Part shown: piece after piece, positions 1 to 64,000 of the stretch
Position numbering within the stretch: the stretch's first letter is position 1
How the letters are laid out: the number at the start of each line of letters is the position of its first letter
NCBI RefSeq assembly: GCF_000156335.1
Contig: NZ_DS999213.1
Span: 1,429,372-1,493,371 of the forward strand
DNA length: 64,000 bases
From: Roseobacter sp. GAI101
GTDB taxonomy: Bacteria > Pseudomonadota > Alphaproteobacteria > Rhodobacterales > Rhodobacteraceae
Direction of reading: 5' to 3'
Position numbers and translations under genes: made by a program
Notes under the pieces: generated by a model
Database searches by the model: none
What the model was told of the DNA's origin: nothing
The model's input: the letters and a program-made list of their open reading frames with translations, nothing else

Positions 1-30
1 CGCCATCTTGTGATCAAACGCGGCCACCAT
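1..30 (-). CDS. 5' end of an unknown gene leaving the left edge
   Basis: On the minus strand an ATG at 30-28 is preceded by a good Shine-Dalgarno sequence (GGGAGG, about 7 bases upstream). It opens a frame reading MVAAFDHKMA that runs off the window. Too little is present to name the product. It is divergent from secG, so the roughly 77 bases between them should hold both promoters. Confidence 0.5.
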   Translation of the reverse strand, partial: MVAAFDHKMA

Positions 31-107
31 TGCCAATCCTCCCTTGCCCCCGAAGGTAAACTTGCCTAGATACCCCCAAAGTCAAAAGCCCAGAACCGTA
101 GGTATTC

Positions 108-467
108 ATGGAAAACGTTGTCCTGATCGTCCATCTCATTTTAGCCCTTGGCCTGATTGCAGTAGTATTGCTGCAACGGTCTGAAGGGGGCGGCCTTGGT
201 ATGGGTGGCGGTGGCGGCGGTGCCGTTTCAGGCCGCGCAGCAGCGACCGCAATGGGCAAGATCACATGGGTATTGGCGACACTGTTTATCATCACGTCCA
301 TCACGCTGACCATCATCGCCGCGGAAAAATCCGCCGGGTCTTCGGTGATTGACCGCCTGGGGGCAACGCCGCCTGCGCTGAATGAGGCACCTGCGATGCC
401 TGACGCGGACAGCCTGCTGCCGCCGACGCCTGCAGACAATACACCGCAAGTTCCGACGGCTGATTAA
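108..467 (+). CDS. secG: SecG, preprotein translocase subunit
   Basis: This 119-residue protein is the small membrane subunit of the SecYEG channel, which assists SecA-driven protein export across the inner membrane. It shows the SecG pattern: a first membrane segment (about residues 4-22), the conserved QRSEGGGLG motif followed by a glycine-rich cytoplasmic loop, and a second membrane segment (about 48-70). An Ala/Pro/Asp-rich, unstructured tail follows, as is usual in alphaproteobacteria. The start is the first ATG. The gene stands alone, is followed by a strong hairpin terminator, and precedes pyrG, an arrangement common in this group. Confidence 0.95.
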   Translation: MENVVLIVHLILALGLIAVVLLQRSEGGGLGMGGGGGGAVSGRAAATAMGKITWVLATLFIITSITLTIIAAEKSAGSSVIDRLGATPPALNEAPAMPDADSLLPPTPADNTPQVPTAD

Positions 468-491
468 CCCAGCCCCTACAACAACTTGAGG

Positions 492-537
492 GCAGGCCAA
501 GTTACGCAACAGGATGTTGCGGCTTGGCCTTGCTTTA
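492..537 (+). terminator. Rho-independent terminator of secG
   Basis: Two nested stems are visible. The outer one pairs AGGCCAAG (494-501) with CTTGGCCT (523-530). The inner one pairs CGCAAC (505-510) with GTTGCG (516-521). A short T-rich stretch (TGCTTT) follows. The element lies between the secG stop and the pyrG leader. Confidence 0.7.
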
Positions 538-644
538 AACATCCGAATCCTGTTAGTCTTAAGTCCCGTGGTGCTGCGGTTTTCTGCAGCTCATTTGGCT
601 GGCTTTTGCCACATCAAATCTGAATTTCACGGGGGCCCTATCAC

Positions 645-2294
645 ATGGCACGCTATATTTTTATCACCGGCGGTGTGGTTTCCAGCCTTGGCAAAGGTCT
701 TGCGTCTGCTGCCTTGGGTGCCTTGCTGCAAGCGCGAGGCTTTTCCGTAAGGCTGCGCAAACTCGACCCGTACCTGAACGTCGATCCCGGCACGATGTCG
801 CCGTTCGAACATGGCGAGGTCTTCGTCACCGACGATGGTGCCGAAACCGATCTGGATCTGGGCCACTACGAACGCTTTACCGGCGTTGCTGCACGCAAGA
901 CGGATTCGATCAGTTCAGGCCGCGTCTATTCGACCGTTCTCGAAAAGGAACGCCGGGGCGATTACCTGGGCAAGACGATCCAGGTCATCCCCCATGTCAC
1001 CAACGAAATCAAAGACTTCCTGCATATCGGCGATGACGAGGTCGACTTTATGCTGTGCGAAATCGGTGGCACAGTCGGCGATATCGAAGGTCTGCCTTTC
1101 TTCGAAGCGATCCGCCAGTTCAGCCATGACAAGCCGCGCGGTCAGTGCATCTTTATGCATCTGACGTTGCTGCCCTATCTTGCAGCCAGCGGCGAGTTGA
1201 AGACCAAGCCGACACAACATTCGGTCAAGGAATTGCAAAGCATCGGCATCGCGCCTGATATCCTTGTCTGCCGGTCCGAACATCCGATCCCGGAAAAGGA
1301 ACGCGAAAAGATTGCGCTGTTCTGCAACGTCCGCAAGGACGCCGTGGTGGCCGCATATGATCTGGCGACCATCTATGATGCACCGCTGGCCTATCACGCA
1401 CAGGGTCTGGATCAGGCAGTGCTTGATGCTTTCCAGATTTCCCCTGCCCCAAAACCCGATCTGACGGTCTGGCGTGACGTGTCCGACCGCGTCCACAACC
1501 CCGAGGGCGAAGTGCGCGTTGCCATCGTGGGCAAGTACACCCAGCTCGAGGATGCCTATAAATCCATCGCCGAAGCCTTGACCCATGGTGGCATGGCCAA
1601 CCGCGTCAAGGTAAAGGTAGAGTGGGTTGACGCCGAAGTCTTTGACAAAGCCGACGACGTCGGGCCACACCTTGAAGGGTTTCATGCGATCCTGGTACCC
1701 GGCGGATTTGGCGAACGCGGCACCGAAGGCAAGATCAAGGCCGCGCAATATGCCCGCGAACACAAGGTGCCCTACCTTGGCATCTGTCTGGGCATGCAGA
1801 TGGCCGTCATCGAAGCGGCGCGCAATGTCGCGGGCCTTGCCACTGCCGGATCGGAAGAATTCGACCACGAATCCAGCGGCAAGAAGCGTTTTGAGCCCGT
1901 CGTTTATCACCTCAAGGAATGGGTGCAGGGCAACCACAAGGTTGAACGCAAGCTTGATGATGACAAGGGCGGCACCATGCGGCTTGGGGCCTATGACGCA
2001 ACCCTGAAAGAGGGCAGCCATGTCGCGGAAATCTATGGCACCACAGCCATTGATGAACGCCACCGTCACCGCTACGAGGTCGACACGGCCTATCGCGAGC
2101 AGCTTGAGAAATCAGGGCTGACCTTTTCGGGCATGTCCCCCGATGGCAAACTGCCCGAGATCGTCGAATGGGCGGATCACCCTTGGTTCATTGGCGTGCA
2201 GTTCCACCCCGAGCTGAAATCAAAGCCCTTCGATCCGCACCCGCTGTTCAAGGACTTCATCCGCGCGGCCAAGGAAATGTCCCGGCTCGTCTAA
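645..2294 (+). CDS. pyrG: CTP synthase
   Basis: CTP synthase (549 residues, normal length) makes CTP from UTP, ATP and glutamine, the last step of de novo pyrimidine nucleotide synthesis. The N-terminal amidoligase domain begins with the ATP-binding motif [10 protein letters not shown] and contains the [16 protein letters not shown] segment. The C-terminal class I glutamine amidotransferase domain (from about residue 290) carries the nucleophile elbow GICLGMQ and the later QFHPE motif with the catalytic His and Glu. The ATG at 645 fits the family N-terminus [10 protein letters not shown]. rlmJ follows 21 bases after the stop. Confidence 0.98.
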
Positions 2295-2315
2295 CTTCAT
2301 GAAGGCGATCCAGAA

Positions 2316-3098
2316 ATGCTGAGCTATCAACATATTTACCATGCGGGCAATCTGGCGGACGTGCACAAGCACAGCCTGCTCGCATGGATGCTGGCCTATC
2401 TGACGCGCAAGGACAAACCGCTCAGCTACCTTGAGACTCACGCCGGACGGGCAGTTTATGACCTGTCCGACACCCCAGCCCTGAAAACCGGCGAAGCCGT
2501 GCAAGGCATCGGGCGCACGCGCGGGTGGTTCGGCAAAGATCACCCTTACGGCCAGGTTCTGGACATGGTCACGCGGGAACAGGGGGCCGATGCCTACCCC
2601 GGCTCCCCGCTCTTGGCCGCAAAACTGCTGCGCGAGATGGACAGCATCCACCTTGCCGAATTGCATCCCGGCGAATTTGGCGCGCTTGATCTGGCGATGT
2701 CGCCCTACCCCGTGAAATGCCATTACCGTGACGGGTTCGAAATGGCCTTTGCCCTGACACCCCCCACCCCGCGGCGGGGATTGATGCTGATTGACCCCAG
2801 TTTCGAGATCAAGACCGATTATGTCGATATCCCCCGCCATATCAGCAAGCTGGCCAAGGCGTGGAATGTTGGCATTATCGCGCTGTGGTATCCTATTCTG
2901 ACCTCAAAGTTGCATCAGCCAATGCTTAGCGCCTTGATGGGCGCGCACCCTGAGGCGCTGCGTCACGAGGTCAGCTTTGCCCCCGCGCGGCCCGGTCATG
3001 GCATGATCGGATCGGGCCTATTCGTGATAAATCCGCCCTATGGGTTGAAGGAAGAAGCCGCTAAACTGGCGGCAAAGTTCAGATCGCTCCCCAAATAA
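2316..3098 (+). CDS. rlmJ: RlmJ, 23S rRNA (adenine-N6) methyltransferase
   Basis: This 260-residue protein matches RlmJ (formerly YhiR/ComJ), a SAM-dependent enzyme that methylates one adenine of 23S rRNA (A2030 in E. coli). The family N-terminus LSYQHIYHAGNLADVHKH is present. So are the ETHAG motif, the catalytic LIDPSFE stretch corresponding to the (D/N)PPY-type motif, and the C-terminal GSGLFVINPPY segment. It lies close behind pyrG and 10 bases ahead of a DUF1330 gene, so the three may be co-transcribed. Confidence 0.93.
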   Translation: MLSYQHIYHAGNLADVHKHSLLAWMLAYLTRKDKPLSYLETHAGRAVYDLSDTPALKTGEAVQGIGRTRGWFGKDHPYGQVLDMVTREQGADAYPGSPLLAAKLLREMDSIHLAELHPGEFGALDLAMSPYPVKCHYRDGFEMAFALTPPTPRRGLMLIDPSFEIKTDYVDIPRHISKLAKAWNVGIIALWYPILTSKLHQPMLSALMGAHPEALRHEVSFAPARPGHGMIGSGLFVINPPYGLKEEAAKLAAKFRSLPK

Positions 3099-3108
3099 GG
3101 AATTATAG

Positions 3109-3402
3109 ATGCCCAAAGGTTACTGGATCGCCAACGTCGAAGTGCATGATGCCGCCGTCTATGACAAATACCGTGCCGCCAATGCGAAACCTTTTGCCGA
3201 TTTCGGCGCGAAATTTCTGGTTCGCGGGGCCACTGCCGATGTGCGCGAAGGCAGCTCGCGGTCGCGCATCGTCGTAATCGAATTTCCCAGCCTTGCCGAT
3301 GCGGTGGCCTGTTATGAAAGCGACGGATATCAGGCGGCGAAAGATATTCGCGCCAAAGTGTCTGACGGAACTTTGGTGATCATCGAAGGGTACGACCCCT
3401 GA
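3109..3402 (+). CDS. DUF1330 family protein
   Basis: This 97-residue protein has the DUF1330 fold signature (dimeric alpha/beta ferredoxin-like): the GYWIANVEVHDAAVYDKY start, a central FGAKFLVRGG-like strand, SRIVVIEFPSLADAVACYES, and YQAAKDIR near the end. The biochemical role of the family is unknown. The start ATG has an AAGGAATTATAG leader that supplies the ribosome binding site. It sits 10 bases after rlmJ and is probably the last gene of that unit. No membrane segment or signal peptide is visible. Confidence 0.85.
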   Translation: MPKGYWIANVEVHDAAVYDKYRAANAKPFADFGAKFLVRGATADVREGSSRSRIVVIEFPSLADAVACYESDGYQAAKDIRAKVSDGTLVIIEGYDP

Positions 3403-3507
3403 AACCTGCGTGTTTTTTGCACCAATCCGTGTGAATTTAACAACAAGGGGAACAGCGCAACGCAGACGCGTGTTAGGCCGATAAGTCAAAGAGGATGTTT
3501 CGTATTT

Positions 3508-3945
3508 ATGTTTAGCCGCTTGTTTCCCCGCAGAAAGCCCGATCCCAAACCTTTGCCACAGCCCACGCCCCAGCTTGCCCTGGGGGCGTTGCTGGTGCGG
3601 GTGGCCTTGGCTGACCGGACCTATCGCGCCGAAGAAGTCGGGCAGATCGACCGCATTCTGGCCCGCACTTTCAACCTCAAACCGATCGAGGCCGCGAAAC
3701 TGCGCGCCACCTGCGAGGCGCTGGAGCGCCATGCACCGGGCACGCCGGAATTTGCCCGCCTTTTGCGCCAGGAGGTCGATTATGCCGACCGCAAGGCCTT
3801 GGGCGATGCGATGTGGTCCGTTGCACTGGCCGATGGGGACCGTGGCGAACGCAAGGAAATCCAGCTTCTTGCGATCGAGACAGCCCTTGGCCTGTCCGAC
3901 GAAGATATGGCCGCCGCGCGGGAAAATGCGCTCAAGACATTGTAA
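3508..3945 (+). CDS. TerB-like protein (first of two)
   Basis: This 145-residue protein resembles the TerB/tellurite-resistance fold: an all-helical protein with the repeated pattern ALLVRVALADRTYRAEEVGQIDRIL and later WSVALADGDRGERKEIQLLAIE. Each repeat carries acidic residues suited to metal binding. In roseobacters such genes usually occur without other ter genes, so real tellurite resistance is not implied. The basic, proline-rich start (MFSRLFPRRKPDPKP) may contact membrane. The next gene is a diverged copy of the same family 38 bases downstream, which suggests tandem duplication. Confidence 0.75.
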   Translation: MFSRLFPRRKPDPKPLPQPTPQLALGALLVRVALADRTYRAEEVGQIDRILARTFNLKPIEAAKLRATCEALERHAPGTPEFARLLRQEVDYADRKALGDAMWSVALADGDRGERKEIQLLAIETALGLSDEDMAAARENALKTL

Positions 3946-3983
3946 GCTTGGCCTTTTTCGATGGCCGCACTATATCGACCCAC

Positions 3984-4424
3984 ATGTTCGCAGATTTCCT
4001 CAAACGGCTGATCCAGCCCGAGCCCGCCCAACTGCCCGATGCCGATGCGCGTCTGGCGCTGACTGCTCTTTTGGTGCGCATTGCCAAGTCCGACAATGAT
4101 TACGCCCCCGCTGAAAAGGTGCGGATCGACCAGATTACCGGCAAACGCTACGGATTGGATGCCCAAGCCGCGGCAGCGCTGCGCACAGACGCAGAAGAGC
4201 TTGAGACGCAGGCCCCCGACACCGTCCGTTTCACCCGTGCGATCAAGGACGCCGTCCCCTACGAGGCCCGCCTGGGCGTGATCGAAGCACTGTGGGAAGT
4301 TGTTCTGGCCGATGGCACCCGTGCAGACGAAGAAAACGCATTGCTGCGGTTGGTTGCCAATCTATTGGGGGTAACCGACACCGACAGCGCAATGGCGCGC
4401 AAGCGTGTCGAAAGCCAAGGCTAA
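3984..4424 (+). CDS. TerB-like protein (second of two)
   Basis: This 146-residue paralogue of the preceding gene shows the same two half-repeats (ALTALLVRIAKSDNDYAPAEKVRIDQI and EALWEVVLADGTRADEENALLRLV). The ATG at 3984 gives an N-terminus (MFADFLKRLIQPEPAQ) that aligns with the start of its neighbour, so the longer upstream extension was rejected. Function is unknown beyond the TerB-like fold. The pair is not accompanied by other ter genes. A palindromic region follows before the ABC transporter. Confidence 0.75.
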   Translation: MFADFLKRLIQPEPAQLPDADARLALTALLVRIAKSDNDYAPAEKVRIDQITGKRYGLDAQAAAALRTDAEELETQAPDTVRFTRAIKDAVPYEARLGVIEALWEVVLADGTRADEENALLRLVANLLGVTDTDSAMARKRVESQG

Positions 4425-4428
4425 TTTA

Positions 4429-4465
4429 CCTGCACCTTTGACAGTTTACGAAAGGTAAACGCAGG
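4429..4465. promoter_or_regulatory. Inverted repeat upstream of the ABC importer operon
   Basis: GTTTAC (4444-4449) and GTAAAC (4455-4460) form a perfect palindrome with a 5-base spacer. Outer arms CCTGC (4429-4433) and GCAGG (4461-4465) can extend it. It lies just after the second TerB-like gene and about 90 bases ahead of the transporter ATPase. It could be an operator for the importer operon or a weak terminator. No T-run follows. Confidence 0.35.
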
Positions 4466-4551
4466 CAAAACCGGCGGAATCAAGATTTTGCATTGCAAAT
4501 TGATACCTGAATCACCTTAAGGTACAGTAACCTGCGCAATAAGGCGGCCCC

Positions 4552-5328
4552 GTGACAGAAAAGACACCTGTAATCGAAATCCGGAACCTGCACAAAGCCT
4601 ACGGCGCTTTGGAGGTTCTCAAGGGCGTATCTCTGAGCGCCCCGCGCGGCCACGTCATTTCGCTGATCGGGTCTTCCGGGTCCGGGAAATCGACGCTCTT
4701 GCGCTGCTGCAACCTCCTTGAGGACAGCCAATCAGGCGAGTTGTTGTTCAAGGGCGAAGCCGTTTCCTGGACCGGTACGGGCCACAACCGCCGCCCAAGC
4801 GACGCGAAACAGGTGCTGCGCATCCGCACCAACCTGTCGATGGTGTTTCAGCAGTTCAACCTGTGGGCCCATATGACGATCCTTCAAAACGTGATGGAAG
4901 CCCCTTTGACCGTGCTGCGCCGTGACCGTGCAGAGGTCGAGAAATCGGCGCGTGCCTATCTGGACAAGGTCGGCATCGGCGACAAATGCGATGTCTATCC
5001 CGCGCAGCTTTCGGGCGGCCAACAACAACGCGCCGCCATCGCGCGCGCCTTGTGCATGGAACCCGAAGCCCTGCTGTTCGACGAACCCACCTCGGCGCTG
5101 GACCCCGAGCTGGAGCAGGAAGTCATCAAAGTGATCAAGGATCTGGCCACCGAAGGCCGTACCATGATGATCGTGACCCATGACATGAATCTGGCCGCCG
5201 ACGTGTCGGATCATGTCGTGTTTCTGCATCAGGGCCTGATCGAAGAACAAGGGGCACCCGAACAGCTGTTCGGTGCGCCCAAATCGGAACGTTTGCGTGG
5301 TTTCCTGTCACCGGGCCACGTGTCGTAA
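4552..5328 (+). CDS. ABC importer ATPase, polar amino acid/opine family
   Basis: This 258-residue cytoplasmic ATPase belongs to the HisP/OccP type that powers uptake of basic amino acids, opines or related amines. Walker A (GSSGSGKST), Q-loop (FQQFNLW), signature (LSGGQQQR), Walker B (ALLFDEPTS) and switch His (IVTHD) are all present. The HisP-type insertion GHNRRPSDAKQVLRIRTNLS is also there. The start is a GTG (4552) that keeps the family N-terminus. It opens an operon continuing with a binding protein and two permeases; the substrate is not fixed by sequence. Confidence 0.92.
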   Translation: MTEKTPVIEIRNLHKAYGALEVLKGVSLSAPRGHVISLIGSSGSGKSTLLRCCNLLEDSQSGELLFKGEAVSWTGTGHNRRPSDAKQVLRIRTNLSMVFQQFNLWAHMTILQNVMEAPLTVLRRDRAEVEKSARAYLDKVGIGDKCDVYPAQLSGGQQQRAAIARALCMEPEALLFDEPTSALDPELEQEVIKVIKDLATEGRTMMIVTHDMNLAADVSDHVVFLHQGLIEEQGAPEQLFGAPKSERLRGFLSPGHVS

Positions 5329-5358
5329 AAAGAACGAGTAAGTTGGGAGACTTCAAAA

Positions 5359-6093
5359 ATGAAAAAACTACTTTTGGCGACAGCCGCCCTTGCCCTGAGC
5401 ACCGGTTTCGCGATGGCCGACGCCCATGGCAAAACCATCCGCATGGGGACCGAAGGGGCCTACCCCCCCTACAACTTCCTGAACGATTCGGGCGAAGTTG
5501 ACGGTTTTGAACGCGAAGTCGGCGACGAGCTGTGCGCGCGTGCCGAACTGACCTGCGAATGGGTCACAAACGAATGGGACAGCATCATCCCGAACCTGAC
5601 ATCCGGCAACTACGACACGATCATCGCCGGCATGAGCATCACGGACGAGCGTGAGGAGGTCATTGACTTCACTCAGAACTACTTCCCGCCTGCGGCTTCT
5701 GCCTATGTTGCGAAATCGGCAGATGCCGACCTGAAAGGTGGCGTCGTTGCCGCACAGACCAGCACGATCCAGGCCGGGTTCGTCGCGGAATCCGGTGCGA
5801 CGCTGCTGGAATTCGCCACCTATGACGAAACCGTCGCAGCCGTGAACAATGGCGAAGCAGACGCAGTTTTCGCGGACAAGGACGCATTGGCACCCACGGT
5901 TGAAGAATCTGCCGGTGAACTGGTGTTTGTCGGCGACGACGTGCCACTGGGTGGCGGCATCGGCCTTGGCCTGCGCGAAAGCGACACCGAGCTGAAAGCC
6001 AAGTTCGACACCGCGATCCAGTCCATGAAGGACGACGGCAGCCTGAACAAGCTGATCATCAAGTGGTTCGGCGAAGGTGCCAAAACATTCTGA
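5359..6093 (+). CDS. Periplasmic binding protein of the polar amino acid/amine importer
   Basis: This 244-residue binding protein has a signal peptide (MKKLLLATAALALSTGFAMA, cleavage near residue 20). It then shows the family 3 solute-binding core typical of Lys/Arg/ornithine/octopine receptors: MGTEGAYPPYNFLNDSGEVDGF, an acidic and aromatic ligand pocket region VTNEWDSIIPNL, and the signature IIAGMSITDEREEVIDFT. It captures the substrate in the periplasm for the adjacent permeases. The SD AGTTGGGAGA lies just before the ATG. A GC-rich hairpin follows the stop, as often seen where the binding protein must be made in excess over the permeases. Confidence 0.92.
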   Translation: MKKLLLATAALALSTGFAMADAHGKTIRMGTEGAYPPYNFLNDSGEVDGFEREVGDELCARAELTCEWVTNEWDSIIPNLTSGNYDTIIAGMSITDEREEVIDFTQNYFPPAASAYVAKSADADLKGGVVAAQTSTIQAGFVAESGATLLEFATYDETVAAVNNGEADAVFADKDALAPTVEESAGELVFVGDDVPLGGGIGLGLRESDTELKAKFDTAIQSMKDDGSLNKLIIKWFGEGAKTF

Positions 6094-6114
6094 TCCAGAC
6101 TGTTTGATCAAATT

Positions 6115-6136
6115 GGGGCGGCGTAATGGCCGCCCC
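6115..6136 (+). promoter_or_regulatory. Intercistronic hairpin after the binding-protein gene
   Basis: GGGGCGGC (6115-6122) pairs perfectly with GCCGCCCC (6129-6136) around a 6-base loop. It sits 22 bases after the stop of the binding-protein gene and before the first permease. The position and the weak following T-run suggest an mRNA-stabilising or partial-termination hairpin that keeps receptor expression above that of the membrane parts. Confidence 0.6.
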
Positions 6137-6190
6137 TCTTCCAAGACCAAGACGCTCTTTTAAGGGCGCAACCTTCGGGGACATCTTCCT

Positions 6191-7072
6191 ATTTTCGCCT
6201 GTACCGATCCTGAAACGCTTTCCGGCCTGTCCTGGCTGACCTGCTACCTGACCACGGGCAAGCATCTTGCGTTCTATGGGGCCTTCGGCACGGTGCTGCT
6301 TTTGCTTGCGATCACCGCCCCGGCCGCGATGGCCTTTGGTTTTGGCGGTGCTATGGCGGCACGGTCGCGTATCCTGCCCCTGTCGTGGCTGGGCCGTGGC
6401 TATATCGCCGTGGTGCGCGGCGTGCCGGACATCGCGTTTTTCCTGTTCTTCGTCATCGCGCTTGATCAGGGCATCGAATACCTGCGCCACAAGATCAAAT
6501 GTCCCGACTGGGACGAACCGCTGCGCCAGGGTAGTGATTTCATCGTCTGTCAGGCGGCCAAGATGCCTTTGGGCAATTCCCCCCAATGGGTCCATGAAAC
6601 TTACGGGTTTTCGCTGGCGGTCTTGACCTTTGCCATCGTGTTCGGGGCCTTTGCCGCGAATGTTCTTTACGGTGCCATGCGTGCCGTGCCGCGTGCCCAA
6701 CTTGAAACGGCCGAAGCCTACGGCATGTCGCCGCGCCAGACGTTCTGGCGCATTCTGGTGCCGCAGATGTGGGTCTATGCCCTGCCCGGTCTGGGCAACC
6801 TGTGGATGGTGCTGATCAAGGCCACGCCGCTGTTGTTCCTGCTGGGCGTCGAAGACATCGTCTATTGGGCGCGTGAATTGGGCGGGGCCAAGACGCCGCG
6901 CTTTACCGATTATCCGCATCCAGACTGGCGCATGTGGTACTTTCTGGCGCTGCTGGTCTTCTATCTCTGCTTCACCCGCGTGTCGGAAATCGTGTTGGAC
7001 CGCGTCATGCGCAAGCTGACAAAGGGTCAGGCGACTTCGGGCGGTGAAGCCCAGCGAAAGGCGATAACGTGA
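6191..7072 (+). CDS. ABC importer permease (HisQ-like), likely AUU start
   Basis: This is an inner-membrane permease of the HisM/HisQ type with about five membrane helices and the EAA-type cytoplasmic loop (ETAEAYGMSPRQTFWRILVP). The frame is open from 6164. A GTG at 6293 would start inside the first helix and lose residues that look like coding sequence (FACTDPETLSGLSWLTCYL). No ATG, GTG or TTG occurs in frame between 6164 and 6292; the ATT at 6191, about 9 bases after GGGGA, gives a full-length 293-residue protein. CTG codons at 6227, 6236 and 6248 are alternatives. The stop overlaps the GTG of the next permease. Confidence 0.85.
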   Translation: MFACTDPETLSGLSWLTCYLTTGKHLAFYGAFGTVLLLLAITAPAAMAFGFGGAMAARSRILPLSWLGRGYIAVVRGVPDIAFFLFFVIALDQGIEYLRHKIKCPDWDEPLRQGSDFIVCQAAKMPLGNSPQWVHETYGFSLAVLTFAIVFGAFAANVLYGAMRAVPRAQLETAEAYGMSPRQTFWRILVPQMWVYALPGLGNLWMVLIKATPLLFLLGVEDIVYWARELGGAKTPRFTDYPHPDWRMWYFLALLVFYLCFTRVSEIVLDRVMRKLTKGQATSGGEAQRKAIT

Positions 7073-7875
7073 GCTGCTGGGAAACCGTTCAGGCCTATGG
7101 CCTGCGCTCGCTCGGGATCGGCGAACGCCTGCTGCCGCGCAGCGACTTCACGCTGTGTGATCAGTTCACGCTGATCGGTTCGGGGATGATCTGGAACATC
7201 TACTTCGGGTTTTTCGCGCTGATATCGGGGTTCTTCTTTGCCACCGCCCTGGGCTTTGCCAAGGCACAACCCAGCCCATGGCTGCGCAAACCGGCGGAAT
7301 GGTTCATCTTCATCTTTCGCGGCTCACCGCTGTTCATCCAGTTCTTCTTTGGCTACTTCCTGTTCCTCAGCCTGAAATCCGTACATCCGTTTTTTGACGC
7401 CTTCACCTCGGCATGGCTGGGCGCGCTGGTGGTCCTGTTCTTCAACACCTCCGCCTATTCCGCCGAAATCTTTTACGGTGCATTGCAGTCCATTCCCAAA
7501 GGCGACACCGAAGCGGCCGATGCCTATGGCATGTCCGGCTGGCCACGGTTCAAGCGGGTGATCTGGCCCACGATGCTGCGGCTGGCGTGGCCCGCCTATA
7601 CGAACGAGGCGATTTTCCTGTTCCACGCCACCACCCTGGTGTTTTTCACCGGATTTCCGGCGCTGCAACAACGCGGCGATGCGCTGTATTACGCCAGCTA
7701 TTTCGCAGACAAGACGTTCAACCCCTTTATTCCCTACCCGATTCTGGCGGGATATTTCGTGCTGCTGACGCTTGTGATCATCGGAATCTTCGGCGCGATC
7801 AACCGGCGGTTAAACAAGCATTTGCCTCAAGAAGTCAGACAGAAAATTCGCTTGCGTCCCAATCTGATACGGTAG
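7069..7875 (+). CDS. ABC importer permease (HisM-like)
   Basis: This second permease (268 residues) pairs with the preceding one to form the membrane channel. It has an N-terminal cytoplasmic stretch, about five hydrophobic helices (the first at about 35-65) and the EAA loop DTEAADAYGMSGWPRFKRVIWP. It starts with GTG at 7069, overlapping the previous stop by four bases (GTGA), which indicates translational coupling. About 100 bases separate it from the glutamine-synthetase-like gene, so the catabolic genes may be read from the same transcript or a second promoter. Confidence 0.9.
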   Translation: MSCWETVQAYGLRSLGIGERLLPRSDFTLCDQFTLIGSGMIWNIYFGFFALISGFFFATALGFAKAQPSPWLRKPAEWFIFIFRGSPLFIQFFFGYFLFLSLKSVHPFFDAFTSAWLGALVVLFFNTSAYSAEIFYGALQSIPKGDTEAADAYGMSGWPRFKRVIWPTMLRLAWPAYTNEAIFLFHATTLVFFTGFPALQQRGDALYYASYFADKTFNPFIPYPILAGYFVLLTLVIIGIFGAINRRLNKHLPQEVRQKIRLRPNLIR

Positions 7876-7973
7876 TATCAATATTTTGATCAAATTATTT
7901 GGCGCGTGGGCGTCAATCCCGGTTTTCGACTTCCGACAAACCCGTTTCATGCCCGCCGTCCGCAAGGTGTGTT

Positions 7974-9308
7974 ATGAAAAACTGGCTCCGCAAACATCCT
8001 CAGGTCCGCACGATCCGTGTGGCCGCCGCCGACCTTAACGGTCAGGCCCGTGGCAAACGCATACCGACGCGTTTTGCCGACAAGATCGTCGAAGACGGCA
8101 CCCGCTTTCCAATGTCCGTGCTTAATCTGGATATCTGGGGCGAAGATATCGACGACAGCCCGCTGGTGTTCGAATCCGGCGATGCCGATGGTGTTTTGTA
8201 CCCGACCGAACGCGGCTTTCTGCCGATGCCGTGGCTTGATGCGCCGTCGGCCCTACTGCCGATCTGGATGTTCCACGAGGATGGCCGCCCCTATGCCGGG
8301 GACCCCCGCCATGCACTGCGCGCCGTCGTGGAACGCTACAAGGATCGCGGCCTGACACCCGTCTGCGCGGTCGAGCTTGAATTCTTTCTGATTGACGATT
8401 CGGGACGCAAACTGCAGGTGCCTCTGTCACCGCGCTCCGGCAAACGGCGCAAGGCCGCAGAAACCCTGTCGATCCGCGCGCTGGACCAATTCGACGAATT
8501 CTTCACCGACCTCTACGACGCCTGCGAGGAAATGGACATTCCCGCCGACACCGCCATTTCCGAGGCAGGGCTGGGCCAGTTCGAGATAAACCTGATGCAC
8601 TGCGACGACGCCCTGCGCGCCGCCGATGATGCGTGGTTCTTCAAGATGCTGGTCAAGGGCCTTGCGCGGCGGCACGGCTTTGCCGCCAGCTTCATGGCGA
8701 AGCCCTACGAAGATTATCCGGGGTCCGGCCTGCACACGCATTTTTCGGTGCTCGACAAGAACGGCAACAACATCTTTGACGATGGCGGCCCCGACGGAAC
8801 CGCCATCATGCGTCACGCCATTGCAGGCTGCATGAACGCGATGGCCGGATCGGCGCTGGTGTTTGCGCCCCACGCCAACAGCTTTGACCGGATGGTTCCG
8901 GGGGCCCATGCGCCCACAGGTATTTCCTGGGCCTATGAAAACCGCACCTCGTCCATTCGCGTGCCCTCGGGCAGCCACAAGGCGCGGCGGATCGAACACC
9001 GTGTATCCGGCGGCGACGTGAACCCCTATCTAATGCTGGCCGCCGTTCTGGGTGCCGCGATGAACGGGATCGAAGACGCCATTGACCCGCCGCCCCCGAT
9101 TACCGGCAACGCTTATGCAGCCGACCTGCCCCAAATCCCCGGTGACTGGAAAAGCGCGATCGACCTGTTCGAGACCTCGCCGGACGTCGCCCGCATCTTT
9201 GCCCCCGAAATGGTACGTAATCTGGTCCTGACCAAGCGTCAGGAACTGCATTACATGCAGGAACTTACGCCCCAAGAGCAGGTCGAAATCTATCTGGACA
9301 CGGTGTAA
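7974..9308 (+). CDS. Glutamine synthetase-like gamma-glutamyl-amide ligase (first copy)
   Basis: This 444-residue protein of the type I glutamine synthetase superfamily resembles PuuA and other gamma-glutamylamine ligases rather than GlnA. Visible active-site blocks are ELEFFLID, EAGLGQFEINL (metal ligands), FMAKPYEDYPGSGLHTHFSV (His for ATP/metal) and ENRTSSIRVP (Arg for glutamate/phosphate). The ATG at 7974 was chosen because the upstream 25 codons do not resemble the family. It probably joins glutamate to an amine carried in by the upstream importer. It is followed 4 bases later by an amidotransferase and then by a second ligase. Confidence 0.85.
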   Translation: MKNWLRKHPQVRTIRVAAADLNGQARGKRIPTRFADKIVEDGTRFPMSVLNLDIWGEDIDDSPLVFESGDADGVLYPTERGFLPMPWLDAPSALLPIWMFHEDGRPYAGDPRHALRAVVERYKDRGLTPVCAVELEFFLIDDSGRKLQVPLSPRSGKRRKAAETLSIRALDQFDEFFTDLYDACEEMDIPADTAISEAGLGQFEINLMHCDDALRAADDAWFFKMLVKGLARRHGFAASFMAKPYEDYPGSGLHTHFSVLDKNGNNIFDDGGPDGTAIMRHAIAGCMNAMAGSALVFAPHANSFDRMVPGAHAPTGISWAYENRTSSIRVPSGSHKARRIEHRVSGGDVNPYLMLAAVLGAAMNGIEDAIDPPPPITGNAYAADLPQIPGDWKSAIDLFETSPDVARIFAPEMVRNLVLTKRQELHYMQELTPQEQVEIYLDTV

Positions 9309-9312
9309 TTCC

Positions 9313-9993
9313 ATGAAAATCGGTATCCTTCAGACCGGCCATTCGCCCGACAACATGAAAGACCAGCTTGGCGATTATGGTGAGATGTTCACCAAATTGC
9401 TGGGCGGGCACGGCTTTGACTTCAAAATCTGGTCTGTCGTGGATGGTGATTTCCCGGCGTCCGCGGTGGATGCCGACGGGTGGCTGATCACCGGTTCCAA
9501 ACACGGTGCCTACGAGGATCACGACTGGATTCCCCCGCTCGAAGACCTGATCCGCGCCATTCGCGAGACCGGCCGCCCGTTGGTGGGAATATGCTTTGGC
9601 CACCAGATCATCGCGCAGGCACTTGGTGGGACGGTCGAAAAGTTCAGCGGCGGCTGGTCTGTGGGCCGCACGGAGTACACCGTCAACGGCCAGCCGATGG
9701 CATTGAACGCATGGCATCAGGATCAGGTCACTGCCATCCCCAGTTCCGCAACCGTAGTGGGATCATCCGATTTCTGCGCCAATGCGGCGCTGCTGTATGA
9801 TGATCAGATCTGGACGATCCAGCCACATCCCGAATTTGGCAGCGACTTTATCGACGGGCTGATCCGAACCCGCGGCAAAGGCGTGGTGCCGGATCACCAG
9901 CTTGAGGCCGCGTCGGCCTTGCTGGAAAAGCCCACAAACAACGCCGATATCGCAACCCATATTGCCGATTTCTTCAAGAAAGAGAGACCCTGA
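9313..9993 (+). CDS. Class I glutamine amidotransferase-like hydrolase
   Basis: This 226-residue stand-alone class I amidotransferase domain has the nucleophile elbow GICFGHQIIAQALGG (catalytic Cys), the late His in IQPHPEFG and the following Glu. It has no synthase partner domain. Lying between two gamma-glutamyl ligases, it most plausibly hydrolyses a gamma-glutamyl amide, the PuuD role, releasing glutamate. It is more like the GMP-synthase-type subgroup than classic PuuD, so the exact substrate is open. Its stop overlaps the ATG of the next ligase (TGATG). Confidence 0.82.
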   Translation: MKIGILQTGHSPDNMKDQLGDYGEMFTKLLGGHGFDFKIWSVVDGDFPASAVDADGWLITGSKHGAYEDHDWIPPLEDLIRAIRETGRPLVGICFGHQIIAQALGGTVEKFSGGWSVGRTEYTVNGQPMALNAWHQDQVTAIPSSATVVGSSDFCANAALLYDDQIWTIQPHPEFGSDFIDGLIRTRGKGVVPDHQLEAASALLEKPTNNADIATHIADFFKKERP

Positions 9994-11351
9994 TGTCCGA
10001 CTGGATTGACACCTTACCCGACTCTGCCCGCGCATACCTGGATGGCAAACGCCTGGACGAAGTCGAATGCATCATTCCGGACCTGCCCGGGATCGCCCGG
10101 GGCAAGGCCGTGCCTGCCACCAAGTTCATGCGGCAGGAATATTTCCACCTGCCCGACAGCATCTTTTACCAGACGATTACAGGTGAATGGGGCGAAGCGG
10201 CCGGTGCAGAAGGCTTTATCGAAAAGGACATGATCCTGCGCCCCGACATGTCTACGGCGACGGCCGCCCCCTGGACCGGCGACTGGACGCTGCAAGTGAT
10301 CCATGACGCCTATGACCGCAATGGCGAGGTGGTTGAATATTCGCCGCGCAACGTTCTGAAACGTGTGGTCGAACTTTATCGCAAGCAAGGCTGGGAACCC
10401 GTTGTCGCCCCCGAGATGGAATTCTTTCTTGTCGCGCGCAATCTTGACCCTGCCCACGAGATCAAGCCGATGATGGGCCGGTCGGGGCGGCCTGCCGCTG
10501 CACGTCAGGCCTATTCGATGACCGCGGTCGATGAATTCGGCCCGGTGATCGACGACATCTATGATTTCGCCGAAGCCCAAGGCTTCGAGATTGACGGCAT
10601 CACGCAGGAAGGCGGCGCGGGCCAGCTTGAGATCAACCTGATCCACGGCGATCCGGTGCGTCTGGCCGATGAGGTGTTCTATTTCAAACGTCTGATCCGC
10701 GAAGCCGCCCTGCGCCACGATTGCTATGCCACCTTCATGGCCAAGCCGATCGAGGATGAACCCGGCAGCGCCATGCACATGCACCATTCGGTTCTGGATG
10801 CCAAAACCGGTAAGAACATATTCTCGGGACCGGAGGAGGAAGAAACCGACGAGTTCTTCCACTTTATCGCCGGTCTTCAGAACCATATGCCCGATGCGCT
10901 GGCGGTTCTGGCACCCTATGTGAACAGCTACCGCCGCTATGTGAAAGACCACGCCGCCCCCATTAACCTTGAATGGGGCCGCGACAACCGCACAACGGGC
11001 ATTCGTGTACCGCTGTCGGGGCCCTCCTCTCGGCGGGTGGAAAACCGTCTGGCAGGGATGGATTGCAACCCCTATCTGGGCATCGCGGCATCTCTGGCCT
11101 GCGGATACCTTGGCCTGATGGAAAAGAAACAGCCGAAACCGGAATTCAAGGGCGATGCCTATGTCGGCGAAGGCGATATCCCCCGCGTTCTGGGTGAAGC
11201 GTTGGACCTGTTCGAGGAAGCGACCGAGATGCACAAGGTTCTGGGGCCGGAATTTGCCCGCGTCTATGCCATCGTGAAACGTGCCGAATATGACGAGTTC
11301 TTGCAGGTCATATCCCCTTGGGAACGCGAGCATCTTTTGATGAACGTTTAA
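9993..11351 (+). CDS. Glutamine synthetase-like gamma-glutamyl-amide ligase (second copy)
   Basis: This second GlnA-superfamily ligase (452 residues) shows EMEFFLVA, EGGAGQLEINL, FMAKPIEDEPGSAMHMHHSV and DNRTTGIRVP. It has the PuuA-like start (LDEVECIIPDLPGIARGKAVP). It is clearly diverged from the copy at 7974, so the two likely differ in substrate or form a mixed complex. The start overlaps the previous stop, showing tight coupling. A dispersed hairpin repeat lies just after the stop and may act as a terminator or processing site before the oxidase gene. Confidence 0.87.
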   Translation: MSDWIDTLPDSARAYLDGKRLDEVECIIPDLPGIARGKAVPATKFMRQEYFHLPDSIFYQTITGEWGEAAGAEGFIEKDMILRPDMSTATAAPWTGDWTLQVIHDAYDRNGEVVEYSPRNVLKRVVELYRKQGWEPVVAPEMEFFLVARNLDPAHEIKPMMGRSGRPAAARQAYSMTAVDEFGPVIDDIYDFAEAQGFEIDGITQEGGAGQLEINLIHGDPVRLADEVFYFKRLIREAALRHDCYATFMAKPIEDEPGSAMHMHHSVLDAKTGKNIFSGPEEEETDEFFHFIAGLQNHMPDALAVLAPYVNSYRRYVKDHAAPINLEWGRDNRTTGIRVPLSGPSSRRVENRLAGMDCNPYLGIAASLACGYLGLMEKKQPKPEFKGDAYVGEGDIPRVLGEALDLFEEATEMHKVLGPEFARVYAIVKRAEYDEFLQVISPWEREHLLMNV

Positions 11352-11370
11352 ACGCGTTGCCGCGTCGGAT

Positions 11371-11401
11371 GCCTTCGGCGAGGATTTTAGACCATTTGGA
11401 A
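11371..11401 (+). repeat. Dispersed intergenic repeat, copy 1
   Basis: This 31-base element begins GCCTTCGGCGAGGATTTTAG and contains a GCC-TTC-GGC hairpin. It matches 30 of 31 bases of the copy on the minus strand at 56742-56712. It is related to the two elements at 14004 and 60835 when those are read on the minus strand. It lies 20 bases after the second ligase gene. Confidence 0.75.
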
Positions 11402-11424
11402 GCACGGACAGGAGCCTGGTTGCG

Positions 11425-12729
11425 ATGAACCTGCTTTACGCGAACGACAAGAACGGGGCCTATCCGGACAGTTGGTATGCCGCCACTGCGACACCCTTGG
11501 CGGCCTTTGCCCCTTTGAAGGGGGGCATGACGGCCGATGTTTGCGTTGTCGGCGCGGGATATACCGGGCTATCGGCAGCGCTGCATCTGGCCAAGGCCGG
11601 ACGGCGCGTGATCCTGCTTGAGGCGCAGCGAGTCGGCTTTGGCGCTTCGGGGCGTAATGGGGGTCAGCTGGGCAGTGGCCAACGGGTCGAACAGGACGGG
11701 CTGGAAAAGATGCTCGGGGCCGATCATGCCGCCAAACTTTGGCGCATGGGCGAAGAGGCCAAGGCGCTTGTCAAAGGCCTGATCGCCGAGCATCAGATAG
11801 ACTGCCATCTCAAGCCCGGTGTGGCCTGGACCGGGTCATCTGTCGGTGAGGTGCGCCATTTGCACGCCTATGCAGAGCATCTCCAGGCCCGCTATGGCTA
11901 TGACCAAATCACGACCCTGGACCGCGATCAGCTACAATCCGTCTGCCCGTCACCGGATTATAAGGGCGGCATTCTGGACAGGCATGCAGCCCATCTGCAT
12001 CCGCTGAACCTTGCGCTTGGCCTTGCACGCGCCGCAAAAGAGGCGGGCGTGCAGATTTTTGAACAATCCGCCGTGCATCATATCGAAGAAGGCCCCCAGG
12101 TCACCGTCCAGACAGACGGCGGGCGGGTCACGGCAGATCATGTCATTCTGGCCTGCAACGGGTATCTGGGCAATCTGAACCGCAAAGTCGCCGCCCGTGT
12201 CATGCCCATCAACAATTTCATCGCCGCGACCGAACCGTTGGGCGACCGGATCAAGGACGTGCTGCCGCAAGACGTGGCCGTGGCGGACAGCCGCTTTGTG
12301 GTGAATTATTTCAGGCTCAGCCATGATGGCCGGCTGCTGTTTGGCGGTGGTGAAAGCTATGGCTACCGCTTTCCCGCCGATATTGCCGACAAGGTGCGCG
12401 CACCCCTGTCCGTGGTGTTTCCCGATCTCAAGGACGTCCGCATCGACTATGCCTGGGGCGGAACATTGGCGATCACCTTGAAGCGCCTGCCCTATTTGGC
12501 CCGCCCGTCACGGAACATCCTTTCGGCATCCGGCTATTCCGGCCACGGGGTGGGTACCGCGACCCATGCGGGCCAACTGATGGCCCGCGCCATCCAGGGC
12601 GACACCGACGGCTTTGACGTCATGAGCACCATTCCCACGCATCCATTCCCCGGCGGCGCGGCCTTGCGGTCTCCTTTGCTGGCGCTGGCGATGAGCTGGT
12701 ACAGCCTGCGCGACCGTTTAGGTGTCTAG
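11425..12729 (+). CDS. FAD-dependent oxidoreductase, PuuB-like
   Basis: This 434-residue DAO-family flavoenzyme has the N-terminal FAD motif VVGAGYTGLSAALHLAKAG (about residues 36-54), then the E-ending strand VILLEAQRVGFGASGRNGGQ, typical of gamma-glutamylputrescine oxidase (PuuB/OrdL). The C-terminal ASGYSGHGVGTATHAGQL block is also family-typical. The expected reaction is oxidative deamination of the gamma-glutamylated amine made by the upstream ligases, giving an aldehyde, ammonia and H2O2. No aldehyde dehydrogenase (PuuC) is present nearby, so the next step must be encoded elsewhere or replaced. Confidence 0.88.
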   Translation: MNLLYANDKNGAYPDSWYAATATPLAAFAPLKGGMTADVCVVGAGYTGLSAALHLAKAGRRVILLEAQRVGFGASGRNGGQLGSGQRVEQDGLEKMLGADHAAKLWRMGEEAKALVKGLIAEHQIDCHLKPGVAWTGSSVGEVRHLHAYAEHLQARYGYDQITTLDRDQLQSVCPSPDYKGGILDRHAAHLHPLNLALGLARAAKEAGVQIFEQSAVHHIEEGPQVTVQTDGGRVTADHVILACNGYLGNLNRKVAARVMPINNFIAATEPLGDRIKDVLPQDVAVADSRFVVNYFRLSHDGRLLFGGGESYGYRFPADIADKVRAPLSVVFPDLKDVRIDYAWGGTLAITLKRLPYLARPSRNILSASGYSGHGVGTATHAGQLMARAIQGDTDGFDVMSTIPTHPFPGGAALRSPLLALAMSWYSLRDRLGV

Positions 12730-12823
12730 TCACAAAAGATTAATCTGAAATCGACGAAAAGGCCTTGGTGCATCAAGATGCCTGTTTTACCATTCTGAAA
12801 AGTAATATTCAGGATTTTGAAAT

Positions 12824-14002
12824 ATGACGCTGCCAGACATGCACCGCGCCGAAGCGATCCCCGAAGCCGCACGCAGCGAGATAGAGCGTCTTTTGCAGAC
12901 CGGCGATCTGTTTCGCTACACGGCCGCGTCGGACGCCCCCGTTTCCCTGCTCGAGGCCGAGTTCGCCCAGATGATGGGCAGCCGCTACGCGCTTGCGGTG
13001 TCTTCCTGCTCGGCCGCGCTGTTTTTGTCGCTGTTGGCGCTGGACCTGCCCAAGGATGCGCGTGTCCTGATCCCCGGCTTTACCTTTGCGGCCGTCCCGT
13101 CCTCCGTGCTGCATGCCAATTGCCAGCCGGTCCTGTGCGAGGTCGGCGATAATTACCGCATCGACATGGATGATTTCGCGGCAAAACTGACCGACGTGAA
13201 TGCGGTGATCATCAGCCACATGCGCGGCCACACGTCAGATATGGACGCGATCATGGCGCTGTGTGACGCCGCCGACATCCCCGTCATCGAAGATGCAGCA
13301 CATTCGCTGGGCACGCTTTGGCATGACAGGAAAATCGGGACGATCGGCAAAATTGGCTGTTTCAGCTTTCAGTCCTACAAAATGGTCAACGCGGGCGAAG
13401 GCGGCATATTGATCACCGATGACGCAGATCTGGTGGCGCGCGCAATCATCATGTCCGGGGCCTATGAACATAACTGGAAAAAGCACCCCGGCGTCGCCGA
13501 GGCGTGCGCCCGATGGCAGAATAAACTGCCGCTCTACAACCTACGCCTCAACAACCTGTCCGCCGCCCTCGTTCGCCCCCAACTGGCCGAACTGCCGCGC
13601 CGTGTGGCAGATGGCCTACGCAACCATGATTATGTCGCGGCGCGTCTGAACGCCTCTGCCTATATCAATGTTCCGGCACCTCTGGGCCCCGAAACCCGTG
13701 CGCCGGACTCGATCCAGTTCAACACAGTCGGTCTCGATGACGATGCCATCCGCGCTTTCGCTGCAGCCAGCGCTGCCGCAGGCGTCAAGGTGCAGGTCTT
13801 TGGCCAAAGCGCCGACAATGCCCGCGCATTCTGGAACTGGCAATTCATCAAGGATCTGCCAGAGCTTCCGCAAACCCGCAAAATGCTTATGTCAGCCTGC
13901 GATGTCCGCCTTCCGGTCCACTTGAAGATCGACGACTTGGACGCCGTCGTAGATGTCCTGCTGGGGGCCATCGCGGCCGTGACCAACGCCGAAGCGGCCT
14001 AG
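12824..14002 (+). CDS. DegT/DnrJ/EryC1/StrS-family PLP aminotransferase
   Basis: This 392-residue PLP enzyme shows ALAVSSCSAALFLSLLAL near the start, VIEDAAHSLGTLWHD (PLP-ring contact Asp), and FSFQSYKMVNAGEGGILIT with the Schiff-base lysine in SYKMVNAGEGG. This family usually transaminates keto-sugars, but no sugar pathway lies here. It ends a run of amine-catabolic genes, 94 bases after the oxidase, so it may transfer the amino group of an amine or aldehyde intermediate. Exact substrate unknown. Two downstream elements (repeat and hairpin) mark the end of this transcription unit. Confidence 0.85.
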   Translation: MTLPDMHRAEAIPEAARSEIERLLQTGDLFRYTAASDAPVSLLEAEFAQMMGSRYALAVSSCSAALFLSLLALDLPKDARVLIPGFTFAAVPSSVLHANCQPVLCEVGDNYRIDMDDFAAKLTDVNAVIISHMRGHTSDMDAIMALCDAADIPVIEDAAHSLGTLWHDRKIGTIGKIGCFSFQSYKMVNAGEGGILITDDADLVARAIIMSGAYEHNWKKHPGVAEACARWQNKLPLYNLRLNNLSAALVRPQLAELPRRVADGLRNHDYVAARLNASAYINVPAPLGPETRAPDSIQFNTVGLDDDAIRAFAAASAAAGVKVQVFGQSADNARAFWNWQFIKDLPELPQTRKMLMSACDVRLPVHLKIDDLDAVVDVLLGAIAAVTNAEAA

Positions 14003-14003
14003 A

Positions 14004-14041
14004 CCCCGCTTCATTTTGCCAGATAAACTCCCGCCGGAGGC
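14004..14041 (+). repeat. Dispersed intergenic repeat, copy 2
   Basis: This 38-base element starts CCCCGCTTCATTTTGCC immediately after a stop codon and ends in the GCC-GGA-GGC hairpin. It matches 34 of 38 bases at 60835-60872, where the copy also directly follows a stop codon (ppk1). Reversed, it aligns with the GCCTTCGGCGAG-type copies at 11371 and 56742. Confidence 0.75.
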
Positions 14042-14061
14042 ATCCGTCCAATGCAAATGAA

Positions 14062-14083
14062 CCCACCCTGCGCAGGGGTGGGC
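14062..14083. terminator. Bidirectional hairpin between the aminotransferase and phaR
   Basis: CCCACCCTGC and GCAGGGGTGGG form a near-perfect long stem. It lies between two genes that converge (aminotransferase on plus, phaR on minus) and probably ends transcription from either side. There is no clear T-run. Confidence 0.5.
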
Positions 14084-14149
14084 TCACGTCTGATCATGTC
14101 CAAAAAAGCCGTCGCGCATCAGCGCGTCCGCCGGGTCAATGCCAGCGGA

Positions 14150-14713
14150 TCATTTCAACTTTGAAAGCTTGTCCTGAAGATCAGCCAACTGCTGTTTGAT
14201 CGCCTCCAGGCTTTCGCCCTGCTCGGCCTTGGCCGGCTTGCTCTTCTCCGGCGTGGGAATTCCCGGCCAGGCTGTCGGAATTTTTCCGGTCATCGCTTTC
14301 ATGAAGGCTTCTTGCTGCGCCTGCATCACTTCAAATCCCGGCATCTTCGACATCGGGTTGATCGTATTGATATTCTCAAGCACGCGGGACTGGCCGTCGC
14401 GCAGCATGTCGAATGACGCCTGCAAGAACTGCGGCACGACACTGGTGCCCGGTGACATATAGCTGCGGACCAGATCGTTCAGCACGTCCACCGGCAAGAC
14501 GGATTCACCGCGGCTTTCATGCTCGGCGATGATCTGCAACAAATACTGGCGGGTCAGATCATCGCCGGATTTCAGGTCGACGATCTGGACTTCGCGGCCA
14601 TCACGAATGAACCCCGATATGTCCTCAAGCGTGACGTAATCGCTCGTCTCTGTATTATAAAGACGCCGGCTTGCGTATCGCTTGATAAGCAGAGGCTTGT
14701 TTGTGTCGGCCAC
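14150..14713 (-). CDS. phaR: PhaR, polyhydroxyalkanoate synthesis repressor
   Basis: PhaR (187 residues) binds both DNA and PHB granules and represses phaP and itself when no polymer is present. The conserved DNA/PHB-accumulation domain is at the start (KPLLIKRYASRRLYNTETSDYVTLEDI), followed by the ILQIIAEHES block. A helical tail ends in a leucine-rich coiled coil (LEAIKQQLADLQDKLSKLK). The GTG at 14713 was chosen because GGAAGGA lies about 7 bases upstream and the family begins at this point; an upstream ATG (14743) is possible. A CTGC-N3-GCAG site just upstream suggests autorepression. Confidence 0.93.
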   Translation of the reverse strand: MADTNKPLLIKRYASRRLYNTETSDYVTLEDISGFIRDGREVQIVDLKSGDDLTRQYLLQIIAEHESRGESVLPVDVLNDLVRSYMSPGTSVVPQFLQASFDMLRDGQSRVLENINTINPMSKMPGFEVMQAQQEAFMKAMTGKIPTAWPGIPTPEKSKPAKAEQGESLEAIKQQLADLQDKLSKLK

Positions 14714-14737
14714 GGTGGATCCTTCCCAAGTTGCGTG

Positions 14738-14748
14738 CTGCATTGCAG
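14738..14748. promoter_or_regulatory. PhaR-like operator upstream of phaR
   Basis: The sequence CTGCATTGCAG (CTGC, three bases, GCAG) lies about 25 bases upstream of the phaR GTG start. TGC-rich sites of this form are known PhaR targets in Paracoccus and Rhodobacter. Its position fits negative autoregulation. Confidence 0.55.
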
Positions 14749-14786
14749 CTTACGGCAGCTAAATTGAAAAAGAAAGAGAACACAAG

Positions 14787-14814
14787 GAAAGGGCAGGCTT
14801 TTGCAAGCCCGCCC
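14787..14814 (-). terminator. Rho-independent terminator of phaP
   Basis: On the minus strand GGGCGGGCTT, a GCAA loop, then AAGCCTGCCC form a 10-bp stem with one G-T pair, followed by TTTCC. It starts about 30 bases after the phaP stop and separates phaP from phaR. Confidence 0.7.
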
Positions 14815-14846
14815 CCACTCATGAAAATCTTGGAACCGGTGGCGAA

Positions 14847-15290
14847 TTACTTCGCTGCGGCTTTCTTTGTTGCCGCTGTCGCGTCGGCTGTTGCCTTCTT
14901 AACGGCAGCTGTCGCTTCTTCGGACATGTCTTTTCCGGCAGCCATCATCAGCTCGACCGTGTCCATCTGGACCTTTTTCGCGATCTCGGCGAAGGCTGCC
15001 ATGTGCTCGGCTGCGACTTCAGCAGAGGACGAAGCGAAATCTGTCATCGCTTTCGCGTAGTCAGCTGGCTCGGTCTTGGCTTTTGTCATTTCTGTCAGCT
15101 TGGCAAGCGTATCTTTCTGCCACTTCGTGGAAACCTCGGCGGATTTCTCGGCAGCTGTCAACGCAACGCCGGACAGCTTTTCGTTCAGCGAAGCAGTTGT
15201 CTTGAACGCATCGTTCATTGCCGTTGTGTCAACTGGGAATGCGCCCATGACGTCTTTCATCATTGCGGCGATATCAGGAGTCTTTGTCAT
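14847..15290 (-). CDS. phaP: PhaP, phasin
   Basis: This 147-residue phasin coats PHB granules, controlling their number and size. It has the phasin-type amphipathic helical sequence (LNEKLSGVALTAAEKSAEVSTKW) and a long Ala/Lys-rich end (ATAAVKKATADATAATKKAAAK). There is no signal peptide. The ATG at 15290 was chosen for its AAGGA ribosome binding site and because upstream codons overlap the operator region. Its promoter carries a perfect PhaR-like inverted repeat, and a terminator follows the gene. High expression when PHB accumulates is expected. Confidence 0.9.
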   Translation of the reverse strand: MTKTPDIAAMMKDVMGAFPVDTTAMNDAFKTTASLNEKLSGVALTAAEKSAEVSTKWQKDTLAKLTEMTKAKTEPADYAKAMTDFASSSAEVAAEHMAAFAEIAKKVQMDTVELMMAAGKDMSEEATAAVKKATADATAATKKAAAK

Positions 15291-15346
15291 AGTAATATTC
15301 CTTTTACAGTGTTGAGCGGTCGACCCGCTGTGATCGGTATGAACAC

Positions 15347-15399
15347 TATATAGATGCTGCAGTGCGGCATTGCAAGGATTTTTCTGCACTGCAGCATCT
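15347..15399 (-). promoter_or_regulatory. phaP promoter with paired PhaR-like operators
   Basis: A perfect 14-base inverted repeat is present: AGATGCTGCAGTGC (15352-15365) and GCACTGCAGCATCT (15386-15399), separated by 20 bases. On the minus strand a -35-like TTGCAA (15375-15370) and a -10-like TATATA (15352-15347) are 17 bases apart. One operator half lies within the promoter spacer and the other just upstream, which fits repression of phaP by PhaR. Confidence 0.7.
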
Positions 15400-15430
15400 C
15401 TCTATCACCCACAAAGAAAGCACAATCAGA

Positions 15431-17242
15431 TCAACCGTTTGCCTTTCGTGTCACATAGGTACCGGGCGCATCACAGAGAATTTCGCGGCCATTTGCACCC
15501 GGTATCCGTGCATCAACCTGCGCTCCGGCATGATTCGCGAGCCATTTTCCCCATCGGGGCCACCAGGACCCTTGATGAAACTCTGCCCCCTCAAGCCAGT
15601 CCTCGTGCGCCAGGGACATGTCCGGGTTGGTATAGTGGCCGTATTTGCCTTTGCTCGGCGGGTTGACGATGCCTGCGATATGGCCCGACTGCGTCATGAT
15701 AAAGGTCTTGTCCTTGCTCCCCATCATCTGCACGCCACGGTAGCTGTCCTTCCAGGGTGCTATATGATCGGTTTCGCAGCCGACAGCACAGATCGGCACA
15801 TCGATGTCGCCCAGTTCAAGATGGTGCCCCAACAGATCGAACCCGCCCTCCGCCAGTTTGTTTTGCTGGCACAGCCCGCGCAGATATTCCATCGCCATGC
15901 GCTCAGGCAAGTTCGCCCCGTCACCATTCCAGTAAAGCAAATCGAAGGCGGGCGGCGTGTCGCCCAGCATGTAGCTTTTGATCGCGGGCCCGTAGACCAG
16001 ATCGTTCGAGCGCAGAAACGAAAACGTCCGTGCCATGATGATCGACGGCAAGATGCCCTTGTCCTTGGTTTCCGCCTCGATCCCGTCAATGAAGTCATCG
16101 GTCAGGAAGGGCTGGAATTCGCCCTGATCCGAAAAATCGGTCAGCGCGGTGAACAGTGTCGCGGATTTGACAGATGTATCCCCGCGCTGCTTCAACAGCG
16201 ACAGGGTCAGCGACAGGGTTGTGCCCGCGATGCAATAGCCCACAGCGTTGACCTGGGGCTGGTCGGTGATCTTCTTGACCTCTTCGATCGCGGTCAGAAA
16301 TCCGTCTTCGATATAGTCGCCCATGCCGACGTCACGATAGCTGCTGTCGGGGTTGACCCAGGACACTATGAACAAGGTGTGCCCCTGATCGACGATCCAT
16401 TTCACAAGACTGTTCTGTTCCTTCAGGTCAAGTATGTAGAATTTGTTGATCCACGGCGGAAAGATCACCACAGGAGTCGCGTGGACCTTTTCGGTGCTGG
16501 GGCTGTACTGGATCAGTTCGAACATGCGGTTGCGAAACACCACCTTTCCGGGGGCCGTCGCGATGTTTCTGCCCAGCTCGAACGCCTTTTCATCCGCAAG
16601 CCTGACGATCATCTCACCGTTATTGGCCTCGAGATCCGAAATCAGGTTTTCCAGCCCCTTGATCAGGCTTTCCCCTTCGGTGGCCACAGCGCGTTCCAGC
16701 GCGTCAGGGTTCGTGGCCAGAAAATTAGTCGGGCTCATCATGTCGATGATCTGGCGGCTGAAATATCCCAGACGCTGCTTTTCGCGCGGCTCCAGGTCTG
16801 AAACGCTGTTCACCGCCTCGCTGAGCGCCTCGGAATTGATCATGTACTGTCGTTTGACGAAATTGAAATAAGGGTGGGTTTCCCACAGGGGGTTTGCAAA
16901 ACGACGGTCCTTGGCGGTCTTGTCTTCGGGGGCCTGCAATTTGCCCTTGGCCAAAGCCTGCTGTGCTTCGACGAAATGTGTGACGGATTTGCTCCAGAAG
17001 GAAACCTGGTTTTCGATCAGCTTGGCAGGATTATGAACGGCCTCGGCCCAATAGGCCTGTGCGGCCTTCGAAAACAGCTCCTGATTCGGGGCATCGAGGC
17101 TGGATTGATGCCCCTCGCGGCCGACCATGATTTGGGTCAGTCGGGCCCCAAGCGCTTCAACTTTGGCCATATTTTCTGTCATCCGGGCCAGTGCCGCATC
17201 GTCAGGTGTGTTAATATCATCCGTTTTTGTTGGCATATTCAT
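15431..17242 (-). CDS. phaC: Class I polyhydroxyalkanoate synthase
   Basis: PHA synthase (603 residues, class I length) polymerises (R)-3-hydroxybutyryl-CoA at the granule surface. It has the N-terminal PhaC domain, then an alpha/beta-hydrolase core with the lipase-like box GYCIAG, in which Cys337 is the nucleophile. The catalytic His is expected in the late SGHIAGIVNPP block. The family marker VISWVNPD-like segment reads VSWVNPDSSYRDVG. Its 5' end faces phaZ with a shared 102-base divergent promoter region containing another TGC-rich PhaR-like site. phaP and phaR follow downstream on the same strand. Confidence 0.97.
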   Translation of the reverse strand: MNMPTKTDDINTPDDAALARMTENMAKVEALGARLTQIMVGREGHQSSLDAPNQELFSKAAQAYWAEAVHNPAKLIENQVSFWSKSVTHFVEAQQALAKGKLQAPEDKTAKDRRFANPLWETHPYFNFVKRQYMINSEALSEAVNSVSDLEPREKQRLGYFSRQIIDMMSPTNFLATNPDALERAVATEGESLIKGLENLISDLEANNGEMIVRLADEKAFELGRNIATAPGKVVFRNRMFELIQYSPSTEKVHATPVVIFPPWINKFYILDLKEQNSLVKWIVDQGHTLFIVSWVNPDSSYRDVGMGDYIEDGFLTAIEEVKKITDQPQVNAVGYCIAGTTLSLTLSLLKQRGDTSVKSATLFTALTDFSDQGEFQPFLTDDFIDGIEAETKDKGILPSIIMARTFSFLRSNDLVYGPAIKSYMLGDTPPAFDLLYWNGDGANLPERMAMEYLRGLCQQNKLAEGGFDLLGHHLELGDIDVPICAVGCETDHIAPWKDSYRGVQMMGSKDKTFIMTQSGHIAGIVNPPSKGKYGHYTNPDMSLAHEDWLEGAEFHQGSWWPRWGKWLANHAGAQVDARIPGANGREILCDAPGTYVTRKANG

Positions 17243-17257
17243 AAATCCTCCCTATGT

Positions 17258-17275
17258 TTGCACTTGCAGCATTGC
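17258..17275. promoter_or_regulatory. TGC-rich PhaR-like site between phaC and phaZ
   Basis: The sequence TTGCACTTGCAGCATTGC lies in the short divergent promoter region, about 16 bases upstream of the phaC start and 70 bases before phaZ. It shares the TGC/GCA periodic pattern of the phaP and phaR sites but is less symmetric. It may let PhaR adjust both synthesis and breakdown of PHB. Confidence 0.45.
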
Positions 17276-17344
17276 GCCGAACCTTATCCGGGAGGGGGAT
17301 CGGCAGAGTGCCCAAATGCAGGGCCAACCCAAAGGAGACCCCTC

Positions 17345-18634
17345 ATGAAGTATATGGTATCTTACGACTTAATGGAAACAATGCGGACAACCAATCAGTG
17401 GCTCGGGGCTACGACCAAAGCGATGGCATCCTATCCGGCCTTCGCCGCGATCCCCAATCCGGCGCTGAACTGGATGGCAGCCTGGGGCGAAGTGGCCGAA
17501 CGCAGCTTTGCGCGCATGACGGTCAAGCCCGACTGGGGCATCCCGCCCGTGGTCGGTTCCGACGGGTCGGACCACCCCGTGCTGATCGAAAAAGAGATCA
17601 AAGGTGCCTTTGGCGATCTGCTGCATTTCGTCGTGCAGGGCCGCGAAACGCCCAAGCGCAAGATCCTGCTGGTTGCCCCGATGTCCGGCCACTACGCCAC
17701 ATTGCTGCGGTCGACCGTGATCAGCCTCATCCCCGATTCTGACCTTTATATCACCGACTGGCACAACGCCCGCGACATCCCCGTCAGCGCCGGCAAGTTC
17801 GACGTCGAAGATTACACGCTGCATCTTGTGGATTACATGCGCCACCTTGGCCCCGACGTGCACGTGATCGCCGTCTGCCAGCCCGCGCCGCTGACCCTCG
17901 CCGCCACCGCCTATCTGGCCGAGGAAGACCCCGATGCGCAGCCTAGTTCGCTGACCCTGATCGGCGGGCCGATCGACCCCGATGCAAACGCAACCGAAGT
18001 CACCGATTTCGGCAACCGCGTGAACATGGGCCACTTGAAGGAAATGATGATCCAGCGCGTCGGGTTCAAGCACAAGGGCGTGGGCCGCAAGGTCTATCCG
18101 GGTTTGTTGCAGTTGAATTCCTTCATCTCGATGAACATCGAAACCCATTCCAAGGCGTTCAGCGATCAGATCCTGCGCGTCGCCAAGGGCGAAGCCAGCG
18201 AACATGACAAGCACAACAAATTCTATGACGAATATCTTTGCGTGATGGACATGCCTGCCGAATTCTACCTGTCCACGGTCCAGCGGATCTTCAAGGACAA
18301 TGAAGTCGGCACGAATACCTTCAGCGTCGCGGGCAAGCCGGTCGATATCGGCAAAATCACGACGGTCGCGGTGAAAACCGTCGAAGGAACCAAGGACGAT
18401 ATCTCGGCTCCCGGCCAATGTATTGCGGCACTTGCGCTGTGCACCGGCCTGCCCGACAGCAAGAAGGCAAGCCATCTTGAAGACGGTGCCGGTCACTACG
18501 GTATCTTCGCGGGTTCCAGCTGGCGCAACAATATCCGCCCCCTCGTGCTTGAATTCATCGACGCAAACCAGCGCGTCCCCGCCAAGGCTCCGGCCAAGGC
18601 CGAGAAATCGGCCAATAAAAACGCCGCTGCCTGA
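17345..18634 (+). CDS. phaZ: Intracellular PHB depolymerase
   Basis: This 429-residue enzyme matches intracellular PhaZ, which breaks stored PHB down to hydroxybutyrate. The family start MVSYDLMETMRTTNQWLGA is present. The nucleophile region VCQPAPLTLAATAYL has Cys in place of Ser, as in PhaZ of this class. The C-terminal GAGHYGIFAGSSWRNNIRP block supplies the His. The ATG at 17345 follows AAAGGAGACCCC, a strong ribosome binding site. It is transcribed divergently from phaC, so synthesis and mobilisation genes share one control region. The stop overlaps the next start. Confidence 0.93.
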   Translation: MKYMVSYDLMETMRTTNQWLGATTKAMASYPAFAAIPNPALNWMAAWGEVAERSFARMTVKPDWGIPPVVGSDGSDHPVLIEKEIKGAFGDLLHFVVQGRETPKRKILLVAPMSGHYATLLRSTVISLIPDSDLYITDWHNARDIPVSAGKFDVEDYTLHLVDYMRHLGPDVHVIAVCQPAPLTLAATAYLAEEDPDAQPSSLTLIGGPIDPDANATEVTDFGNRVNMGHLKEMMIQRVGFKHKGVGRKVYPGLLQLNSFISMNIETHSKAFSDQILRVAKGEASEHDKHNKFYDEYLCVMDMPAEFYLSTVQRIFKDNEVGTNTFSVAGKPVDIGKITTVAVKTVEGTKDDISAPGQCIAALALCTGLPDSKKASHLEDGAGHYGIFAGSSWRNNIRPLVLEFIDANQRVPAKAPAKAEKSANKNAAA

Positions 18635-19224
18635 TGTTCAAAGCGCCGCGCGATGTCGCCTTTAGCTGCCCTTGTGGCACCATAAAAGGCCACATCCGCG
18701 GCGCGTCCCCCAGCACGGGGACCCATATTGCCTGCTTTTGTGCCGATTGCCGCGCGGGCGACGTCTTTGCCGGCCTGCCCGATCCGTCACCGGAACCGGT
18801 AAGATACTTTCAGACCACGCCGGACCGCCTGCACTTTGCCTCCGGGTTCGAAAACCTTTCTGTGTTTTCCTTTGGCCCGAAAAACCTGCTGCGCTGGCAG
18901 GCAAGCTGTTGCGGTAGCCCCCTTTTCAACACGCTCCGCACGCCCAAGATTGCCTTTGTCAGCATTAAGTCCAGCGCGCTGGAAGATCAGGCCGCCATTG
19001 GTCCCGTGCGCGCATCCGCTTTTGTCCCCAATCCCGCAGGTACCCCCAAGCACAAGGGCATGGGGCGTTCCGTCTGGGCGGCACTGTCACGAATTGCAGC
19101 CGCCCGCATCACCGGACGTTGGCGGAAAAACCCGTTCTTCGATGCAGAAACGCTAGCGCCCGTACGCGCGGTGCAGATCGTCGATAAGGACGTGCGCGCC
19201 CGGATCAAGGCATCGCTTGGCTAA
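18634..19224 (+). CDS. GFA-like zinc-binding protein (DUF6151 type)
   Basis: This 196-residue protein has a cysteine pattern typical of the GFA (glutathione-dependent formaldehyde-activating enzyme) fold: CPCG near residue 12, CFCADC about residues 34-39, and CCGSPLF about residues 93-99. Two zinc sites are likely. The C-terminal 80 residues are not typical of GFA proper, matching the DUF6151 subgroup. The catalytic role is unknown. The ATG overlaps the phaZ stop (TGATG), so it is co-translated with PHB depolymerase, though no functional link is known. Confidence 0.72.
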   Translation: MFKAPRDVAFSCPCGTIKGHIRGASPSTGTHIACFCADCRAGDVFAGLPDPSPEPVRYFQTTPDRLHFASGFENLSVFSFGPKNLLRWQASCCGSPLFNTLRTPKIAFVSIKSSALEDQAAIGPVRASAFVPNPAGTPKHKGMGRSVWAALSRIAAARITGRWRKNPFFDAETLAPVRAVQIVDKDVRARIKASLG

Positions 19225-19248
19225 CCTTCGCCCGGGTCATCACACACC

Positions 19249-19947
19249 TTAGGTCATCGCCATCCAGTCCCGCAAAGCTGCCGTGGTTTGCCGAGGCTTC
19301 TCCAGCGTGGGCAGGTGCCCTGACCCGCTGATCACCGTCAGGTGCGCGCGGGGGATCAACTCTGCCATAAAGCTGTGCCGTTTGACCGAATTGATCTTGT
19401 CGAATTCGCCACACATCACCAGCGCCGGCACCTTGCATTTGCGCAAAACCGCCTGCTGGTCCTTGCCGCGCTGCATGGCGCGGGCCTGACGCACGTAAAT
19501 CTCCGGGCCAAGAGTTTCGGCCATATCCATCACAAGGTCCATGATCGCGGCCTTGTCCGGACCGGGTGCCAGATGATGCGGCAGCACTTCCTGTTGCATC
19601 ACGTCGGACATCCGCCCCGCCTTGGCCTTGACGATCAGCATCTCGCGCGCGGCGGCAGCTTGGGGCGTTTCGGCCAGGGGGCTGGTGTCGATCAACGCGA
19701 TGCGGCTGATGCGATCCGGGGCGCGGCGCAAAAGTTCAAGTGCGACGGCACCGCCCATGCCCAACCCCGCCAAGGCAAACCGTTTGGGCAATTGATCCAA
19801 CAGCCCCGAGGCGATTTCTTCGACCCGTTCACCTTGAGTGACAGGTGCGATGGTGACAGCCGTGGTGGCCGATAACTCCGCAATCTGCGGCCAGAAAACC
19901 CGCGCATCGCACATCATGGCAGGAAGCAGAACAAGAGGCTCAGCCAT
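19249..19947 (-). CDS. Alpha/beta hydrolase
   Basis: This 232-residue alpha/beta hydrolase has an oxyanion-type LLPAMMCDARVFWPQ start, a LAGLGMGG elbow near residue 80 and a late GSGHLPTLEKP His motif. The elbow reads G-L-G-M-G, so the usual Ser nucleophile position is Gly, which raises doubt about hydrolase activity. Homologues are often listed as MenH- or esterase-like, but no ester substrate is indicated by context. Converges with the GFA-like gene and is followed on the same strand by unrelated genes. Confidence 0.78.
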   Translation of the reverse strand: MAEPLVLLPAMMCDARVFWPQIAELSATTAVTIAPVTQGERVEEIASGLLDQLPKRFALAGLGMGGAVALELLRRAPDRISRIALIDTSPLAETPQAAAAREMLIVKAKAGRMSDVMQQEVLPHHLAPGPDKAAIMDLVMDMAETLGPEIYVRQARAMQRGKDQQAVLRKCKVPALVMCGEFDKINSVKRHSFMAELIPRAHLTVISGSGHLPTLEKPRQTTAALRDWMAMT

Positions 19948-20021
19948 GAAATCCTCTGATATCCGCCATCTGCCCCGTCATTTTGGTACCCATCGCTGCA
20001 AACCGCTTTCCGCGCACATCA

Positions 20022-20654
20022 TCATGGATAGACGATGCCCCGCAAGGGCGGAAAATCGGCATAGCGCGACTGGCGCTGTGCCAGGGGTTCGGCCGGAGCG
20101 TCTCCTGCACGCAAAAGCATGCCCTTGGGCGCTATGTAGCTCGAGATCGTGCGCAAGGGGACGGGCCGCCAGACCAGATTGAAAGCCGCCAGCTTGGGGA
20201 AAAACCACATCTCGGAATAGGGCAGATGGTCATGCACCCACCACGCCAGATCGCGCCAGTCGCGGCCCTGATCGTAGTGATCGGCAAACCAGGGGATCAC
20301 GATAGAAGCCCCCGCAATGGCGCGCGGGCCACTGTGCCGGTCCCAGATATGACATTCGATCGGGTTGTCGCTGGCCGCGCAATTCAGTTTGTTTTCATTG
20401 CCATAGTCATTCAACACCCGCGACCGGTACCCCGACCGCACCGCGATCCGCCCGAAAGTTTCCTCGAGCGGGTCCAGCAGGGCGCTGCAGAACGCGCGCC
20501 CGTTTGCGATGGCCAGATCGGGGTTGTCAGGGACATTCGGAATGCCGTGAAAGCCGGATATCTCAGAGTACAGGAAATCCCGCATGAAGAAATGCCTGGA
20601 CAGACGCACCCGGCCAAATGTCTCAAGGCTCCACATGCTGGCGGGTTTGCGCAT
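20022..20654 (-). CDS. Conserved protein with M15 peptidase-like region
   Basis: This protein of about 210 residues has a central RSGYRSRVLNDYGNEN segment and a later HIWDRHSGPRAIAGASIVIP stretch. The spacing recalls the M15 D-Ala-D-Ala carboxypeptidase fold (SGYRS, H..D, E.W), with YSEMWFFPKLAAFNLVW near the end. The zinc ligands are not fully canonical, so activity is uncertain. The ATG at 20654 has AAGGAT about 6 bases upstream and was preferred to a GTG 21 bases earlier. No signal peptide is visible, so it would act in the cytoplasm. Confidence 0.55.
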   Translation of the reverse strand: MRKPASMWSLETFGRVRLSRHFFMRDFLYSEISGFHGIPNVPDNPDLAIANGRAFCSALLDPLEETFGRIAVRSGYRSRVLNDYGNENKLNCAASDNPIECHIWDRHSGPRAIAGASIVIPWFADHYDQGRDWRDLAWWVHDHLPYSEMWFFPKLAAFNLVWRPVPLRTISSYIAPKGMLLRAGDAPAEPLAQRQSRYADFPPLRGIVYP

Positions 20655-20684
20655 CGGGGTATCCTTGTTCGCCACCCTTGGGGG

Positions 20685-21440
20685 TCAGGCCGCTTTGGTC
20701 AAAACCTCGGTCAGCGCCTCGACCATCAGTTTCAGACACTTGTCGTCGGAAAAGCGGTGATCCGCGTCCTTGACCAGTTTCAGTTCCATATCCGGCCCTT
20801 GCGCGTGTTCCAGCAACCTGACCGCAGTGGCGACGCTGACAGCAGTATCAGCCGTGCCTAGCAGAAACCGCGTCGGGAACGGCAAATTCAAAGCGCTGCG
20901 CAGGACCAACTGGTCGCGCCCGTCTTCGATCATGCGCCGGGTGATCACGTAAGGCTCCATATAATCCGAGGGTAGTTCGACCTGCCCTTCGGTGTCCAAC
21001 TGCTGCTTTTGCGCGTCGGTAAAGCTGGCCCAATATCCGTCTTCGGTGAAATCCGGTGCCGCGGCGATCGTCACCAGCCCCGCGATCCGTTCCGGCAAGC
21101 CGCGCGCCAGCAACAGCGCCTGCCAGCCCCCCATGGACGACCCCACCGGCACGATCGGACCATCCGTCAGCGCGGTGACCGCCGCCAAGGTATCCTGCGC
21201 CCAATCGCCGATGCAGCCATCGGTGAAAGCCCCTGACGATTCACCGTGACCAGAATAATCAAACCGCAAGAACGCGCGCCCCTGACTGCGAGCCCATGCC
21301 TCAAGATGCACGGCCTTGGTACCTTGCATGTCGGATTTCAGCCCGCCTAGGAATACGATGCACGGCCCATCGCCCTCAAGACGGTGATAGGCCAGCCTGC
21401 GCCCCCCAGGCGTTTCAAGAAACGATGGCAAGGCAGTCAT
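20685..21440 (-). CDS. Alpha/beta hydrolase (carboxylesterase-like)
   Basis: This 251-residue hydrolase has the complete set: oxyanion region VFLGGLKSDMQGTKA, FDYSGHGESSG, the nucleophile elbow VGSSMGGW (Ser), an Asp strand LLGTADTAVS, and the late DADHRFSD with the His. This pattern resembles bacterial acyl-thioesterase/esterase relatives of human ABHD10. The ATG at 21440 overlaps the stop of the small upstream gene by four bases (ATGA), so the two are translationally coupled. Confidence 0.85.
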   Translation of the reverse strand: MTALPSFLETPGGRRLAYHRLEGDGPCIVFLGGLKSDMQGTKAVHLEAWARSQGRAFLRFDYSGHGESSGAFTDGCIGDWAQDTLAAVTALTDGPIVPVGSSMGGWQALLLARGLPERIAGLVTIAAAPDFTEDGYWASFTDAQKQQLDTEGQVELPSDYMEPYVITRRMIEDGRDQLVLRSALNLPFPTRFLLGTADTAVSVATAVRLLEHAQGPDMELKLVKDADHRFSDDKCLKLMVEALTEVLTKAA

Positions 21441-21670
21441 CCGCCCAGATACGTGCCCTTCGAGGGGCGGTAAAATATCTTTTGATTGTGCAGCCGTCCC
21501 AGCAAATCGTCGATCTTGCGCAGGGAATCCTCGGCAGCGTCGGCGGGCAACATCGCTTGCGTGCCCTCCAGAAGGTCCATGGATAAATCGCGCTTGGTAA
21601 CGTGCAGGGCGGCTTCGATCAGGTCGATGTCTTCGATCGTCAGTTCGAAATTGCGGTTGTGCTTGGCCAT
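21437..21670 (-). CDS. Small conserved hypothetical protein
   Basis: This 77-residue soluble protein (MAKHNRNFELTIEDIDLIE and onward) has no recognised domain. It is predicted to be mostly helical, with an acidic middle and a basic C-terminus (FYRPSKGTYLGG). The ATG at 21670 is used; a TTG 6 bases upstream is also in frame. Its stop overlaps the start of the downstream esterase-like gene, and similar small proteins are common next to this hydrolase in the family. Function is not known. Confidence 0.7.
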   Translation of the reverse strand: MAKHNRNFELTIEDIDLIEAALHVTKRDLSMDLLEGTQAMLPADAAEDSLRKIDDLLGRLHNQKIFYRPSKGTYLGG

Positions 21671-21726
21671 ATCCAAAACCTTTCGAGATATTACACCCCC
21701 TTACATAGAAGGGGATGGCGCAACGT

Positions 21727-23007
21727 TCAATCTCCCCCTTCGACCTCACGCAGGCCAAGGGCGGCGATCGCAGCCCCCACCGCCATCAGCGCAAATAAAA
21801 TCAGCGTCGCGTTCGGCCCGATCAGCGCAGCCCCCCCGCCGACAACCCCCGCGACCAGCAACAGCACACCGATCACCGTGTTGGACACCGCGGCATAGGC
21901 CGACCGCTGGCCTTCGGGGGACATGTCCACCAGATAGGTCGATCGCCCCTGACGGACCCCGTGATAGGCGATCATCAGGATGAACAACACCAGCGGCATC
22001 GCCCAGAACCGGGTGGCCAGCCCAAGGGCGTTCAGCCCCACGGCCCCCGCCATCGCCAGCGCGCCCACGACGCCCGTCAGCATCAACACCTTGCGGCTGG
22101 ATTGGTCCGACATGCGGCCCCAGACATAGGAACTGACGAGGGATGCAAGCGCCGACGCCAGCACCAGCGCCCCCAGCGTGCCAAGCGCAGAGCCGCCTTG
22201 CCCCCCCGCCAGCACCACGAAATACGGCGGGGCCAGTGCGGTCGAGACCAACAGCCCGCGCACCAGGATAAAGCGGCGCAGGTTTGCGTCGTCTTTCAGG
22301 ACGCCGAAACGCGCACGGCTGGCGTTGGACGGATCGCTTTTCATTTCCTTCAGCGTCGAAAACAGCAGCGCCGCAGCACCCCAAAGCACCGCCGCCAAAG
22401 CGATGGCGGCAATCACGACCCCCCTGTTTTCGAACAGCCCCGACATCAGCAGGACCGCCAGCACCAAAACGCCGGCCGAAGATACCGATCCCGCCGTTCC
22501 GGTGATCGCCCCGCGGCGCGATTTGCCGACGGTCTTGCCCAGGATATCCTTGAACGACACCGAACAGGCCGCGCGGCACAGCGCCAGCCCGCCAAGCGCC
22601 GCACAGATCGCATAGCCCGCCGCCGCCCCGTCAAGGGTCAGGGCCGACACCACGATCAGCGCCGCAAACAGCCCCTGCCCCGCGCTGCCGATGATCCACG
22701 CCCATTTGCGGTGCCGCATGGCCTGCACCCGCGACGCCATCAGCATTTGCGGCAGCAACGCCCCGCTTTCCCGGATCGGGACCAAAGCCCCCGCAAAGAC
22801 GGCAGGCGCGCCAAGCGAGGTCAAAAGCCATGACAACATCAGCTTGGGGTCAATCAGCCCATCGGCCAGTTTCGACATGACCAGACTGGCGATATGGCGC
22901 AGCGCATTGGGCGCTTCGACCTCTTGCGCGCCGCTGGACAGATCGTCGGCCTCCCCCTGTGCGCCCGCGAGTTTGTCGAAGGCGTATCGTACCGGTCCAT
23001 CTTGCAT
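21727..23007 (-). CDS. MFS transporter
   Basis: This 426-residue inner-membrane protein has about 12 hydrophobic segments with a central cytoplasmic loop (LKEMKSDPSNASRARFGVLKDD), as in the major facilitator family. The motif YVWGRMSDQSSRKVLMLTG in the second half resembles the MFS motif A. A hydrophilic N-terminal stretch of about 45 residues precedes the first helix, which is longer than usual. The substrate cannot be told. It is divergent from thrS across a 179-base gap, with no neighbouring pathway genes to suggest a cargo. Confidence 0.85.
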   Translation of the reverse strand: MQDGPVRYAFDKLAGAQGEADDLSSGAQEVEAPNALRHIASLVMSKLADGLIDPKLMLSWLLTSLGAPAVFAGALVPIRESGALLPQMLMASRVQAMRHRKWAWIIGSAGQGLFAALIVVSALTLDGAAAGYAICAALGGLALCRAACSVSFKDILGKTVGKSRRGAITGTAGSVSSAGVLVLAVLLMSGLFENRGVVIAAIALAAVLWGAAALLFSTLKEMKSDPSNASRARFGVLKDDANLRRFILVRGLLVSTALAPPYFVVLAGGQGGSALGTLGALVLASALASLVSSYVWGRMSDQSSRKVLMLTGVVGALAMAGAVGLNALGLATRFWAMPLVLFILMIAYHGVRQGRSTYLVDMSPEGQRSAYAAVSNTVIGVLLLVAGVVGGGAALIGPNATLILFALMAVGAAIAALGLREVEGGD

Positions 23008-23186
23008 CCTGTGCGTCCCATAAAATCGTCTGTTGCGTCAGCGTTACTGACGCAACGCCCAAGCGCGCAAAGAAGTTTCCCACGCGTGGCAACTTGTTGA
23101 CAAGCCCGCCCTGCGCGGCCATCTAGCGCAGGCACATAACCCGCAACCGGGCGTCTCGTAGGCGCCAAACCGACGAGGAGGCCCGA

Positions 23187-25133
23187 ATGGCCCAGATCAC
23201 CCTTACCCTTCCCGATGGCAATGCACGACAGTACGACGCAGGCATCACTGCGGGCGACGTCGCCAATGACATCTCGAAATCCCTTGGCAAAAAGGCGATC
23301 AGCGCCACCGTGAACGGTGCGCATTTCGATCTGGCCTGGCCGATTGACGCAGATGCCAGCATCGCGATCCACACCATGGCCGACGAAGATCAGGCCAACG
23401 AACTGGTCCGCCACGACCTTGCCCACATCATGGCCCGCGCCGTTCAGGAAATCTGGCCCGACACCAAGGTCACCATCGGTCCGGTGATCAAGGACGGCTG
23501 GTATTACGACTTTGACCGCGCCGAACCGTTTACCCCCGAAGACCTTGGGGTGATCGAAAAGAAGATGAAAGAAATCATCAACGCCCGCGATCCCGTCCGC
23601 ACCGAAGTCTGGGACCGTCCCCGCGCCATCAAGCATTATCAGGATCTCGACGAACTCTATAAGGTCGAACTGATCGAAAGCATCCCCGGCGATGAACCGC
23701 TGCGCATGTACTGGCACGGCGACTGGCAGGACCTGTGCCGTGGCCCGCACCTGCAACACACCGGACAGGTACCCGGCGACAGCTTTAAACTGATGTCCAT
23801 CGCCGGTGCCTATTGGCGCGGCGACAGCAACCGCGCCATGTTGCAGCGCATCTACGGCGTTGCCTTCACCGGCAAGGAAAAGCTGCGCGCGCATCTTAAT
23901 ATGCTGGAAGAGGCCGCCAAGCGCGACCACCGCAAGCTGGGCCGCGAGATGGACCTGTTCCACATGCAGGAAGAGGCCCCCGGTCAGGTGTTCTGGCATC
24001 CCAACGGCTGGCTGATCTACACCCAGCTTCAGGATTACATGCGTCGCAAGCAGCGCGCAGGCGGCTATGTCGAGGTGAACACACCCCAAGTCGTAGACCG
24101 CAAGCTGTGGGAAAAATCCGGGCACTGGGACAAGTATCAGGACCACATGTTCATCGTTGAAGTCGACGAGGAACACGCCCGCGAGAAATCCGTGAACGCG
24201 CTGAAACCGATGAACTGCCCCTGCCACGTGCAGATTTTCAATCAGGGCATGAAATCCTACCGCGACCTGCCGCTGCGCATGGCCGAATTCGGCTCGTGCA
24301 ACCGCTATGAGCCCTCGGGCGCGCTGCACGGCATCATGCGCGTGCGCGGGTTTACCCAGGACGACGGCCACATCTTCTGCCGCGAGGACCAGATCGAGGA
24401 AGAAACCCTGATCTACATCGAATTCCTGTCGGCGATCTACAAGGACCTCGGCTTCGAGAACTTCAAGGTGAAATTCTCGGACCGCCCCGACACCCGCGCC
24501 GGGTCGGACGAGGTTTGGGACAAGGCCGAAGCAGCCCTGCTGTCCGCCACACGCAAGGCGGGGATCGAACCCGAAATCAACCCCGGCGAAGGCGCGTTCT
24601 ACGGCCCCAAACTGGAATTCGTGCTGACCGACGCGATTGGCCGCGACTGGCAATGCGGCACCCATCAGGTGGATTTCGTGCTGCCCGAACGGCTGGACGC
24701 GACCTTTGTCGGGTCCGACGGCGCGAAACACCGCCCCGTCATGCTGCACCGCGCGACCCTGGGATCTTTCGAACGTTTCATCGGCATCCTGATCGAAGAA
24801 CACGCGGGCAAGCTGCCGTTCTGGCTGGCCCCGCGTCAGGTCGTCGTGGCGTCCATCACCTCCGAGGCGGATGACTACGTGCGCGAGGTCATCGAAACCC
24901 TGACTGCCGCCGGTGTCCGCGCCGAGGCCGATACCCGCAACGAAAAGATCAACTACAAGGTGCGCGAACATTCAGTTGGCAAGGTGCCCGTGATCCTTGC
25001 CGTCGGTGCGCGCGAGGTCGAAGAGAAAACCGTGTCGGTCCGCCGCCTTGGGGAAAAGCAAACCTCGGTTCAGTCCCTCGCCGATGTCGCAGCCGCGCTT
25101 GGTATTGAGGCGACGCCGCCAGATTTGCGCTGA
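23187..25133 (+). CDS. thrS: Threonyl-tRNA synthetase
   Basis: ThrRS (648 residues, usual length) charges tRNA-Thr. Domains in order are TGS (about 1-62, [14 protein letters not shown]), the editing domain (about 65-230, [17 protein letters not shown] carries zinc/editing residues), the class II catalytic core with NCPCHVQIF (zinc Cys) and motif 2 region [19 protein letters not shown], and a C-terminal anticodon-binding domain. The ATG at 23187 follows GAGGAGG, a near-perfect ribosome binding site. A 9-bp hairpin after the stop may end its transcript. Confidence 0.98.
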
Positions 25134-25152
25134 TCGCCCCTGTAACAATCAC

Positions 25153-25182
25153 ATCCCGGCGGAAAATCACCTTCGCCGGGAT
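25153..25182 (+). terminator. Hairpin after thrS
   Basis: ATCCCGGCG (25153-25161) pairs perfectly with CGCCGGGAT (25174-25182) around a 12-base loop, 19 bases after the thrS stop. There is no T-run, so termination may be partial or protein-assisted. It separates thrS from the bufferin operon. Confidence 0.5.
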
Positions 25183-25276
25183 ATGACAGTATGTTTCACC
25201 AAGACTTGGACTTTTGGCGGCATTCAGGTAGTTTTCTGCCAATTGTTACAAAAAACCGGCAAAATTCCTGACGCTC

Positions 25277-25304
25277 TTGTGACACACTGCGACGTGAGTA
25301 GATT
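25277..25304 (+). promoter_or_regulatory. Possible promoter of the bufferin operon
   Basis: TTGTGA (25277-25282), a 16-base spacer, and TAGATT (25299-25304) form a weak housekeeping-type promoter about 65 bases before the first gene. Metal-stress operons of this type may use ECF sigma factors, but no clear ECF -35/-10 pair was identified here. Confidence 0.25.
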
Positions 25305-25369
25305 TGTCGCACCGGTTCGGTTTTAACTGAAGTATAGAAACCAGAAACACCCAACCCGGAGGAACTGAA

Positions 25370-25672
25370 ATGTCCATAACACTGAAAACTTTCGCCGTCG
25401 CCAGTGCCGTTGCAACGGCTTTCGCCGCCCAGACATCCCCCGCCAACGCCGCCACGAAAGAGAAATGCTTTGGCGTGGCTCTGGCTGGTGAAAACGGTTG
25501 CGCGGCCGGTCCCGGCACCACCTGCGCAGGCACATCCGTCACCGATTACCAGGGCAACGCCTGGACGCTGGTTGACGCGGGCACATGCGAATCCATGGAT
25601 CTGCCGGAAATGGCCGACGGGTCCGAGCGTAAAGGATCGCTTGAGGCCGTTGACCGCGACCTGCCCGCCTAA
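25370..25672 (+). CDS. bufA: Bufferin-type precursor (DUF2282), BufA-like
   Basis: This 100-residue exported protein has a signal peptide ending near residue 27 (ANA/ATK). The mature core contains four cysteines at 33, 44, 52 and 73 in the DUF2282 arrangement: [21 protein letters not shown] and AGTCESM. In bufferins the core is modified by the next gene's product on cysteines, and the periplasmic peptide chelates copper. An acidic tail follows ([16 protein letters not shown]). A strong GGAGGAA ribosome binding site precedes the ATG. Whether this copy is truly a copper binder is inferred from family and context. Confidence 0.88.
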
Positions 25673-25749
25673 ACAGCCCTCAGCGCAGGCCGCACCCCCG
25701 CCGCCTGCGCCCCGCTTGGCTGGTAATATCCTGATTGAAAGGGCGCGTC

Positions 25750-26598
25750 ATGCTTGATGATGAACGCCGCTTTGATGGCCTGCCTGCACGTCCCGGCGTT
25801 GGCTATAAACCTCAACATTTCAGCGCCTTGCAGGCCGATCCCGGCCCTGTCGCATGGATCGAGGTGCACGCGGAAAACTATATGGGCGATGGTGGCCGGC
25901 CGCATGCGCAACTGCGCGCACTGTCTGAACGGTTTGCCCTGTCCATCCACGGTGTCGGCCTGAGCATCGGCGGCGAAACCCCGCTGGACCGTGATCACCT
26001 TGCCCGCCTGAAAACGCTGTGTGACTGGGCGCAACCGGCAAGTTTTTCCGAACATCTGGCATGGTCGACCCACGGGGCCGAATATCTTAACGATCTGTTG
26101 CCCTTGCCCTATACCGACGCGACCCTTGCCCGCGTCGCCAGCCATATTGCCCAGGTTCAGGACGTGTTGGGGCGGCAAATGCTGCTCGAAAACCCCTCCA
26201 GTTACCTCGCTTTTGCGGACTCAACGATGTCCGAGACTGAATTTCTGGCGGCCCTTGTTGACAGAACCGGCTGCGGCCTGCTGCTGGATGTGAACAACGT
26301 CTTTGTCTCGGCCACCAATCTGGACCTGTCCGCGCAGGCCTATCTGGATGCCTACCCCCTTGCCCATGTGCAAGAGTTCCATGTCGGCGGCCACGATGAA
26401 GACCACGATGACACCGGTGCCCCCTTGCTGATCGACAGCCATGGCAAACACGTGATCGATCCGGTCTGGACCCTGCTAGAGCACGCTTTGGCCACAACAG
26501 GCCCCAAGCCTGTTCTGGTTGAGTGGGACAATCACGTGCCCGACTGGCCGACGCTGCGTGCACAAGCACAGCGCGCCGCCAAGGCGCTTGCGACGTGA
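25750..26598 (+). CDS. bufB: MNIO/DUF692 peptide-modifying enzyme, BufB-like
   Basis: This 282-residue enzyme belongs to the multinuclear non-heme iron oxidative family (TIM barrel). Likely metal ligands can be seen: H68 (SIHGVG), H102 (SEHLAWS), E147 (LLENPSSY), D180 and N182 (LLDVNNVF), H211 and H215 (EFHVGGH), D229 and H231 (DSHGKH), E258 (LVEWDNH). It is expected to modify precursor cysteines oxidatively, probably to thiooxazoles as in known bufferins. The ATG at 25750 lies 77 bases after the precursor gene. Its stop overlaps the GTG of the partner gene. Confidence 0.9.
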
Positions 26599-27344
26599 GC
26601 GACCAAACCACCTTTCGGCAAGGGCTGCTTGACCCGTCGCGCGCCACCCCCGACGGGCTGAAGGGGCCAGCAAACGCGCCTGCGGGCAAACGCTATGACG
26701 TCTACCGCAACAATGTCACCCATTCGCTGATTGCAGCCCTGCAAACCGCGTTTCCCCTGGTGCGCAAGATTCTGGGCGGCCAAAGCTTTGACAGCTTGGC
26801 CCCGATCTATGTCCGTGCACACCCGCCCAAATCGCCCGTGATGATGCAGTACGGCATTGATTTTCCAGCATTTCTGGAAACCCTGCCGCAGCTTTCAAAG
26901 CTTGGGTATCTGCCCGATTGCGCCCGTTTTGATCTGGCCTTGCGCGGCTCCTACCATGCCGCCGACGCAGCCCCCTTTGATCTGGCCGCGTTCCAGACCC
27001 TGCCCCCCGATGAAATGATGGCACAGCGCCTGCCCGTCGCACCGGCCACGCGCATTCTGCGCTCGCACTGGCCGCTGTATGACATCTGGCGGTTCAACAC
27101 GGTCGCCGATGCGCCCAAGCCGCGGCCCGTAGCGCAGGACGTGATGATCACGCGGCCGCAGTTTGATCCCGAACCGCATCTTCTCCCCCCGGGGGCCGCA
27201 GATTGGCTTGACCGCTTGGCACAAGGTGACAGTGTTCAGGCCGCCCATGACGCGACCCTGACGACGACGCCCGAATTCGATCTGGCTGCCACTCTCGTCG
27301 TCACCCTGGGCAAAAGCGCTTTTTGCACCGATGAGGGGCGCTAG
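26595..27344 (+). CDS. bufC: DUF2063 partner protein, BufC-like
   Basis: This 249-residue protein has an N-terminal DUF2063 domain ([18 protein letters not shown], then [29 protein letters not shown]). A second region (about 140-249) includes [16 protein letters not shown]. In MNIO systems this partner binds the precursor leader and brings it to the oxidase. The GTG start at 26595 overlaps the stop of the previous gene (GTGA), showing translational coupling. The partner is soluble and cytoplasmic, consistent with modification before export. Confidence 0.88.
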
Positions 27345-27345
27345 G

Positions 27346-27888
27346 ATGGCACGAACACTCGGACGCTACGACAGCCTTGTCACTTTTGTGGAAAGCCAGA
27401 CTTGGCTGCTGCCAACCCTCGCGCGGCTGATTTTCACGGGCGTTCTGTCGCTTTACTTTTTCAACTCTGGCTTGACGAAACTGGGTGACGGGTTTCTTGG
27501 CATTCTTGCCCCCAGCACCGGGGCCTATGTGCAGATTTTTCCCCGCGCCTTCGAGGCCGTCGGATATGACACGGATGGGCTGGGCCTATTTCATGACCTG
27601 ATCGTGCTGGGCGGGACGCTGGCCGAATTCGCGCTGCCCATGCTGATCATCATCGGGCTTTTCACCCGCTTCGCGGCGATCGGCATGATCGGCTTTGTCG
27701 TGCTGCAATCGCTTACCGATGTGATTGGCCATGGCCAGACCGGGGTGCTGGGGGCATGGTTCGACCGCTTTCCCGACGCTGCTATTCTGGACCAACGGGC
27801 CTTTTGGGTCTTTGTCTTGCTGACCCTCGCGGTGAAGGGAGGCGGTCCGCTGTCGCTCGACCGTCTGATCGTGGCGCGCACCCGCTAG
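27346..27888 (+). CDS. bufD: DoxX family membrane protein, BufD-like
   Basis: This 180-residue inner-membrane protein has four hydrophobic segments. The first contains LARLIFTGVLSLYFFNSGLTKL, the DoxX start pattern. It is the usual fourth gene of DUF2282-DUF692-DUF2063 operons. Its role is not established; ideas include help with export, redox or quinone-linked electron supply. The ATG at 27346 follows AGGGGCGCTAGG and lies one base after the previous stop. It ends the operon, 10 bases before a convergent gene. Confidence 0.85.
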   Translation: MARTLGRYDSLVTFVESQTWLLPTLARLIFTGVLSLYFFNSGLTKLGDGFLGILAPSTGAYVQIFPRAFEAVGYDTDGLGLFHDLIVLGGTLAEFALPMLIIIGLFTRFAAIGMIGFVVLQSLTDVIGHGQTGVLGAWFDRFPDAAILDQRAFWVFVLLTLAVKGGGPLSLDRLIVARTR

Positions 27889-27898
27889 GTATACGCTG

Positions 27899-28216
27899 TT
27901 ACAATGCGGTCACTTGCGCCGCGACATCCTTGGTCCAGCCAAGATACAGCGTGCCATCCGCATCAATCAACGGGCGCTTCATCAACGCAGGATGCGCGGC
28001 AATCAGCGCCAGCGGATCTTGGTCGCGTTCTTGTGAATCAAGGCCCCGCCATGTGGTTGAACGCGTGTTCAACAACGCCGCCCCGAATTGCGCAAAAGCG
28101 CGCGCCATCACGTCGTCGGGGACACCGTCAGCGCGGACATCCACCAGCGTCGCATCCGGCAGGCTGCGCAGCGCCTTGCGGCAGGTATCACAATTTTTCA
28201 GACCGTAGATGATCAT
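27899..28216 (-). CDS. ArsC/Spx-like thioredoxin-fold protein
   Basis: This 105-residue protein has the ArsC-family N-terminus IIYGLKNCDTCRKALRSL with the CxxC pair (Cys9, Cys12), and the late KRPLIDADGTLYLGW block. That fits the YffB/ArsC-like group (often glutathione-dependent) rather than true arsenate reductase. The ATG at 28216 was chosen as the family start, with GGGGA upstream. It converges with the bufferin operon and has no ars genes nearby, so an arsenate role is doubtful. Confidence 0.82.
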   Translation of the reverse strand: MIIYGLKNCDTCRKALRSLPDATLVDVRADGVPDDVMARAFAQFGAALLNTRSTTWRGLDSQERDQDPLALIAAHPALMKRPLIDADGTLYLGWTKDVAAQVTAL

Positions 28217-28485
28217 ATTTTCCCCGTATCGATAAGCTTCCCGGCATGTGACATCACGGTGCAGGCCGGATTTCATTTCCCCGCAGCATGCCCCACTTTT
28301 CAAGCAAGGCGGCGCAAGGCTTTCTGACGCGGTCAGAGCCTTTCAGCAAGACGCAATACGACACAGAAAGGATGGGAAACAGGCGATCAGAAACCGTCAG
28401 ATGGCCACGGATCGAAGCGTACATTATAAAGAAACCGCGGCGCTCGTCGACCGCTGCCGCTCTACATCATCTCGGGCGGGCGTCT

Positions 28486-28779
28486 TCAGCGGCAGCCTTT
28501 CTCACCGGGCAGGCAGGAATAGCTGACCGGTCTGGGCTGGTAATACCGTGCCTTGTGCGCCTTCTTGACCGGATGCGCCATCATGCTTTGGTAGCTGACG
28601 CTTTGGTTGGGCGTCCCGCAGCAGATCACACCGGCAATCGTAATCGGCTGAAGGCCCGCGGGGCAGTAATTCGCCGTGGTCGGGTAAGGGTAAATCTTGG
28701 CTTCGGCAGAGACCTGTGCAGGGGCCAGCGCGCCCGCCATCATGCTGATCCCGACGATCATTGCTGTTTGTAGACGCAT
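28486..28779 (-). CDS. Small exported Cys-rich hypothetical protein
   Basis: This 97-residue protein has a signal peptide (about 1-25, ending QVSA) followed by YPTTANYCPAGLQPITIAGVICCGTPNQ and a basic, Tyr/Pro-rich tail (YYQPRPVSYSCLPGEKGCR). Five mature cysteines are visible, so disulphides in the periplasm are likely. No domain is recognised. The second of two adjacent ATGs is used because GAGGG is then 5 bases away. It lies between an ArsC-like gene and the P450, without an evident link to either. Confidence 0.65.
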   Translation of the reverse strand: MRLQTAMIVGISMMAGALAPAQVSAEAKIYPYPTTANYCPAGLQPITIAGVICCGTPNQSVSYQSMMAHPVKKAHKARYYQPRPVSYSCLPGEKGCR

Positions 28780-28845
28780 CATATCCCTCGTTTTTTTCCG
28801 CTTTTGTTAAACTCTGCCCAGCGTGGGGCCCCAAGTCCAGCCTTT

Positions 28846-30045
28846 TCAGCCGACAACGGGCGAGTACAGCCGTGTGGGCAGGCGTGCGGGACCATGAAAC
28901 CGGATCCGTCCGCCCAATTGCCGCCCCTGCCCGATTTCATACGCCGGATAACGCGCAAGGAACCGCGCCAGCGCGATGCGCCCTTCCATCCGCGCGAGGG
29001 TCAGACCGACGCAGACATGCGGCCCGCCGGCAAAGGCAAGGTGGCGGTTGGGGTGACGCGTGATGTCGAACCGGGTGGGGTCGTCGAACACGGCCGGGTC
29101 GCGGTTGGCGGCACCGATGCACAGATGCAGGTTGGTGCCTGCGGGGATGTCATGACCGCCAAGGGTAACGGGCGCGGTCGTCTCGCGATTGCCGAACTGG
29201 TTGGGCGACCGGAAGCGCAACACCTCTTCGACGCAGGTGTTGATCAGCGACGGATCGGCCAGCAGCTTCGCGCGTTGATCGGGGTGGTCGTGCAGCAGGG
29301 CAAGGCCCGAGCCGATCAGGTTCGTCGTCGTCTCGTGGCCCGCGTTCAGGATGAAAATACAGTTCTGGATCAGCTCGATTTCCGTGAGCGTCCCGCCGTC
29401 GTCGCCGTTGATCAGACGGGTCAGCACGTCGGTCTCCGGATCACCGGGGGATGCTTTTCGGCGCGTGATCAAGTCTTGCAGGTAGGCTTTGAAATCGCGG
29501 ACGGCTTGGTGGCCGCGTTCCAGTTGCGCGCCCGTCAGCGTGGGCTCCAGCGCGCCGAGGATGGCGAGGGACCAGTCGCGCAGGGGGCCGCGCTCGGAGA
29601 GCGGCACATCAAGCAGGTTGCCGATGATCTGGATCGGAATGGTCGCGGCGAAATCTTCGACCAGATCGGCGTCGCGGGGCATTTCGTCGAGCAGTTGGTC
29701 GACGATAGCGATCAGCCCCGGCTCCATCCGCGCCAGCGCCTTGGGCGTCAGGGCGGCGGTCATGATGCGGCGCACGCGGGTGTGCAGGGGCGGATCGTTG
29801 AACACGAGGCTGGTGGTGTGGTGTTCGAACAGCGGCGAGCCGACCCCGAATTTCGGGGCAAAGGCGGCGTGTTTATCCGAGATATAGTTGGTCGTGTCAC
29901 GGTAGATCTTGCTGAGATCGGCGTGGCTGGAGATCAGAAACGACCCGTCGGGCTGCGGACACACAGGCGCGTCGGCCAGCAGTTGGTCGTACTGGGGAAA
30001 GGGGTTGTCGGTGAACCCGTCGGGGGGATTGGAGAGATCAAACAT
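28846..30045 (-). CDS. Cytochrome P450
   Basis: This 399-residue bacterial class P450 is soluble and has all key motifs. The I-helix oxygen-binding motif is AGHETT (235-240). The K-helix ExxR is E274-R277 (EVLRFRS). The heme loop FAGGPHVCVG places the thiolate at Cys345. It needs ferredoxin and reductase partners, none of which lie nearby, so the substrate and electron donors are unknown. The sequence resembles CYP groups that hydroxylate fatty acids or terpenes, but this is only a general impression. The low-GC stretch upstream may separate it from thyX transcription. Confidence 0.92.
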   Translation of the reverse strand: MFDLSNPPDGFTDNPFPQYDQLLADAPVCPQPDGSFLISSHADLSKIYRDTTNYISDKHAAFAPKFGVGSPLFEHHTTSLVFNDPPLHTRVRRIMTAALTPKALARMEPGLIAIVDQLLDEMPRDADLVEDFAATIPIQIIGNLLDVPLSERGPLRDWSLAILGALEPTLTGAQLERGHQAVRDFKAYLQDLITRRKASPGDPETDVLTRLINGDDGGTLTEIELIQNCIFILNAGHETTTNLIGSGLALLHDHPDQRAKLLADPSLINTCVEEVLRFRSPNQFGNRETTAPVTLGGHDIPAGTNLHLCIGAANRDPAVFDDPTRFDITRHPNRHLAFAGGPHVCVGLTLARMEGRIALARFLARYPAYEIGQGRQLGGRIRFHGPARLPTRLYSPVVG

Positions 30046-30347
30046 GAGGGGAGTTTGAGCGGATTTTAGGGTAAGTCAATACGCCTCCCCTCCGGTTACC
30101 CGCGGGTAACCTAACGTATTGTTATTGTTGATTTATTTATGGTTAAGCGAGCGTTCGATGGGGCGTAGGGGGTATTTATCCCCCGTTGCGGTGAGGTGGG
30201 GAAAATACCTACTCTACGGGCACCGCCGCGCCCGCCCCGTGGGGGCGGTTCGGGCGCTGCCAAATCGGAGATTTGGCATTGAGGAGGAGAGATTTGGAGA
30301 ATTTTTCGGTAACGAAACATTCGCAGATCTCGGATCACAACGCGTTG
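30046..30347. other. AT-rich intergenic stretch between P450 and the GYQP gene
   Basis: About 300 bases without a supported gene. The first 100 bases hold the P450 promoter region with AT-rich sequence (TTGTTATTGTTGATTTATTT). The rest is mixed, with two strong hairpins at 30228-30278 and a third partial copy of GATTTGG near 30291. No open frame has a ribosome binding site or recognisable protein. Confidence 0.5.
30228..30278. terminator. Paired hairpins downstream of the GYQP gene
   Basis: Two adjacent stems are visible. One has outer arms GCGCCCG (30228-30234) and CGGGCGC (30251-30257) with inner CCCC/GGGG. The other is TGCCAAATC (30258-30266) with GATTTGGCA (30270-30278) around a GGA loop. 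They lie about 70 bases after the stop of the minus-strand small gene and may end that transcript, though there is no T-run. Confidence 0.45.
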
Positions 30348-30533
30348 CTAATCGCCTTTAGTGCTCTCTGCGCTTCCTTTACTAGGCGGGTTGGAAGGTG
30401 TGCCTGCGGCGCTCTGAGAACCAGCAGGTTTGTAGCCATTACCGATGGATGGTTGATATCCCTTTTCGATTGGTTCGGTTGGTTGGTAACCTTCTTTAAT
30501 ATAGACTGATTTTCCGTCATTCTTGGATTTCAT
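30348..30533 (-). CDS. Small GYQP-repeat protein coupled to the DUF6338 gene
   Basis: This 61-residue polar protein has repeated EGYQPTE, KGYQPSI and NGYKPAG motifs and an Asn/Pro/Ser/Gly/Lys tail (TPSNPPSKGSAESTKGD). It has no signal peptide or membrane segment. Two points support it as real: AAGGAT sits about 9 bases before the ATG, and the ATG is one base after the stop of the upstream gene. I recall similar short GYQP proteins next to DUF6338-like genes but cannot confirm it. Function unknown; the base composition is unlike the surrounding genes. Confidence 0.65.
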   Translation of the reverse strand: MKSKNDGKSVYIKEGYQPTEPIEKGYQPSIGNGYKPAGSQSAAGTPSNPPSKGSAESTKGD

Positions 30534-30534
30534 T

Positions 30535-31113
30535 TTATTTATCCTTAATAATTTCTATAGCTCTGATATCGCTCTCGTTGATCCATACACCTCTTTTACG
30601 ATCCACCTCCACAAAACTAAAATCATCTCTGCATGTGTTCTCAAGGAAAATATCTCTGCTTTTTAGATCAGAGGAGGCCATGGAAGCCGGTCCTAAAACT
30701 CCATAGTACTCATTACCTGAAAAAAGCTTCACAACTACCCAAGAAGAACCTTCTCGGTTTCCGAAAACGTAATCCCAAGCAGTAGGGCTGGAATGAACTG
30801 GATTTAGCCCAACTCTTGCCAACAGGCTTCTAAAAATTCCTTTCTGAGCAAATAGTCCAAGACTAAAACCTACAAATAAAGGTAAAACAAATAGAAAATT
30901 GAACATCGACCAATAACTATTGCTACCGATAATTTTATAAATCGGAAATGAAGCTGCAAAATATATTGATGAAACCATTAAGTATTCAAAAATACTTGAT
31001 GCAACGCTAACCATTCGCCCAGTAAGAAATCGACTACGACCAAACATTATGAGAAATCCCGGCCCTAAAAGCGAGAGAGCCAGAATCCCCCCTTGGAGGT
31101 CTTCGATCTTCAT
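30535..31113 (-). CDS. Membrane protein, probable DUF6338 family
   Basis: This 192-residue protein has three hydrophobic segments in the first half: LQGGILALSLLGPGFLIMFG, a second around residues 45-60, and FNFLFVLPLFVGFSLGLFAQ. A soluble C-terminal half includes WDYVFGNREGSSWVVVKLFSGNEYYGVLGPAS and resembles DUF6338. The gene is strikingly AT-rich and uses codons unlike its neighbours, which suggests recent transfer. Its ATG overlaps the thyX stop (TGATG), so it is read as part of the thyX transcript. A GYQP-type small gene follows one base later. Confidence 0.7.
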   Translation of the reverse strand: MKIEDLQGGILALSLLGPGFLIMFGRSRFLTGRMVSVASSIFEYLMVSSIYFAASFPIYKIIGSNSYWSMFNFLFVLPLFVGFSLGLFAQKGIFRSLLARVGLNPVHSSPTAWDYVFGNREGSSWVVVKLFSGNEYYGVLGPASMASSDLKSRDIFLENTCRDDFSFVEVDRKRGVWINESDIRAIEIIKDK

Positions 31114-32033
31114 CACCCAATAACCCCCATAAACTCCCGCCATTCCCCCTTGCTCATGCCTGAGGTCTCCTGCGTCACCTCCTCACCTTTCAGCATCCGG
31201 CGGATACAATCAAGGGACGTGTGGGACAGGGTTGCTCCCCCCAGACGGTAATCCTCGAACGCCTTGTAGGCGGCGGGGACCCAGTCGGCGACGACCTGAC
31301 AGATCGCGTCGGCGTATACGCGGATTTCGTATTGGGCGTGGGCGTCGGCGCGCAGGCGCAGGAAGTGGAACAGGTTGTGCAGATCGACCTTCCAGTACCA
31401 CTGCGTGTAGATGTTGGTGGGCAGGTTCATGCGGGCCAGTTCGCGGGCCAGACCGTCCTGGGGTTGGCCGTCGGGGCCGGTTTCCGAGATCATCGCCTCG
31501 TAATTGTCATAGGCGCGGTTGCTGTCGGTCTTGAGGATTTCGAGCACGCGGGCGGCCTCGGCCCCTTCGAGCACGCCGCCCCTGCCCTGATTGTTCACGA
31601 CGCTTTGGGCATTCGTGTGTTCGGGCGTGGGGATATAGAATTCGCGGTCCAGGATCGAATAGCGGGCGGAGTATTCGTTGACGTTGGCGGTCCGGTGGCG
31701 GATCCACTGGCGCGCGACAAAGACGGGCAGTTTCACGTGCAGTTTGATTTCGCACATCTCGAACGGGGTCGAATGCCAGTGACGCATGAGGTAGCGGATC
31801 AGCCCTTCGTCGTTCTGGACGGATTTCGTGCCCTTGCCATAGGACACGCGGGCAGCCTGACAGATCGCAGCGTCGTCGCCCATATAGTCGATGACGCGCA
31901 CGAACCCGTGGTCAAGCACGGGGATCGCCTTGTAAAGATAGGCTTCCATCCCTTCGGAGACGGCGCGCAGGGTCGGTTTTGCGTCGCTGCGCAGGGCGTC
32001 GATTTCGGCTTGTTGGTCTGGGCTGATGGGCAT
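31113..32033 (-). CDS. thyX: ThyX, FAD-dependent thymidylate synthase
   Basis: ThyX (306 residues) makes dTMP from dUMP with methylene-THF and NAD(P)H through FAD. The family signature RHRX7S is at residues 112-122 ([11 protein letters not shown]), followed by [14 protein letters not shown]. The C-terminal [16 protein letters not shown] block is normal. The ATG at 32033 has AGGA upstream; another in-frame ATG lies 36 bases earlier. Length is at the upper end of the family because of an N-terminal addition common in alphaproteobacteria. Its stop overlaps the start of the low-GC membrane-protein gene. Confidence 0.95.
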
Positions 32034-32244
32034 GGGGCGCGTCCTGTCATGGGGCTTGGGCATTTGCATGGGATTCGCCGCTGACTATATCTGCGCAAGG
32101 CGCGCTTCGGAACCGCGATATGCAGTATTGTTTTTGGGTAGCACTTTGCGAGTAAATGCAGGCCACAGCCGCTGGATCGTTGACAACCGGGGCTTGAATT
32201 GACGACTGTCGCCGTAATTAAAAAAATATTTGAGGCAGACAGTT

Positions 32245-33312
32245 ATGAAATTTGGTGCACCAGGGCTCGTGCTGTGTCTGGTTATGGCAGGATGCGGCGA
32301 CGGCACGCCGTTTAATGGCGAGACCGACACAACAGACGGCGGAACCACGGGCACTGATACGGGTGCGACGCTGTCACGCGATGGCCTGCCCGCAGGCACG
32401 GCGTCCCCCACCCCCAATGACGGCATCTACAGGTCCGAGACACCCGATCCCGAGACTGGAAACGGCCAGGCGACGAGCTACCAGTATAACGGCGCGGATG
32501 ACACGTTCACCATCGATGGCCTCGCCTTTGACGGGGACAATGTCTATACGCGCGGAACGGCTGTCAGCAGTCTGGGCCCCTATGCAGTCTACGAAGCACC
32601 GAAAGTCGTCCAAGACAGTCAAAGTCAAGTGGACATCAATCAATTACGGCACCGTGCCATCTACGGCGTCAGCAAAAATCTTGACGGTAATGGTAATCCG
32701 GAAACACAGTTCGCGATTGTTCGGACCGGAGCCTATGTTGGCTATGGTTTCGGCGGGTTCATCTACACGCGAGAAAATGGCGTAAGCATTGAAACCGCGG
32801 CGGGAGCGCAAGGCTCCTACACAGGCAAAACCGCCGGGATACGCGATTTCGGTGGCAAGGCGGAATTGCAGTACACAACTGGCGACCTGACAATTGAAAT
32901 TGATTTTGGCGATTTCAATCCGACGTCTTCTAGCGTTGGTGATGGCGTCAAGGCGCGCTGGACAAACCGGCGGATTTTCGATGTCGACGGCGTTGACGTT
33001 ACAAACGAGGTCCTGGCCGATATTAACACAGCAAACAACGCATCAATCGGCAGCTTGCCTGATGCCCAGTTTACCATCGGGCCTGGCTCTCTGGATTCCA
33101 ATGGCGAGATTATCGGAACGGTAGTGAGCGGTTTCGAAGACAATGTTGCGGAATACAGAGGTTACGAGTCAGGGAAGTATTACGCAATCTTATCAGGCAC
33201 TAGAGGCCAAGAGATCGTAGGTGTGATGGTCTTGGAGAACACCACAGAAGACCCAGATATTAGAGTCCGCGAGACAAGCGGCTTTATTGTCTACCGCGGT
33301 CCAGCGCCTTAA
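32245..33312 (+). CDS. TbpB-like surface lipoprotein, Slam cargo candidate
   Basis: This 355-residue lipoprotein has a signal ending in LVMAGC (lipid-modified Cys17), then a low-complexity Thr/Gly/Asp linker (about 22-45) and a beta-rich body. The C-terminal part (GKYYAILSGTRGQEIVGVMVLEN) resembles the beta-barrel ends of TbpB/HpuA-type lipoproteins, where a GxxGQEVxGV-like strand is common. It lies 5 bases ahead of a Slam-family gene, so it is the likely cargo carried to the cell surface. Its ligand is unknown; no iron-uptake receptor is nearby. The ATG at 32245 is used rather than an upstream alternative. Confidence 0.75.
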   Translation: MKFGAPGLVLCLVMAGCGDGTPFNGETDTTDGGTTGTDTGATLSRDGLPAGTASPTPNDGIYRSETPDPETGNGQATSYQYNGADDTFTIDGLAFDGDNVYTRGTAVSSLGPYAVYEAPKVVQDSQSQVDINQLRHRAIYGVSKNLDGNGNPETQFAIVRTGAYVGYGFGGFIYTRENGVSIETAAGAQGSYTGKTAGIRDFGGKAELQYTTGDLTIEIDFGDFNPTSSSVGDGVKARWTNRRIFDVDGVDVTNEVLADINTANNASIGSLPDAQFTIGPGSLDSNGEIIGTVVSGFEDNVAEYRGYESGKYYAILSGTRGQEIVGVMVLENTTEDPDIRVRETSGFIVYRGPAP

Positions 33313-33317
33313 ATCGC

Positions 33318-34709
33318 ATGGCATCGAATAGAGTAAACTTTCTGCGCGCGGCGGCCTTGGTTACCGCAACAAGCTGCGCCTTGACGGCTGCCGCGGAAGT
33401 CACCTTGTCCCCCGACCAGCTGCGCAATGCGGCGGTGCAGAACATCGGCGCAGGCAATCCGGCGCGTGCACGCGATTTTGCGGATGCGTTGCTGATGCGG
33501 GATGCGGGGGATTTCAAGGCGCAGATTATCCGTGCCCGCGCGTTGCGTGACTTGGGCCAAAGCAAAGATGCCATAGCGGCGTCCCGGGCGGCATGGGACA
33601 TGGCCGACACCCCGTCAGAGAAATATTCAAGCGCGTTGATGATGGCCCAAGCGCAGTCGTCGGCAGGGCACAAGACCCGTGCGCAACTCTGGCTGCGCCG
33701 TGCCGCGCAACACGCCCCCGACGCCACCACCCGCAAGCGGGCAGAGCGGCACTTCAACTTTGTGCGCCAGCAAAACCCGCTGCGCACGCAACTGTCCGTG
33801 ACCCTCGCGCCCAATTCAAACGTCAACAACGGCAGCGCCCGCGACACATCCGAGCTGAATTATGCCATCAGCGAAATCCTGTTCGGCGGGCCTGTCGAAT
33901 ATGCGCTCTCTGGCGAGGCGCAAGCGCTTTCCGGGTTGGAATACGGCGCTGGCGTCTCGACGCGTTACCGGTTCAAGCAAACCCCAACGCAAGCCCATGA
34001 CCTGAATTTCGGCCTGTCCTATCGCAGCTTTCTCTTGTCCAGCAGCGCAAAAGACGCGGCACCTGCGGCATCAGGCGGTGACTTTGCCTATGGCACGGTC
34101 AGCCTCGGCTATGGATACAACCAGATAAACCTGGACCAGAAGGGCGAATTTCTCGGGGCCGTCGAGCTGGGCCAAAGCTGGTATGGAGGGGCACGCTATG
34201 CCTCCTTCCTGCGCGGAGGGCTGTCGCAAAGTGTGAAAACCTCGGCCCGCCAGAAGCTGCAATTTTCGGTTGATCTGGAACGACAACTGGGCCAGCGGAC
34301 GGCGGACGTTGATCGCGCCGAGGTATCGGCTGCCCTGACACAGTCACTGGCGTCTGGCGATCTGGCCTTTGTGTCGGTCGGGGCGACGGCAACGCAGTCC
34401 GATTATGCAGATGCCGAATATACCGAAGTCGAACTGCGCGGGGCCTATGTCCTGCAAAAACCCGTCATGGGGGCCGCCCTGCAATTCGGGATTGGCGCGG
34501 CGCTGCGCGATTACGACCGGTCGCGTCACAGCGTGGATGGCCGCCAGGACACACAGATATTTGCAGATGTCACCGCGACCTTCACGCAGATCGACTATTA
34601 CGGGTTCAACCCGTCTGCGACCGTGCGCGCATCCACCACGGACAGCAACATCGGGCTGTTTGACGTGAACCGCGTCGGTTTGAGCATCGGGATCAAATCT
34701 GCCTTTTAG
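33318..34709 (+). CDS. Slam-family outer-membrane protein (DUF560)
   Basis: This 463-residue protein has a signal peptide (cleaved near residue 25), TPR-like helices (about 25-150: AVQNIGAGNPARARDFADALL, ALRDLGQSKDAIAASRAAW), and a C-terminal beta-barrel (about 155-463) that ends in Phe, as outer-membrane proteins do. This is the layout of surface lipoprotein assembly modulators, the core of type XI secretion. It lies directly after a lipoprotein gene (5-base gap), so the two form an operon. In known cases the barrel moves lipoproteins or hemophores across the outer membrane. Confidence 0.85.
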   Translation: MASNRVNFLRAAALVTATSCALTAAAEVTLSPDQLRNAAVQNIGAGNPARARDFADALLMRDAGDFKAQIIRARALRDLGQSKDAIAASRAAWDMADTPSEKYSSALMMAQAQSSAGHKTRAQLWLRRAAQHAPDATTRKRAERHFNFVRQQNPLRTQLSVTLAPNSNVNNGSARDTSELNYAISEILFGGPVEYALSGEAQALSGLEYGAGVSTRYRFKQTPTQAHDLNFGLSYRSFLLSSSAKDAAPAASGGDFAYGTVSLGYGYNQINLDQKGEFLGAVELGQSWYGGARYASFLRGGLSQSVKTSARQKLQFSVDLERQLGQRTADVDRAEVSAALTQSLASGDLAFVSVGATATQSDYADAEYTEVELRGAYVLQKPVMGAALQFGIGAALRDYDRSRHSVDGRQDTQIFADVTATFTQIDYYGFNPSATVRASTTDSNIGLFDVNRVGLSIGIKSAF

Positions 34710-34798
34710 GCAAGCACAGGCCTTTGGTGCGCAAGATGCTGGCAACCTTGAACAGCCATGCTAGGTTCTGCCCAAGCATATAAGGAAAGGACACCATA

Positions 34799-35233
34799 AT
34801 GCCGATCAAATATCTTCATACGATGGTTCGCGTCAAAGATCTGGACAAATCCAAGGCCTTCTACGAACTGCTTGGCCTGCAGGAACGTCGGCGGATCGAC
34901 AACGAAGGTGGCCGGTTCACGCTGGTGTTCATGTGCCCTCCGGGTCAGGCGGACGGTCATGCCGATGTTGAACTGACGTATAACTGGGACGGCGACGATG
35001 CCCTGCCCGATGACAGCCGCCACTTCGGGCACCTAGCCTATACCGTTGATAACATTTATGAAACCTGCAAGCTGTTGCAGGATAATGGCATCGTGATCAA
35101 CCGCCCTCCACGGGACGGACACATGGCATTTGTCCGCTCGCCCGACAATGTGTCGGTGGAACTGCTGCAGGAAGGCGACGCGCTGGCCCCTGCAGAACCT
35201 TGGGCAAGCATGGAAAACACCGGTCACTGGTAA
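34799..35233 (+). CDS. gloA: Lactoylglutathione lyase (glyoxalase I)
   Basis: This 144-residue protein of the VOC fold converts the methylglyoxal-glutathione hemithioacetal to lactoylglutathione. Metal ligands can be located in the usual blocks: LHTMVRVKDLDKS (His), DVELTYNW (Glu), HFGHLAYTVDN (His) and VSVELLQEG (Glu). This set matches nickel/cobalt-type bacterial GloA. An AAGGA ribosome binding site lies before the ATG. It is followed 6 bases later by the first DUF1194 gene, so all three may be read together. Confidence 0.92.
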   Translation: MPIKYLHTMVRVKDLDKSKAFYELLGLQERRRIDNEGGRFTLVFMCPPGQADGHADVELTYNWDGDDALPDDSRHFGHLAYTVDNIYETCKLLQDNGIVINRPPRDGHMAFVRSPDNVSVELLQEGDALAPAEPWASMENTGHW

Positions 35234-35239
35234 GCGCTG

Positions 35240-35950
35240 ATGCTAAGGATCGCATCCCTCGTGATTGCCTTGCTGTCCCTGCCCCTCGCTGCTTCGGCGG
35301 CGGGGTGCAGGCTGGCGCTGGTTCTGGCGATGGATGTGTCCAGCTCGGTCGATGCCGCCGAAGACACGTTGCAGCGCAAGGGGCTGGCTGCGGCGTTGAT
35401 TTCGGACAACGTGCGCAAGGCGTTTTTCGCGTCTGACCTGCCGGTGGCCCTGGCAGTTTACGAATGGTCGGGGCGCTACAATCAGGAACTGATCCTTGAC
35501 TGGCTGCTGATCGACAGTCAGGCCGCTTTGCTGACCGCAGCTGAAACCGTGGCCAGCAGTAAACGCAGCCACAATGATTTCCCGACCGCGATGGGCTATG
35601 CCTTGGGATATGGGGCCAAGCTTTTGGCGCGCGCGCCGCAGTGTTTGTATCAAACCCTGGACATGGCCGGCGACGGTCAAAACAACGAGGGGTTTGGGCC
35701 GCAACTGGCCTATGCGGAATTCCCGTTTCGCGATGTGACCGTCAACGGGCTGGTCGTCAACGCCGCCGATTTCGAAGCTGAAGTGGGCTTGATTGCCTAT
35801 TATCAGCGCGAGGTTCTGCACGGCCCCGGTGCGTTCATGATCGTCGCCAACGGGTTCGAGGATTACGCCCGCGCCATCGAGATCAAGCTTGAACGCGAGC
35901 TGACGCCACCGGCGATCGGCGCGCTGACCAGACAGGAAACCGCCGGATGA
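35240..35950 (+). CDS. DUF1194, exported von Willebrand-like protein (first copy)
   Basis: This 236-residue protein has a signal peptide (cleavage near residue 20) and a von Willebrand A-like fold. The MIDAS-type motif reads LAMDVSSSVDAAE, and the central LDMAGDGQNNEG block may hold another metal contact. Proteins of DUF1194 are exported and of unknown role; protein binding at a divalent metal site is likely. Its stop overlaps the start of a paralogue (ATGA), which shows tandem duplication and translational coupling. Confidence 0.85.
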   Translation: MLRIASLVIALLSLPLAASAAGCRLALVLAMDVSSSVDAAEDTLQRKGLAAALISDNVRKAFFASDLPVALAVYEWSGRYNQELILDWLLIDSQAALLTAAETVASSKRSHNDFPTAMGYALGYGAKLLARAPQCLYQTLDMAGDGQNNEGFGPQLAYAEFPFRDVTVNGLVVNAADFEAEVGLIAYYQREVLHGPGAFMIVANGFEDYARAIEIKLERELTPPAIGALTRQETAG

Positions 35951-36660
35951 TCCGGGCGCTGGCCTTGGTATTAATACTCGGCGGGGCGGCACAGGCGGAG
36001 CCTTGCAGGCAGGCGCTGGCCTTGGGGCTCGATGTCTCGGGATCGGTCGATGCCCGCGAATATCGCCTGCAGCTTGAGGGGTTGGCCGCCGCTTTCAACA
36101 ACGTGGCTGTGCGCAGCGCTCTGCTGTCATCCCCCGGAGCGCCGGTATCGGTGATGGTCTATGAATGGAGCGGGCCGTCAGATCAGGCTGTCATTGCCCC
36201 GTGGGTTTCGATGGTGGACGGCGGTGTTCTGGACGGATTTGTCGAGACATTGCGCCAGACCACGCGGCGCGACGCGTCGCCGGGGACGGCGATTGGCGTC
36301 GCCGTTTCGCTTGGTGCACTCTACCTGCAGGAAAAATCCGACTGTTGGAAACGTACGCTGGATATCTCAGGTGATGGTAAATCGAACCTTGGCCCCCGTC
36401 CCCGCGACGTCAAAGACGCAGTTGTTGCCAAAGGTATCACCGTCAATGCGTTGGTAATCGGGTCGGACAGTTCAGCTGCGGGGGGTAACAGCCAGGCGGG
36501 CATTGGTGAGCTGTCATCCTATTTTCGCGCCGAAGTGATCGCGGGGCAGGATGCATTCGTGGAAACCGCCTTGGGGTTTGATGACTACGAAGCGGCGATG
36601 ACCCGGAAGCTGCTTCGCGAACTTGAAGTGCTGGCGGTGTCGGATCTGTCCTTGGATTAA
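35947..36660 (+). CDS. DUF1194, exported von Willebrand-like protein (second copy)
   Basis: This 237-residue paralogue of the preceding gene has a shorter signal peptide (about 1-18), the MIDAS motif LGLDVSGSVDAREY and a matching LDISGDGKSNLG block. It is diverged enough that the pair is old. The start overlaps the previous stop by four bases. Its own stop overlaps the convergent PhzF-family gene by four bases, so there is no terminator between them. Confidence 0.85.
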   Translation: MIRALALVLILGGAAQAEPCRQALALGLDVSGSVDAREYRLQLEGLAAAFNNVAVRSALLSSPGAPVSVMVYEWSGPSDQAVIAPWVSMVDGGVLDGFVETLRQTTRRDASPGTAIGVAVSLGALYLQEKSDCWKRTLDISGDGKSNLGPRPRDVKDAVVAKGITVNALVIGSDSSAAGGNSQAGIGELSSYFRAEVIAGQDAFVETALGFDDYEAAMTRKLLRELEVLAVSDLSLD

Positions 36661-37484
36661 AGCTGCCGAACCTCGCCTGAAACGCGGATTGAACTGCCTA
36701 TTTCAGGCGGGATCTTTGCCCGAATGATGGACTTGGCCCCCATGTCTTCGCCCTGGATCACCGTTATTTCACCGCCGTGGGGCCATGCCATATCCCGCAG
36801 GTAGCCCGCAAAAGCAGCCGCGGCGGCACCGGTTGCCGGGTCTTCCAGAACACCCCCTGACGCGAATGCGTTACGGACATGGAAAAGCTGGTCACCTTCG
36901 GCCCAAACCAAGGCGATGGTGACAAGGTCATGTGCCCGCATCAACGCCCTGCCCGCATCCAGATCATAGGACATTTCCGCGAGGGTCTGGCGCGATTTCA
37001 GGGCAAGGATCAAATGCGTCGCCCCGGCTTGGGCGAAAGCCGGAGCGATGCGCGGGTCAAGATCACCGGGGTTCAGGCCGAACAAGGCAAGTGCCGCCTC
37101 GGTCAGGTCGGGCTTTGCCGCTTCGCTTTGGGTAGGTGGCGATTGCAATGCTGCATGCATGCCCCCGTCCGTAGTGCGACCTTCGACGGTGATCTCGGCC
37201 CCCTGCAATATCAGCTTGAAAACCCCGTCGCCTTCCTGCGCGGCAAGGGCCGCCCCAAGGGCGATCGTCGCATGGCCGCAAAAAGGCACTTCGCTTTCGG
37301 GTGAGAAATACCGCACGTGCCAGGCATCCCCCTTGGGGCATGCGAATGCCGTTTCCGAATAGCCCAGGTCAGCGGCGATGTCGCGCATGGCTTGTTCGGA
37401 TGGATGGGATTGGGCGATAAGGACCCCGGCAGGATTACCGCCGGCATTTTCCGTAGAAAAAGAAGCGAGATGTTGGGGCTGCAT
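36657..37484 (-). CDS. PhzF-family isomerase-like protein
   Basis: This 275-residue protein matches the PhzF/YddE fold (two similar alpha/beta barrel halves, diaminopimelate-epimerase-like). The start reads FSTENAGGNPAGVLIA and the key YSETAFACP block carries the active-site Glu. PFCGHATIALGAAL and the late GGVLEDPATGAAAAAFAGYL are family marks. Substrates for most members are unknown. The ATG at 37484 follows AAGGATGACGTC and was chosen because the longer frame upstream is not typical. Confidence 0.87.
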   Translation of the reverse strand: MQPQHLASFSTENAGGNPAGVLIAQSHPSEQAMRDIAADLGYSETAFACPKGDAWHVRYFSPESEVPFCGHATIALGAALAAQEGDGVFKLILQGAEITVEGRTTDGGMHAALQSPPTQSEAAKPDLTEAALALFGLNPGDLDPRIAPAFAQAGATHLILALKSRQTLAEMSYDLDAGRALMRAHDLVTIALVWAEGDQLFHVRNAFASGGVLEDPATGAAAAAFAGYLRDMAWPHGGEITVIQGEDMGAKSIIRAKIPPEIGSSIRVSGEVRQL

Positions 37485-37598
37485 GACGTCATCCTTTTGC
37501 TTTGTCGGCAAATGTGTGACGCAGGATGCGCAGACCGTCCAGTTCAAACGCAGGCTCGAAGGGACAAACCCTTGTCGGCCCGCAACCATATTCTTTGA

Positions 37599-38099
37599 TC
37601 AGTAGATGTAGCGAATCTGATCTGTCCAATAGCGTTCCATCCGTTTTAGGGAATGGGTGATATCCTCGATCCCTTCGGGACCCAGAACGCCTTTCTGCTC
37701 AAGTCCGACGGCATGGCGGGCAAACAGGTCGGACACGACACCGCGAATATGACGGCCCTTTTCGGTCAGCTTCACCCGCACCGAACGGCGGTCGATTTCG
37801 CACCGCTGGTGATGCATATAGCCCATATCAACCAGCTTTTTCAGATTGTAGCTGACATTGCTGCCCTGGTAATAGCCGCGCGTTTTCAATTCGCCTGCGG
37901 TGACTTCATTGTCACCGATGTTGAACAGCAGCAGGGCCTGCACCGCATTGATTTCCAAAGCGCCGACACGCTCGAATTCATCCTTGATTACGTCAAGCAA
38001 CAGGCGGTGCAACCGTTCAACCAAGCTCAACGCCTCAAGGTAGCCCACCATGAAACCCTTGTGCGAGCCCGGCAGGACGATGGGGTCTTGGACGCTCAT
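37599..38099 (-). CDS. MarR-type winged helix regulator
   Basis: This 166-residue regulator has a helical dimer region and a winged helix (INAVQALLLFNIGDNEVTAGELKTRGYY, then VSYNLKKLVDMGYMHHQRCEIDRRSVRVKLTEKG). The basic wing DRRSVRVKLT is intact, so DNA binding is likely. The N-terminal half (HKGFMVGYLEALSLVERLHRLLLDVIKDEF) helps form the dimer. The target and ligand are unknown. The ATG at 38099 is used; the 110 bases upstream before sdhE contain AT-rich sequence suited to a promoter. Confidence 0.88.
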   Translation of the reverse strand: MSVQDPIVLPGSHKGFMVGYLEALSLVERLHRLLLDVIKDEFERVGALEINAVQALLLFNIGDNEVTAGELKTRGYYQGSNVSYNLKKLVDMGYMHHQRCEIDRRSVRVKLTEKGRHIRGVVSDLFARHAVGLEQKGVLGPEGIEDITHSLKRMERYWTDQIRYIY

Positions 38100-38209
38100 A
38101 AATTTTTCTCCGACAATAATCACTGTCCGGAAACTGCGGAAAAAAATAAAATATATCGTTAAACGAAAATATTGCCGGGCCTTTCAGCGTAATCTTTTTG
38201 GACTTTTCG

Positions 38210-38468
38210 CTAAAGGGGATGCGCATCCAGATGGGTCTGGATGTCACCGATCAAGGCCGCGTATTCGTCCGGTGCCGATTTTTGCCCCGTAACCCATTGA
38301 TATAGATCATGATCATTTTCGCTTAGCATCAGGTCATACAGCGACAGTGCCGCGTCATCCATGACGGCCAGGCACGTTGCGGCATAAGAAGGTAAAATTA
38401 GGTCCATTTCCTTGATTCCGCGCCGCATGGACCGCATGTGCAGCCTTTTGACCTTGTGTTCGTGCAAT

Positions 38469-38476
<8 letters not shown>
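38210..38476 (-). CDS. sdhE: SdhE, flavinylation factor for succinate dehydrogenase
   Basis: This 88-residue protein helps attach FAD covalently to SdhA. The signature RGIKEMD (RGxxE) is near residues 18-24, followed by the acidic ALSLYDLMLSENDHDLYQWVTG block. The ATG at 38476 overlaps the stop of the upstream XRE regulator gene by a few bases, so they are co-transcribed. The succinate dehydrogenase genes themselves are elsewhere, as is usual for sdhE in alphaproteobacteria. Confidence 0.92.
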
Positions 38477-40160
<1,684 letters not shown>

Positions 40161-40189
40161 AGCCCGGACAAGATGCGTTGCGGGCGTGG

Positions 40190-40222
40190 ACAGCAAGGGG
40201 TTGATGCTTGGCCCCTTGCTGT
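40190..40222 (+). terminator. Hairpin terminator of aatA
   Basis: ACAGCAAGGGG (40190-40200) pairs perfectly with CCCCTTGCTGT (40212-40222) around an 11-base loop, 30 bases after the aatA stop. Only TAAA follows, so the poly-T signal is weak, yet the 11-bp stem is the strongest simple hairpin in the region. Confidence 0.65.
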
Positions 40223-40267
40223 TAAACCCGTGGTCGATCAGTAATTCCCGATCCAAGGATCAACAAA

Positions 40268-40669
40268 ATGTCGAGCGCATTGCCAGAATATTACTTTCGC
40301 GTCCGTGAAAACGGGGCGGCGGTGTTCCGCGTTGATTCCGAAAACCGCCAGCGGCGGATCGAGATGGACCAGATCGCCATCGTCAATATCCGCAACGGAG
40401 AGATCAAGCCGCAAGGTGATCGGGTCCTGTCCGACGCTGACGTGGCACAGATCCAGACGTGGATGGACGAACGCCGTCAGGTGCTCGCGCACCGGGACAT
40501 GGATGATATCCACCGCGCGGTGGATTACCTGAACCTGACCACACAATGGGTGCAAGCCAAGGCCAGCGATGACCAGCTTGATGCGGTGACGGATGCCTTG
40601 CTGTTGGCGATGCATGATCTGCGCAGCACGCTGGTGCGCAAGAAAGCCGACCGGATGACGTCGGACTAG
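40268..40669 (+). CDS. Conserved hypothetical protein
   Basis: This 133-residue soluble protein has a beta-rich start (YYFRVRENGAAVFRVDSENRQRRIEMDQIAIVNIRNGEIKP) and a helical second half (LSDADVAQIQTWMDERRQVLAHRDMDDIHRAVDYLNLTTQWVQ). I know no function or named domain for it. The ATG follows AAGGATCAACAAA. It lies alone between the aatA terminator and the convergent MATE gene. Similar proteins are probably confined to this family of bacteria. Confidence 0.75.
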   Translation: MSSALPEYYFRVRENGAAVFRVDSENRQRRIEMDQIAIVNIRNGEIKPQGDRVLSDADVAQIQTWMDERRQVLAHRDMDDIHRAVDYLNLTTQWVQAKASDDQLDAVTDALLLAMHDLRSTLVRKKADRMTSD

Positions 40670-40675
40670 GCGGCG

Positions 40676-42034
40676 TCAGGCCTGTTGCAGGTTCGCCGTG
40701 GCAGGCCCCCAGAACCGCAGGTTCAACAGCAGCGCCGCAACGCCAAGGCCGATCACAAGGCCCAGCCACACGCCGACACCGTCCAGCCCCAGCACGAAGC
40801 CCAGCAGATAGGACGCGGGGATACCTATCAGCCAGTAACTGATACCGGCCAGGATCATCGGCACCTTGGTATCTTGCACGCCGCGCAGCAGGCCAAGGGC
40901 GATGGCCTGCGCCCCATCGACAAGCTGGAACAGGGCGGCCATCGCCAGCAACCCGATCCCGACGGCCAGAATCTGGTCCCGCGCGGGTTCGGAATCCTGC
41001 ATGAAAATATTGATCAACGGTTCGGGCCAGACCGTGAAGACCACGACAGTCAGGGCGGAAAAGATCAGCGACATCGCCATCGACGCCAGCGCCCCGCGCG
41101 ACAGATGCGCAGGGTCGCGCCGCCCGTAGGCGTTGCCCGCCCGTATGGTCGCGACATTGCTGATCCCCAGATGCACCATAAAGGTGATCGACGCCAATTG
41201 CAGCGCGATCCCGTGCGCCGCCAGCGGCACGGTACCCAGCCAGCCCATCATCACGGCAGAGGCCGCGAACAGCCCCACCTCGCTTAGTCCGGTAAAGCCG
41301 ATGGGCAGCCCAAGGCGGAACACCCGCCCCAGCATGTCCCAGTCTGGCCGCCAGAGCCGCACGAATATCTGATGCTGCGGCAGGGCCACCAGCACATAGA
41401 TGACCACCGCAACCAAAGACACCGAGTGAGACGCCAGCGATGCGATCGCGGCACCGCGCACGCCCAGTTCGGGCGCACCCCAGTTGCCGAAGATGAATGC
41501 GTAATTCGCAAGGACATTGGCGACCCCCGCAAGCACGGTGATCCAGAACACGGCCTGTGTCCGCTCGAGTGCCGCAAGATAGCTCTTTAGCACCATCACC
41601 AGCAGCGCCGGGATGATGCCCCATCCGGCAATCGCAAGATACTGCCCGACCATATCCGCCAGCGCCGGGTCCTGCCCGATCAGCCCCATCACCGGACGTG
41701 CCCAGATGAACAACGGCAGGGCCAGTACACCAAAGCCCAGAGACAACCAAAGCCCCATGCGCGTGGCGCGGCGCAGGCCGACCTCGTCGCCTTCTGCCTC
41801 GTAGGCGGCGACCATGGGCATGACGCCCCAGGCAAAGCCGGATCCGAAAATCAGTAATACGAAGAAATAGGTGCTGGCAAGGGTGACCGCAGCCAGACCT
41901 TCGACGCTGTACCACCCCACCATCACGGTATCGGTGACCCCGATGGCCACCTGCCCCAGATGTCCGCCAATGAGGGGCAGGCCCATCACGGTGATCGCGC
42001 GGGCGTGGCCGGCATATGTCATGGTTGATTTCAT
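40676..42034 (-). CDS. MATE-family multidrug efflux protein
   Basis: This 452-residue inner-membrane protein has about 12 hydrophobic segments in two bundles. N-terminal marks are GLPLIGGHLGQVAIGVTDTVMVGWYSVEGLAAVTLA, typical of NorM-type MATE carriers that use Na+ or H+ to expel cationic compounds. The second bundle repeats the pattern with LGLPIGFTGLSEVGLFAASAVMMGWLG. The ATG at 42034 is used; a later one at 42022 is also possible. No regulator lies beside it. Confidence 0.92.
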   Translation of the reverse strand: MKSTMTYAGHARAITVMGLPLIGGHLGQVAIGVTDTVMVGWYSVEGLAAVTLASTYFFVLLIFGSGFAWGVMPMVAAYEAEGDEVGLRRATRMGLWLSLGFGVLALPLFIWARPVMGLIGQDPALADMVGQYLAIAGWGIIPALLVMVLKSYLAALERTQAVFWITVLAGVANVLANYAFIFGNWGAPELGVRGAAIASLASHSVSLVAVVIYVLVALPQHQIFVRLWRPDWDMLGRVFRLGLPIGFTGLSEVGLFAASAVMMGWLGTVPLAAHGIALQLASITFMVHLGISNVATIRAGNAYGRRDPAHLSRGALASMAMSLIFSALTVVVFTVWPEPLINIFMQDSEPARDQILAVGIGLLAMAALFQLVDGAQAIALGLLRGVQDTKVPMILAGISYWLIGIPASYLLGFVLGLDGVGVWLGLVIGLGVAALLLNLRFWGPATANLQQA

Positions 42035-42318
42035 GCGCCAGTTCTTACGCTGCAAAAAGCGCAAGGGGAAGTGTCGCCGAACCCGTCCCGGCGGTGTATT
42101 CTGGAAATCGCTCCGGTAAGCCAAACCGTACCCCAAGGCGCGTTCGGCACCGATGTGAATTCCCCGGACCAGCACCGCTGCGGCCGTATATAGCGATCGG
42201 CCAGATTATTAAGGGTCGACCCGCCACGCGGCCCGCCGGCATGGTCCAGCCGCGGCGTCACACTTGCGCAATTGCGTGTCGCCCGTCACACTTCGACTGT
42301 CACTGCCCGAGGGATTTT

Positions 42319-43431
42319 ATGCACAATCGTATCGACCTGATCCGTCCAGACGCGCCGGAACTTGCCCTGCGCGGCCCCCATCCCATCGGGGTGACCACGC
42401 ACGAGATCGACGTGGCACCGGGGCGGACCCTGACCACCGAAATCTGGTATCCGGCCCATCCGGACACGGTCGCCGGCACGGTCTATCACACGCTGATCCG
42501 CGACGGGGTGACCCCCGCCATGCTGCACGGATCAGCCAGCCGGAATGCACGCCCGGCGCAAGGCAACGCCCCGCTGATCGTGATCTCGCACGGGTATCCG
42601 GGCAACCGCTTTCTGCTTGGCCATCTGGCCGAAAGCCTGGCGGCCAAGGGATATGTCGTGGCGGCCCCTGACCATAACGGCAGCACCTATGACGACCAGC
42701 AGGACTTCGCGGTCACCCTGATCAACCGCCCGCTGGACCAGCGCGGGGTGATCGACGGCATGGCGACGCTGGGCGGCGATATGGGCGCGCTGGTCGATTG
42801 CGACAACGTCGGATTGATCGGCTATTCGATGGGCGGCTACGGTGTGCTGGTCTTTGGCGGCGCGGGGCTTGCGGCCTCGGCGTTGAAGCACCCGCGCGCA
42901 GGGACGGACGCCGCATTGGCGCAACATCTCGCAGGGTCCGCGCACCACGATGCGTTACGCGACCCGCGGCTGAAGGCGATCATGCCCATCGGGCCTTGGG
43001 GCAATGCCCAAGGCATGTGGGACGCAGCGGGCCTGGCGCTGATGGACACGCCGATGCTGATGATGGCCGGAACGGTCGATGATGTGTCGGACTATCCCGC
43101 CATGCGCCGCGTGTTCGAAGGTGCCGCGAGCGACCGCTATTTGCTGAGCTTTGAAAATGCCGGCCACAATGCCGCAGCACCGTTCCCCGCCCCCGCCGAA
43201 AGCTGGGCCATGTCCGATGGTCTGGAGTGGCCGCCGTTTAACCACTATGCCGACGCGGTGTGGGATACGCTGCGCATGAACAACATCGCCCAGCATTTTG
43301 CCGCAGCCTTTATGGGCCTGCACCTGCGCGGCGGCGATTTGCGGCATTATCTGGATGGCACCGCTTGGCCCGGTTTCGGCCCCGGCACCCACGCCGGGCT
43401 GACGCTTGAACATCTGCATGCGCGGCGGTGA
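42319..43431 (+). CDS. Dienelactone hydrolase-like alpha/beta hydrolase
   Basis: This 370-residue hydrolase has the layout of the platelet-activating-factor acetylhydrolase/dienelactone group: LIVISHGYPGNRFLLGHLAESLAAKGYVVAAPDHNGST, the elbow IGYSMGGYG (Ser), an Asp region MLMMAGTVDDVSD and FENAGHNAA (His). No signal peptide is seen, so it is cytoplasmic. The natural ester is unknown. It starts at the ATG after GAGGGATTTT and is followed 26 bases later by a second hydrolase. Confidence 0.8.
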   Translation: MHNRIDLIRPDAPELALRGPHPIGVTTHEIDVAPGRTLTTEIWYPAHPDTVAGTVYHTLIRDGVTPAMLHGSASRNARPAQGNAPLIVISHGYPGNRFLLGHLAESLAAKGYVVAAPDHNGSTYDDQQDFAVTLINRPLDQRGVIDGMATLGGDMGALVDCDNVGLIGYSMGGYGVLVFGGAGLAASALKHPRAGTDAALAQHLAGSAHHDALRDPRLKAIMPIGPWGNAQGMWDAAGLALMDTPMLMMAGTVDDVSDYPAMRRVFEGAASDRYLLSFENAGHNAAAPFPAPAESWAMSDGLEWPPFNHYADAVWDTLRMNNIAQHFAAAFMGLHLRGGDLRHYLDGTAWPGFGPGTHAGLTLEHLHARR

Positions 43432-43457
43432 ACAGTGACACAGGAAGGACCCCCCTC

Positions 43458-44330
43458 ATGACCGACCATTGGACAGAAACCGTCGATCTGAATGGCAACC
43501 CGTTCTTTGTGCAGCATTGGGGCAGGAAAGACGCGCCCAAGATATTGATGCTGCACGGCTTTCCGGAATATTCCGGTGCGTTTGCCGATCTGGCCCCGCT
43601 GCTGGGGGAACGCTTTCATTGCATCGCCCCCGATCAGCGCGGCTATGGCCAAAGCTGGCGACCCGCGGACGTTGAGCAGTATAAAACCGCGCTGCTGGTG
43701 TCGGATATGGCGGCGCTGATCGGGGACGAACCGGTGATTCTGCTGGGTCATGACTGGGGCGCATCCGTGGCCTATGCGCTGGCCATCGGGCGGCCCGAAC
43801 TGGTGTCGAAGCTGATCATCCTGAACGGCGTCCACCCTGCCCCGTTCCAGCGCGAACTGGCCAAGGGCGGGCCGCAAACCGATGCATCGCAATACATCCA
43901 TTTCCTGCGGCGTGACGGGTCCGAAGACATTCTGGCCGCCAATGACTTTGCCAAGCTGATGAGCCTGTTTTCGGCCCATATGGACATGGACTGGCTGCAA
44001 GGCGACACGCTGGCCGCCTACAAGGCTGCCTGGCGCGATGCGTCCGGCCTGCGCGGGATGGTCAACTGGTACCGCGCCTCGCCGCTGAAACTGGGGCACT
44101 CCGGCGAAGCCATCGACGATGCCCTGGTGTTTGATCCTGCGCGCCTGCAAGTACGCTGCCCGCACCTGTTGGTCTGGGGGATGGCGGATACCGCGCTGAT
44201 GCCCGCCTCGACCGAAGGGCTGGAGGACTATGCCCCCGACCTGACCCGCGTCACGATCGAGGACGCAGATCACTGGCTGATGCACCAAAAGCCGCGCGAG
44301 GTGGCCGACGCGATCCTGAACTGGCTCTAG
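43458..44330 (+). CDS. Alpha/beta hydrolase, epoxide hydrolase/dehalogenase-like
   Basis: This 290-residue hydrolase shows MLHGFPEYSGAFADLAPLLGERFHCIAPDQRGYGQS and the nucleophile motif LLGHDWGASVAY, in which Asp is the nucleophile. That is characteristic of epoxide hydrolases and haloalkane dehalogenases. The acid region LVWGMADTALMP and the late EDADHWLMHQKP (His) complete the triad. The natural substrate is not known. It sits after another hydrolase in the same direction and converges with dddL 4 bases later. Confidence 0.85.
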   Translation: MTDHWTETVDLNGNPFFVQHWGRKDAPKILMLHGFPEYSGAFADLAPLLGERFHCIAPDQRGYGQSWRPADVEQYKTALLVSDMAALIGDEPVILLGHDWGASVAYALAIGRPELVSKLIILNGVHPAPFQRELAKGGPQTDASQYIHFLRRDGSEDILAANDFAKLMSLFSAHMDMDWLQGDTLAAYKAAWRDASGLRGMVNWYRASPLKLGHSGEAIDDALVFDPARLQVRCPHLLVWGMADTALMPASTEGLEDYAPDLTRVTIEDADHWLMHQKPREVADAILNWL

Positions 44331-44334
44331 CGGC

Positions 44335-45018
44335 TTATTTCTTGACCCGGGAAAACACCATCTTCTGTTCGTGCAGATCCTTGGGTTCACCCAGCCACGC
44401 ATAGGCCAGCAGCGCCGGTTCGCGGTCGCCCACGGTGATACGGTGCAGATGCTCGGGCGGGTTGAAGATCATCGATCCGGGCACATAGACGCCCTGATGG
44501 TTCTCGGACACGGCACCGGACAGGCAGACATAGCTTTCGGTGATGCCCTTGTGGGAATGCGCCGGATAGGTGCAACCCGGCGCAAACAGGACCACGCCCA
44601 GAATGATGTCTTCGCTGATCACCGGACCCTGCGCCCCTGCGATTTCAGCATAGGCATAGCTGTTCGCCAGCCCCTTGGGGATTTTCTCGTAACCGTATTG
44701 CCAGCTAAGCTGCGGGGCCACGGCGTCCAGCGCCCGCACGGCGGGGGCCAGCGCGCCTTGGCGTCCCTCGTCCAGCGCGCGGCGCAGATGGGCCGTCACC
44801 GGCTTTTCCGCGCGCGGTTGCAAACGCACTTCGGCGTTACGCTTGATCAGACGCGCAATCGCTTCGCGGGCCTTGCGCTGGTGCGTCTTGATCTTGTCGC
44901 TGCCCCCTGCGGGCAGATAGCGATACAGTTCGTCGCATTCCTGCAACATATAGCGCCAGTCGGGCGCGTCGCGCAGCGTCGTCAGCGGCGTTTCCAAGGG
45001 CGTGGGCATGTCTGTCAT
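44335..45018 (-). CDS. dddL: DMSP lyase DddL
   Basis: DddL (227 residues) splits dimethylsulfoniopropionate into dimethyl sulfide and acrylate. The sequence has the DddL start pattern (LRDAPDWRYMLQECDELYRYLPAGGSDKIK is split across residues 15-44). The cupin metal site reads YPAHSHKGITESYV, giving His154, His156 and Glu161, with His190/His192 in PPEHLHRI. No signal peptide is present. The gene stands alone: no acrylate (acu, prp) or DMSP transporter genes lie nearby. The ATG at 45018 was chosen as the family start. Confidence 0.9.
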   Translation of the reverse strand: MTDMPTPLETPLTTLRDAPDWRYMLQECDELYRYLPAGGSDKIKTHQRKAREAIARLIKRNAEVRLQPRAEKPVTAHLRRALDEGRQGALAPAVRALDAVAPQLSWQYGYEKIPKGLANSYAYAEIAGAQGPVISEDIILGVVLFAPGCTYPAHSHKGITESYVCLSGAVSENHQGVYVPGSMIFNPPEHLHRITVGDREPALLAYAWLGEPKDLHEQKMVFSRVKK

Positions 45019-45169
45019 CGAAGCAACCTTTGATCGCGTATTCCGACCGCTGATACCAGCATCACGCCAAATGAAATCGCCGGTTTGCGACATCATCCGC
45101 CCTTCCCCCGCCCCCTGCGCTCTGGCATAGTGGCCCCCTGACAAAAGCAACAGACAGGCAGGCCCAATC

Positions 45170-47131
45170 ATGTCCGATCTTCTTTCCGGTGCGCAGTCCA
45201 GTGGCAAGGAATATGACGCGTCCTCGATTCAGGTTCTCGAGGATATGGAACACGTCCGCCTGCGCCCCGGCATGTATATCGGCGGCAAGGACGACCGCGC
45301 GCTGCACCACATGGTCGCCGAGATCATCGACAACTCGATGGACGAAGCCGTTGCGGGCCATGCCACCTGGATCGAACTGGAACTGCACGAAAACGGCCAT
45401 GTCACCGTGCGCGACAACGGCCGCGGCATCCCCACCGATCCGCACCCCAAGGACCCCAGCAAATCCGCGCTGGAAATCATCTTTTGCACCCTGAACGCAG
45501 GCGGCAAGTTTTCCGGCGACAGCTATGAGACATCGGGCGGCCTGCACGGTGTCGGGTCGTCGGTCGTCAACGCCCTGTCCGACCACCTGCGGGTCGAGGT
45601 CGCGCGCAATCGCGAGCTTTATGCGATGGAATTCTCGCGCGGCATCCCTCAAGGCAAGCTCGAGAAAATCGGCGCGGCCCCCAACCGGCGCGGCACATCG
45701 GTGACCTTTCACCCCGACGCGGAAATCTTTGGCAATCTGACGCTGAAACCCGCGCGGCTGTTTGCGATGGCGCGGTCCAAGGCCTACCTGTTTTCCGGTG
45801 TCGAAATCCGCTGGAAGACCTCTCAGAAAGACGGCGACACTCCGTCCGAAGCGACCTTCCACTTTCCCGGCGGTCTGTCCGACTATCTGAACGAGACGCT
45901 CAAGGGGTCGACCAGCTACGCCGACGCCCCTTTCGGCGGCATGGTCGACTTCAAGGAAAAATTCGGTGTCCCCGGCAAGGTCGAATGGGCAGTCAACTGG
46001 ACCCCTTCGCGCGATGGCTTCATCCAGTCCTACTGCAACACCATCCCCACCCCCGAAGGCGGCACCCACGAGGCCGGTTTCTGGGCCGCGATCCTGAAGG
46101 GCGTAAAGGCCTATGGCGAATTGGTCGGCAACAAGAAGGCCGGCACCATCACCCGCGAAGACCTGATCACCGGCGGCTGCGCGCTGGTGTCCTGCTTTAT
46201 CCGCGAACCGGAATTCGTCGGCCAGACCAAGGACCGTCTTGCCACGGTGGACGCGCAGCGCATGGTGGAAAACGCCGTGCGCGACCATTTTGACAACTGG
46301 CTGGCGTCCAACACGAAATCTGCCGGCGCGATCCTGGATTTTCTGGTCCTGCGCGCCGAAGAACGCCTGCGCCGCCGTCAGGAAAAGGAAACCGCCCGCA
46401 AGACCGCCACCAAAAAGCTGCGCCTGCCTGGAAAGCTGACCGACTGTACGTCGAAAAACCGCGAAGGCACCGAATTGTTCATCGTCGAGGGCGACTCGGC
46501 TGGCGGGTCCGGCAAGGGCGCGCGCAACCGGGTCAATCAGGCGCTGTTGCCGCTCAAGGGCAAGATCCTCAACGTACTCGGGGCCGCCTCCGGCAAACTG
46601 AACACCAACGCCGAGATCAACGATCTGTGCGAGGCGCTTGGCGTCGGGATGGGCAGCAAGTTCGTGCTGGATGATCTGCGCTATGACAAGATCATCATCA
46701 TGACCGATGCGGACGTCGACGGCGCGCATATCGCCGCGCTGCTGATGACGTTCTTCTATACCCAGATGCGCCCGATGATCGACGCGGGCCACCTGTACCT
46801 GGCCTGCCCGCCGCTCTACCGTCTGACCCAAGGGGCCAAGCGTGTCTATGTTTCAGACGATGCGGAAAAGGACCTGTGGCTGGAAAAGGGCCTTGGCGGC
46901 AAAGGCAAAATCGACCTGCAACGCTTCAAGGGCTTGGGCGAGATGGACGCCAAGGATTTGAAAGAAACCACGATGGACCCCAGCACCCGCAAGCTGATCC
47001 GCGTCACGGTGCAAGAGGACACGCCCGGAGAAACCGGCGATCTGGTAGAGCGTCTGATGGGGAAGAAGCCGGAACTGCGCTACCAGTACATTCAGGAGAA
47101 CGCGCAGTTTGTGGAGGAGTTGGATGTTTGA
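45170..47131 (+). CDS. parE: DNA topoisomerase IV subunit B
   Basis: ParE (653 residues) provides the ATPase and TOPRIM parts of topoisomerase IV, which unlinks daughter chromosomes. N-terminal GHKL motifs are VRLRPGMYIGG, IIDNSMDEAVAGHA and VRDNGRGIP. The transducer domain is followed by the TOPRIM marks IVEGDSAGGSGKGARNR and MTDADVDGAHIAALLMTFFY. The C-terminus QYIQENAQFVEELDV is typical of ParE and GyrB. It is called ParE because its length and start are typical of alphaproteobacterial ParE. The next gene's TTG start overlaps its stop. Confidence 0.95.
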   Translation: MSDLLSGAQSSGKEYDASSIQVLEDMEHVRLRPGMYIGGKDDRALHHMVAEIIDNSMDEAVAGHATWIELELHENGHVTVRDNGRGIPTDPHPKDPSKSALEIIFCTLNAGGKFSGDSYETSGGLHGVGSSVVNALSDHLRVEVARNRELYAMEFSRGIPQGKLEKIGAAPNRRGTSVTFHPDAEIFGNLTLKPARLFAMARSKAYLFSGVEIRWKTSQKDGDTPSEATFHFPGGLSDYLNETLKGSTSYADAPFGGMVDFKEKFGVPGKVEWAVNWTPSRDGFIQSYCNTIPTPEGGTHEAGFWAAILKGVKAYGELVGNKKAGTITREDLITGGCALVSCFIREPEFVGQTKDRLATVDAQRMVENAVRDHFDNWLASNTKSAGAILDFLVLRAEERLRRRQEKETARKTATKKLRLPGKLTDCTSKNREGTELFIVEGDSAGGSGKGARNRVNQALLPLKGKILNVLGAASGKLNTNAEINDLCEALGVGMGSKFVLDDLRYDKIIIMTDADVDGAHIAALLMTFFYTQMRPMIDAGHLYLACPPLYRLTQGAKRVYVSDDAEKDLWLEKGLGGKGKIDLQRFKGLGEMDAKDLKETTMDPSTRKLIRVTVQEDTPGETGDLVERLMGKKPELRYQYIQENAQFVEELDV

Positions 47132-47823
47132 GTAAGATTGAGACGGAGATTGACCAAGTTATTGCCTCAATCATTCAGGATCACAAAACTGCTGACCGAG
47201 AATTGGGCTCACTCAAGGCTATCAACGATCACTACGACCTACTCATTAAAAAAATAGTCGGGTCTTTTTCGGGGCATTTCATTGCCACGGCGCAGCTTTC
47301 AATATTTAACTCACTTGTTTTGTTTCTCAATCGGCATATGGAGAACAATGGCCACTCCATATTTCGGCTTATTAGACTCATTTCGGAAAACAAGAGCTTG
47401 GTGGCGCAGAGGCATTCGGAAGGGAGATCCCAGCATCCCACCACCTGGGAGAGCACCGAAGAATTGGATTTGTCGATCAACTCAATGTTGCATCATGGGA
47501 ACAGCTTGAAGAATGACCGTCACTTTAAGAGATTAAGAGTATTTAGGGATTCCTACCTTGGTCATCGTCTGGGGCGGACGGCATTCGACGAGAAGCTGCA
47601 GAAAGACGGGATAGACGACCTCCGTATCAGCCTCAATGACGCGATCGACTTAATGGAACGTGCAACTTATCTGACGGGACTCGCGACTGTCATTTGGGAT
47701 GGAGGGATCTGGCAGGGTCATACTGAGAGAATGGAAGGCGGATATAAGAATACGCAACTATTCATTGATCTTCTACCCGAGCTTTCTGAACTCGAACTGA
47801 AAATAGCTAAAGACCATAAGTGA
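47128..47823 (+). CDS. HEPN-domain protein, AbiU2-like
   Basis: This 231-residue all-helical protein starts at a TTG (47128) that overlaps the parE stop and is preceded by GGAGGAG about 10 bases upstream. It is mostly helical (SKIETEIDQVIASIIQDHKTADREL and onward). It shows a HEPN-type RX5H motif at R140-H146 (FRDSYLGHRLG). The pattern of FNSLVLFLNRHMENN followed by LIRLISENKSLV recalls AbiU2-type abortive-infection proteins. It is distinctly richer in A/T than parE and the genes after it, which suggests acquisition. Name is a best guess; activity is untested. Confidence 0.55.
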   Translation: MSKIETEIDQVIASIIQDHKTADRELGSLKAINDHYDLLIKKIVGSFSGHFIATAQLSIFNSLVLFLNRHMENNGHSIFRLIRLISENKSLVAQRHSEGRSQHPTTWESTEELDLSINSMLHHGNSLKNDRHFKRLRVFRDSYLGHRLGRTAFDEKLQKDGIDDLRISLNDAIDLMERATYLTGLATVIWDGGIWQGHTERMEGGYKNTQLFIDLLPELSELELKIAKDHK

Positions 47824-47860
47824 AGCTGGGACGGCGGACGTTTCGGCTACTGCATGCCTT

Positions 47861-48094
47861 AAGGATTTCCTAAGCCCGAGACACTGTCTCGGGCCGCGCC
47901 TGTTCGGGGCTTCGCCCGTTCGAACCTGAAACCTTCCATTGGAAGGTTTCCGAGACTGGTCTCACCCTCCCCCGTCACGCCGGAGGCGTGCCAGAATAGA
48001 TCGGCGCACCTTTGGTGCGTTGGGAGGGCGCACCTCGCGCCCCCTTGATGCTTCGCATATCTTCGGCCCGAGGTCGGGCACCGCCCTTCCGGTG
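47861..48094. repeat. Array of short perfect hairpins
   Basis: At least eight non-overlapping perfect or near-perfect palindromes follow one another in about 230 bases. Examples are GCCCGAGAC-ACT-GTCTCGGGC (47874-47894), GAAACCTTCC-ATT-GGAAGGTTTC (47928-47950), CACGCC-GGA-GGCGTG (47976-47990), CGCACC-TTT-GGTGCG (48005-48019), GGGCGC-ACCTC-GCGCCC (48026-48042), ATGC-TTC-GCAT (48048-48058), GCCCGA-GG-TCGGGC (48066-48079) and CACCG...CGGTG (48079-48094). Most loops are 3-5 bases and stem sequences differ. There is no plausible open frame here. Confidence 0.7.
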
Positions 48095-48296
48095 TCACTG
48101 ATATGAATGTTGCGATGGTGGCGCGGCATCCCTCTTGCCAAACGTCGCCCTCATACGCATCTATATCCGCACAGGCCCCCGCCAACCGCGCCGCCTGTTG
48201 CCTCACCGGACCCGCCGCGCGCAGTGCGCCCCTGCCCTCTGAGCATCTACCCGATGGGCACCCGCCGTTCGGGAACCTTTTGTGAACGAGAACCCC

Positions 48297-48424
48297 ATGT
48301 CCAAAGAGAAAAACAAAGGCAATAAAGAGACCAAGAAACCCAAAAAGAAAAGGTCAAAGTGCTGGCCACCGCCAACAGCGGTATGAAAGACGGCACTGTG
48401 GTTGCGGGCAAAAAGGTCAAGTAA
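48297..48424 (+). pseudogene. Small Lys-rich gene broken by a -1 frameshift
   Basis: The ATG at 48297 opens MSKEKNKGNKETKKPKK, ending early at a TGA near 48384. From about 48350 the -1 frame continues as KVKVLATANSGMKDGTVVAG to a TAA at 48422-48424, giving one about 42-residue protein if a base were inserted in the run AAAAAGAAAAGG. I recall small alphaproteobacterial proteins with both halves in one frame. It could be a true mutation, a sequencing slip in the A-rich run, or ribosomal frameshifting. Confidence 0.6.
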
Positions 48425-48514
48425 CCCCACCGTTTTGACTTGAAACCCCACCCCGCGTCCGGCGTAGGGTGGGTGACACCCCACGCGCCCCACCCCAATC
48501 ACCGGACCCAGCCC

Positions 48515-48916
48515 ATGACACCCGAAACCGCCCAGACCATTCTAGACGAAAACTTTGCGCCCTGGGTCATGGCCCTTGCCCCCACGGTCACCGAAATCGG
48601 GACCGACAGAACCATCCTCGAAATCCCCATCAGCGACGCCCTTAAACGCACCGGTGGCATCGTATCGGGGCAAGCCCTGGGCGCGCTGGCGGACACTGCG
48701 ATGGTCATGGCCTGCATGGGGCATCTGGACGCGATGGCCCCGGTCAGCACTGTCACGCTCGACACGCAATTCCTGCGCCCCGCGACCGGAGAAACCATCC
48801 GTGCCGAGGCCGAGGTCACCCGCGCAGGGCGTTCCATGATCTTCACCCGCTGCACCCTGATCGCCGAACCCTCGGGCAAGCCTGTCGCGCTGGCCACCGC
48901 CACCTTTGCGCGGTAA
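48515..48916 (+). CDS. PaaI-type hotdog thioesterase
   Basis: This 133-residue protein has the hotdog fold of PaaI-family acyl-CoA thioesterases. The active region is GGIVSGQALGALADTAMVMA, in which the family HGG motif is changed (GGIVSG). VSTVTLDTQFLRPATGETIRAEAEVTRAGRSMIFTR follows. The substrate is unknown. The ATG at 48515 is used. It lies between the broken Lys-rich gene and a metalloprotease-like lipoprotein, on the same strand, with no strong promoter noted. Confidence 0.85.
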   Translation: MTPETAQTILDENFAPWVMALAPTVTEIGTDRTILEIPISDALKRTGGIVSGQALGALADTAMVMACMGHLDAMAPVSTVTLDTQFLRPATGETIRAEAEVTRAGRSMIFTRCTLIAEPSGKPVALATATFAR

Positions 48917-48964
48917 CGCGGTTTTCACTTGAACGGCACGGGGGATTCACCCAACGTGCACGCC

Positions 48965-49645
48965 ATGATCCGCGCCCTGATCCTTTTGACCTTTCTCGCC
49001 TCTTGCGGACGCCCCCTGACGGTGAACGAACAGGCTTTTGCCCAGACCATCATGGGCGAGACATTGAACATCCGGCAGGTACGGCTGCACGACGGGGCAC
49101 CGTCCAAGGCGGTCACCATGACGCGCAAGGCCCGTCCCCGCACCACCTGCCGCGAACGGATATTGCCGCCGGAAATCCCCGGCGAGGTTATCACGACCAA
49201 GCCCGCCGCAATCGCGCTGTGGAACACGGTGCTGTTTGACGAAGACTGGTATCTTGAGGACTATCTGCCGGATTACCCTGACAAAATCGGGTTGATCGCT
49301 GCGATGATCTTCAGCCACGAACTGACCCATATCTGGCAGTGGCAGAACCGCACGAAGACGGGCTATTCCCCGCTGCGCGCCGCCCGTGAACATGGCGGCA
49401 TGGCGGACCCCTATCTGTTTGATCTGAAAACCGAACCCCGTTTCGGTGACTTTGCCTTTGAACAGCAAGGGGCCATCGTCGAGGAATTCGTCTGTTGCCG
49501 CGCGCTGGCCCCGCAGGCACCGCGCACCAAGCGGCTGCATGCATTAATCGGCCAGGTGATGCCTGTGGAACCGCTGCCCCAAAGCCGCGCCTATGATGTG
49601 CGCATGCCGTGGGACGGGGTCGAATTGCGCGGAATCTGCGATTAG
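48965..49645 (+). CDS. Lipoprotein with HExxH zinc-protease motif
   Basis: This 226-residue protein starts with a lipoprotein signal (LTFLASC, Cys14 modified). It has a clear HELTH zinc motif at residues 118-122, followed by IWQWQNRTKTGYSPLRAAREHG. The following Glu (about 162, GAIVEEF) is a candidate third ligand. Similar proteins are annotated as conserved lipoproteins without a proven peptidase role. It would face the periplasm. Its stop overlaps the stop of a convergent cytochrome gene by 3 bases. Confidence 0.78.
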   Translation: MIRALILLTFLASCGRPLTVNEQAFAQTIMGETLNIRQVRLHDGAPSKAVTMTRKARPRTTCRERILPPEIPGEVITTKPAAIALWNTVLFDEDWYLEDYLPDYPDKIGLIAAMIFSHELTHIWQWQNRTKTGYSPLRAAREHGGMADPYLFDLKTEPRFGDFAFEQQGAIVEEFVCCRALAPQAPRTKRLHALIGQVMPVEPLPQSRAYDVRMPWDGVELRGICD

Positions 49646-50046
49646 CGCTGGATGCTTTCGAGATACAGCAAAAGGCCCGCCAAAACGCGCGGGGTCGGCG
49701 TCATTTGGCCATCCAGATCCACGGGGACCAGATCCAGCGCCATATCCTCTCCGAACTCGGGCATGACACGGGTCATGTGGTTGTCCAGCGGATCACCGTA
49801 GATATAGGCCAGCGTCTTTGTCTCGGGGAACCGCCCGTCATTGTCACGCGCCAGCAGGGTCAGATCACGCGGAGCCTTGGCCAGTCCGGCCGCAAGGGGG
49901 CCATCCCCTTTGCCTGTCCGTCCGTGACAGGCCACGCAATTCTCGGCAAAGAAGGCGGCACCGTCAGACTGGTCAGGCATATCGGGGGCGACGCAGGCGG
50001 CAAAAGGCAAGATGCACGGCAATAGGGCAATCAGGGACAGACGCAT
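49642..50046 (-). CDS. c-type cytochrome lipoprotein
   Basis: This 134-residue protein has a signal with a likely lipobox (PFAAC, Cys18), then one heme motif CVACH at 37-41. A probable axial Met lies in TRVMPEFG. The size and motif fit a class I monoheme cytochrome anchored by lipid in the periplasm. Partner oxidase or reductase genes are absent. The ATG at 50046 was preferred to an upstream start because it gives a proper signal peptide. Confidence 0.87.
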   Translation of the reverse strand: MRLSLIALLPCILPFAACVAPDMPDQSDGAAFFAENCVACHGRTGKGDGPLAAGLAKAPRDLTLLARDNDGRFPETKTLAYIYGDPLDNHMTRVMPEFGEDMALDLVPVDLDGQMTPTPRVLAGLLLYLESIQR

Positions 50047-50398
50047 TTTGGGGGGTTCCTTCTTCGGGCAATGCATTAGATTTGCTGTTGGTGACAGGCT
50101 GCGCCATGATCTGGATCAATCAAGGGGAAAGCTTGGGTCTTCGGAAGCTTCAGTAACATGTTTGTCATGTGCTTGGCGAGGGGTGGGATGGCGCGCCTTG
50201 CAGCCTTGAGTTCTGCACTCTGCCTCTGATCGGGCGGAAGATTCACCTGCGCGGCCTGATAGCCGCCGTAGCCTTGCGCACAACGGGTCTGCGCGGCGGT
50301 CGCAACACCTCACGCCGCTACCGCGCTGCCCGGACAAATGAGAGACGGACAGGAATTCTCAAAAATTCCGAGCCGGATTTATCGAAAAATCGGATACG
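50047..50398. other. Intergenic stretch without a supported gene
   Basis: About 350 bases lie between the cytochrome gene and the RTX gene. The sequence around 50216-50340 is GC-rich and contains several short inverted repeats but no frame with a ribosome binding site. GGAATT (50352-50357) and AATTCC (50364-50369) form a small hairpin on the RTX gene side and may be part of its terminator. No RNA gene was recognised. Confidence 0.4.
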
Positions 50399-51073
50399 CT
50401 AGCCAATGCCCCGCAGGGGGTTGGCCATCACGAACAGGATCGCACTGTCACTGATCGGGTTCTCGATCCCTGGCAGGGTAATGGATAGCCCGGTGCTCAG
50501 GGAAACGCGCAATGCGCCATTTTCAAAGGTCTGGCCCAAAATCGTGACATCTTCCCGTGTCGTCTCGACCACCAGGGCATCCTGTGTCGGGTCGTAGTCG
50601 CCAACGGTGATATTGCCTTGCGCATCCGACAGCATGGTAAAGCTGTCGGCTCCTTCGCCCCCCAGCCCGGTATCGCCACCGCCCAGCATCAAGACATCAT
50701 CGCCTTCCTGACCATCCAGCAGGTCTGCTTCGCCGTCCTCGCCTTCGCCCAAGGTTTCGCCGCCGCTGAACAGGGTGTCGTTGCCGGTGCCGCCCGAGAT
50801 CACATCCGCGCCAAAGCTGCCGGTCAGACGATCATCAAGGCTGCTGCCGGTCAGGGTATCGTCGCCCCCAAGACCTTGGAAAAAGCCGGGCGTGGTGGCA
50901 CCTGGCGCAAGCGTTTCCCCGTCTTGAATTGCGGCCTCTTCAGACGGAACAAGAGGCCCGTCCTGGACCGCTGACGCGTCAGTGTCTTGATCGTCGTCGT
51001 CCCCTCCGAAGGGGTCGAAAATTGCAAACATCGGCCCAATCGCCGCTAAAAGCATAATTAGAATGGATGACAT
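50399..51073 (-). CDS. Small RTX-type calcium-binding protein
   Basis: This protein of about 224 residues has an N-terminal hydrophobic segment (about 3-17, SILIMLLAAIGPMFAIF) and an acidic linker (DPFGGDDDDQDTDAS). RTX-like nonapeptide repeats follow (LGGDDTLTGSS, ISGGTGNDTLFSGG, LLDGQEGDDVLMLGGGD) and should bind calcium. The last 60 residues are beta-rich. No type I secretion genes lie nearby. Start choice is uncertain: ATGs at 51097 and 51130 are also in frame, but 51073 has GGGATC upstream. Confidence 0.8.
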   Translation of the reverse strand: MSSILIMLLAAIGPMFAIFDPFGGDDDDQDTDASAVQDGPLVPSEEAAIQDGETLAPGATTPGFFQGLGGDDTLTGSSLDDRLTGSFGADVISGGTGNDTLFSGGETLGEGEDGEADLLDGQEGDDVLMLGGGDTGLGGEGADSFTMLSDAQGNITVGDYDPTQDALVVETTREDVTILGQTFENGALRVSLSTGLSITLPGIENPISDSAILFVMANPLRGIG

Positions 51074-51169
51074 AATAAGATCCCGATATCGGATCATCAT
51101 GCCCAATGACGGTGACCTGTTTGGGGTCACAGCAAGGAAATTCTATGGCAAATTTGTCTTGGATCAGCC

Positions 51170-51853
51170 CTAAACCGGGACCAGCAACCCGGCGTCCAAC
51201 CTGATTTGACGGTCCATTCGGGCAGCCAGTTCAAGATTATGCGTCGCGATCACGGCGGAAAGCCCGGTGCTGCGCACCAAATCCATCAACGCGCCAAAAA
51301 CCTGGTCCGACGTTGTCGGGTCAAGGTTGCCGGTCGGTTCATCCGCCAGCAGCAGGCGCGGCGCATTGGCCAGGGCGCGGCAAAACGCGACGCGCTGTTG
51401 TTCGCCGCCGGACAGTTCCGCAGGCCGGTGACTTGCGCGATGCGCGATGCCGACCTGATCAAGCAGCCCCGTCGCACGGGCCTGTGCATCCGCAGTCCCG
51501 ACCCCGTTGGCAAGCTGCGGCAGGACGATGTTTTCAAGCGCCGAAAATTCGGGCAGCAGGTGGTGGAACTGATAGATGAACCCCACATCGCGCCGCCGCA
51601 CGCCGGTGCGTTTGCGGTCGGACTGACCGGTCATATCAACGCCAGCAATCTCGACCGTGCCCGTGTCAGGCGTATCCAGCAGCCCCGCGATATGCAGCAG
51701 CGTCGACTTACCGGCCCCCGATGGTGCCACAAGGGCCACGACTTCGCCCGGTTCAACCGTCAGGTCGATGCCGCGCAACACGGTCACCTCGGTCGGTTTT
51801 GCCGCGTTGTAGGCTTTCTTGATGCCCGACAGGCGCAATACAGGATCATTCAT
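51170..51853 (-). CDS. lolD: LolD, lipoprotein-release ABC ATPase
   Basis: LolD (227 residues) powers release of mature lipoproteins from the inner membrane to LolA. Walker A reads APSGAGKST, the signature LSGGEQQR, Walker [13 protein letters not shown] and switch His VIATHN. The start is the ATG at 51853, overlapping the last bases of the upstream membrane-subunit gene, which shows translational coupling. It belongs to a minus-strand run: proS, DUF2937, membrane subunit, lolD. The usual second membrane subunit gene is not present here. Confidence 0.93.
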
Positions 51854-53141
51854 AGCGCAAGGCCTCAACCGGGTTCATCCTTGCCGCGCGCCGTGCCGGA
51901 AAGATCGTGACAATAAAGGACAGGCCCAGCGACAATGCCACCGCCGACATCACGTCATTGAACTGCAGCTTGGCGGGCAGGAAATAGATCCCGCGTACCG
52001 ATGCATCCCACGCCGTGCCGCCCGACAGCCAGTTTACCGCGCCAAAGATCTGGTCGACGTAAAGGGCGAACAAGCAGCCCAGGATCACCCCCATGGCGGT
52101 GCCGATGATCCCCGTGAAGGCCCCGCAGATGAAGAATACCCGCAGAATTGACCCCTCGCTAAGGCCCATGGTGCGCAGGATACCGATATCGCGGCCCTTG
52201 TTTTTCACCAGCATGATCAGCCCAGACACAATGTTCATGGCCGCGATCAGAACCAGAATGCTGAGGATCACGAACATCACCCGATCTTCGATATCAAGCG
52301 CATTCAGAAACGATCCCGAAGCATCCCGCCATGTCCACGCCATGCCCCTGTCCCCCGCCGCCAGCAGCAGCGCATCGGTCAGCTCGTCCACGCGATCGGG
52401 GTCTTCGACCATCACCTCAAGCTCGTCCGCCAATCCTTCGCGGTCAAAGAACGACTGCGCCTCGGCCAACGGCAGATAGGCGCGGGTGCGGTCGATGTCA
52501 TAGCGGCCCGCGCTAAAGACATAGACCACATCATAGGCATTGACCCGCGGGCTGGTGCCAAAGGCGGTCTTGACCCCGTTGGGCGAAATGATCTTGATCC
52601 GGTCGCCGACGCCCACCCGCAGGGACTGTGCCACGCCCGACCCGATGGCGATGCCCTGGTCGAAATTGGCCAGATCGCCGACAGCGGTTTCCGGGTTGGC
52701 GATACGCGGGATGTTGGCAAGGTCGGCCCCGTCGATTCCATAGATCTCGATGCCTGCGTTGGCTTGGCCCTTGTTGGCCATCACCTGACCGCGCACCAGG
52801 GGCGCTGCGTGGGTCACACCGGGCACCGCAGCGACGCGTTCAGCCATCTGGGTATAGTCTGCGATGCCGGTCTGGGTGCCGCCATTGTCATCAACCGTCG
52901 CCGCATTGTAGATGGTCACATGGGCATTGGCCCCCAGAATGGTGCCCACGAATTCAGCCCGGAACCCCGACCGCACGGCAAGTGTCGCGATCAGCGCAAA
53001 CACCGCCAGCGTAATCCCGATCAGGCTGATCCATGTCATCACACTGACCCCGCCTTCGGCGCGGCGCGCCCGCAAATACCGCCAAGCAATCATCCACTCG
53101 AACGGGGCAAACGGCGGCGTGTTGGAAACAGATTTGGCCAT
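51846..53141 (-). CDS. LolC/LolE-type membrane subunit (single, LolF-like)
   Basis: This 431-residue inner-membrane protein has one helix near residue 40 ([23 protein letters not shown]), a large periplasmic domain (about 60-290), and three C-terminal helices (for example [34 protein letters not shown]). That is the LolC/E layout. Only one such gene accompanies lolD, so it probably works as a homodimer, as the LolF type of alphaproteobacteria does. The ATG at 53141 has GGAGCCCC about 7 bases upstream; a longer upstream frame was rejected. Confidence 0.88.
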
Positions 53142-53262
53142 CAAGGGGCTCCGGTCAGGTTGGTCGCGCGCAACCTGCTGGTTTGTGCGCATCGGGTCAA
53201 GCGGCGTATCGGCGGATGACCGTTCACAAAGGGGGTAGCTGCGGGTTTGGTGGCGTACCGGC

Positions 53263-53769
53263 CTAACCGGCAGCGCTCTGGTGCTTGCGGCGGCGAAACG
53301 GCAGCGCCAGCAGACCAAGGATCAGACCGACCCCCGTCACACCCAGCACGAACCCGACCCCGCCAAACACAGCCCCGGCAAAGTTCAGCGGCAAGGCGGG
53401 CTGAAACGCGGCCCAGGCGGCCTTGGCGATCCCGGTGTCGCGCATCTGCGGCACGTAATAGGCCCGCATGAAGGGCCCCTGCCCCTCAAGCCGGGTCAAC
53501 GCTTCGGACAACGCCGCGTGACGTTCAAAGGTGGCTGCCATATCCGCGCGCCGCCGGTCCAGGAAATCCGACCCGGTCATCTGCCTCAATGCCGCCGCGC
53601 GCGACAGGCCGACCGATTGTGCAGAGGCATCGAAATCCGCGACGACCTGCCCCAGCTCGTCGACGGCACCGCCCAGACGTTGCGCATATTGCTGCGAAAA
53701 CTCCGGAAATTGCGACGTCGCCATCCCGGCGGCCAGCCCGCCTGCCAAAGTGATCGCCTTTACAATCAT
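53263..53769 (-). CDS. DUF2937 family membrane protein
   Basis: This 168-residue protein has a hydrophobic start (IVKAITLAGGLAAGMATSQFPEFSQQYAQRLGGAVDEL) and a C-terminal helix (GGVGFVLGVTGVGLILGLLALPFRRRK) with a basic tail. The middle is a helical, polar stretch (AATFERHAALSEALTRLEGQGP). That is the DUF2937 pattern. Its role is unknown. It lies between proS and the Lol genes in one minus-strand run, 84 bases after proS starts the series, with no clear promoter of its own. Confidence 0.8.
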   Translation of the reverse strand: MIVKAITLAGGLAAGMATSQFPEFSQQYAQRLGGAVDELGQVVADFDASAQSVGLSRAAALRQMTGSDFLDRRRADMAATFERHAALSEALTRLEGQGPFMRAYYVPQMRDTGIAKAAWAAFQPALPLNFAGAVFGGVGFVLGVTGVGLILGLLALPFRRRKHQSAAG

Positions 53770-53853
53770 GCCACTCTTGCCCTCGCCAAAACACCGCCCC
53801 TGCCATCGTACCCCCATGATGCGCAGGGCAACACGGGGGCACAAGCAATGCTT

Positions 53854-55194
53854 TTAGCGATGCTTGGCGTAGATTTCCGCGATTTTCTGCACGGCGTCTT
53901 CCGGGGCCATTTCCTCGCTTTCGCCGGTGCGGCGCGATGTCAGTTCAACCACACCGTTCTTCAGCCCGCGCGGACCAACCGTGATACGCCAAGGCAAACC
54001 GATCAGGTCCATCGTCGCGAACTTACCGCCGGCGCGCTCGTTGCGGTCATCATAAAGCGGCTCAAGGCCCAGCGCCGTGATGCTGTCATAAAGCGCCTGA
54101 CAGGCACTGTCCGCTTCTTCGTCCCCCTGCTTGAGATTGACGATACCGACGTGGAACGGCGTTACCCCTTCGGGCCAGATGATCCCCTTGTCGTCATGGC
54201 TGGCCTCGATGATCGCGCCCAGCAGGCGGCTGACGCCGATTCCGTGGCTGCCCATATGCACCGGTGTGGGTTTGCCGTCCGGGCCTTGAACGGTCGCGCC
54301 CATGGGTTCGGAATACTTCGTGCCGAAATAGAAGATCTGCCCCACTTCGATACCGCGCGCCGTGCGCTGGCGATCTTGCGGAACTTCACTGAACAAGGCC
54401 GCGTCATGGGTTTCATCGGTGCGGGCATACCGCGAGGTAAACTCCTCAAGCACGGCCTGACACTGATCGACGGAATCATAATCGATCTCGCGGTCGCCAA
54501 ACTTCAGTTCGGTGATCTGGCTGTCATAGAACACCTCCGACTCGCCGGTTTCCGCCAGCACCAGAAACTCGTGCGTGTCATCACCACCAATCGGGCCGGA
54601 ATCCGCGCGCATCGGGATCGCCTGCAGGCCCATCCGCTCGTAACTGCGCAAATAGCTGACCAGATGACGGTTATACGCATGCAGGGCGTCTTCCTTGGTC
54701 AGGTCGAAGTTATAGCCGTCCTTCATCAGGAACTCGCGCCCCCGCATCACCCCGAACCGCGGACGGATCTCGTCGCGGAATTTCCACTGGATATGATAAA
54801 GCGTCAGCGGCAGGTCCTTGTAAGACCCCACATGGCTGCGGAAAATATCGGTGATCATCTCTTCGTTGGTGGGACCGTACAGCATATCGCGGTCCTGCCG
54901 GTCCTTGATGCGCAGCATCTCGGGGCCGTAGGCATCATAACGCCCGGATTCCTTCCACAAATCTGCCGATTGCAGCGTTGGCATCAGCATCGGAATATGC
55001 CCGGCGCGCTGCTGCTCTTCGTGCACGATGTTCTCGATCTTGCGCAAGACCTTGAACCCCAGCGGCAACCACGAATAGATCCCCGCAGCGGATTGCTTAA
55101 TCATCCCTGCACGCAACATCAACCGGTGGCTGACGATCTGCGCCTCCGACGGGTTTTCCTTGAGCACGGGCAAAAAATATCGGGACAGACGCAT
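53854..55194 (-). CDS. proS: Prolyl-tRNA synthetase (short form)
   Basis: ProRS (446 residues) charges tRNA-Pro. It is the short alphaproteobacterial form without the inserted editing domain, which explains the length. Class II motifs are visible: motif 1 region ([18 protein letters not shown]), motif 2 ([25 protein letters not shown]) and motif 3 ([16 protein letters not shown]). A C-terminal anticodon-binding domain follows ([11 protein letters not shown]). The ATG at 55194 begins [15 protein letters not shown], the family start. It leads a run with DUF2937, the Lol membrane subunit and lolD. Confidence 0.97.
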
Positions 55195-55348
55195 GATGAT
55201 CCTCTCAGACTGAATTCAGGCCTGATTATGCCAAACACCGCAGGGAAACAATCACCAACAGCGTCGCTTCTCTGGCTCTCAAATATCTCGGGGTTTGGGG
55301 CAGCGCCCCAATCCATCCCAAACCCGCACAGACCCGCACAGACCCGCC

Positions 55349-56587
55349 TTAAGCCGCAGCCCTTCCCGCCAGCTCAAGCGCCACGCGTACCGCCTTTGCC
55401 ATATCCTGAACCGATATCCATTCCAGCGGCCCGTGAATTTCCTGCATGCCGGTAAAGATGTTCGGACACGGCACCCCCATCTCGGTCAGGCGCGACCCGT
55501 CGGTCCCGCCGCGAATGGCTGCCGACACAGGCTCCATCCCCGCTGCACGTACCGCGGCACGCGCCAGATCGACCGGGGTCATATCCTTTTCAAGCCAATA
55601 ACGCATGTTGCGGTATTGCGGCGTGATCTCGCAGTGCACCTGCGCGCGCGGCTCCGATGCCTGCACCGCGTCACACACCTTGCGCAACAGATCCCCCTTC
55701 GCCGCCAAGCCGTCCAACTCGAAATCGCGCAGGATAAATCTGATTTGCGCCTCTGAAGACCCCCCATTGACGCTCACGGCATGAATGAACCCCTCGCGGT
55801 CCTGTGTCGTTTCCGGGGTCATGGTGACATGGGGCAGCGTCATCAGGATTTTCGCGGCCAGATGCAGTGCATTGACCAACTTGTCCTTCGCCCAGCCGGG
55901 ATGCGCCGATACGCCCGTCACTGTCACGACCGCACCATCCGCCGAGAAACTCTCGTACTCGATCTCGCCCGGCTTTGCCCCGTCAAAGGTATAGGCAAAA
56001 TCGCAGGCCAGGTCGGCCGGCAGACGTGCATCGACGCCGCGCCCGATCTCTTCGTCCGGGGTAAAGGCCAGCCGGATCGCCCCATGGGGCAGATCGGGGT
56101 TCTGCAACAAATGCCGCGCCGCGGTCATGATGATCGCCACACCCGCCTTGTCATCCCCGCCCAGCAAGGTTGTCCCGCTGGCCGTTATGATATCATCGCC
56201 GCGTTTCTCGCCCAGATACGGCGCGTTCTCGGGCGACAGCTTCAACTCCGGTGCGTCGGCGAACAGGATGTCTCCGCCGTTATACCCCCGGTGCACCACC
56301 GGCTTGACCCCGGTCGCGTTGAACTGCGGGGCCGTGTCCACATGCGCGCACCAGCCCATCACCGGTGCCCCCGCAACGGTGGCGGGCACGGTGGCCAGCA
56401 CCACACCGTAATCCGTCAACTGCACCTCCGCCGCCCCCATGGCCTGCAACTCCTCGACCAGCAGACGCGCCATATCCAGCTGTATATCCGTGCTGGGGCT
56501 CGAGAGGCTGCTCTCGTCACTTTGGCTGTCGATCGCGGCATAGCGCACCAAACGGTCTTCCAGTTCCTGATCAAATTCACTTCGCAT
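55349..56587 (-). CDS. pepT: Peptidase T
   Basis: PepT (412 residues) is a two-zinc M20 aminopeptidase that removes the N-terminal residue of tripeptides. Motifs are MGWCAHVDTAP (His and Asp ligands), LLGGDDKAGVAIIM (bridging Asp), FTPDEEIGRG (catalytic Glu pair) and the late IRGGTDGSRLTEMGVPCPNIFTG block (His-free end region). The lid domain lies between about 205 and 310. The ATG at 56587 is preferred because the longer frame upstream does not look like the family. Cytoplasmic; no signal peptide. Confidence 0.95.
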   Translation of the reverse strand: MRSEFDQELEDRLVRYAAIDSQSDESSLSSPSTDIQLDMARLLVEELQAMGAAEVQLTDYGVVLATVPATVAGAPVMGWCAHVDTAPQFNATGVKPVVHRGYNGGDILFADAPELKLSPENAPYLGEKRGDDIITASGTTLLGGDDKAGVAIIMTAARHLLQNPDLPHGAIRLAFTPDEEIGRGVDARLPADLACDFAYTFDGAKPGEIEYESFSADGAVVTVTGVSAHPGWAKDKLVNALHLAAKILMTLPHVTMTPETTQDREGFIHAVSVNGGSSEAQIRFILRDFELDGLAAKGDLLRKVCDAVQASEPRAQVHCEITPQYRNMRYWLEKDMTPVDLARAAVRAAGMEPVSAAIRGGTDGSRLTEMGVPCPNIFTGMQEIHGPLEWISVQDMAKAVRVALELAGRAAA

Positions 56588-56711
56588 TCCGGCACTCCTT
56601 TTGCGCCCAGTGGCCCCGCGTCCCCCAGGATTGTCAACCAAGCCCGTGGGACCCGCCGCAAAAAACCGCTCCGGCAAACAGCCGTCCTCGTTGCCCAGCA
56701 CCATCGCCCCG

Positions 56712-56742
56712 TTCCAAATGGACTAAAATCCTCGCCGAAGGC
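56712..56742 (-). repeat. Dispersed intergenic repeat, copy 3
   Basis: Read on the minus strand this 31-base element begins GCCTTCGGCGAGGATTTTAG and differs from the copy at 11371-11401 at one position. It lies between the divergent pepT and AI-2E-family genes, so here it cannot be a simple terminator of a preceding gene. Confidence 0.75.
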
Positions 56743-56844
56743 TCCGCCACCCGCTGCGCATGCCGGCAGTTCTTTTGATCACCGGCCCTTGAAAATTCCG
56801 CCCCGCCGCGCAATGTGGGGCATGACCGAAAGCGGAGACAGCCA

Positions 56845-57921
56845 ATGGCCTTGCCCATGAGAGATCAGATGAAATATTGGGGCGTCGCCGCTGCGGTCTT
56901 CCTTGTCATCTTGTGGTTCACCGGGAACGTGCTGCTGCCTTTCCTGATCGGTGCTGCCATCGCCTATTTCCTCGACCCGGTGGCAGACCGGCTTGAATCC
57001 CTCGGGCTTAGCCGCGCGATGGCCACCATGGTCATCACGCTGATCGCGATCCTCATCTTCGTGCTGATGGCGCTGCTGGTCATTCCGGCCCTGGTCACGC
57101 AATCGGTCAGCCTGTTCAACGTCGCGCCCAAGCTTGCCGACAATTTCATGGCGTTCCTGCGCGACCACTTCCCGACCCTCTTTGTCGAAGGGTCCACGCT
57201 GAACACCTCCCTCACCAACATCGCGGCAACGGTACAGGAACGCGGCGGAGAGTTGCTGCAAACGGCCCTTGCCTCGGCGGCATCCTTGCTGAACATCATG
57301 CTTCTTTTCGTGATCGTGCCGGTCGTCGCCGTTTATCTGCTGCTTGACTGGGACAGAATGGTTGCGGAAATCGACAGCCTGCTCCCCCGCGAGCACGCCC
57401 CCGTCATCCGGCGTCTGGCCCGCGAGATTGACAGGACGCTCGCCGGTTTCGTGCGCGGCATGGGGACGGTTTGCCTGATTCTCGGCACCTATTATGCCAT
57501 TGCCCTGATGCTGGTGGGCCTGCAATTCGGCCTCGTCGTGGGCTTCATCGCGGGTCTCGTGACCTTCATTCCCTATCTCGGGGCACTTTTAGGGGGCATT
57601 CTGGCGATCGGGCTGGCATTGTTCCAGTTCTGGGGGGACTGGTTGTCGATCGGTCTTGTTGCGGGCGTCTTCTTTCTGGGCCAGACCCTCGAGGGCAACT
57701 TCCTCACGCCCAAGCTGGTTGGCAATTCGGTAGGTCTGCACCCGGTCTGGCTGATCCTTGCCTTGTCGGTTTTCGGATCACTGTTCGGTTTCGTGGGCAT
57801 GTTGGCAGCAGTGCCGATTGCCGCCACCCTTGGCGTTATCGCCCGCTTTGCCGCCGAACAGTACCGCGAAAGCGCGCTGTACAAGGGAACCGAGCCCCCC
57901 AAAGACGGCACGGCAAAGTGA
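56845..57921 (+). CDS. AI-2E/PerM family membrane protein
   Basis: This 358-residue inner-membrane protein has about eight hydrophobic segments. The family marks include the central LLLFVIVPVVAVYLLLDWDRM and the late PYLGALLGGILAIGLALFQF and GNFLTPKLVGNSVGLHPVWLILALSVFGSLFG stretches. Members have been proposed as AI-2 exporters or Na+/H+ antiporters, and most remain uncharacterised. The ATG at 56845 is used. hdaA begins 3 bases after its stop, an arrangement widely kept in alphaproteobacteria (perM-hdaA-ppk-ppx). Confidence 0.9.
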   Translation: MALPMRDQMKYWGVAAAVFLVILWFTGNVLLPFLIGAAIAYFLDPVADRLESLGLSRAMATMVITLIAILIFVLMALLVIPALVTQSVSLFNVAPKLADNFMAFLRDHFPTLFVEGSTLNTSLTNIAATVQERGGELLQTALASAASLLNIMLLFVIVPVVAVYLLLDWDRMVAEIDSLLPREHAPVIRRLAREIDRTLAGFVRGMGTVCLILGTYYAIALMLVGLQFGLVVGFIAGLVTFIPYLGALLGGILAIGLALFQFWGDWLSIGLVAGVFFLGQTLEGNFLTPKLVGNSVGLHPVWLILALSVFGSLFGFVGMLAAVPIAATLGVIARFAAEQYRESALYKGTEPPKDGTAK

Positions 57922-57923
57922 CC

Positions 57924-58595
57924 ATGGCGCAGCAACTTGGCCTTGCCCTTCCCAGTCGCGCCGCACTGGGTCGTGATGATTTCTTTGTCGCCCCGTCGAA
58001 CGCCATTGCCGCGGCGATGATCGACGGATGGCGCACATGGGCCGGGCGCAAACTGGCGCTGACCGGCCCCCCGGGGTCGGGAAAGACCCATCTAACTCAT
58101 GTCTGGGCGACACAATCCGGTGCCCGTATCATCCAGGCCCGCGACCTGTTGCGCGCTGACATACCCGACCTTGCCCGGTCCTGCGTGGCGGTGGAGGACG
58201 TGCCGCTGATCGCCCGGCACCCCGAGGCGCAAACGGCTCTTTTCCATCTGCACAACCTTGTGCTGGCCGAGGGACACAGCCTGCTTTTGACCGGCGCACC
58301 CGCGGTGGCCCAGTGGCGGTTGACCCTGCCCGATCTGGCCAGCCGCATGCAGGCCGCCGGTGCCGTCGCCCTCGAGGCTCCGGACGACATGCTTCTGACG
58401 GCGGTTCTGGCCAAGCTGCTGGCAGACCGCCAACTGACCCCAAGGCCCGATCTTATTCCCTATCTTCTGCCGCGCATGGACCGGTCCTTTGCTGCCGCCG
58501 GTGATCTGGTCGCACGGCTGGATGCCGCCAGTCTGGCGCAGAAAAAGCCCGTGACCCGCAGCCTTGCGGCACAAGTGCTGGACAATCGCACCTGA
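57924..58595 (+). CDS. hdaA: HdaA, DnaA-related replication regulator
   Basis: HdaA (223 residues) is a short DnaA relative that, with the sliding clamp, promotes DnaA-ATP hydrolysis and so prevents over-initiation. The N-terminal clamp-binding motif QLGLAL (residues 4-9) is intact, followed by Walker A GPPGSGKTHL. The Walker B region VAVEDVPL is short, as in this family, and no DNA-binding domain IV is present. The ATG at 57924 is used over a GTG 6 bases upstream. It is followed by ppk1 in the same order found in other alphaproteobacteria. Confidence 0.92.
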   Translation: MAQQLGLALPSRAALGRDDFFVAPSNAIAAAMIDGWRTWAGRKLALTGPPGSGKTHLTHVWATQSGARIIQARDLLRADIPDLARSCVAVEDVPLIARHPEAQTALFHLHNLVLAEGHSLLLTGAPAVAQWRLTLPDLASRMQAAGAVALEAPDDMLLTAVLAKLLADRQLTPRPDLIPYLLPRMDRSFAAAGDLVARLDAASLAQKKPVTRSLAAQVLDNRT

Positions 58596-58658
58596 CCCGC
58601 GCGATACTTCGATCATAGCTGTCACAATTCCCTTACAAACCAACATCATAAGGTCGCT

Positions 58659-60833
58659 ATGACCCACGCTGATTTCCTCGAGGCCCCCTTTCCAGAACCG
58701 CAGGACCTGCCCGGTCTCGACATCACCGGGGTGGGTCGGTTCTTCAACCGCGAACTCAGCTGGCTGGGGTTCAACTGGCGTGTGCTGGAAGAGGCGGAAA
58801 ACCTCCGCGTGCCGCTGCTTGAGCGCCTGCGGTTCCTGTCGATATCCGCCAATAACCTTGATGAATTCTACACCGTACGCGTCGCGGGCCTGCGCGAACT
58901 TGCCCAGGCCGGGAACACCACACCGGCCGCCGACGGGCTCACACCGGCCGAACAGCTTGTGCTGATCAACGAAAATGCGCGCCGGTTGATGATGACCCAA
59001 CAGCGCGTGCTGGTCGACCTCATGGCAGAGATGGACGCACAGAACATTATGCTCGAACGCGCCGCAGATCTGGACAAGGCCGACCTGAAATACCTCGAAG
59101 ACGTATTCCTGAACCAGGTGTTCGCCGTCCTCTCGCCCTTGGCCATCGACCCGGCGCATCCGTTTCCGTTTATTCCCAACACCGGTTATGCGCTGGCGCT
59201 GCAACTTGAGCGTACCAGCGACAAACGTTCCCTTCAGGCGCTGCTGCCGATCCCCGCGCAGATCGACCGGTTCGTCGCCCTGCCTGCGGACGAAGGCTGC
59301 CACCGCTTCCTCCCGCTCGAAGATTTGCTGGTGCTCAATATTCCCGGCCTTTTTCCGGGCTACAAGCTCAAGGCCCACTTCGAATTCCGCGTGCTGCGCG
59401 ACAGCGATCTCGAGGTCGAGGACGAGGCCGAAGACCTTGTGCGCGAATTCGAAGTCGCTCTCAAACGCCGACGCCGCGGCGAGGTCGTGCGCCTGACCCA
59501 TTCCGCCGGTGCCCCCGAAAAACTGAAATCCGTGGTGATGGCCGAACTGGGCGTACGCCCCCAGGACGTGATCGAAATCGACGGCATGATCGGCATCGAC
59601 GACCTGTCCGAGCTGGTGATCGATTCCCGCCCCGATCTGCTGTGGCCGCAGTTCACCCCGCGCATTCCCGAACGGGTTACGGATCACGACGGCGACATGT
59701 TTGCCGCAATCCGCTCAAAGGATATGCTGCTGCACCACCCCTATGAGACATTCGATATGGTGGTCCGGTTTCTGGCCCAGGCCGCGCGGGACCCCGATGT
59801 GGTCGCGATCAAACAGACGCTCTACCGGACATCCCGCGACAGCCCCATCGTCGAAGCGCTCTGCGAGGCGGCAGAAGACGGCAAATCCGTCACTGCTCTG
59901 GTCGAACTCAAGGCCCGTTTCGACGAAGCCGCCAATATCCGCCAGTCCCGCAGACTGGAACGGGCCGGTGCCCATGTAGTGTACGGATTTATCGACCTGA
60001 AAACACATGCTAAAATTTCAACCGTGGTGCGCCGCGAGGGCAATCAGCTTGTGACCTATACCCACTATGGCACGGGCAATTACCACCCGATCACGGCGCG
60101 TATCTACACCGATCTGTCGCTGTTCACCTGCGACCAGAAACTGGGCCGCGACGCCACCAAGGTCTTCAACTATCTTTCGGGCTACGCGCAGCCCGATACA
60201 CTCGATAATCTCGCGATCTCGCCGATCACCCTCAAACCCCGCCTGCTTGACATGATCGCAGCCGAGGCAAAACACGCAGCCGCAGGAAAACCCGCCGTCA
60301 TCTGGGCCAAGATGAACTCGATCATCGACGCCGATGTGATCGACGCGCTCTATGCCGCGTCGCAGGCGGGCGTCAAAATCAGCCTTGTGGTGCGCGGCAT
60401 CTGCGGATTGCGCCCGGGCATCAAGGGCCTGTCCGAAAACATCCGCGTCAAATCCATCGTTGGGCGCTTTCTGGAACATTCCCGCATCGTCTGCTTTGGC
60501 AACGGCTATGGCTTGCCCCATAAAAAGGCCCGCGTCTTCATCTCCTCAGCCGACTGGATGGGTCGAAACCTGACGCGGCGGGTCGAAACACTGGTCGAAA
60601 TCGAAAACCCCACCGTCAAAGCCCAAATCACCAGCCAGATCATGGCGGCGAACCTAGCCGATGTAGCGCAAAGCTGGGTCATGGCCCCCGATGGCAGCTT
60701 CACCCGCCCTCCCCTCGAGGAAGGCACATTCGCCTTCAACTGCCACCGCTTCTTCATGGAAAATCCCTCGCTGTCAGGGCGCGGCTCGGCCGGGGCGTCG
60801 GATGTGCCGAAACTTACCCATACCGAAGACTGA
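58659..60833 (+). CDS. ppk1: Polyphosphate kinase
   Basis: Ppk1 (724 residues) makes long polyphosphate from ATP. Domain order is N-terminal ([20 protein letters not shown]), head domain, and the two C-terminal catalytic domains. The phosphohistidine region reads [27 protein letters not shown]. The late block [25 protein letters not shown] is also family-typical. The stop is followed immediately by a dispersed repeat, then ppx, so synthesis and breakdown of polyphosphate are encoded side by side. Confidence 0.97.
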
Positions 60834-60834
60834 C

Positions 60835-60872
60835 CCCCGCTTCATTTTGCCGAATAAACTCTCGCCGAAGGC
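60835..60872 (+). repeat. Dispersed intergenic repeat, copy 4
   Basis: This element directly follows the ppk1 stop and matches 34 of 38 bases of the copy at 14004-14041. The hairpin here reads GCC-GAA-GGC. The shared position right after a stop suggests a role in ending or protecting the upstream mRNA. Confidence 0.75.
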
Positions 60873-61046
60873 GCAGCTCTCCTCCCGTGTTCCCGCTTGC
60901 GGCAAAAAGGCTCACATGGCCTCAGATACCAGAATGTCTTGAGGGCCGCAGGCCCTCGCCTTTTTCCGGCACCACCCCCGTTAGCGATTGACCTTGGCGC
61001 GCCCCTGCGCCAGTTTAACCCCCAACCAAGACCCGCAGGAGCGTTT

Positions 61047-62621
61047 GTGGCAGAGCAGACCATCAACAATCCGCCCGCCCCCGTGCCTGAAACAGGCGTG
61101 GCGGATCTGGGGCTTTTTGGCAAACCCCTGTTCCAGGACCCGTCGGCGCGCGCTTTGGCGCGTGTGGGCGTTGTTGATGTGGGATCGAACTCGGTGCGCC
61201 TTGTCGTCTTTGACGGAGCGGCGCGGTCGCCGGCATATTTCTACAACGAAAAGATCATGTGCGCCTTGGGTGCCGGCATGGCCGAAACCGGTCATCTGTC
61301 CCCTCAGGGCCGCACCCGCGCGCTGTCCGCCATGCAGCGCTTCAAGAAGCTCGCAGACGGCATGGGCCTGTCAGAGCTGACCGTGGTCGCCACCGCCGCC
61401 GTGCGCGACGCATCCGACGGACGGGATTTCTGCGACGAGGTCCAGCGCCTCACGGGTCTGAAAATATGGGTCATCGACGGCGAAGAAGAAGCCCGTCTGT
61501 CCGCCCAAGGTGTATTGCTCGGCTGGCCGGGCGCTTACGGTCTGGTCTGCGATATCGGCGGCTCTTCGATGGAACTGGCCGAAATCTCCGGCGGGCGCGT
61601 GGGCAAGCGGGTAACCTCGGCACTCGGGCCCCTCAAGCTGCGTGACATCAAGGGCGGTGCCAAGGCACGGCAAGCGCAGATCAAGGACGTCATCGAGGGA
61701 TTGGCCCTCAAGATGGGGGCGCAGCGCGACAGGCTATTTCTGGTCGGCGGGTCGTGGCGCGCAATTGCGCGGATCGACATGATGCGCCGGGGGTACCCGC
61801 TGCACGTGCTGCATGAATACCGCATGACCCCGAAATCGGTGCGCGAAACCGTCAGATACATCAAGGAGTCCGACCTCGAGGAGTTGCGCCAGTTCAGCGG
61901 CGTGTCCGCAAGCCGGATGGCGCTGGTGCCTTATGCCGCCGAAGTCCTGTCGCGACTGGTCAAGACCTTCAAGCCCAAGGACATCGCCATTTCCAGCTAC
62001 GGTATCCGCGAGGGCATGCTCTATGAACAGATGCCGCAACGGCTGCGCGACCGTGATCCGCTGATCGAAGCCTGCCGTTTTGCCGAAGCAAAGGACGCGC
62101 GCACCCCCGGTTTCGGCAAGGTGCTGTTCGATTTCATTTCGCCGCTGTTCAAATCCGCCTCTCCCCAACGCAAACGTCTGATCAAGGCGGCGTGCCTGCT
62201 GCATGACGTCAGTTGGCGCGCGCATCCCGATTACCGCGCCGAAGTGTGTTTCGACAACGCCACCCGCGCCAATCTGGGCGGGCTGAAACATGCCGAACGC
62301 ATCTTTCTGGGGCTGGCCCTGCTGCACCGCTATTCCAACAAACGCGAAAACACCCGCTTTGAGGATCTATACGAGATGGTTGACGCGCAGACCCGCGCAG
62401 AGGCCGAAGTTCTGGGCAAGGCAATGCGGTTCGGTGCCATGCTGTGGATGAACAAGGAAGACGAGCGCGGCAGTTTGCGCTGGTTCCCCAAGAAAAAGCT
62501 GCTCGAATTGTGGCTTACCGATGACATGATGCCGCTGTTCGGCGAGGTCGCCGAGGCCCGGCTCAAGTCGCTTGCGGCATCCCTGGGGGCCGAAGTCCAG
62601 TTGAAGACCGCAAAATCCTAA
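61047..62621 (+). CDS. ppx: Exopolyphosphatase (Ppx/GppA)
   Basis: This 524-residue enzyme removes phosphate from polyphosphate or (p)ppGpp. It belongs to the sugar kinase/Hsp70-like fold: VGVVDVGSNSVRLVVFDG near the start, EEEARLSAQGVL and VCDIGGSSMELAEI mark the active site. The C-terminal half holds a helical HD-type region (AACLLHDVSWRAHPDYR). The GTG at 61047 is preceded by AGGAG about 6 bases upstream, so the longer frame upstream was rejected. It is downstream of ppk1 and converges with a small exported-protein gene. Confidence 0.95.
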   Translation: MAEQTINNPPAPVPETGVADLGLFGKPLFQDPSARALARVGVVDVGSNSVRLVVFDGAARSPAYFYNEKIMCALGAGMAETGHLSPQGRTRALSAMQRFKKLADGMGLSELTVVATAAVRDASDGRDFCDEVQRLTGLKIWVIDGEEEARLSAQGVLLGWPGAYGLVCDIGGSSMELAEISGGRVGKRVTSALGPLKLRDIKGGAKARQAQIKDVIEGLALKMGAQRDRLFLVGGSWRAIARIDMMRRGYPLHVLHEYRMTPKSVRETVRYIKESDLEELRQFSGVSASRMALVPYAAEVLSRLVKTFKPKDIAISSYGIREGMLYEQMPQRLRDRDPLIEACRFAEAKDARTPGFGKVLFDFISPLFKSASPQRKRLIKAACLLHDVSWRAHPDYRAEVCFDNATRANLGGLKHAERIFLGLALLHRYSNKRENTRFEDLYEMVDAQTRAEAEVLGKAMRFGAMLWMNKEDERGSLRWFPKKKLLELWLTDDMMPLFGEVAEARLKSLAASLGAEVQLKTAKS

Positions 62622-62995
62622 AGCTCGACCTGCGGATTGGGGTCCAGATATATCAGGGGGCCCAAGGGTTTCGGCGGCTCTTCGGGTTTGCGTTTGATGA
62701 TGATATCGCCGTTGGGCAGTATTTCTGGCGCGTCATAGACGCTCCAATCCTCGACCTTGTCCAGCAGATCGGCAAAGGCCGGCCCCATTTCGCTGACAAA
62801 GCCGCGCACGGAAGGGCCAAGGTCTTCGCCCAAGTCGGAAAGTCCTTCAAGCGCCGGGGCCAGTTCTTGCTTCATGCCGTCCAGAAACATCCGTGCCCCG
62901 CGTTCCATCAGGGACGGGCCGGTATCGCCCTCATCTTGCGCGAAGGCGGACGCTGGCAGGCAGCAAAGCGAAAGGATCAGGAACATGTGTTTCAT
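62618..62995 (-). CDS. Exported hypothetical protein
   Basis: This 125-residue protein has a signal peptide (MKHMFLILSLCCLPASAFA, cleavage near residue 19). An amphipathic helical middle (SLMERGARMFLDGMKQELAPALEGLSDLGEDLGPSVRGFVSEM) precedes a Pro-rich end (IIIKRKPEEPPKPLGPLIYLD). It is probably periplasmic. No domain is recognised. Its stop overlaps the ppx stop by four bases, so the two genes converge with no gap. Related proteins seem to be limited to roseobacters and relatives. Confidence 0.8.
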   Translation of the reverse strand: MKHMFLILSLCCLPASAFAQDEGDTGPSLMERGARMFLDGMKQELAPALEGLSDLGEDLGPSVRGFVSEMGPAFADLLDKVEDWSVYDAPEILPNGDIIIKRKPEEPPKPLGPLIYLDPNPQVEL

Positions 62996-63049
62996 GACTA
63001 AATCATAGACTCACTTTCGCTCCAAAAGATAGCATTCTTCCCGGTCGCT

Positions 63050-64000
63050 TCAGCCGTCAAACTCGATCGTGACCGGAAAATGATCAGAGGCCGTGACCAA
63101 TGCGTCGCGCAGGTCAGCATCAGCCCAGCATTCAGGGTCGTCCAGCGGATGCCAAATGCGCCAACGCGCGTTGTTGTCGGTAAACTGTGGGCTGACCATG
63201 ATGTAGTCCAGAAGCGCCTGAAGATAACGTTTCTCCGGTGCGATCCAGAACCTGGACGTTGTGGGCATCGCCCCGATCCGCTGCCCCAGGGCCCGTGTGG
63301 CATGCGGGTCGGTCAGCGCAAATGCGCCGCGGTGGCCCAACACGATCTCGACCGAGGACCGCCCGAAAAAATCCTCGAACGCATCCAGCCCCGGCCCGTC
63401 GTTCAGATCGCCCATGACCATCAGCGGCGAGCCCCGTTCCAGATGTTCGTCGATACGGCCCCGCAACCAGATCGCCTGTGCCAACTGCTTGCGCCGGTTC
63501 GCAATACCGATGCGCAGCGCATCTGCCTCATTCTTGGCCCCGTGGGGTGCCTTCGATTTCAAATGCGCTCCGATCATCTGAAAGGAGAAACCGCTCGCGG
63601 TTTCAATGCTCAGTTCAAGCGGCGGTTTTGAGAATACGACAAGGTCTTCTCTGGCGTCGATATCCAGATCAATGCGCAAAATGCCGTCAAAGCGCGGTGC
63701 CCCTCTGGCCCCGTTCGCGTCCGTGACCGGGCCTCCGGGGGTGTGGGTCGCGGTGATCTTTGCCGGATCATAGAGCAGCGCGATTTCCTGCTGCGTGTGG
63801 TTGGCGAACCCCATGATCGCAGCGCTGGTGCGCAGACCGAAATGGGCCGCAAATCCTTCGAGTGCTGCGACGGTCCCCTGTTTGCCGCTTTGGTCCGGTG
63901 CCTCGATGATCATTACCGCATCGGCATCCAACGCCCGGAAGACGGTGCCCAGCGCGCGGGTCTGCTGTGCGCGGGTAACGTTGTGGCGCGCCGACCAGCC
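63050..64000 (-). CDS. Endonuclease/exonuclease/phosphatase family protein (partial)
   Basis: The frame is open from 64000 to the stop at 63050 and is cut by the window edge. It matches the endonuclease/exonuclease/phosphatase fold: IIEAPDQSG (metal Glu), MIGAHLKSK (His), VMGDLNDGPG (Asp/Asn) and the final SDHFPV (Asp-His pair). Substrates of the group include DNA and phosphoesters. The visible N-terminal part (ALGTVFRALDADAVMI) lacks a start or signal, so the true beginning is to the right. Confidence 0.87.
   Translation of the reverse strand, partial: GWSARHNVTRAQQTRALGTVFRALDADAVMIIEAPDQSGKQGTVAALEGFAAHFGLRTSAAIMGFANHTQQEIALLYDPAKITATHTPGGPVTDANGARGAPRFDGILRIDLDIDAREDLVVFSKPPLELSIETASGFSFQMIGAHLKSKAPHGAKNEADALRIGIANRRKQLAQAIWLRGRIDEHLERGSPLMVMGDLNDGPGLDAFEDFFGRSSVEIVLGHRGAFALTDPHATRALGQRIGAMPTTSRFWIAPEKRYLQALLDYIMVSPQFTDNNARWRIWHPLDDPECWADADLRDALVTASDHFPVTIEFDG

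Follow-up and report, generated by a model that had tools for sequence, protein, structure and literature searches.

Bufferins, described only recently, are a widespread means of copper handling. Those of the Buf1 type are described as exported DUF2282 peptides in which the central cysteines are converted to thiooxazoles and the outer two form a disulfide, and which chelate copper (PMC12452194). In Caulobacter, the operon is reported to be under the control of sigma-F and NrsF and to be induced by copper (PMC3511200, PMC8224329). A cluster of this kind was examined here on a 64,000-nucleotide stretch of the genome of Roseobacter sp. GAI101 (contig NZ_DS999213.1), hereafter called the window, the host being Sulfitobacter-like. 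The copy on the window is an ordinary one, with its putative control element providing the new lead.

Gene content and family assignment

Four ORFs in a single order were identified on the forward strand of the window. These encode a DUF2282 precursor (bufA, 25370..25672, 100 aa), an MNIO (DUF692) bufferin maturase (bufB, 25750..26598, 282 aa), an MNIO partner possessing DUF2063 and a C-terminal domain (bufC, 26595..27344, 249 aa) and a DoxX-family membrane protein (bufD, the doxX gene, 27346..27888, 180 aa). A previous reading of this DNA, made from sequence only, had proposed this four-gene order at 25370-27888 and searches of its products against four Pfam families, and both were borne out. 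All four proteins scored above the curated cut-offs, namely BufA with PF10048 (78 bits, cut-off 22.4, covering residues 30-78), BufB with PF05114 (348.6, family name MbnB_TglH_ChrH), BufC with PF09836 (81.1 bits) and the DoxX protein with PF07681 (31.7 bits, cut-off 23.6), and thus the arrangement is not due to chance. BufB also passed the NCBIfam equivalog for bufferin maturases (NF050167, MNIO_BufB) with 371.5 bits against a cut-off of 310. The next best model was that of HvfB (242.6, cut-off 360), with MbnB scoring 59 (cut-off 325), and BufB fell below the NCBIfam cut-offs of HvfB, ApyH, MbnB and ChrH. BufC and the DoxX protein were likewise below the cut-offs of NCBIfam HvfC (34.9, cut-off 142) and HvfX (26.3, cut-off 80), while BufA gave no NCBIfam match. 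The genome possesses a single DUF2282 match (BufA) and a single MNIO match (BufB). With its bufABC order accompanied by doxX, the operon is, by predicted protein family and gene order, a Buf1-type (DUF2282) bufferin cluster, complete and an ordinary member of the known family. The bufferin layout proposed by the sequence-only reading is supported by the order of Caulobacter genes CCNA_03363-03366 and by the description given in PMC12452194.

That reading had also placed the genes in overlap or one base apart. This holds for bufB and bufC, which overlap by four bases (GTGA, the GTG start of bufC overlapping the stop of bufB), and for bufC and doxX with a gap of one base; it does not hold for bufA and bufB, which are separated by a spacer of 77 bases (25673-25749). 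The gene thrS lies upstream of the operon, the thrS-bufA region measuring 236 bp. Downstream and on the opposite strand are an ArsC-family (ArsC/Spx-like) gene, a 98-aa ORF that matched no Pfam family, and a P450 gene; genes for an MFS transporter and for an alpha/beta hydrolase are located beyond thrS, also on the opposite strand. No regulator gene was present among the adjacent genes (thrS, the ArsC-family gene, the 98-aa ORF and the P450 gene), and the earlier reading had likewise noted no copper regulator there.

Within the genus, 57 of 58 genomes (the own genome among them) encode BufA, the lone genome without it being 84% complete, and a BufA match was obtained for 110 of 289 genomes class-wide. 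Among 80 named relatives' loci, which were picked by BufB, bufA, bufB and bufC were present in all 80 and all four genes in order in 56 (tblastn, E 1e-3). A separate set of 56 named loci (L002-L057) was compared for neighbouring genes by tblastn within the sequence available per locus. A relative of thrS was identified in 53, in 48 of them at most 1 kb before bufA, and relatives of the ArsC-like gene, the 98-aa ORF and the P450 in 48, 13 and five loci, respectively.

The four cysteines noted beforehand in the precursor (33, 44, 52 and 73) were found at these positions and are invariant in 22 aligned BufA sequences. By eye, the N-terminus resembles a signal peptide, with K6, a hydrophobic stretch and ANA at residues 25-27. 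The predicted structure of BufA was too poor for use (pLDDT 51.5). An acidic, charged tail past the last cysteine had been remarked upon and is indeed present, with eight acidic (D/E) and three basic (K/R) residues among the last 27. It contains a motif, R[DN][LIVM]P, that lies outside the Pfam match (residues 30-78). This motif was identified after the last cysteine in all 30 genus loci, in 14 of 60 class-wide loci, in 55 of the 57 named loci that are not from Hyphomicrobiales (the other two reading NRDRPA) and in none of 23 named Hyphomicrobiales, whose tails stop shortly after a GSL-like motif; for these counts loci were assigned to Hyphomicrobiales or not by record title. Five longer tails consist of RDLP and an extension (L022, L047, L052, L055 and L062). 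From this distribution of sequences, the acidic tail is classed as a lineage trait.

The residues of the MNIO metal site were found in BufB, with H67, H102, E147, D180, N183, H211, H215, D229, H231 and E258 invariant in 19 sequences. The closest solved relative of BufB is 3BWW, with which the His/Asp/Glu/Asn motifs of the family align. Judging by motif and spacing, N182/N183, D229 and H231 of BufB would correspond to N175, D242 and H244 of HvfB. The partner protein BufC combines DUF2063 with an RRE-type domain. Sequence searches of the PDB with BufC gave no match, and its relatives came from a fold search with an AlphaFold2 model (pLDDT 92.9). The best Foldseek match was chain A of TglHI (E 1.6e-5, TM 0.60), a chain which we take to be TglI by its length, and the model also matched 3DEE (NGO1945; E 5e-5, TM 0.57), a protein that PMC13097082 describes as partner to an MNIO. 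The fits were moderate overall (TM 0.57-0.62, rmsd 5-7). Matches of the model to the stand-alone RRE 5v1u (E 4.7) and to MbnC (E 0.29) were not significant.

Control region upstream of bufA

A search of 60 genomes detected no NrsF in any of the 36 that belong to the genus, among them the own genome (96.5% complete), and the four NrsF-bearing genomes of the 60 are all from other families. The best SigF-like protein of the own genome was 30% identical (33.2 bits). Clusters controlled by sigma-F/NrsF are marked by sigF-nrsF in the genome and a GTAACC-N16-CGAA promoter, a combination not found here, with the form GTAACn-N15-17-CGAA occurring in none of 30 genus loci within 350 bases upstream of bufA. 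A promoter scan found no sigma-70-like promoter and no tandem repeats were found upstream, while a terminator scan gave three terminators against 3.5 expected.

Upstream regions within the genus were found to share the pattern TnAC-N6-GTGA-N-nCAC-N6-GTGA. On the window this reads TGAC-N6-GTGA-N-ACAC-N6-GTGA and is located at 25269..25299 (forward strand), where it is a candidate operator consisting of two dyads in tandem. The geometry of TnAC-N6-GTnA presumably resembles that of the CusR/HprR box. The 31-base pattern was identified (at most one mismatch) in 54 of 55 genus genomes, the exception having no BufA match, and each of the 54 has one site at a distance of 92-107 bp upstream of bufA. 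A further one-mismatch match, not located at bufA, was present in each of four genus genomes, and a reversed control pattern matched in three of the 55. Within the own genome, allowing up to two mismatches, the exact match at 25269..25299 was accompanied by one match elsewhere with two mismatches.

A 16-position template of the element scored at least 13 of 16 in 76 of 110 loci, compared to one of 2200 mononucleotide-shuffled regions, the template having been drawn up after most of the same loci had been seen. The spacing was therefore tested on 60 newly fetched class-wide loci. Among these, TCAC-Nk-GTGA occurred in ten loci at k=6 and in 0-2 at any other k from 0 to 13 (reversed, 0-1), with CAC-Nk-GTGA occurring in 17 at k=6 and in 0-5 at other k. 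The 80 named loci gave 11 and 46 for the two forms at k=6, with at most three and ten at other k. In 43 of the 60 class-wide loci, and likewise in 34 of the 80 named ones, CAC-N6-GTGA was absent. The strict form TCAC-N6-GTGA was found in none of 29 genus loci, due to their half-sites being TGAC and ACAC; CAC-N6-GTGA was found in 27 of them and its k=8 form in 18, the latter because the core holds a second CAC two bases earlier.

Judged from these sequences, control of the operon is different from that in Caulobacter, being predicted to operate without NrsF and without a sigma-F-type promoter and with a conserved alternative cis-element. Across 170 loci, the tandem dyad was found in 79, none with a detected NrsF neighbour, and an NrsF neighbour in 35, none with the tandem form, leaving 56 with neither; these loci are related and include the window's copy, with L002 and L105 being one record, and kinship inflates the counts. 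The figure of 35 of 170 is a lower bound (tblastn with one query), with G061, where NrsF is approximately 1 kb from bufA, left uncounted. Ten loci possessing both GTAACn-N15-17-CGAA and an NrsF neighbour (L024, L027, L050, L058, L063, L079, L151, L153, L155 and L167) were found to have a single CAC-N6-GTGA dyad placed 4-6 bases ahead of GTAAC. No CAC-N6-GTGA was found in the remaining 25 of the 35 loci neighboured by NrsF, and a strict sigma-F site was missing from 19 of the 35. The simplest reading would be that the dyad stood singly beside sigma-F in some lineages and became doubled in roseobacters when sigF-nrsF was lost.

The same observations can be read in another way, with the tandem dyad being part of an unusual promoter for another sigma factor that replaced sigma-F and not an operator. 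Three features would suit a promoter element, namely that the distance to bufA hardly varies (92-107 bp), that each genome has one site before bufA and that loci with the tandem dyad have no detected NrsF neighbour. The ten loci above, however, have a single dyad 4-6 bases from GTAAC, and thus a separate promoter can be present alongside the dyad; moreover, its symmetry fits a dimeric regulator. A promoter for another sigma factor is accordingly viewed as unlikely. As for the operator reading, roseobacter bufferin operons may have left sigma-F/NrsF and come under a dedicated regulator, acting through a tandem-dyad operator that occurs about once per genome before bufA, with the single dyad possibly being an older alphaproteobacterial operator retained beside sigma-F in other orders. 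The chances of this full account being correct are put at about even.

Candidates for such a regulator were sought by neighbourhood, with ORFs being clustered at the 56 named loci and, at 16 of the 60 class-wide loci, inspected by eye on the basis of their first residues. Only sigF-nrsF was found to recur across families, and no candidate was retained. Single occurrences were seen of a TetR-like ORF 1.3 kb upstream (L127 only, a locus without the dyad) and of an ArsR-like ORF 3 kb downstream (L135 only, a locus with the dyad), while L144 and L147, which are of one family, have an Hpt-like ORF at 2.6 kb and a receiver-like ORF at 3 kb from bufA. A regulator of the CopR/CusR type was also sought, and none of 42 model matches in the own genome was above the cut-off (best 251.3, cut-off 279.2). 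Inspection by eye of the neighbours of two of the best of these matches (251 bits) revealed no copper gene. The 31-bp dyad element is itself a usable bait for finding the regulator. No description of the dyad or of the spacer stem-loop described below was found in the literature searched, mostly the main texts of open-access papers, including by the string TCACNNNNNNGTGA.

Stem-loop in the bufA-bufB spacer

The spacer between bufA and bufB contains a stem-loop at 25683..25710 (forward strand). Within the 90 bases after bufA, an uninterrupted stem of at least nine pairs (G-U allowed) was identified in 100 of 110 loci, compared to 93 of 1100 shuffles. With dinucleotide shuffling as the control, such stems were found after bufA in 74 of 80 named (control 9.9%), 26 of 30 genus (6.0%) and 35 of 60 class-wide loci (13%). 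Upstream windows gave 10 of 80, 2 of 30 and 17 of 60 (controls 9.4%, 9.7% and 11.3%), with coding windows giving 5 of 80, 3 of 30 and 5 of 60 (controls 10.6%, 9.3% and 16%). The copy on the window is weaker, having an uninterrupted stem of 8 bp, and its spacer was only slightly better folded than shuffled sequences (z -1.22). A run of T after the stem was rare (5 of 74, 0 of 26 and 2 of 35), which sets most of these structures apart from ordinary terminators. None of the terms stem-loop, hairpin, terminator and promoter appears in the text of PMC12452194.

Proposed role and comparison with known systems

Taken as a whole, the locus is very likely explained as a Buf1-type bufferin operon that yields a modified, copper-sequestering peptide and is governed by a dyad-bound regulator and an mRNA stem-loop. 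A separately encoded regulator probably binds the dyad at 25269-25299, presumably upstream of the promoter, and would activate the operon, with repression being less likely. As for the stem-loop in the bufA-bufB spacer, it probably shields the mRNA or partly terminates it, which would allow more precursor than enzyme to be produced. BufA would be made with a Sec signal peptide, as its N-terminal sequence suggests. BufB, as an iron-dependent MNIO, together with BufC would oxidise Cys44 and Cys52 to 5-thiooxazoles before export, with Cys33 and Cys73 expected to form a disulfide. The exported modified peptide probably buffers periplasmic copper by sequestering an excess of Cu(I)/Cu(II), and the DoxX protein may assist in some way. 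It is from characterised relatives that we infer both the copper binding and the thiooxazole modification.

Production of an antimicrobial RiPP for competition was suggested in a Sulfitobacter genome paper (PMC11278168), which reports RiPP clusters with DUF692 and P450 genes, joined in three strains by an MFS transporter, as well as transcription in marine biofilms. The window has a P450 gene downstream and the MFS transporter and alpha/beta hydrolase genes beyond thrS, but all three are on the opposite strand and a P450 relative was found in only five of 56 named loci. Furthermore, the precursor is a DUF2282 protein, the maturase passes the bufferin equivalog, and the presence of BufA in 57 of 58 genus genomes is a better fit to homeostasis, which renders a role in competition very improbable for this cluster. 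PMC11278168 makes no mention of copper or bufferin, and copper handling offers an alternative to the competition-peptide reading of the Sulfitobacter DUF692 clusters.

The peptide could also be a thiooxazole metallophore whose main ligand is gold, silver, mercury or zinc, or could serve a general envelope stress response. In Cupriavidus metallidurans and Legionella pneumophila, gig operons are reported to respond to gold in addition to copper, MerC-bufferin fusions exist (PMC12452194), and without sigF-nrsF the copper, chromium and cadmium response of Caulobacter is not simply transferable. The homologous cluster of C. metallidurans, an organism with other copper determinants, was reported to be without effect on copper resistance, which counts against a copper role. 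On the other hand, the Caulobacter cluster is described as copper-induced in all conditions tested there and the sigma factor mutant as copper sensitive, and the sole neighbour on the window hinting at a metal is the ArsC/Spx-like gene, on the other strand. A main ligand other than copper, or a general stress role, is thus regarded as improbable, and copper buffering is retained as the probable function.

Comparison with other MNIO systems revealed both similarities and differences. Methanobactin (MbnBC) and pearlin (TglHI) biosynthesis each employ an MNIO with a partner protein, as would BufBC, but as described their precursors and products are other than the DUF2282 peptide of the window. 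For captophorins/oxazolin (HvfABC, FonABC), an MNIO and a DUF2063 partner are reported to place 5-thiooxazole on copper-binding cysteine peptides (PMC13097082, PMC13419390). Captophorin precursors carry EGKCG repeats, whereas BufA is a four-cysteine DUF2282 protein, and unlike HvfABC, BufB and BufC do not reach the cut-offs of the HvfB and HvfC models (242.6 against 360 and 34.9 against 142). The gig operons are called bufferin clusters in PMC12452194, and the Legionella gig paper uses the terms DUF692, DUF2282 and DUF2063, the families found on the window. Compared by families and order, the buf1 operon of Caulobacter vibrioides (CCNA_03363-03366) has the same DUF2282-DUF692-DUF2063-DoxX arrangement, and its precursor is described as having four conserved cysteines, as does BufA. 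The two operons differ in their control regions, with that of Caulobacter reported to have sigF-nrsF and a GTAACC-N16-CGAA promoter, whereas here NrsF and a site of that type were not found and the tandem dyad is present.

Control elements upstream of bufA

A gene for NrsF, which together with sigma-F controls the buf operon in Caulobacter, was found to be retained as a neighbour along with a sigma-F-type site (GTAACn-N15-17-CGAA) upstream of bufA in loci L024, L027, L050 and L073 (two of Pseudooceanicola, one of Defluviimonas and one of Rhodobacter). Unlike these four, most of the roseobacter loci examined possess the tandem dyad, the candidate operator before bufA.

A hairpin was also identified 3' of thrS (25141-25198; ATCCCGGCG...CGCCGGGAT), with TGTAACA on one side of it and TGTTTCA on the other. 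Many of the other Sulfitobacter loci likewise contain a motif resembling TGTAACA at this position.

Genes downstream of the operon

An ArsC/Spx-like gene (PF03960; 27899-28303, minus strand) is convergent with the buf operon, with a relative found downstream of the operon in 48 of the 56 named loci using tblastn on the sequence around them. The same comparison identified relatives, likewise downstream of the operon, in 13 of the 56 for a cysteine-rich protein of 98 amino acids (28486-28782, minus strand), the start of which resembles a signal peptide and which had no family match in Pfam.

One Hpt-like and one receiver-like ORF, judged by eye, are situated downstream of doxX in each of L144 and L147, loci of one family, and possibly constitute a phosphorelay adjoining the operon.

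Comparison with Sulfitobacter RiPP clusters

Close to the buf operon, on the opposite (minus) strand, are genes for a P450 (28846-30045) and for an MFS transporter and an alpha/beta hydrolase (20685-23007). A genome paper (PMC11278168) lists genes like these for Sulfitobacter RiPP clusters.
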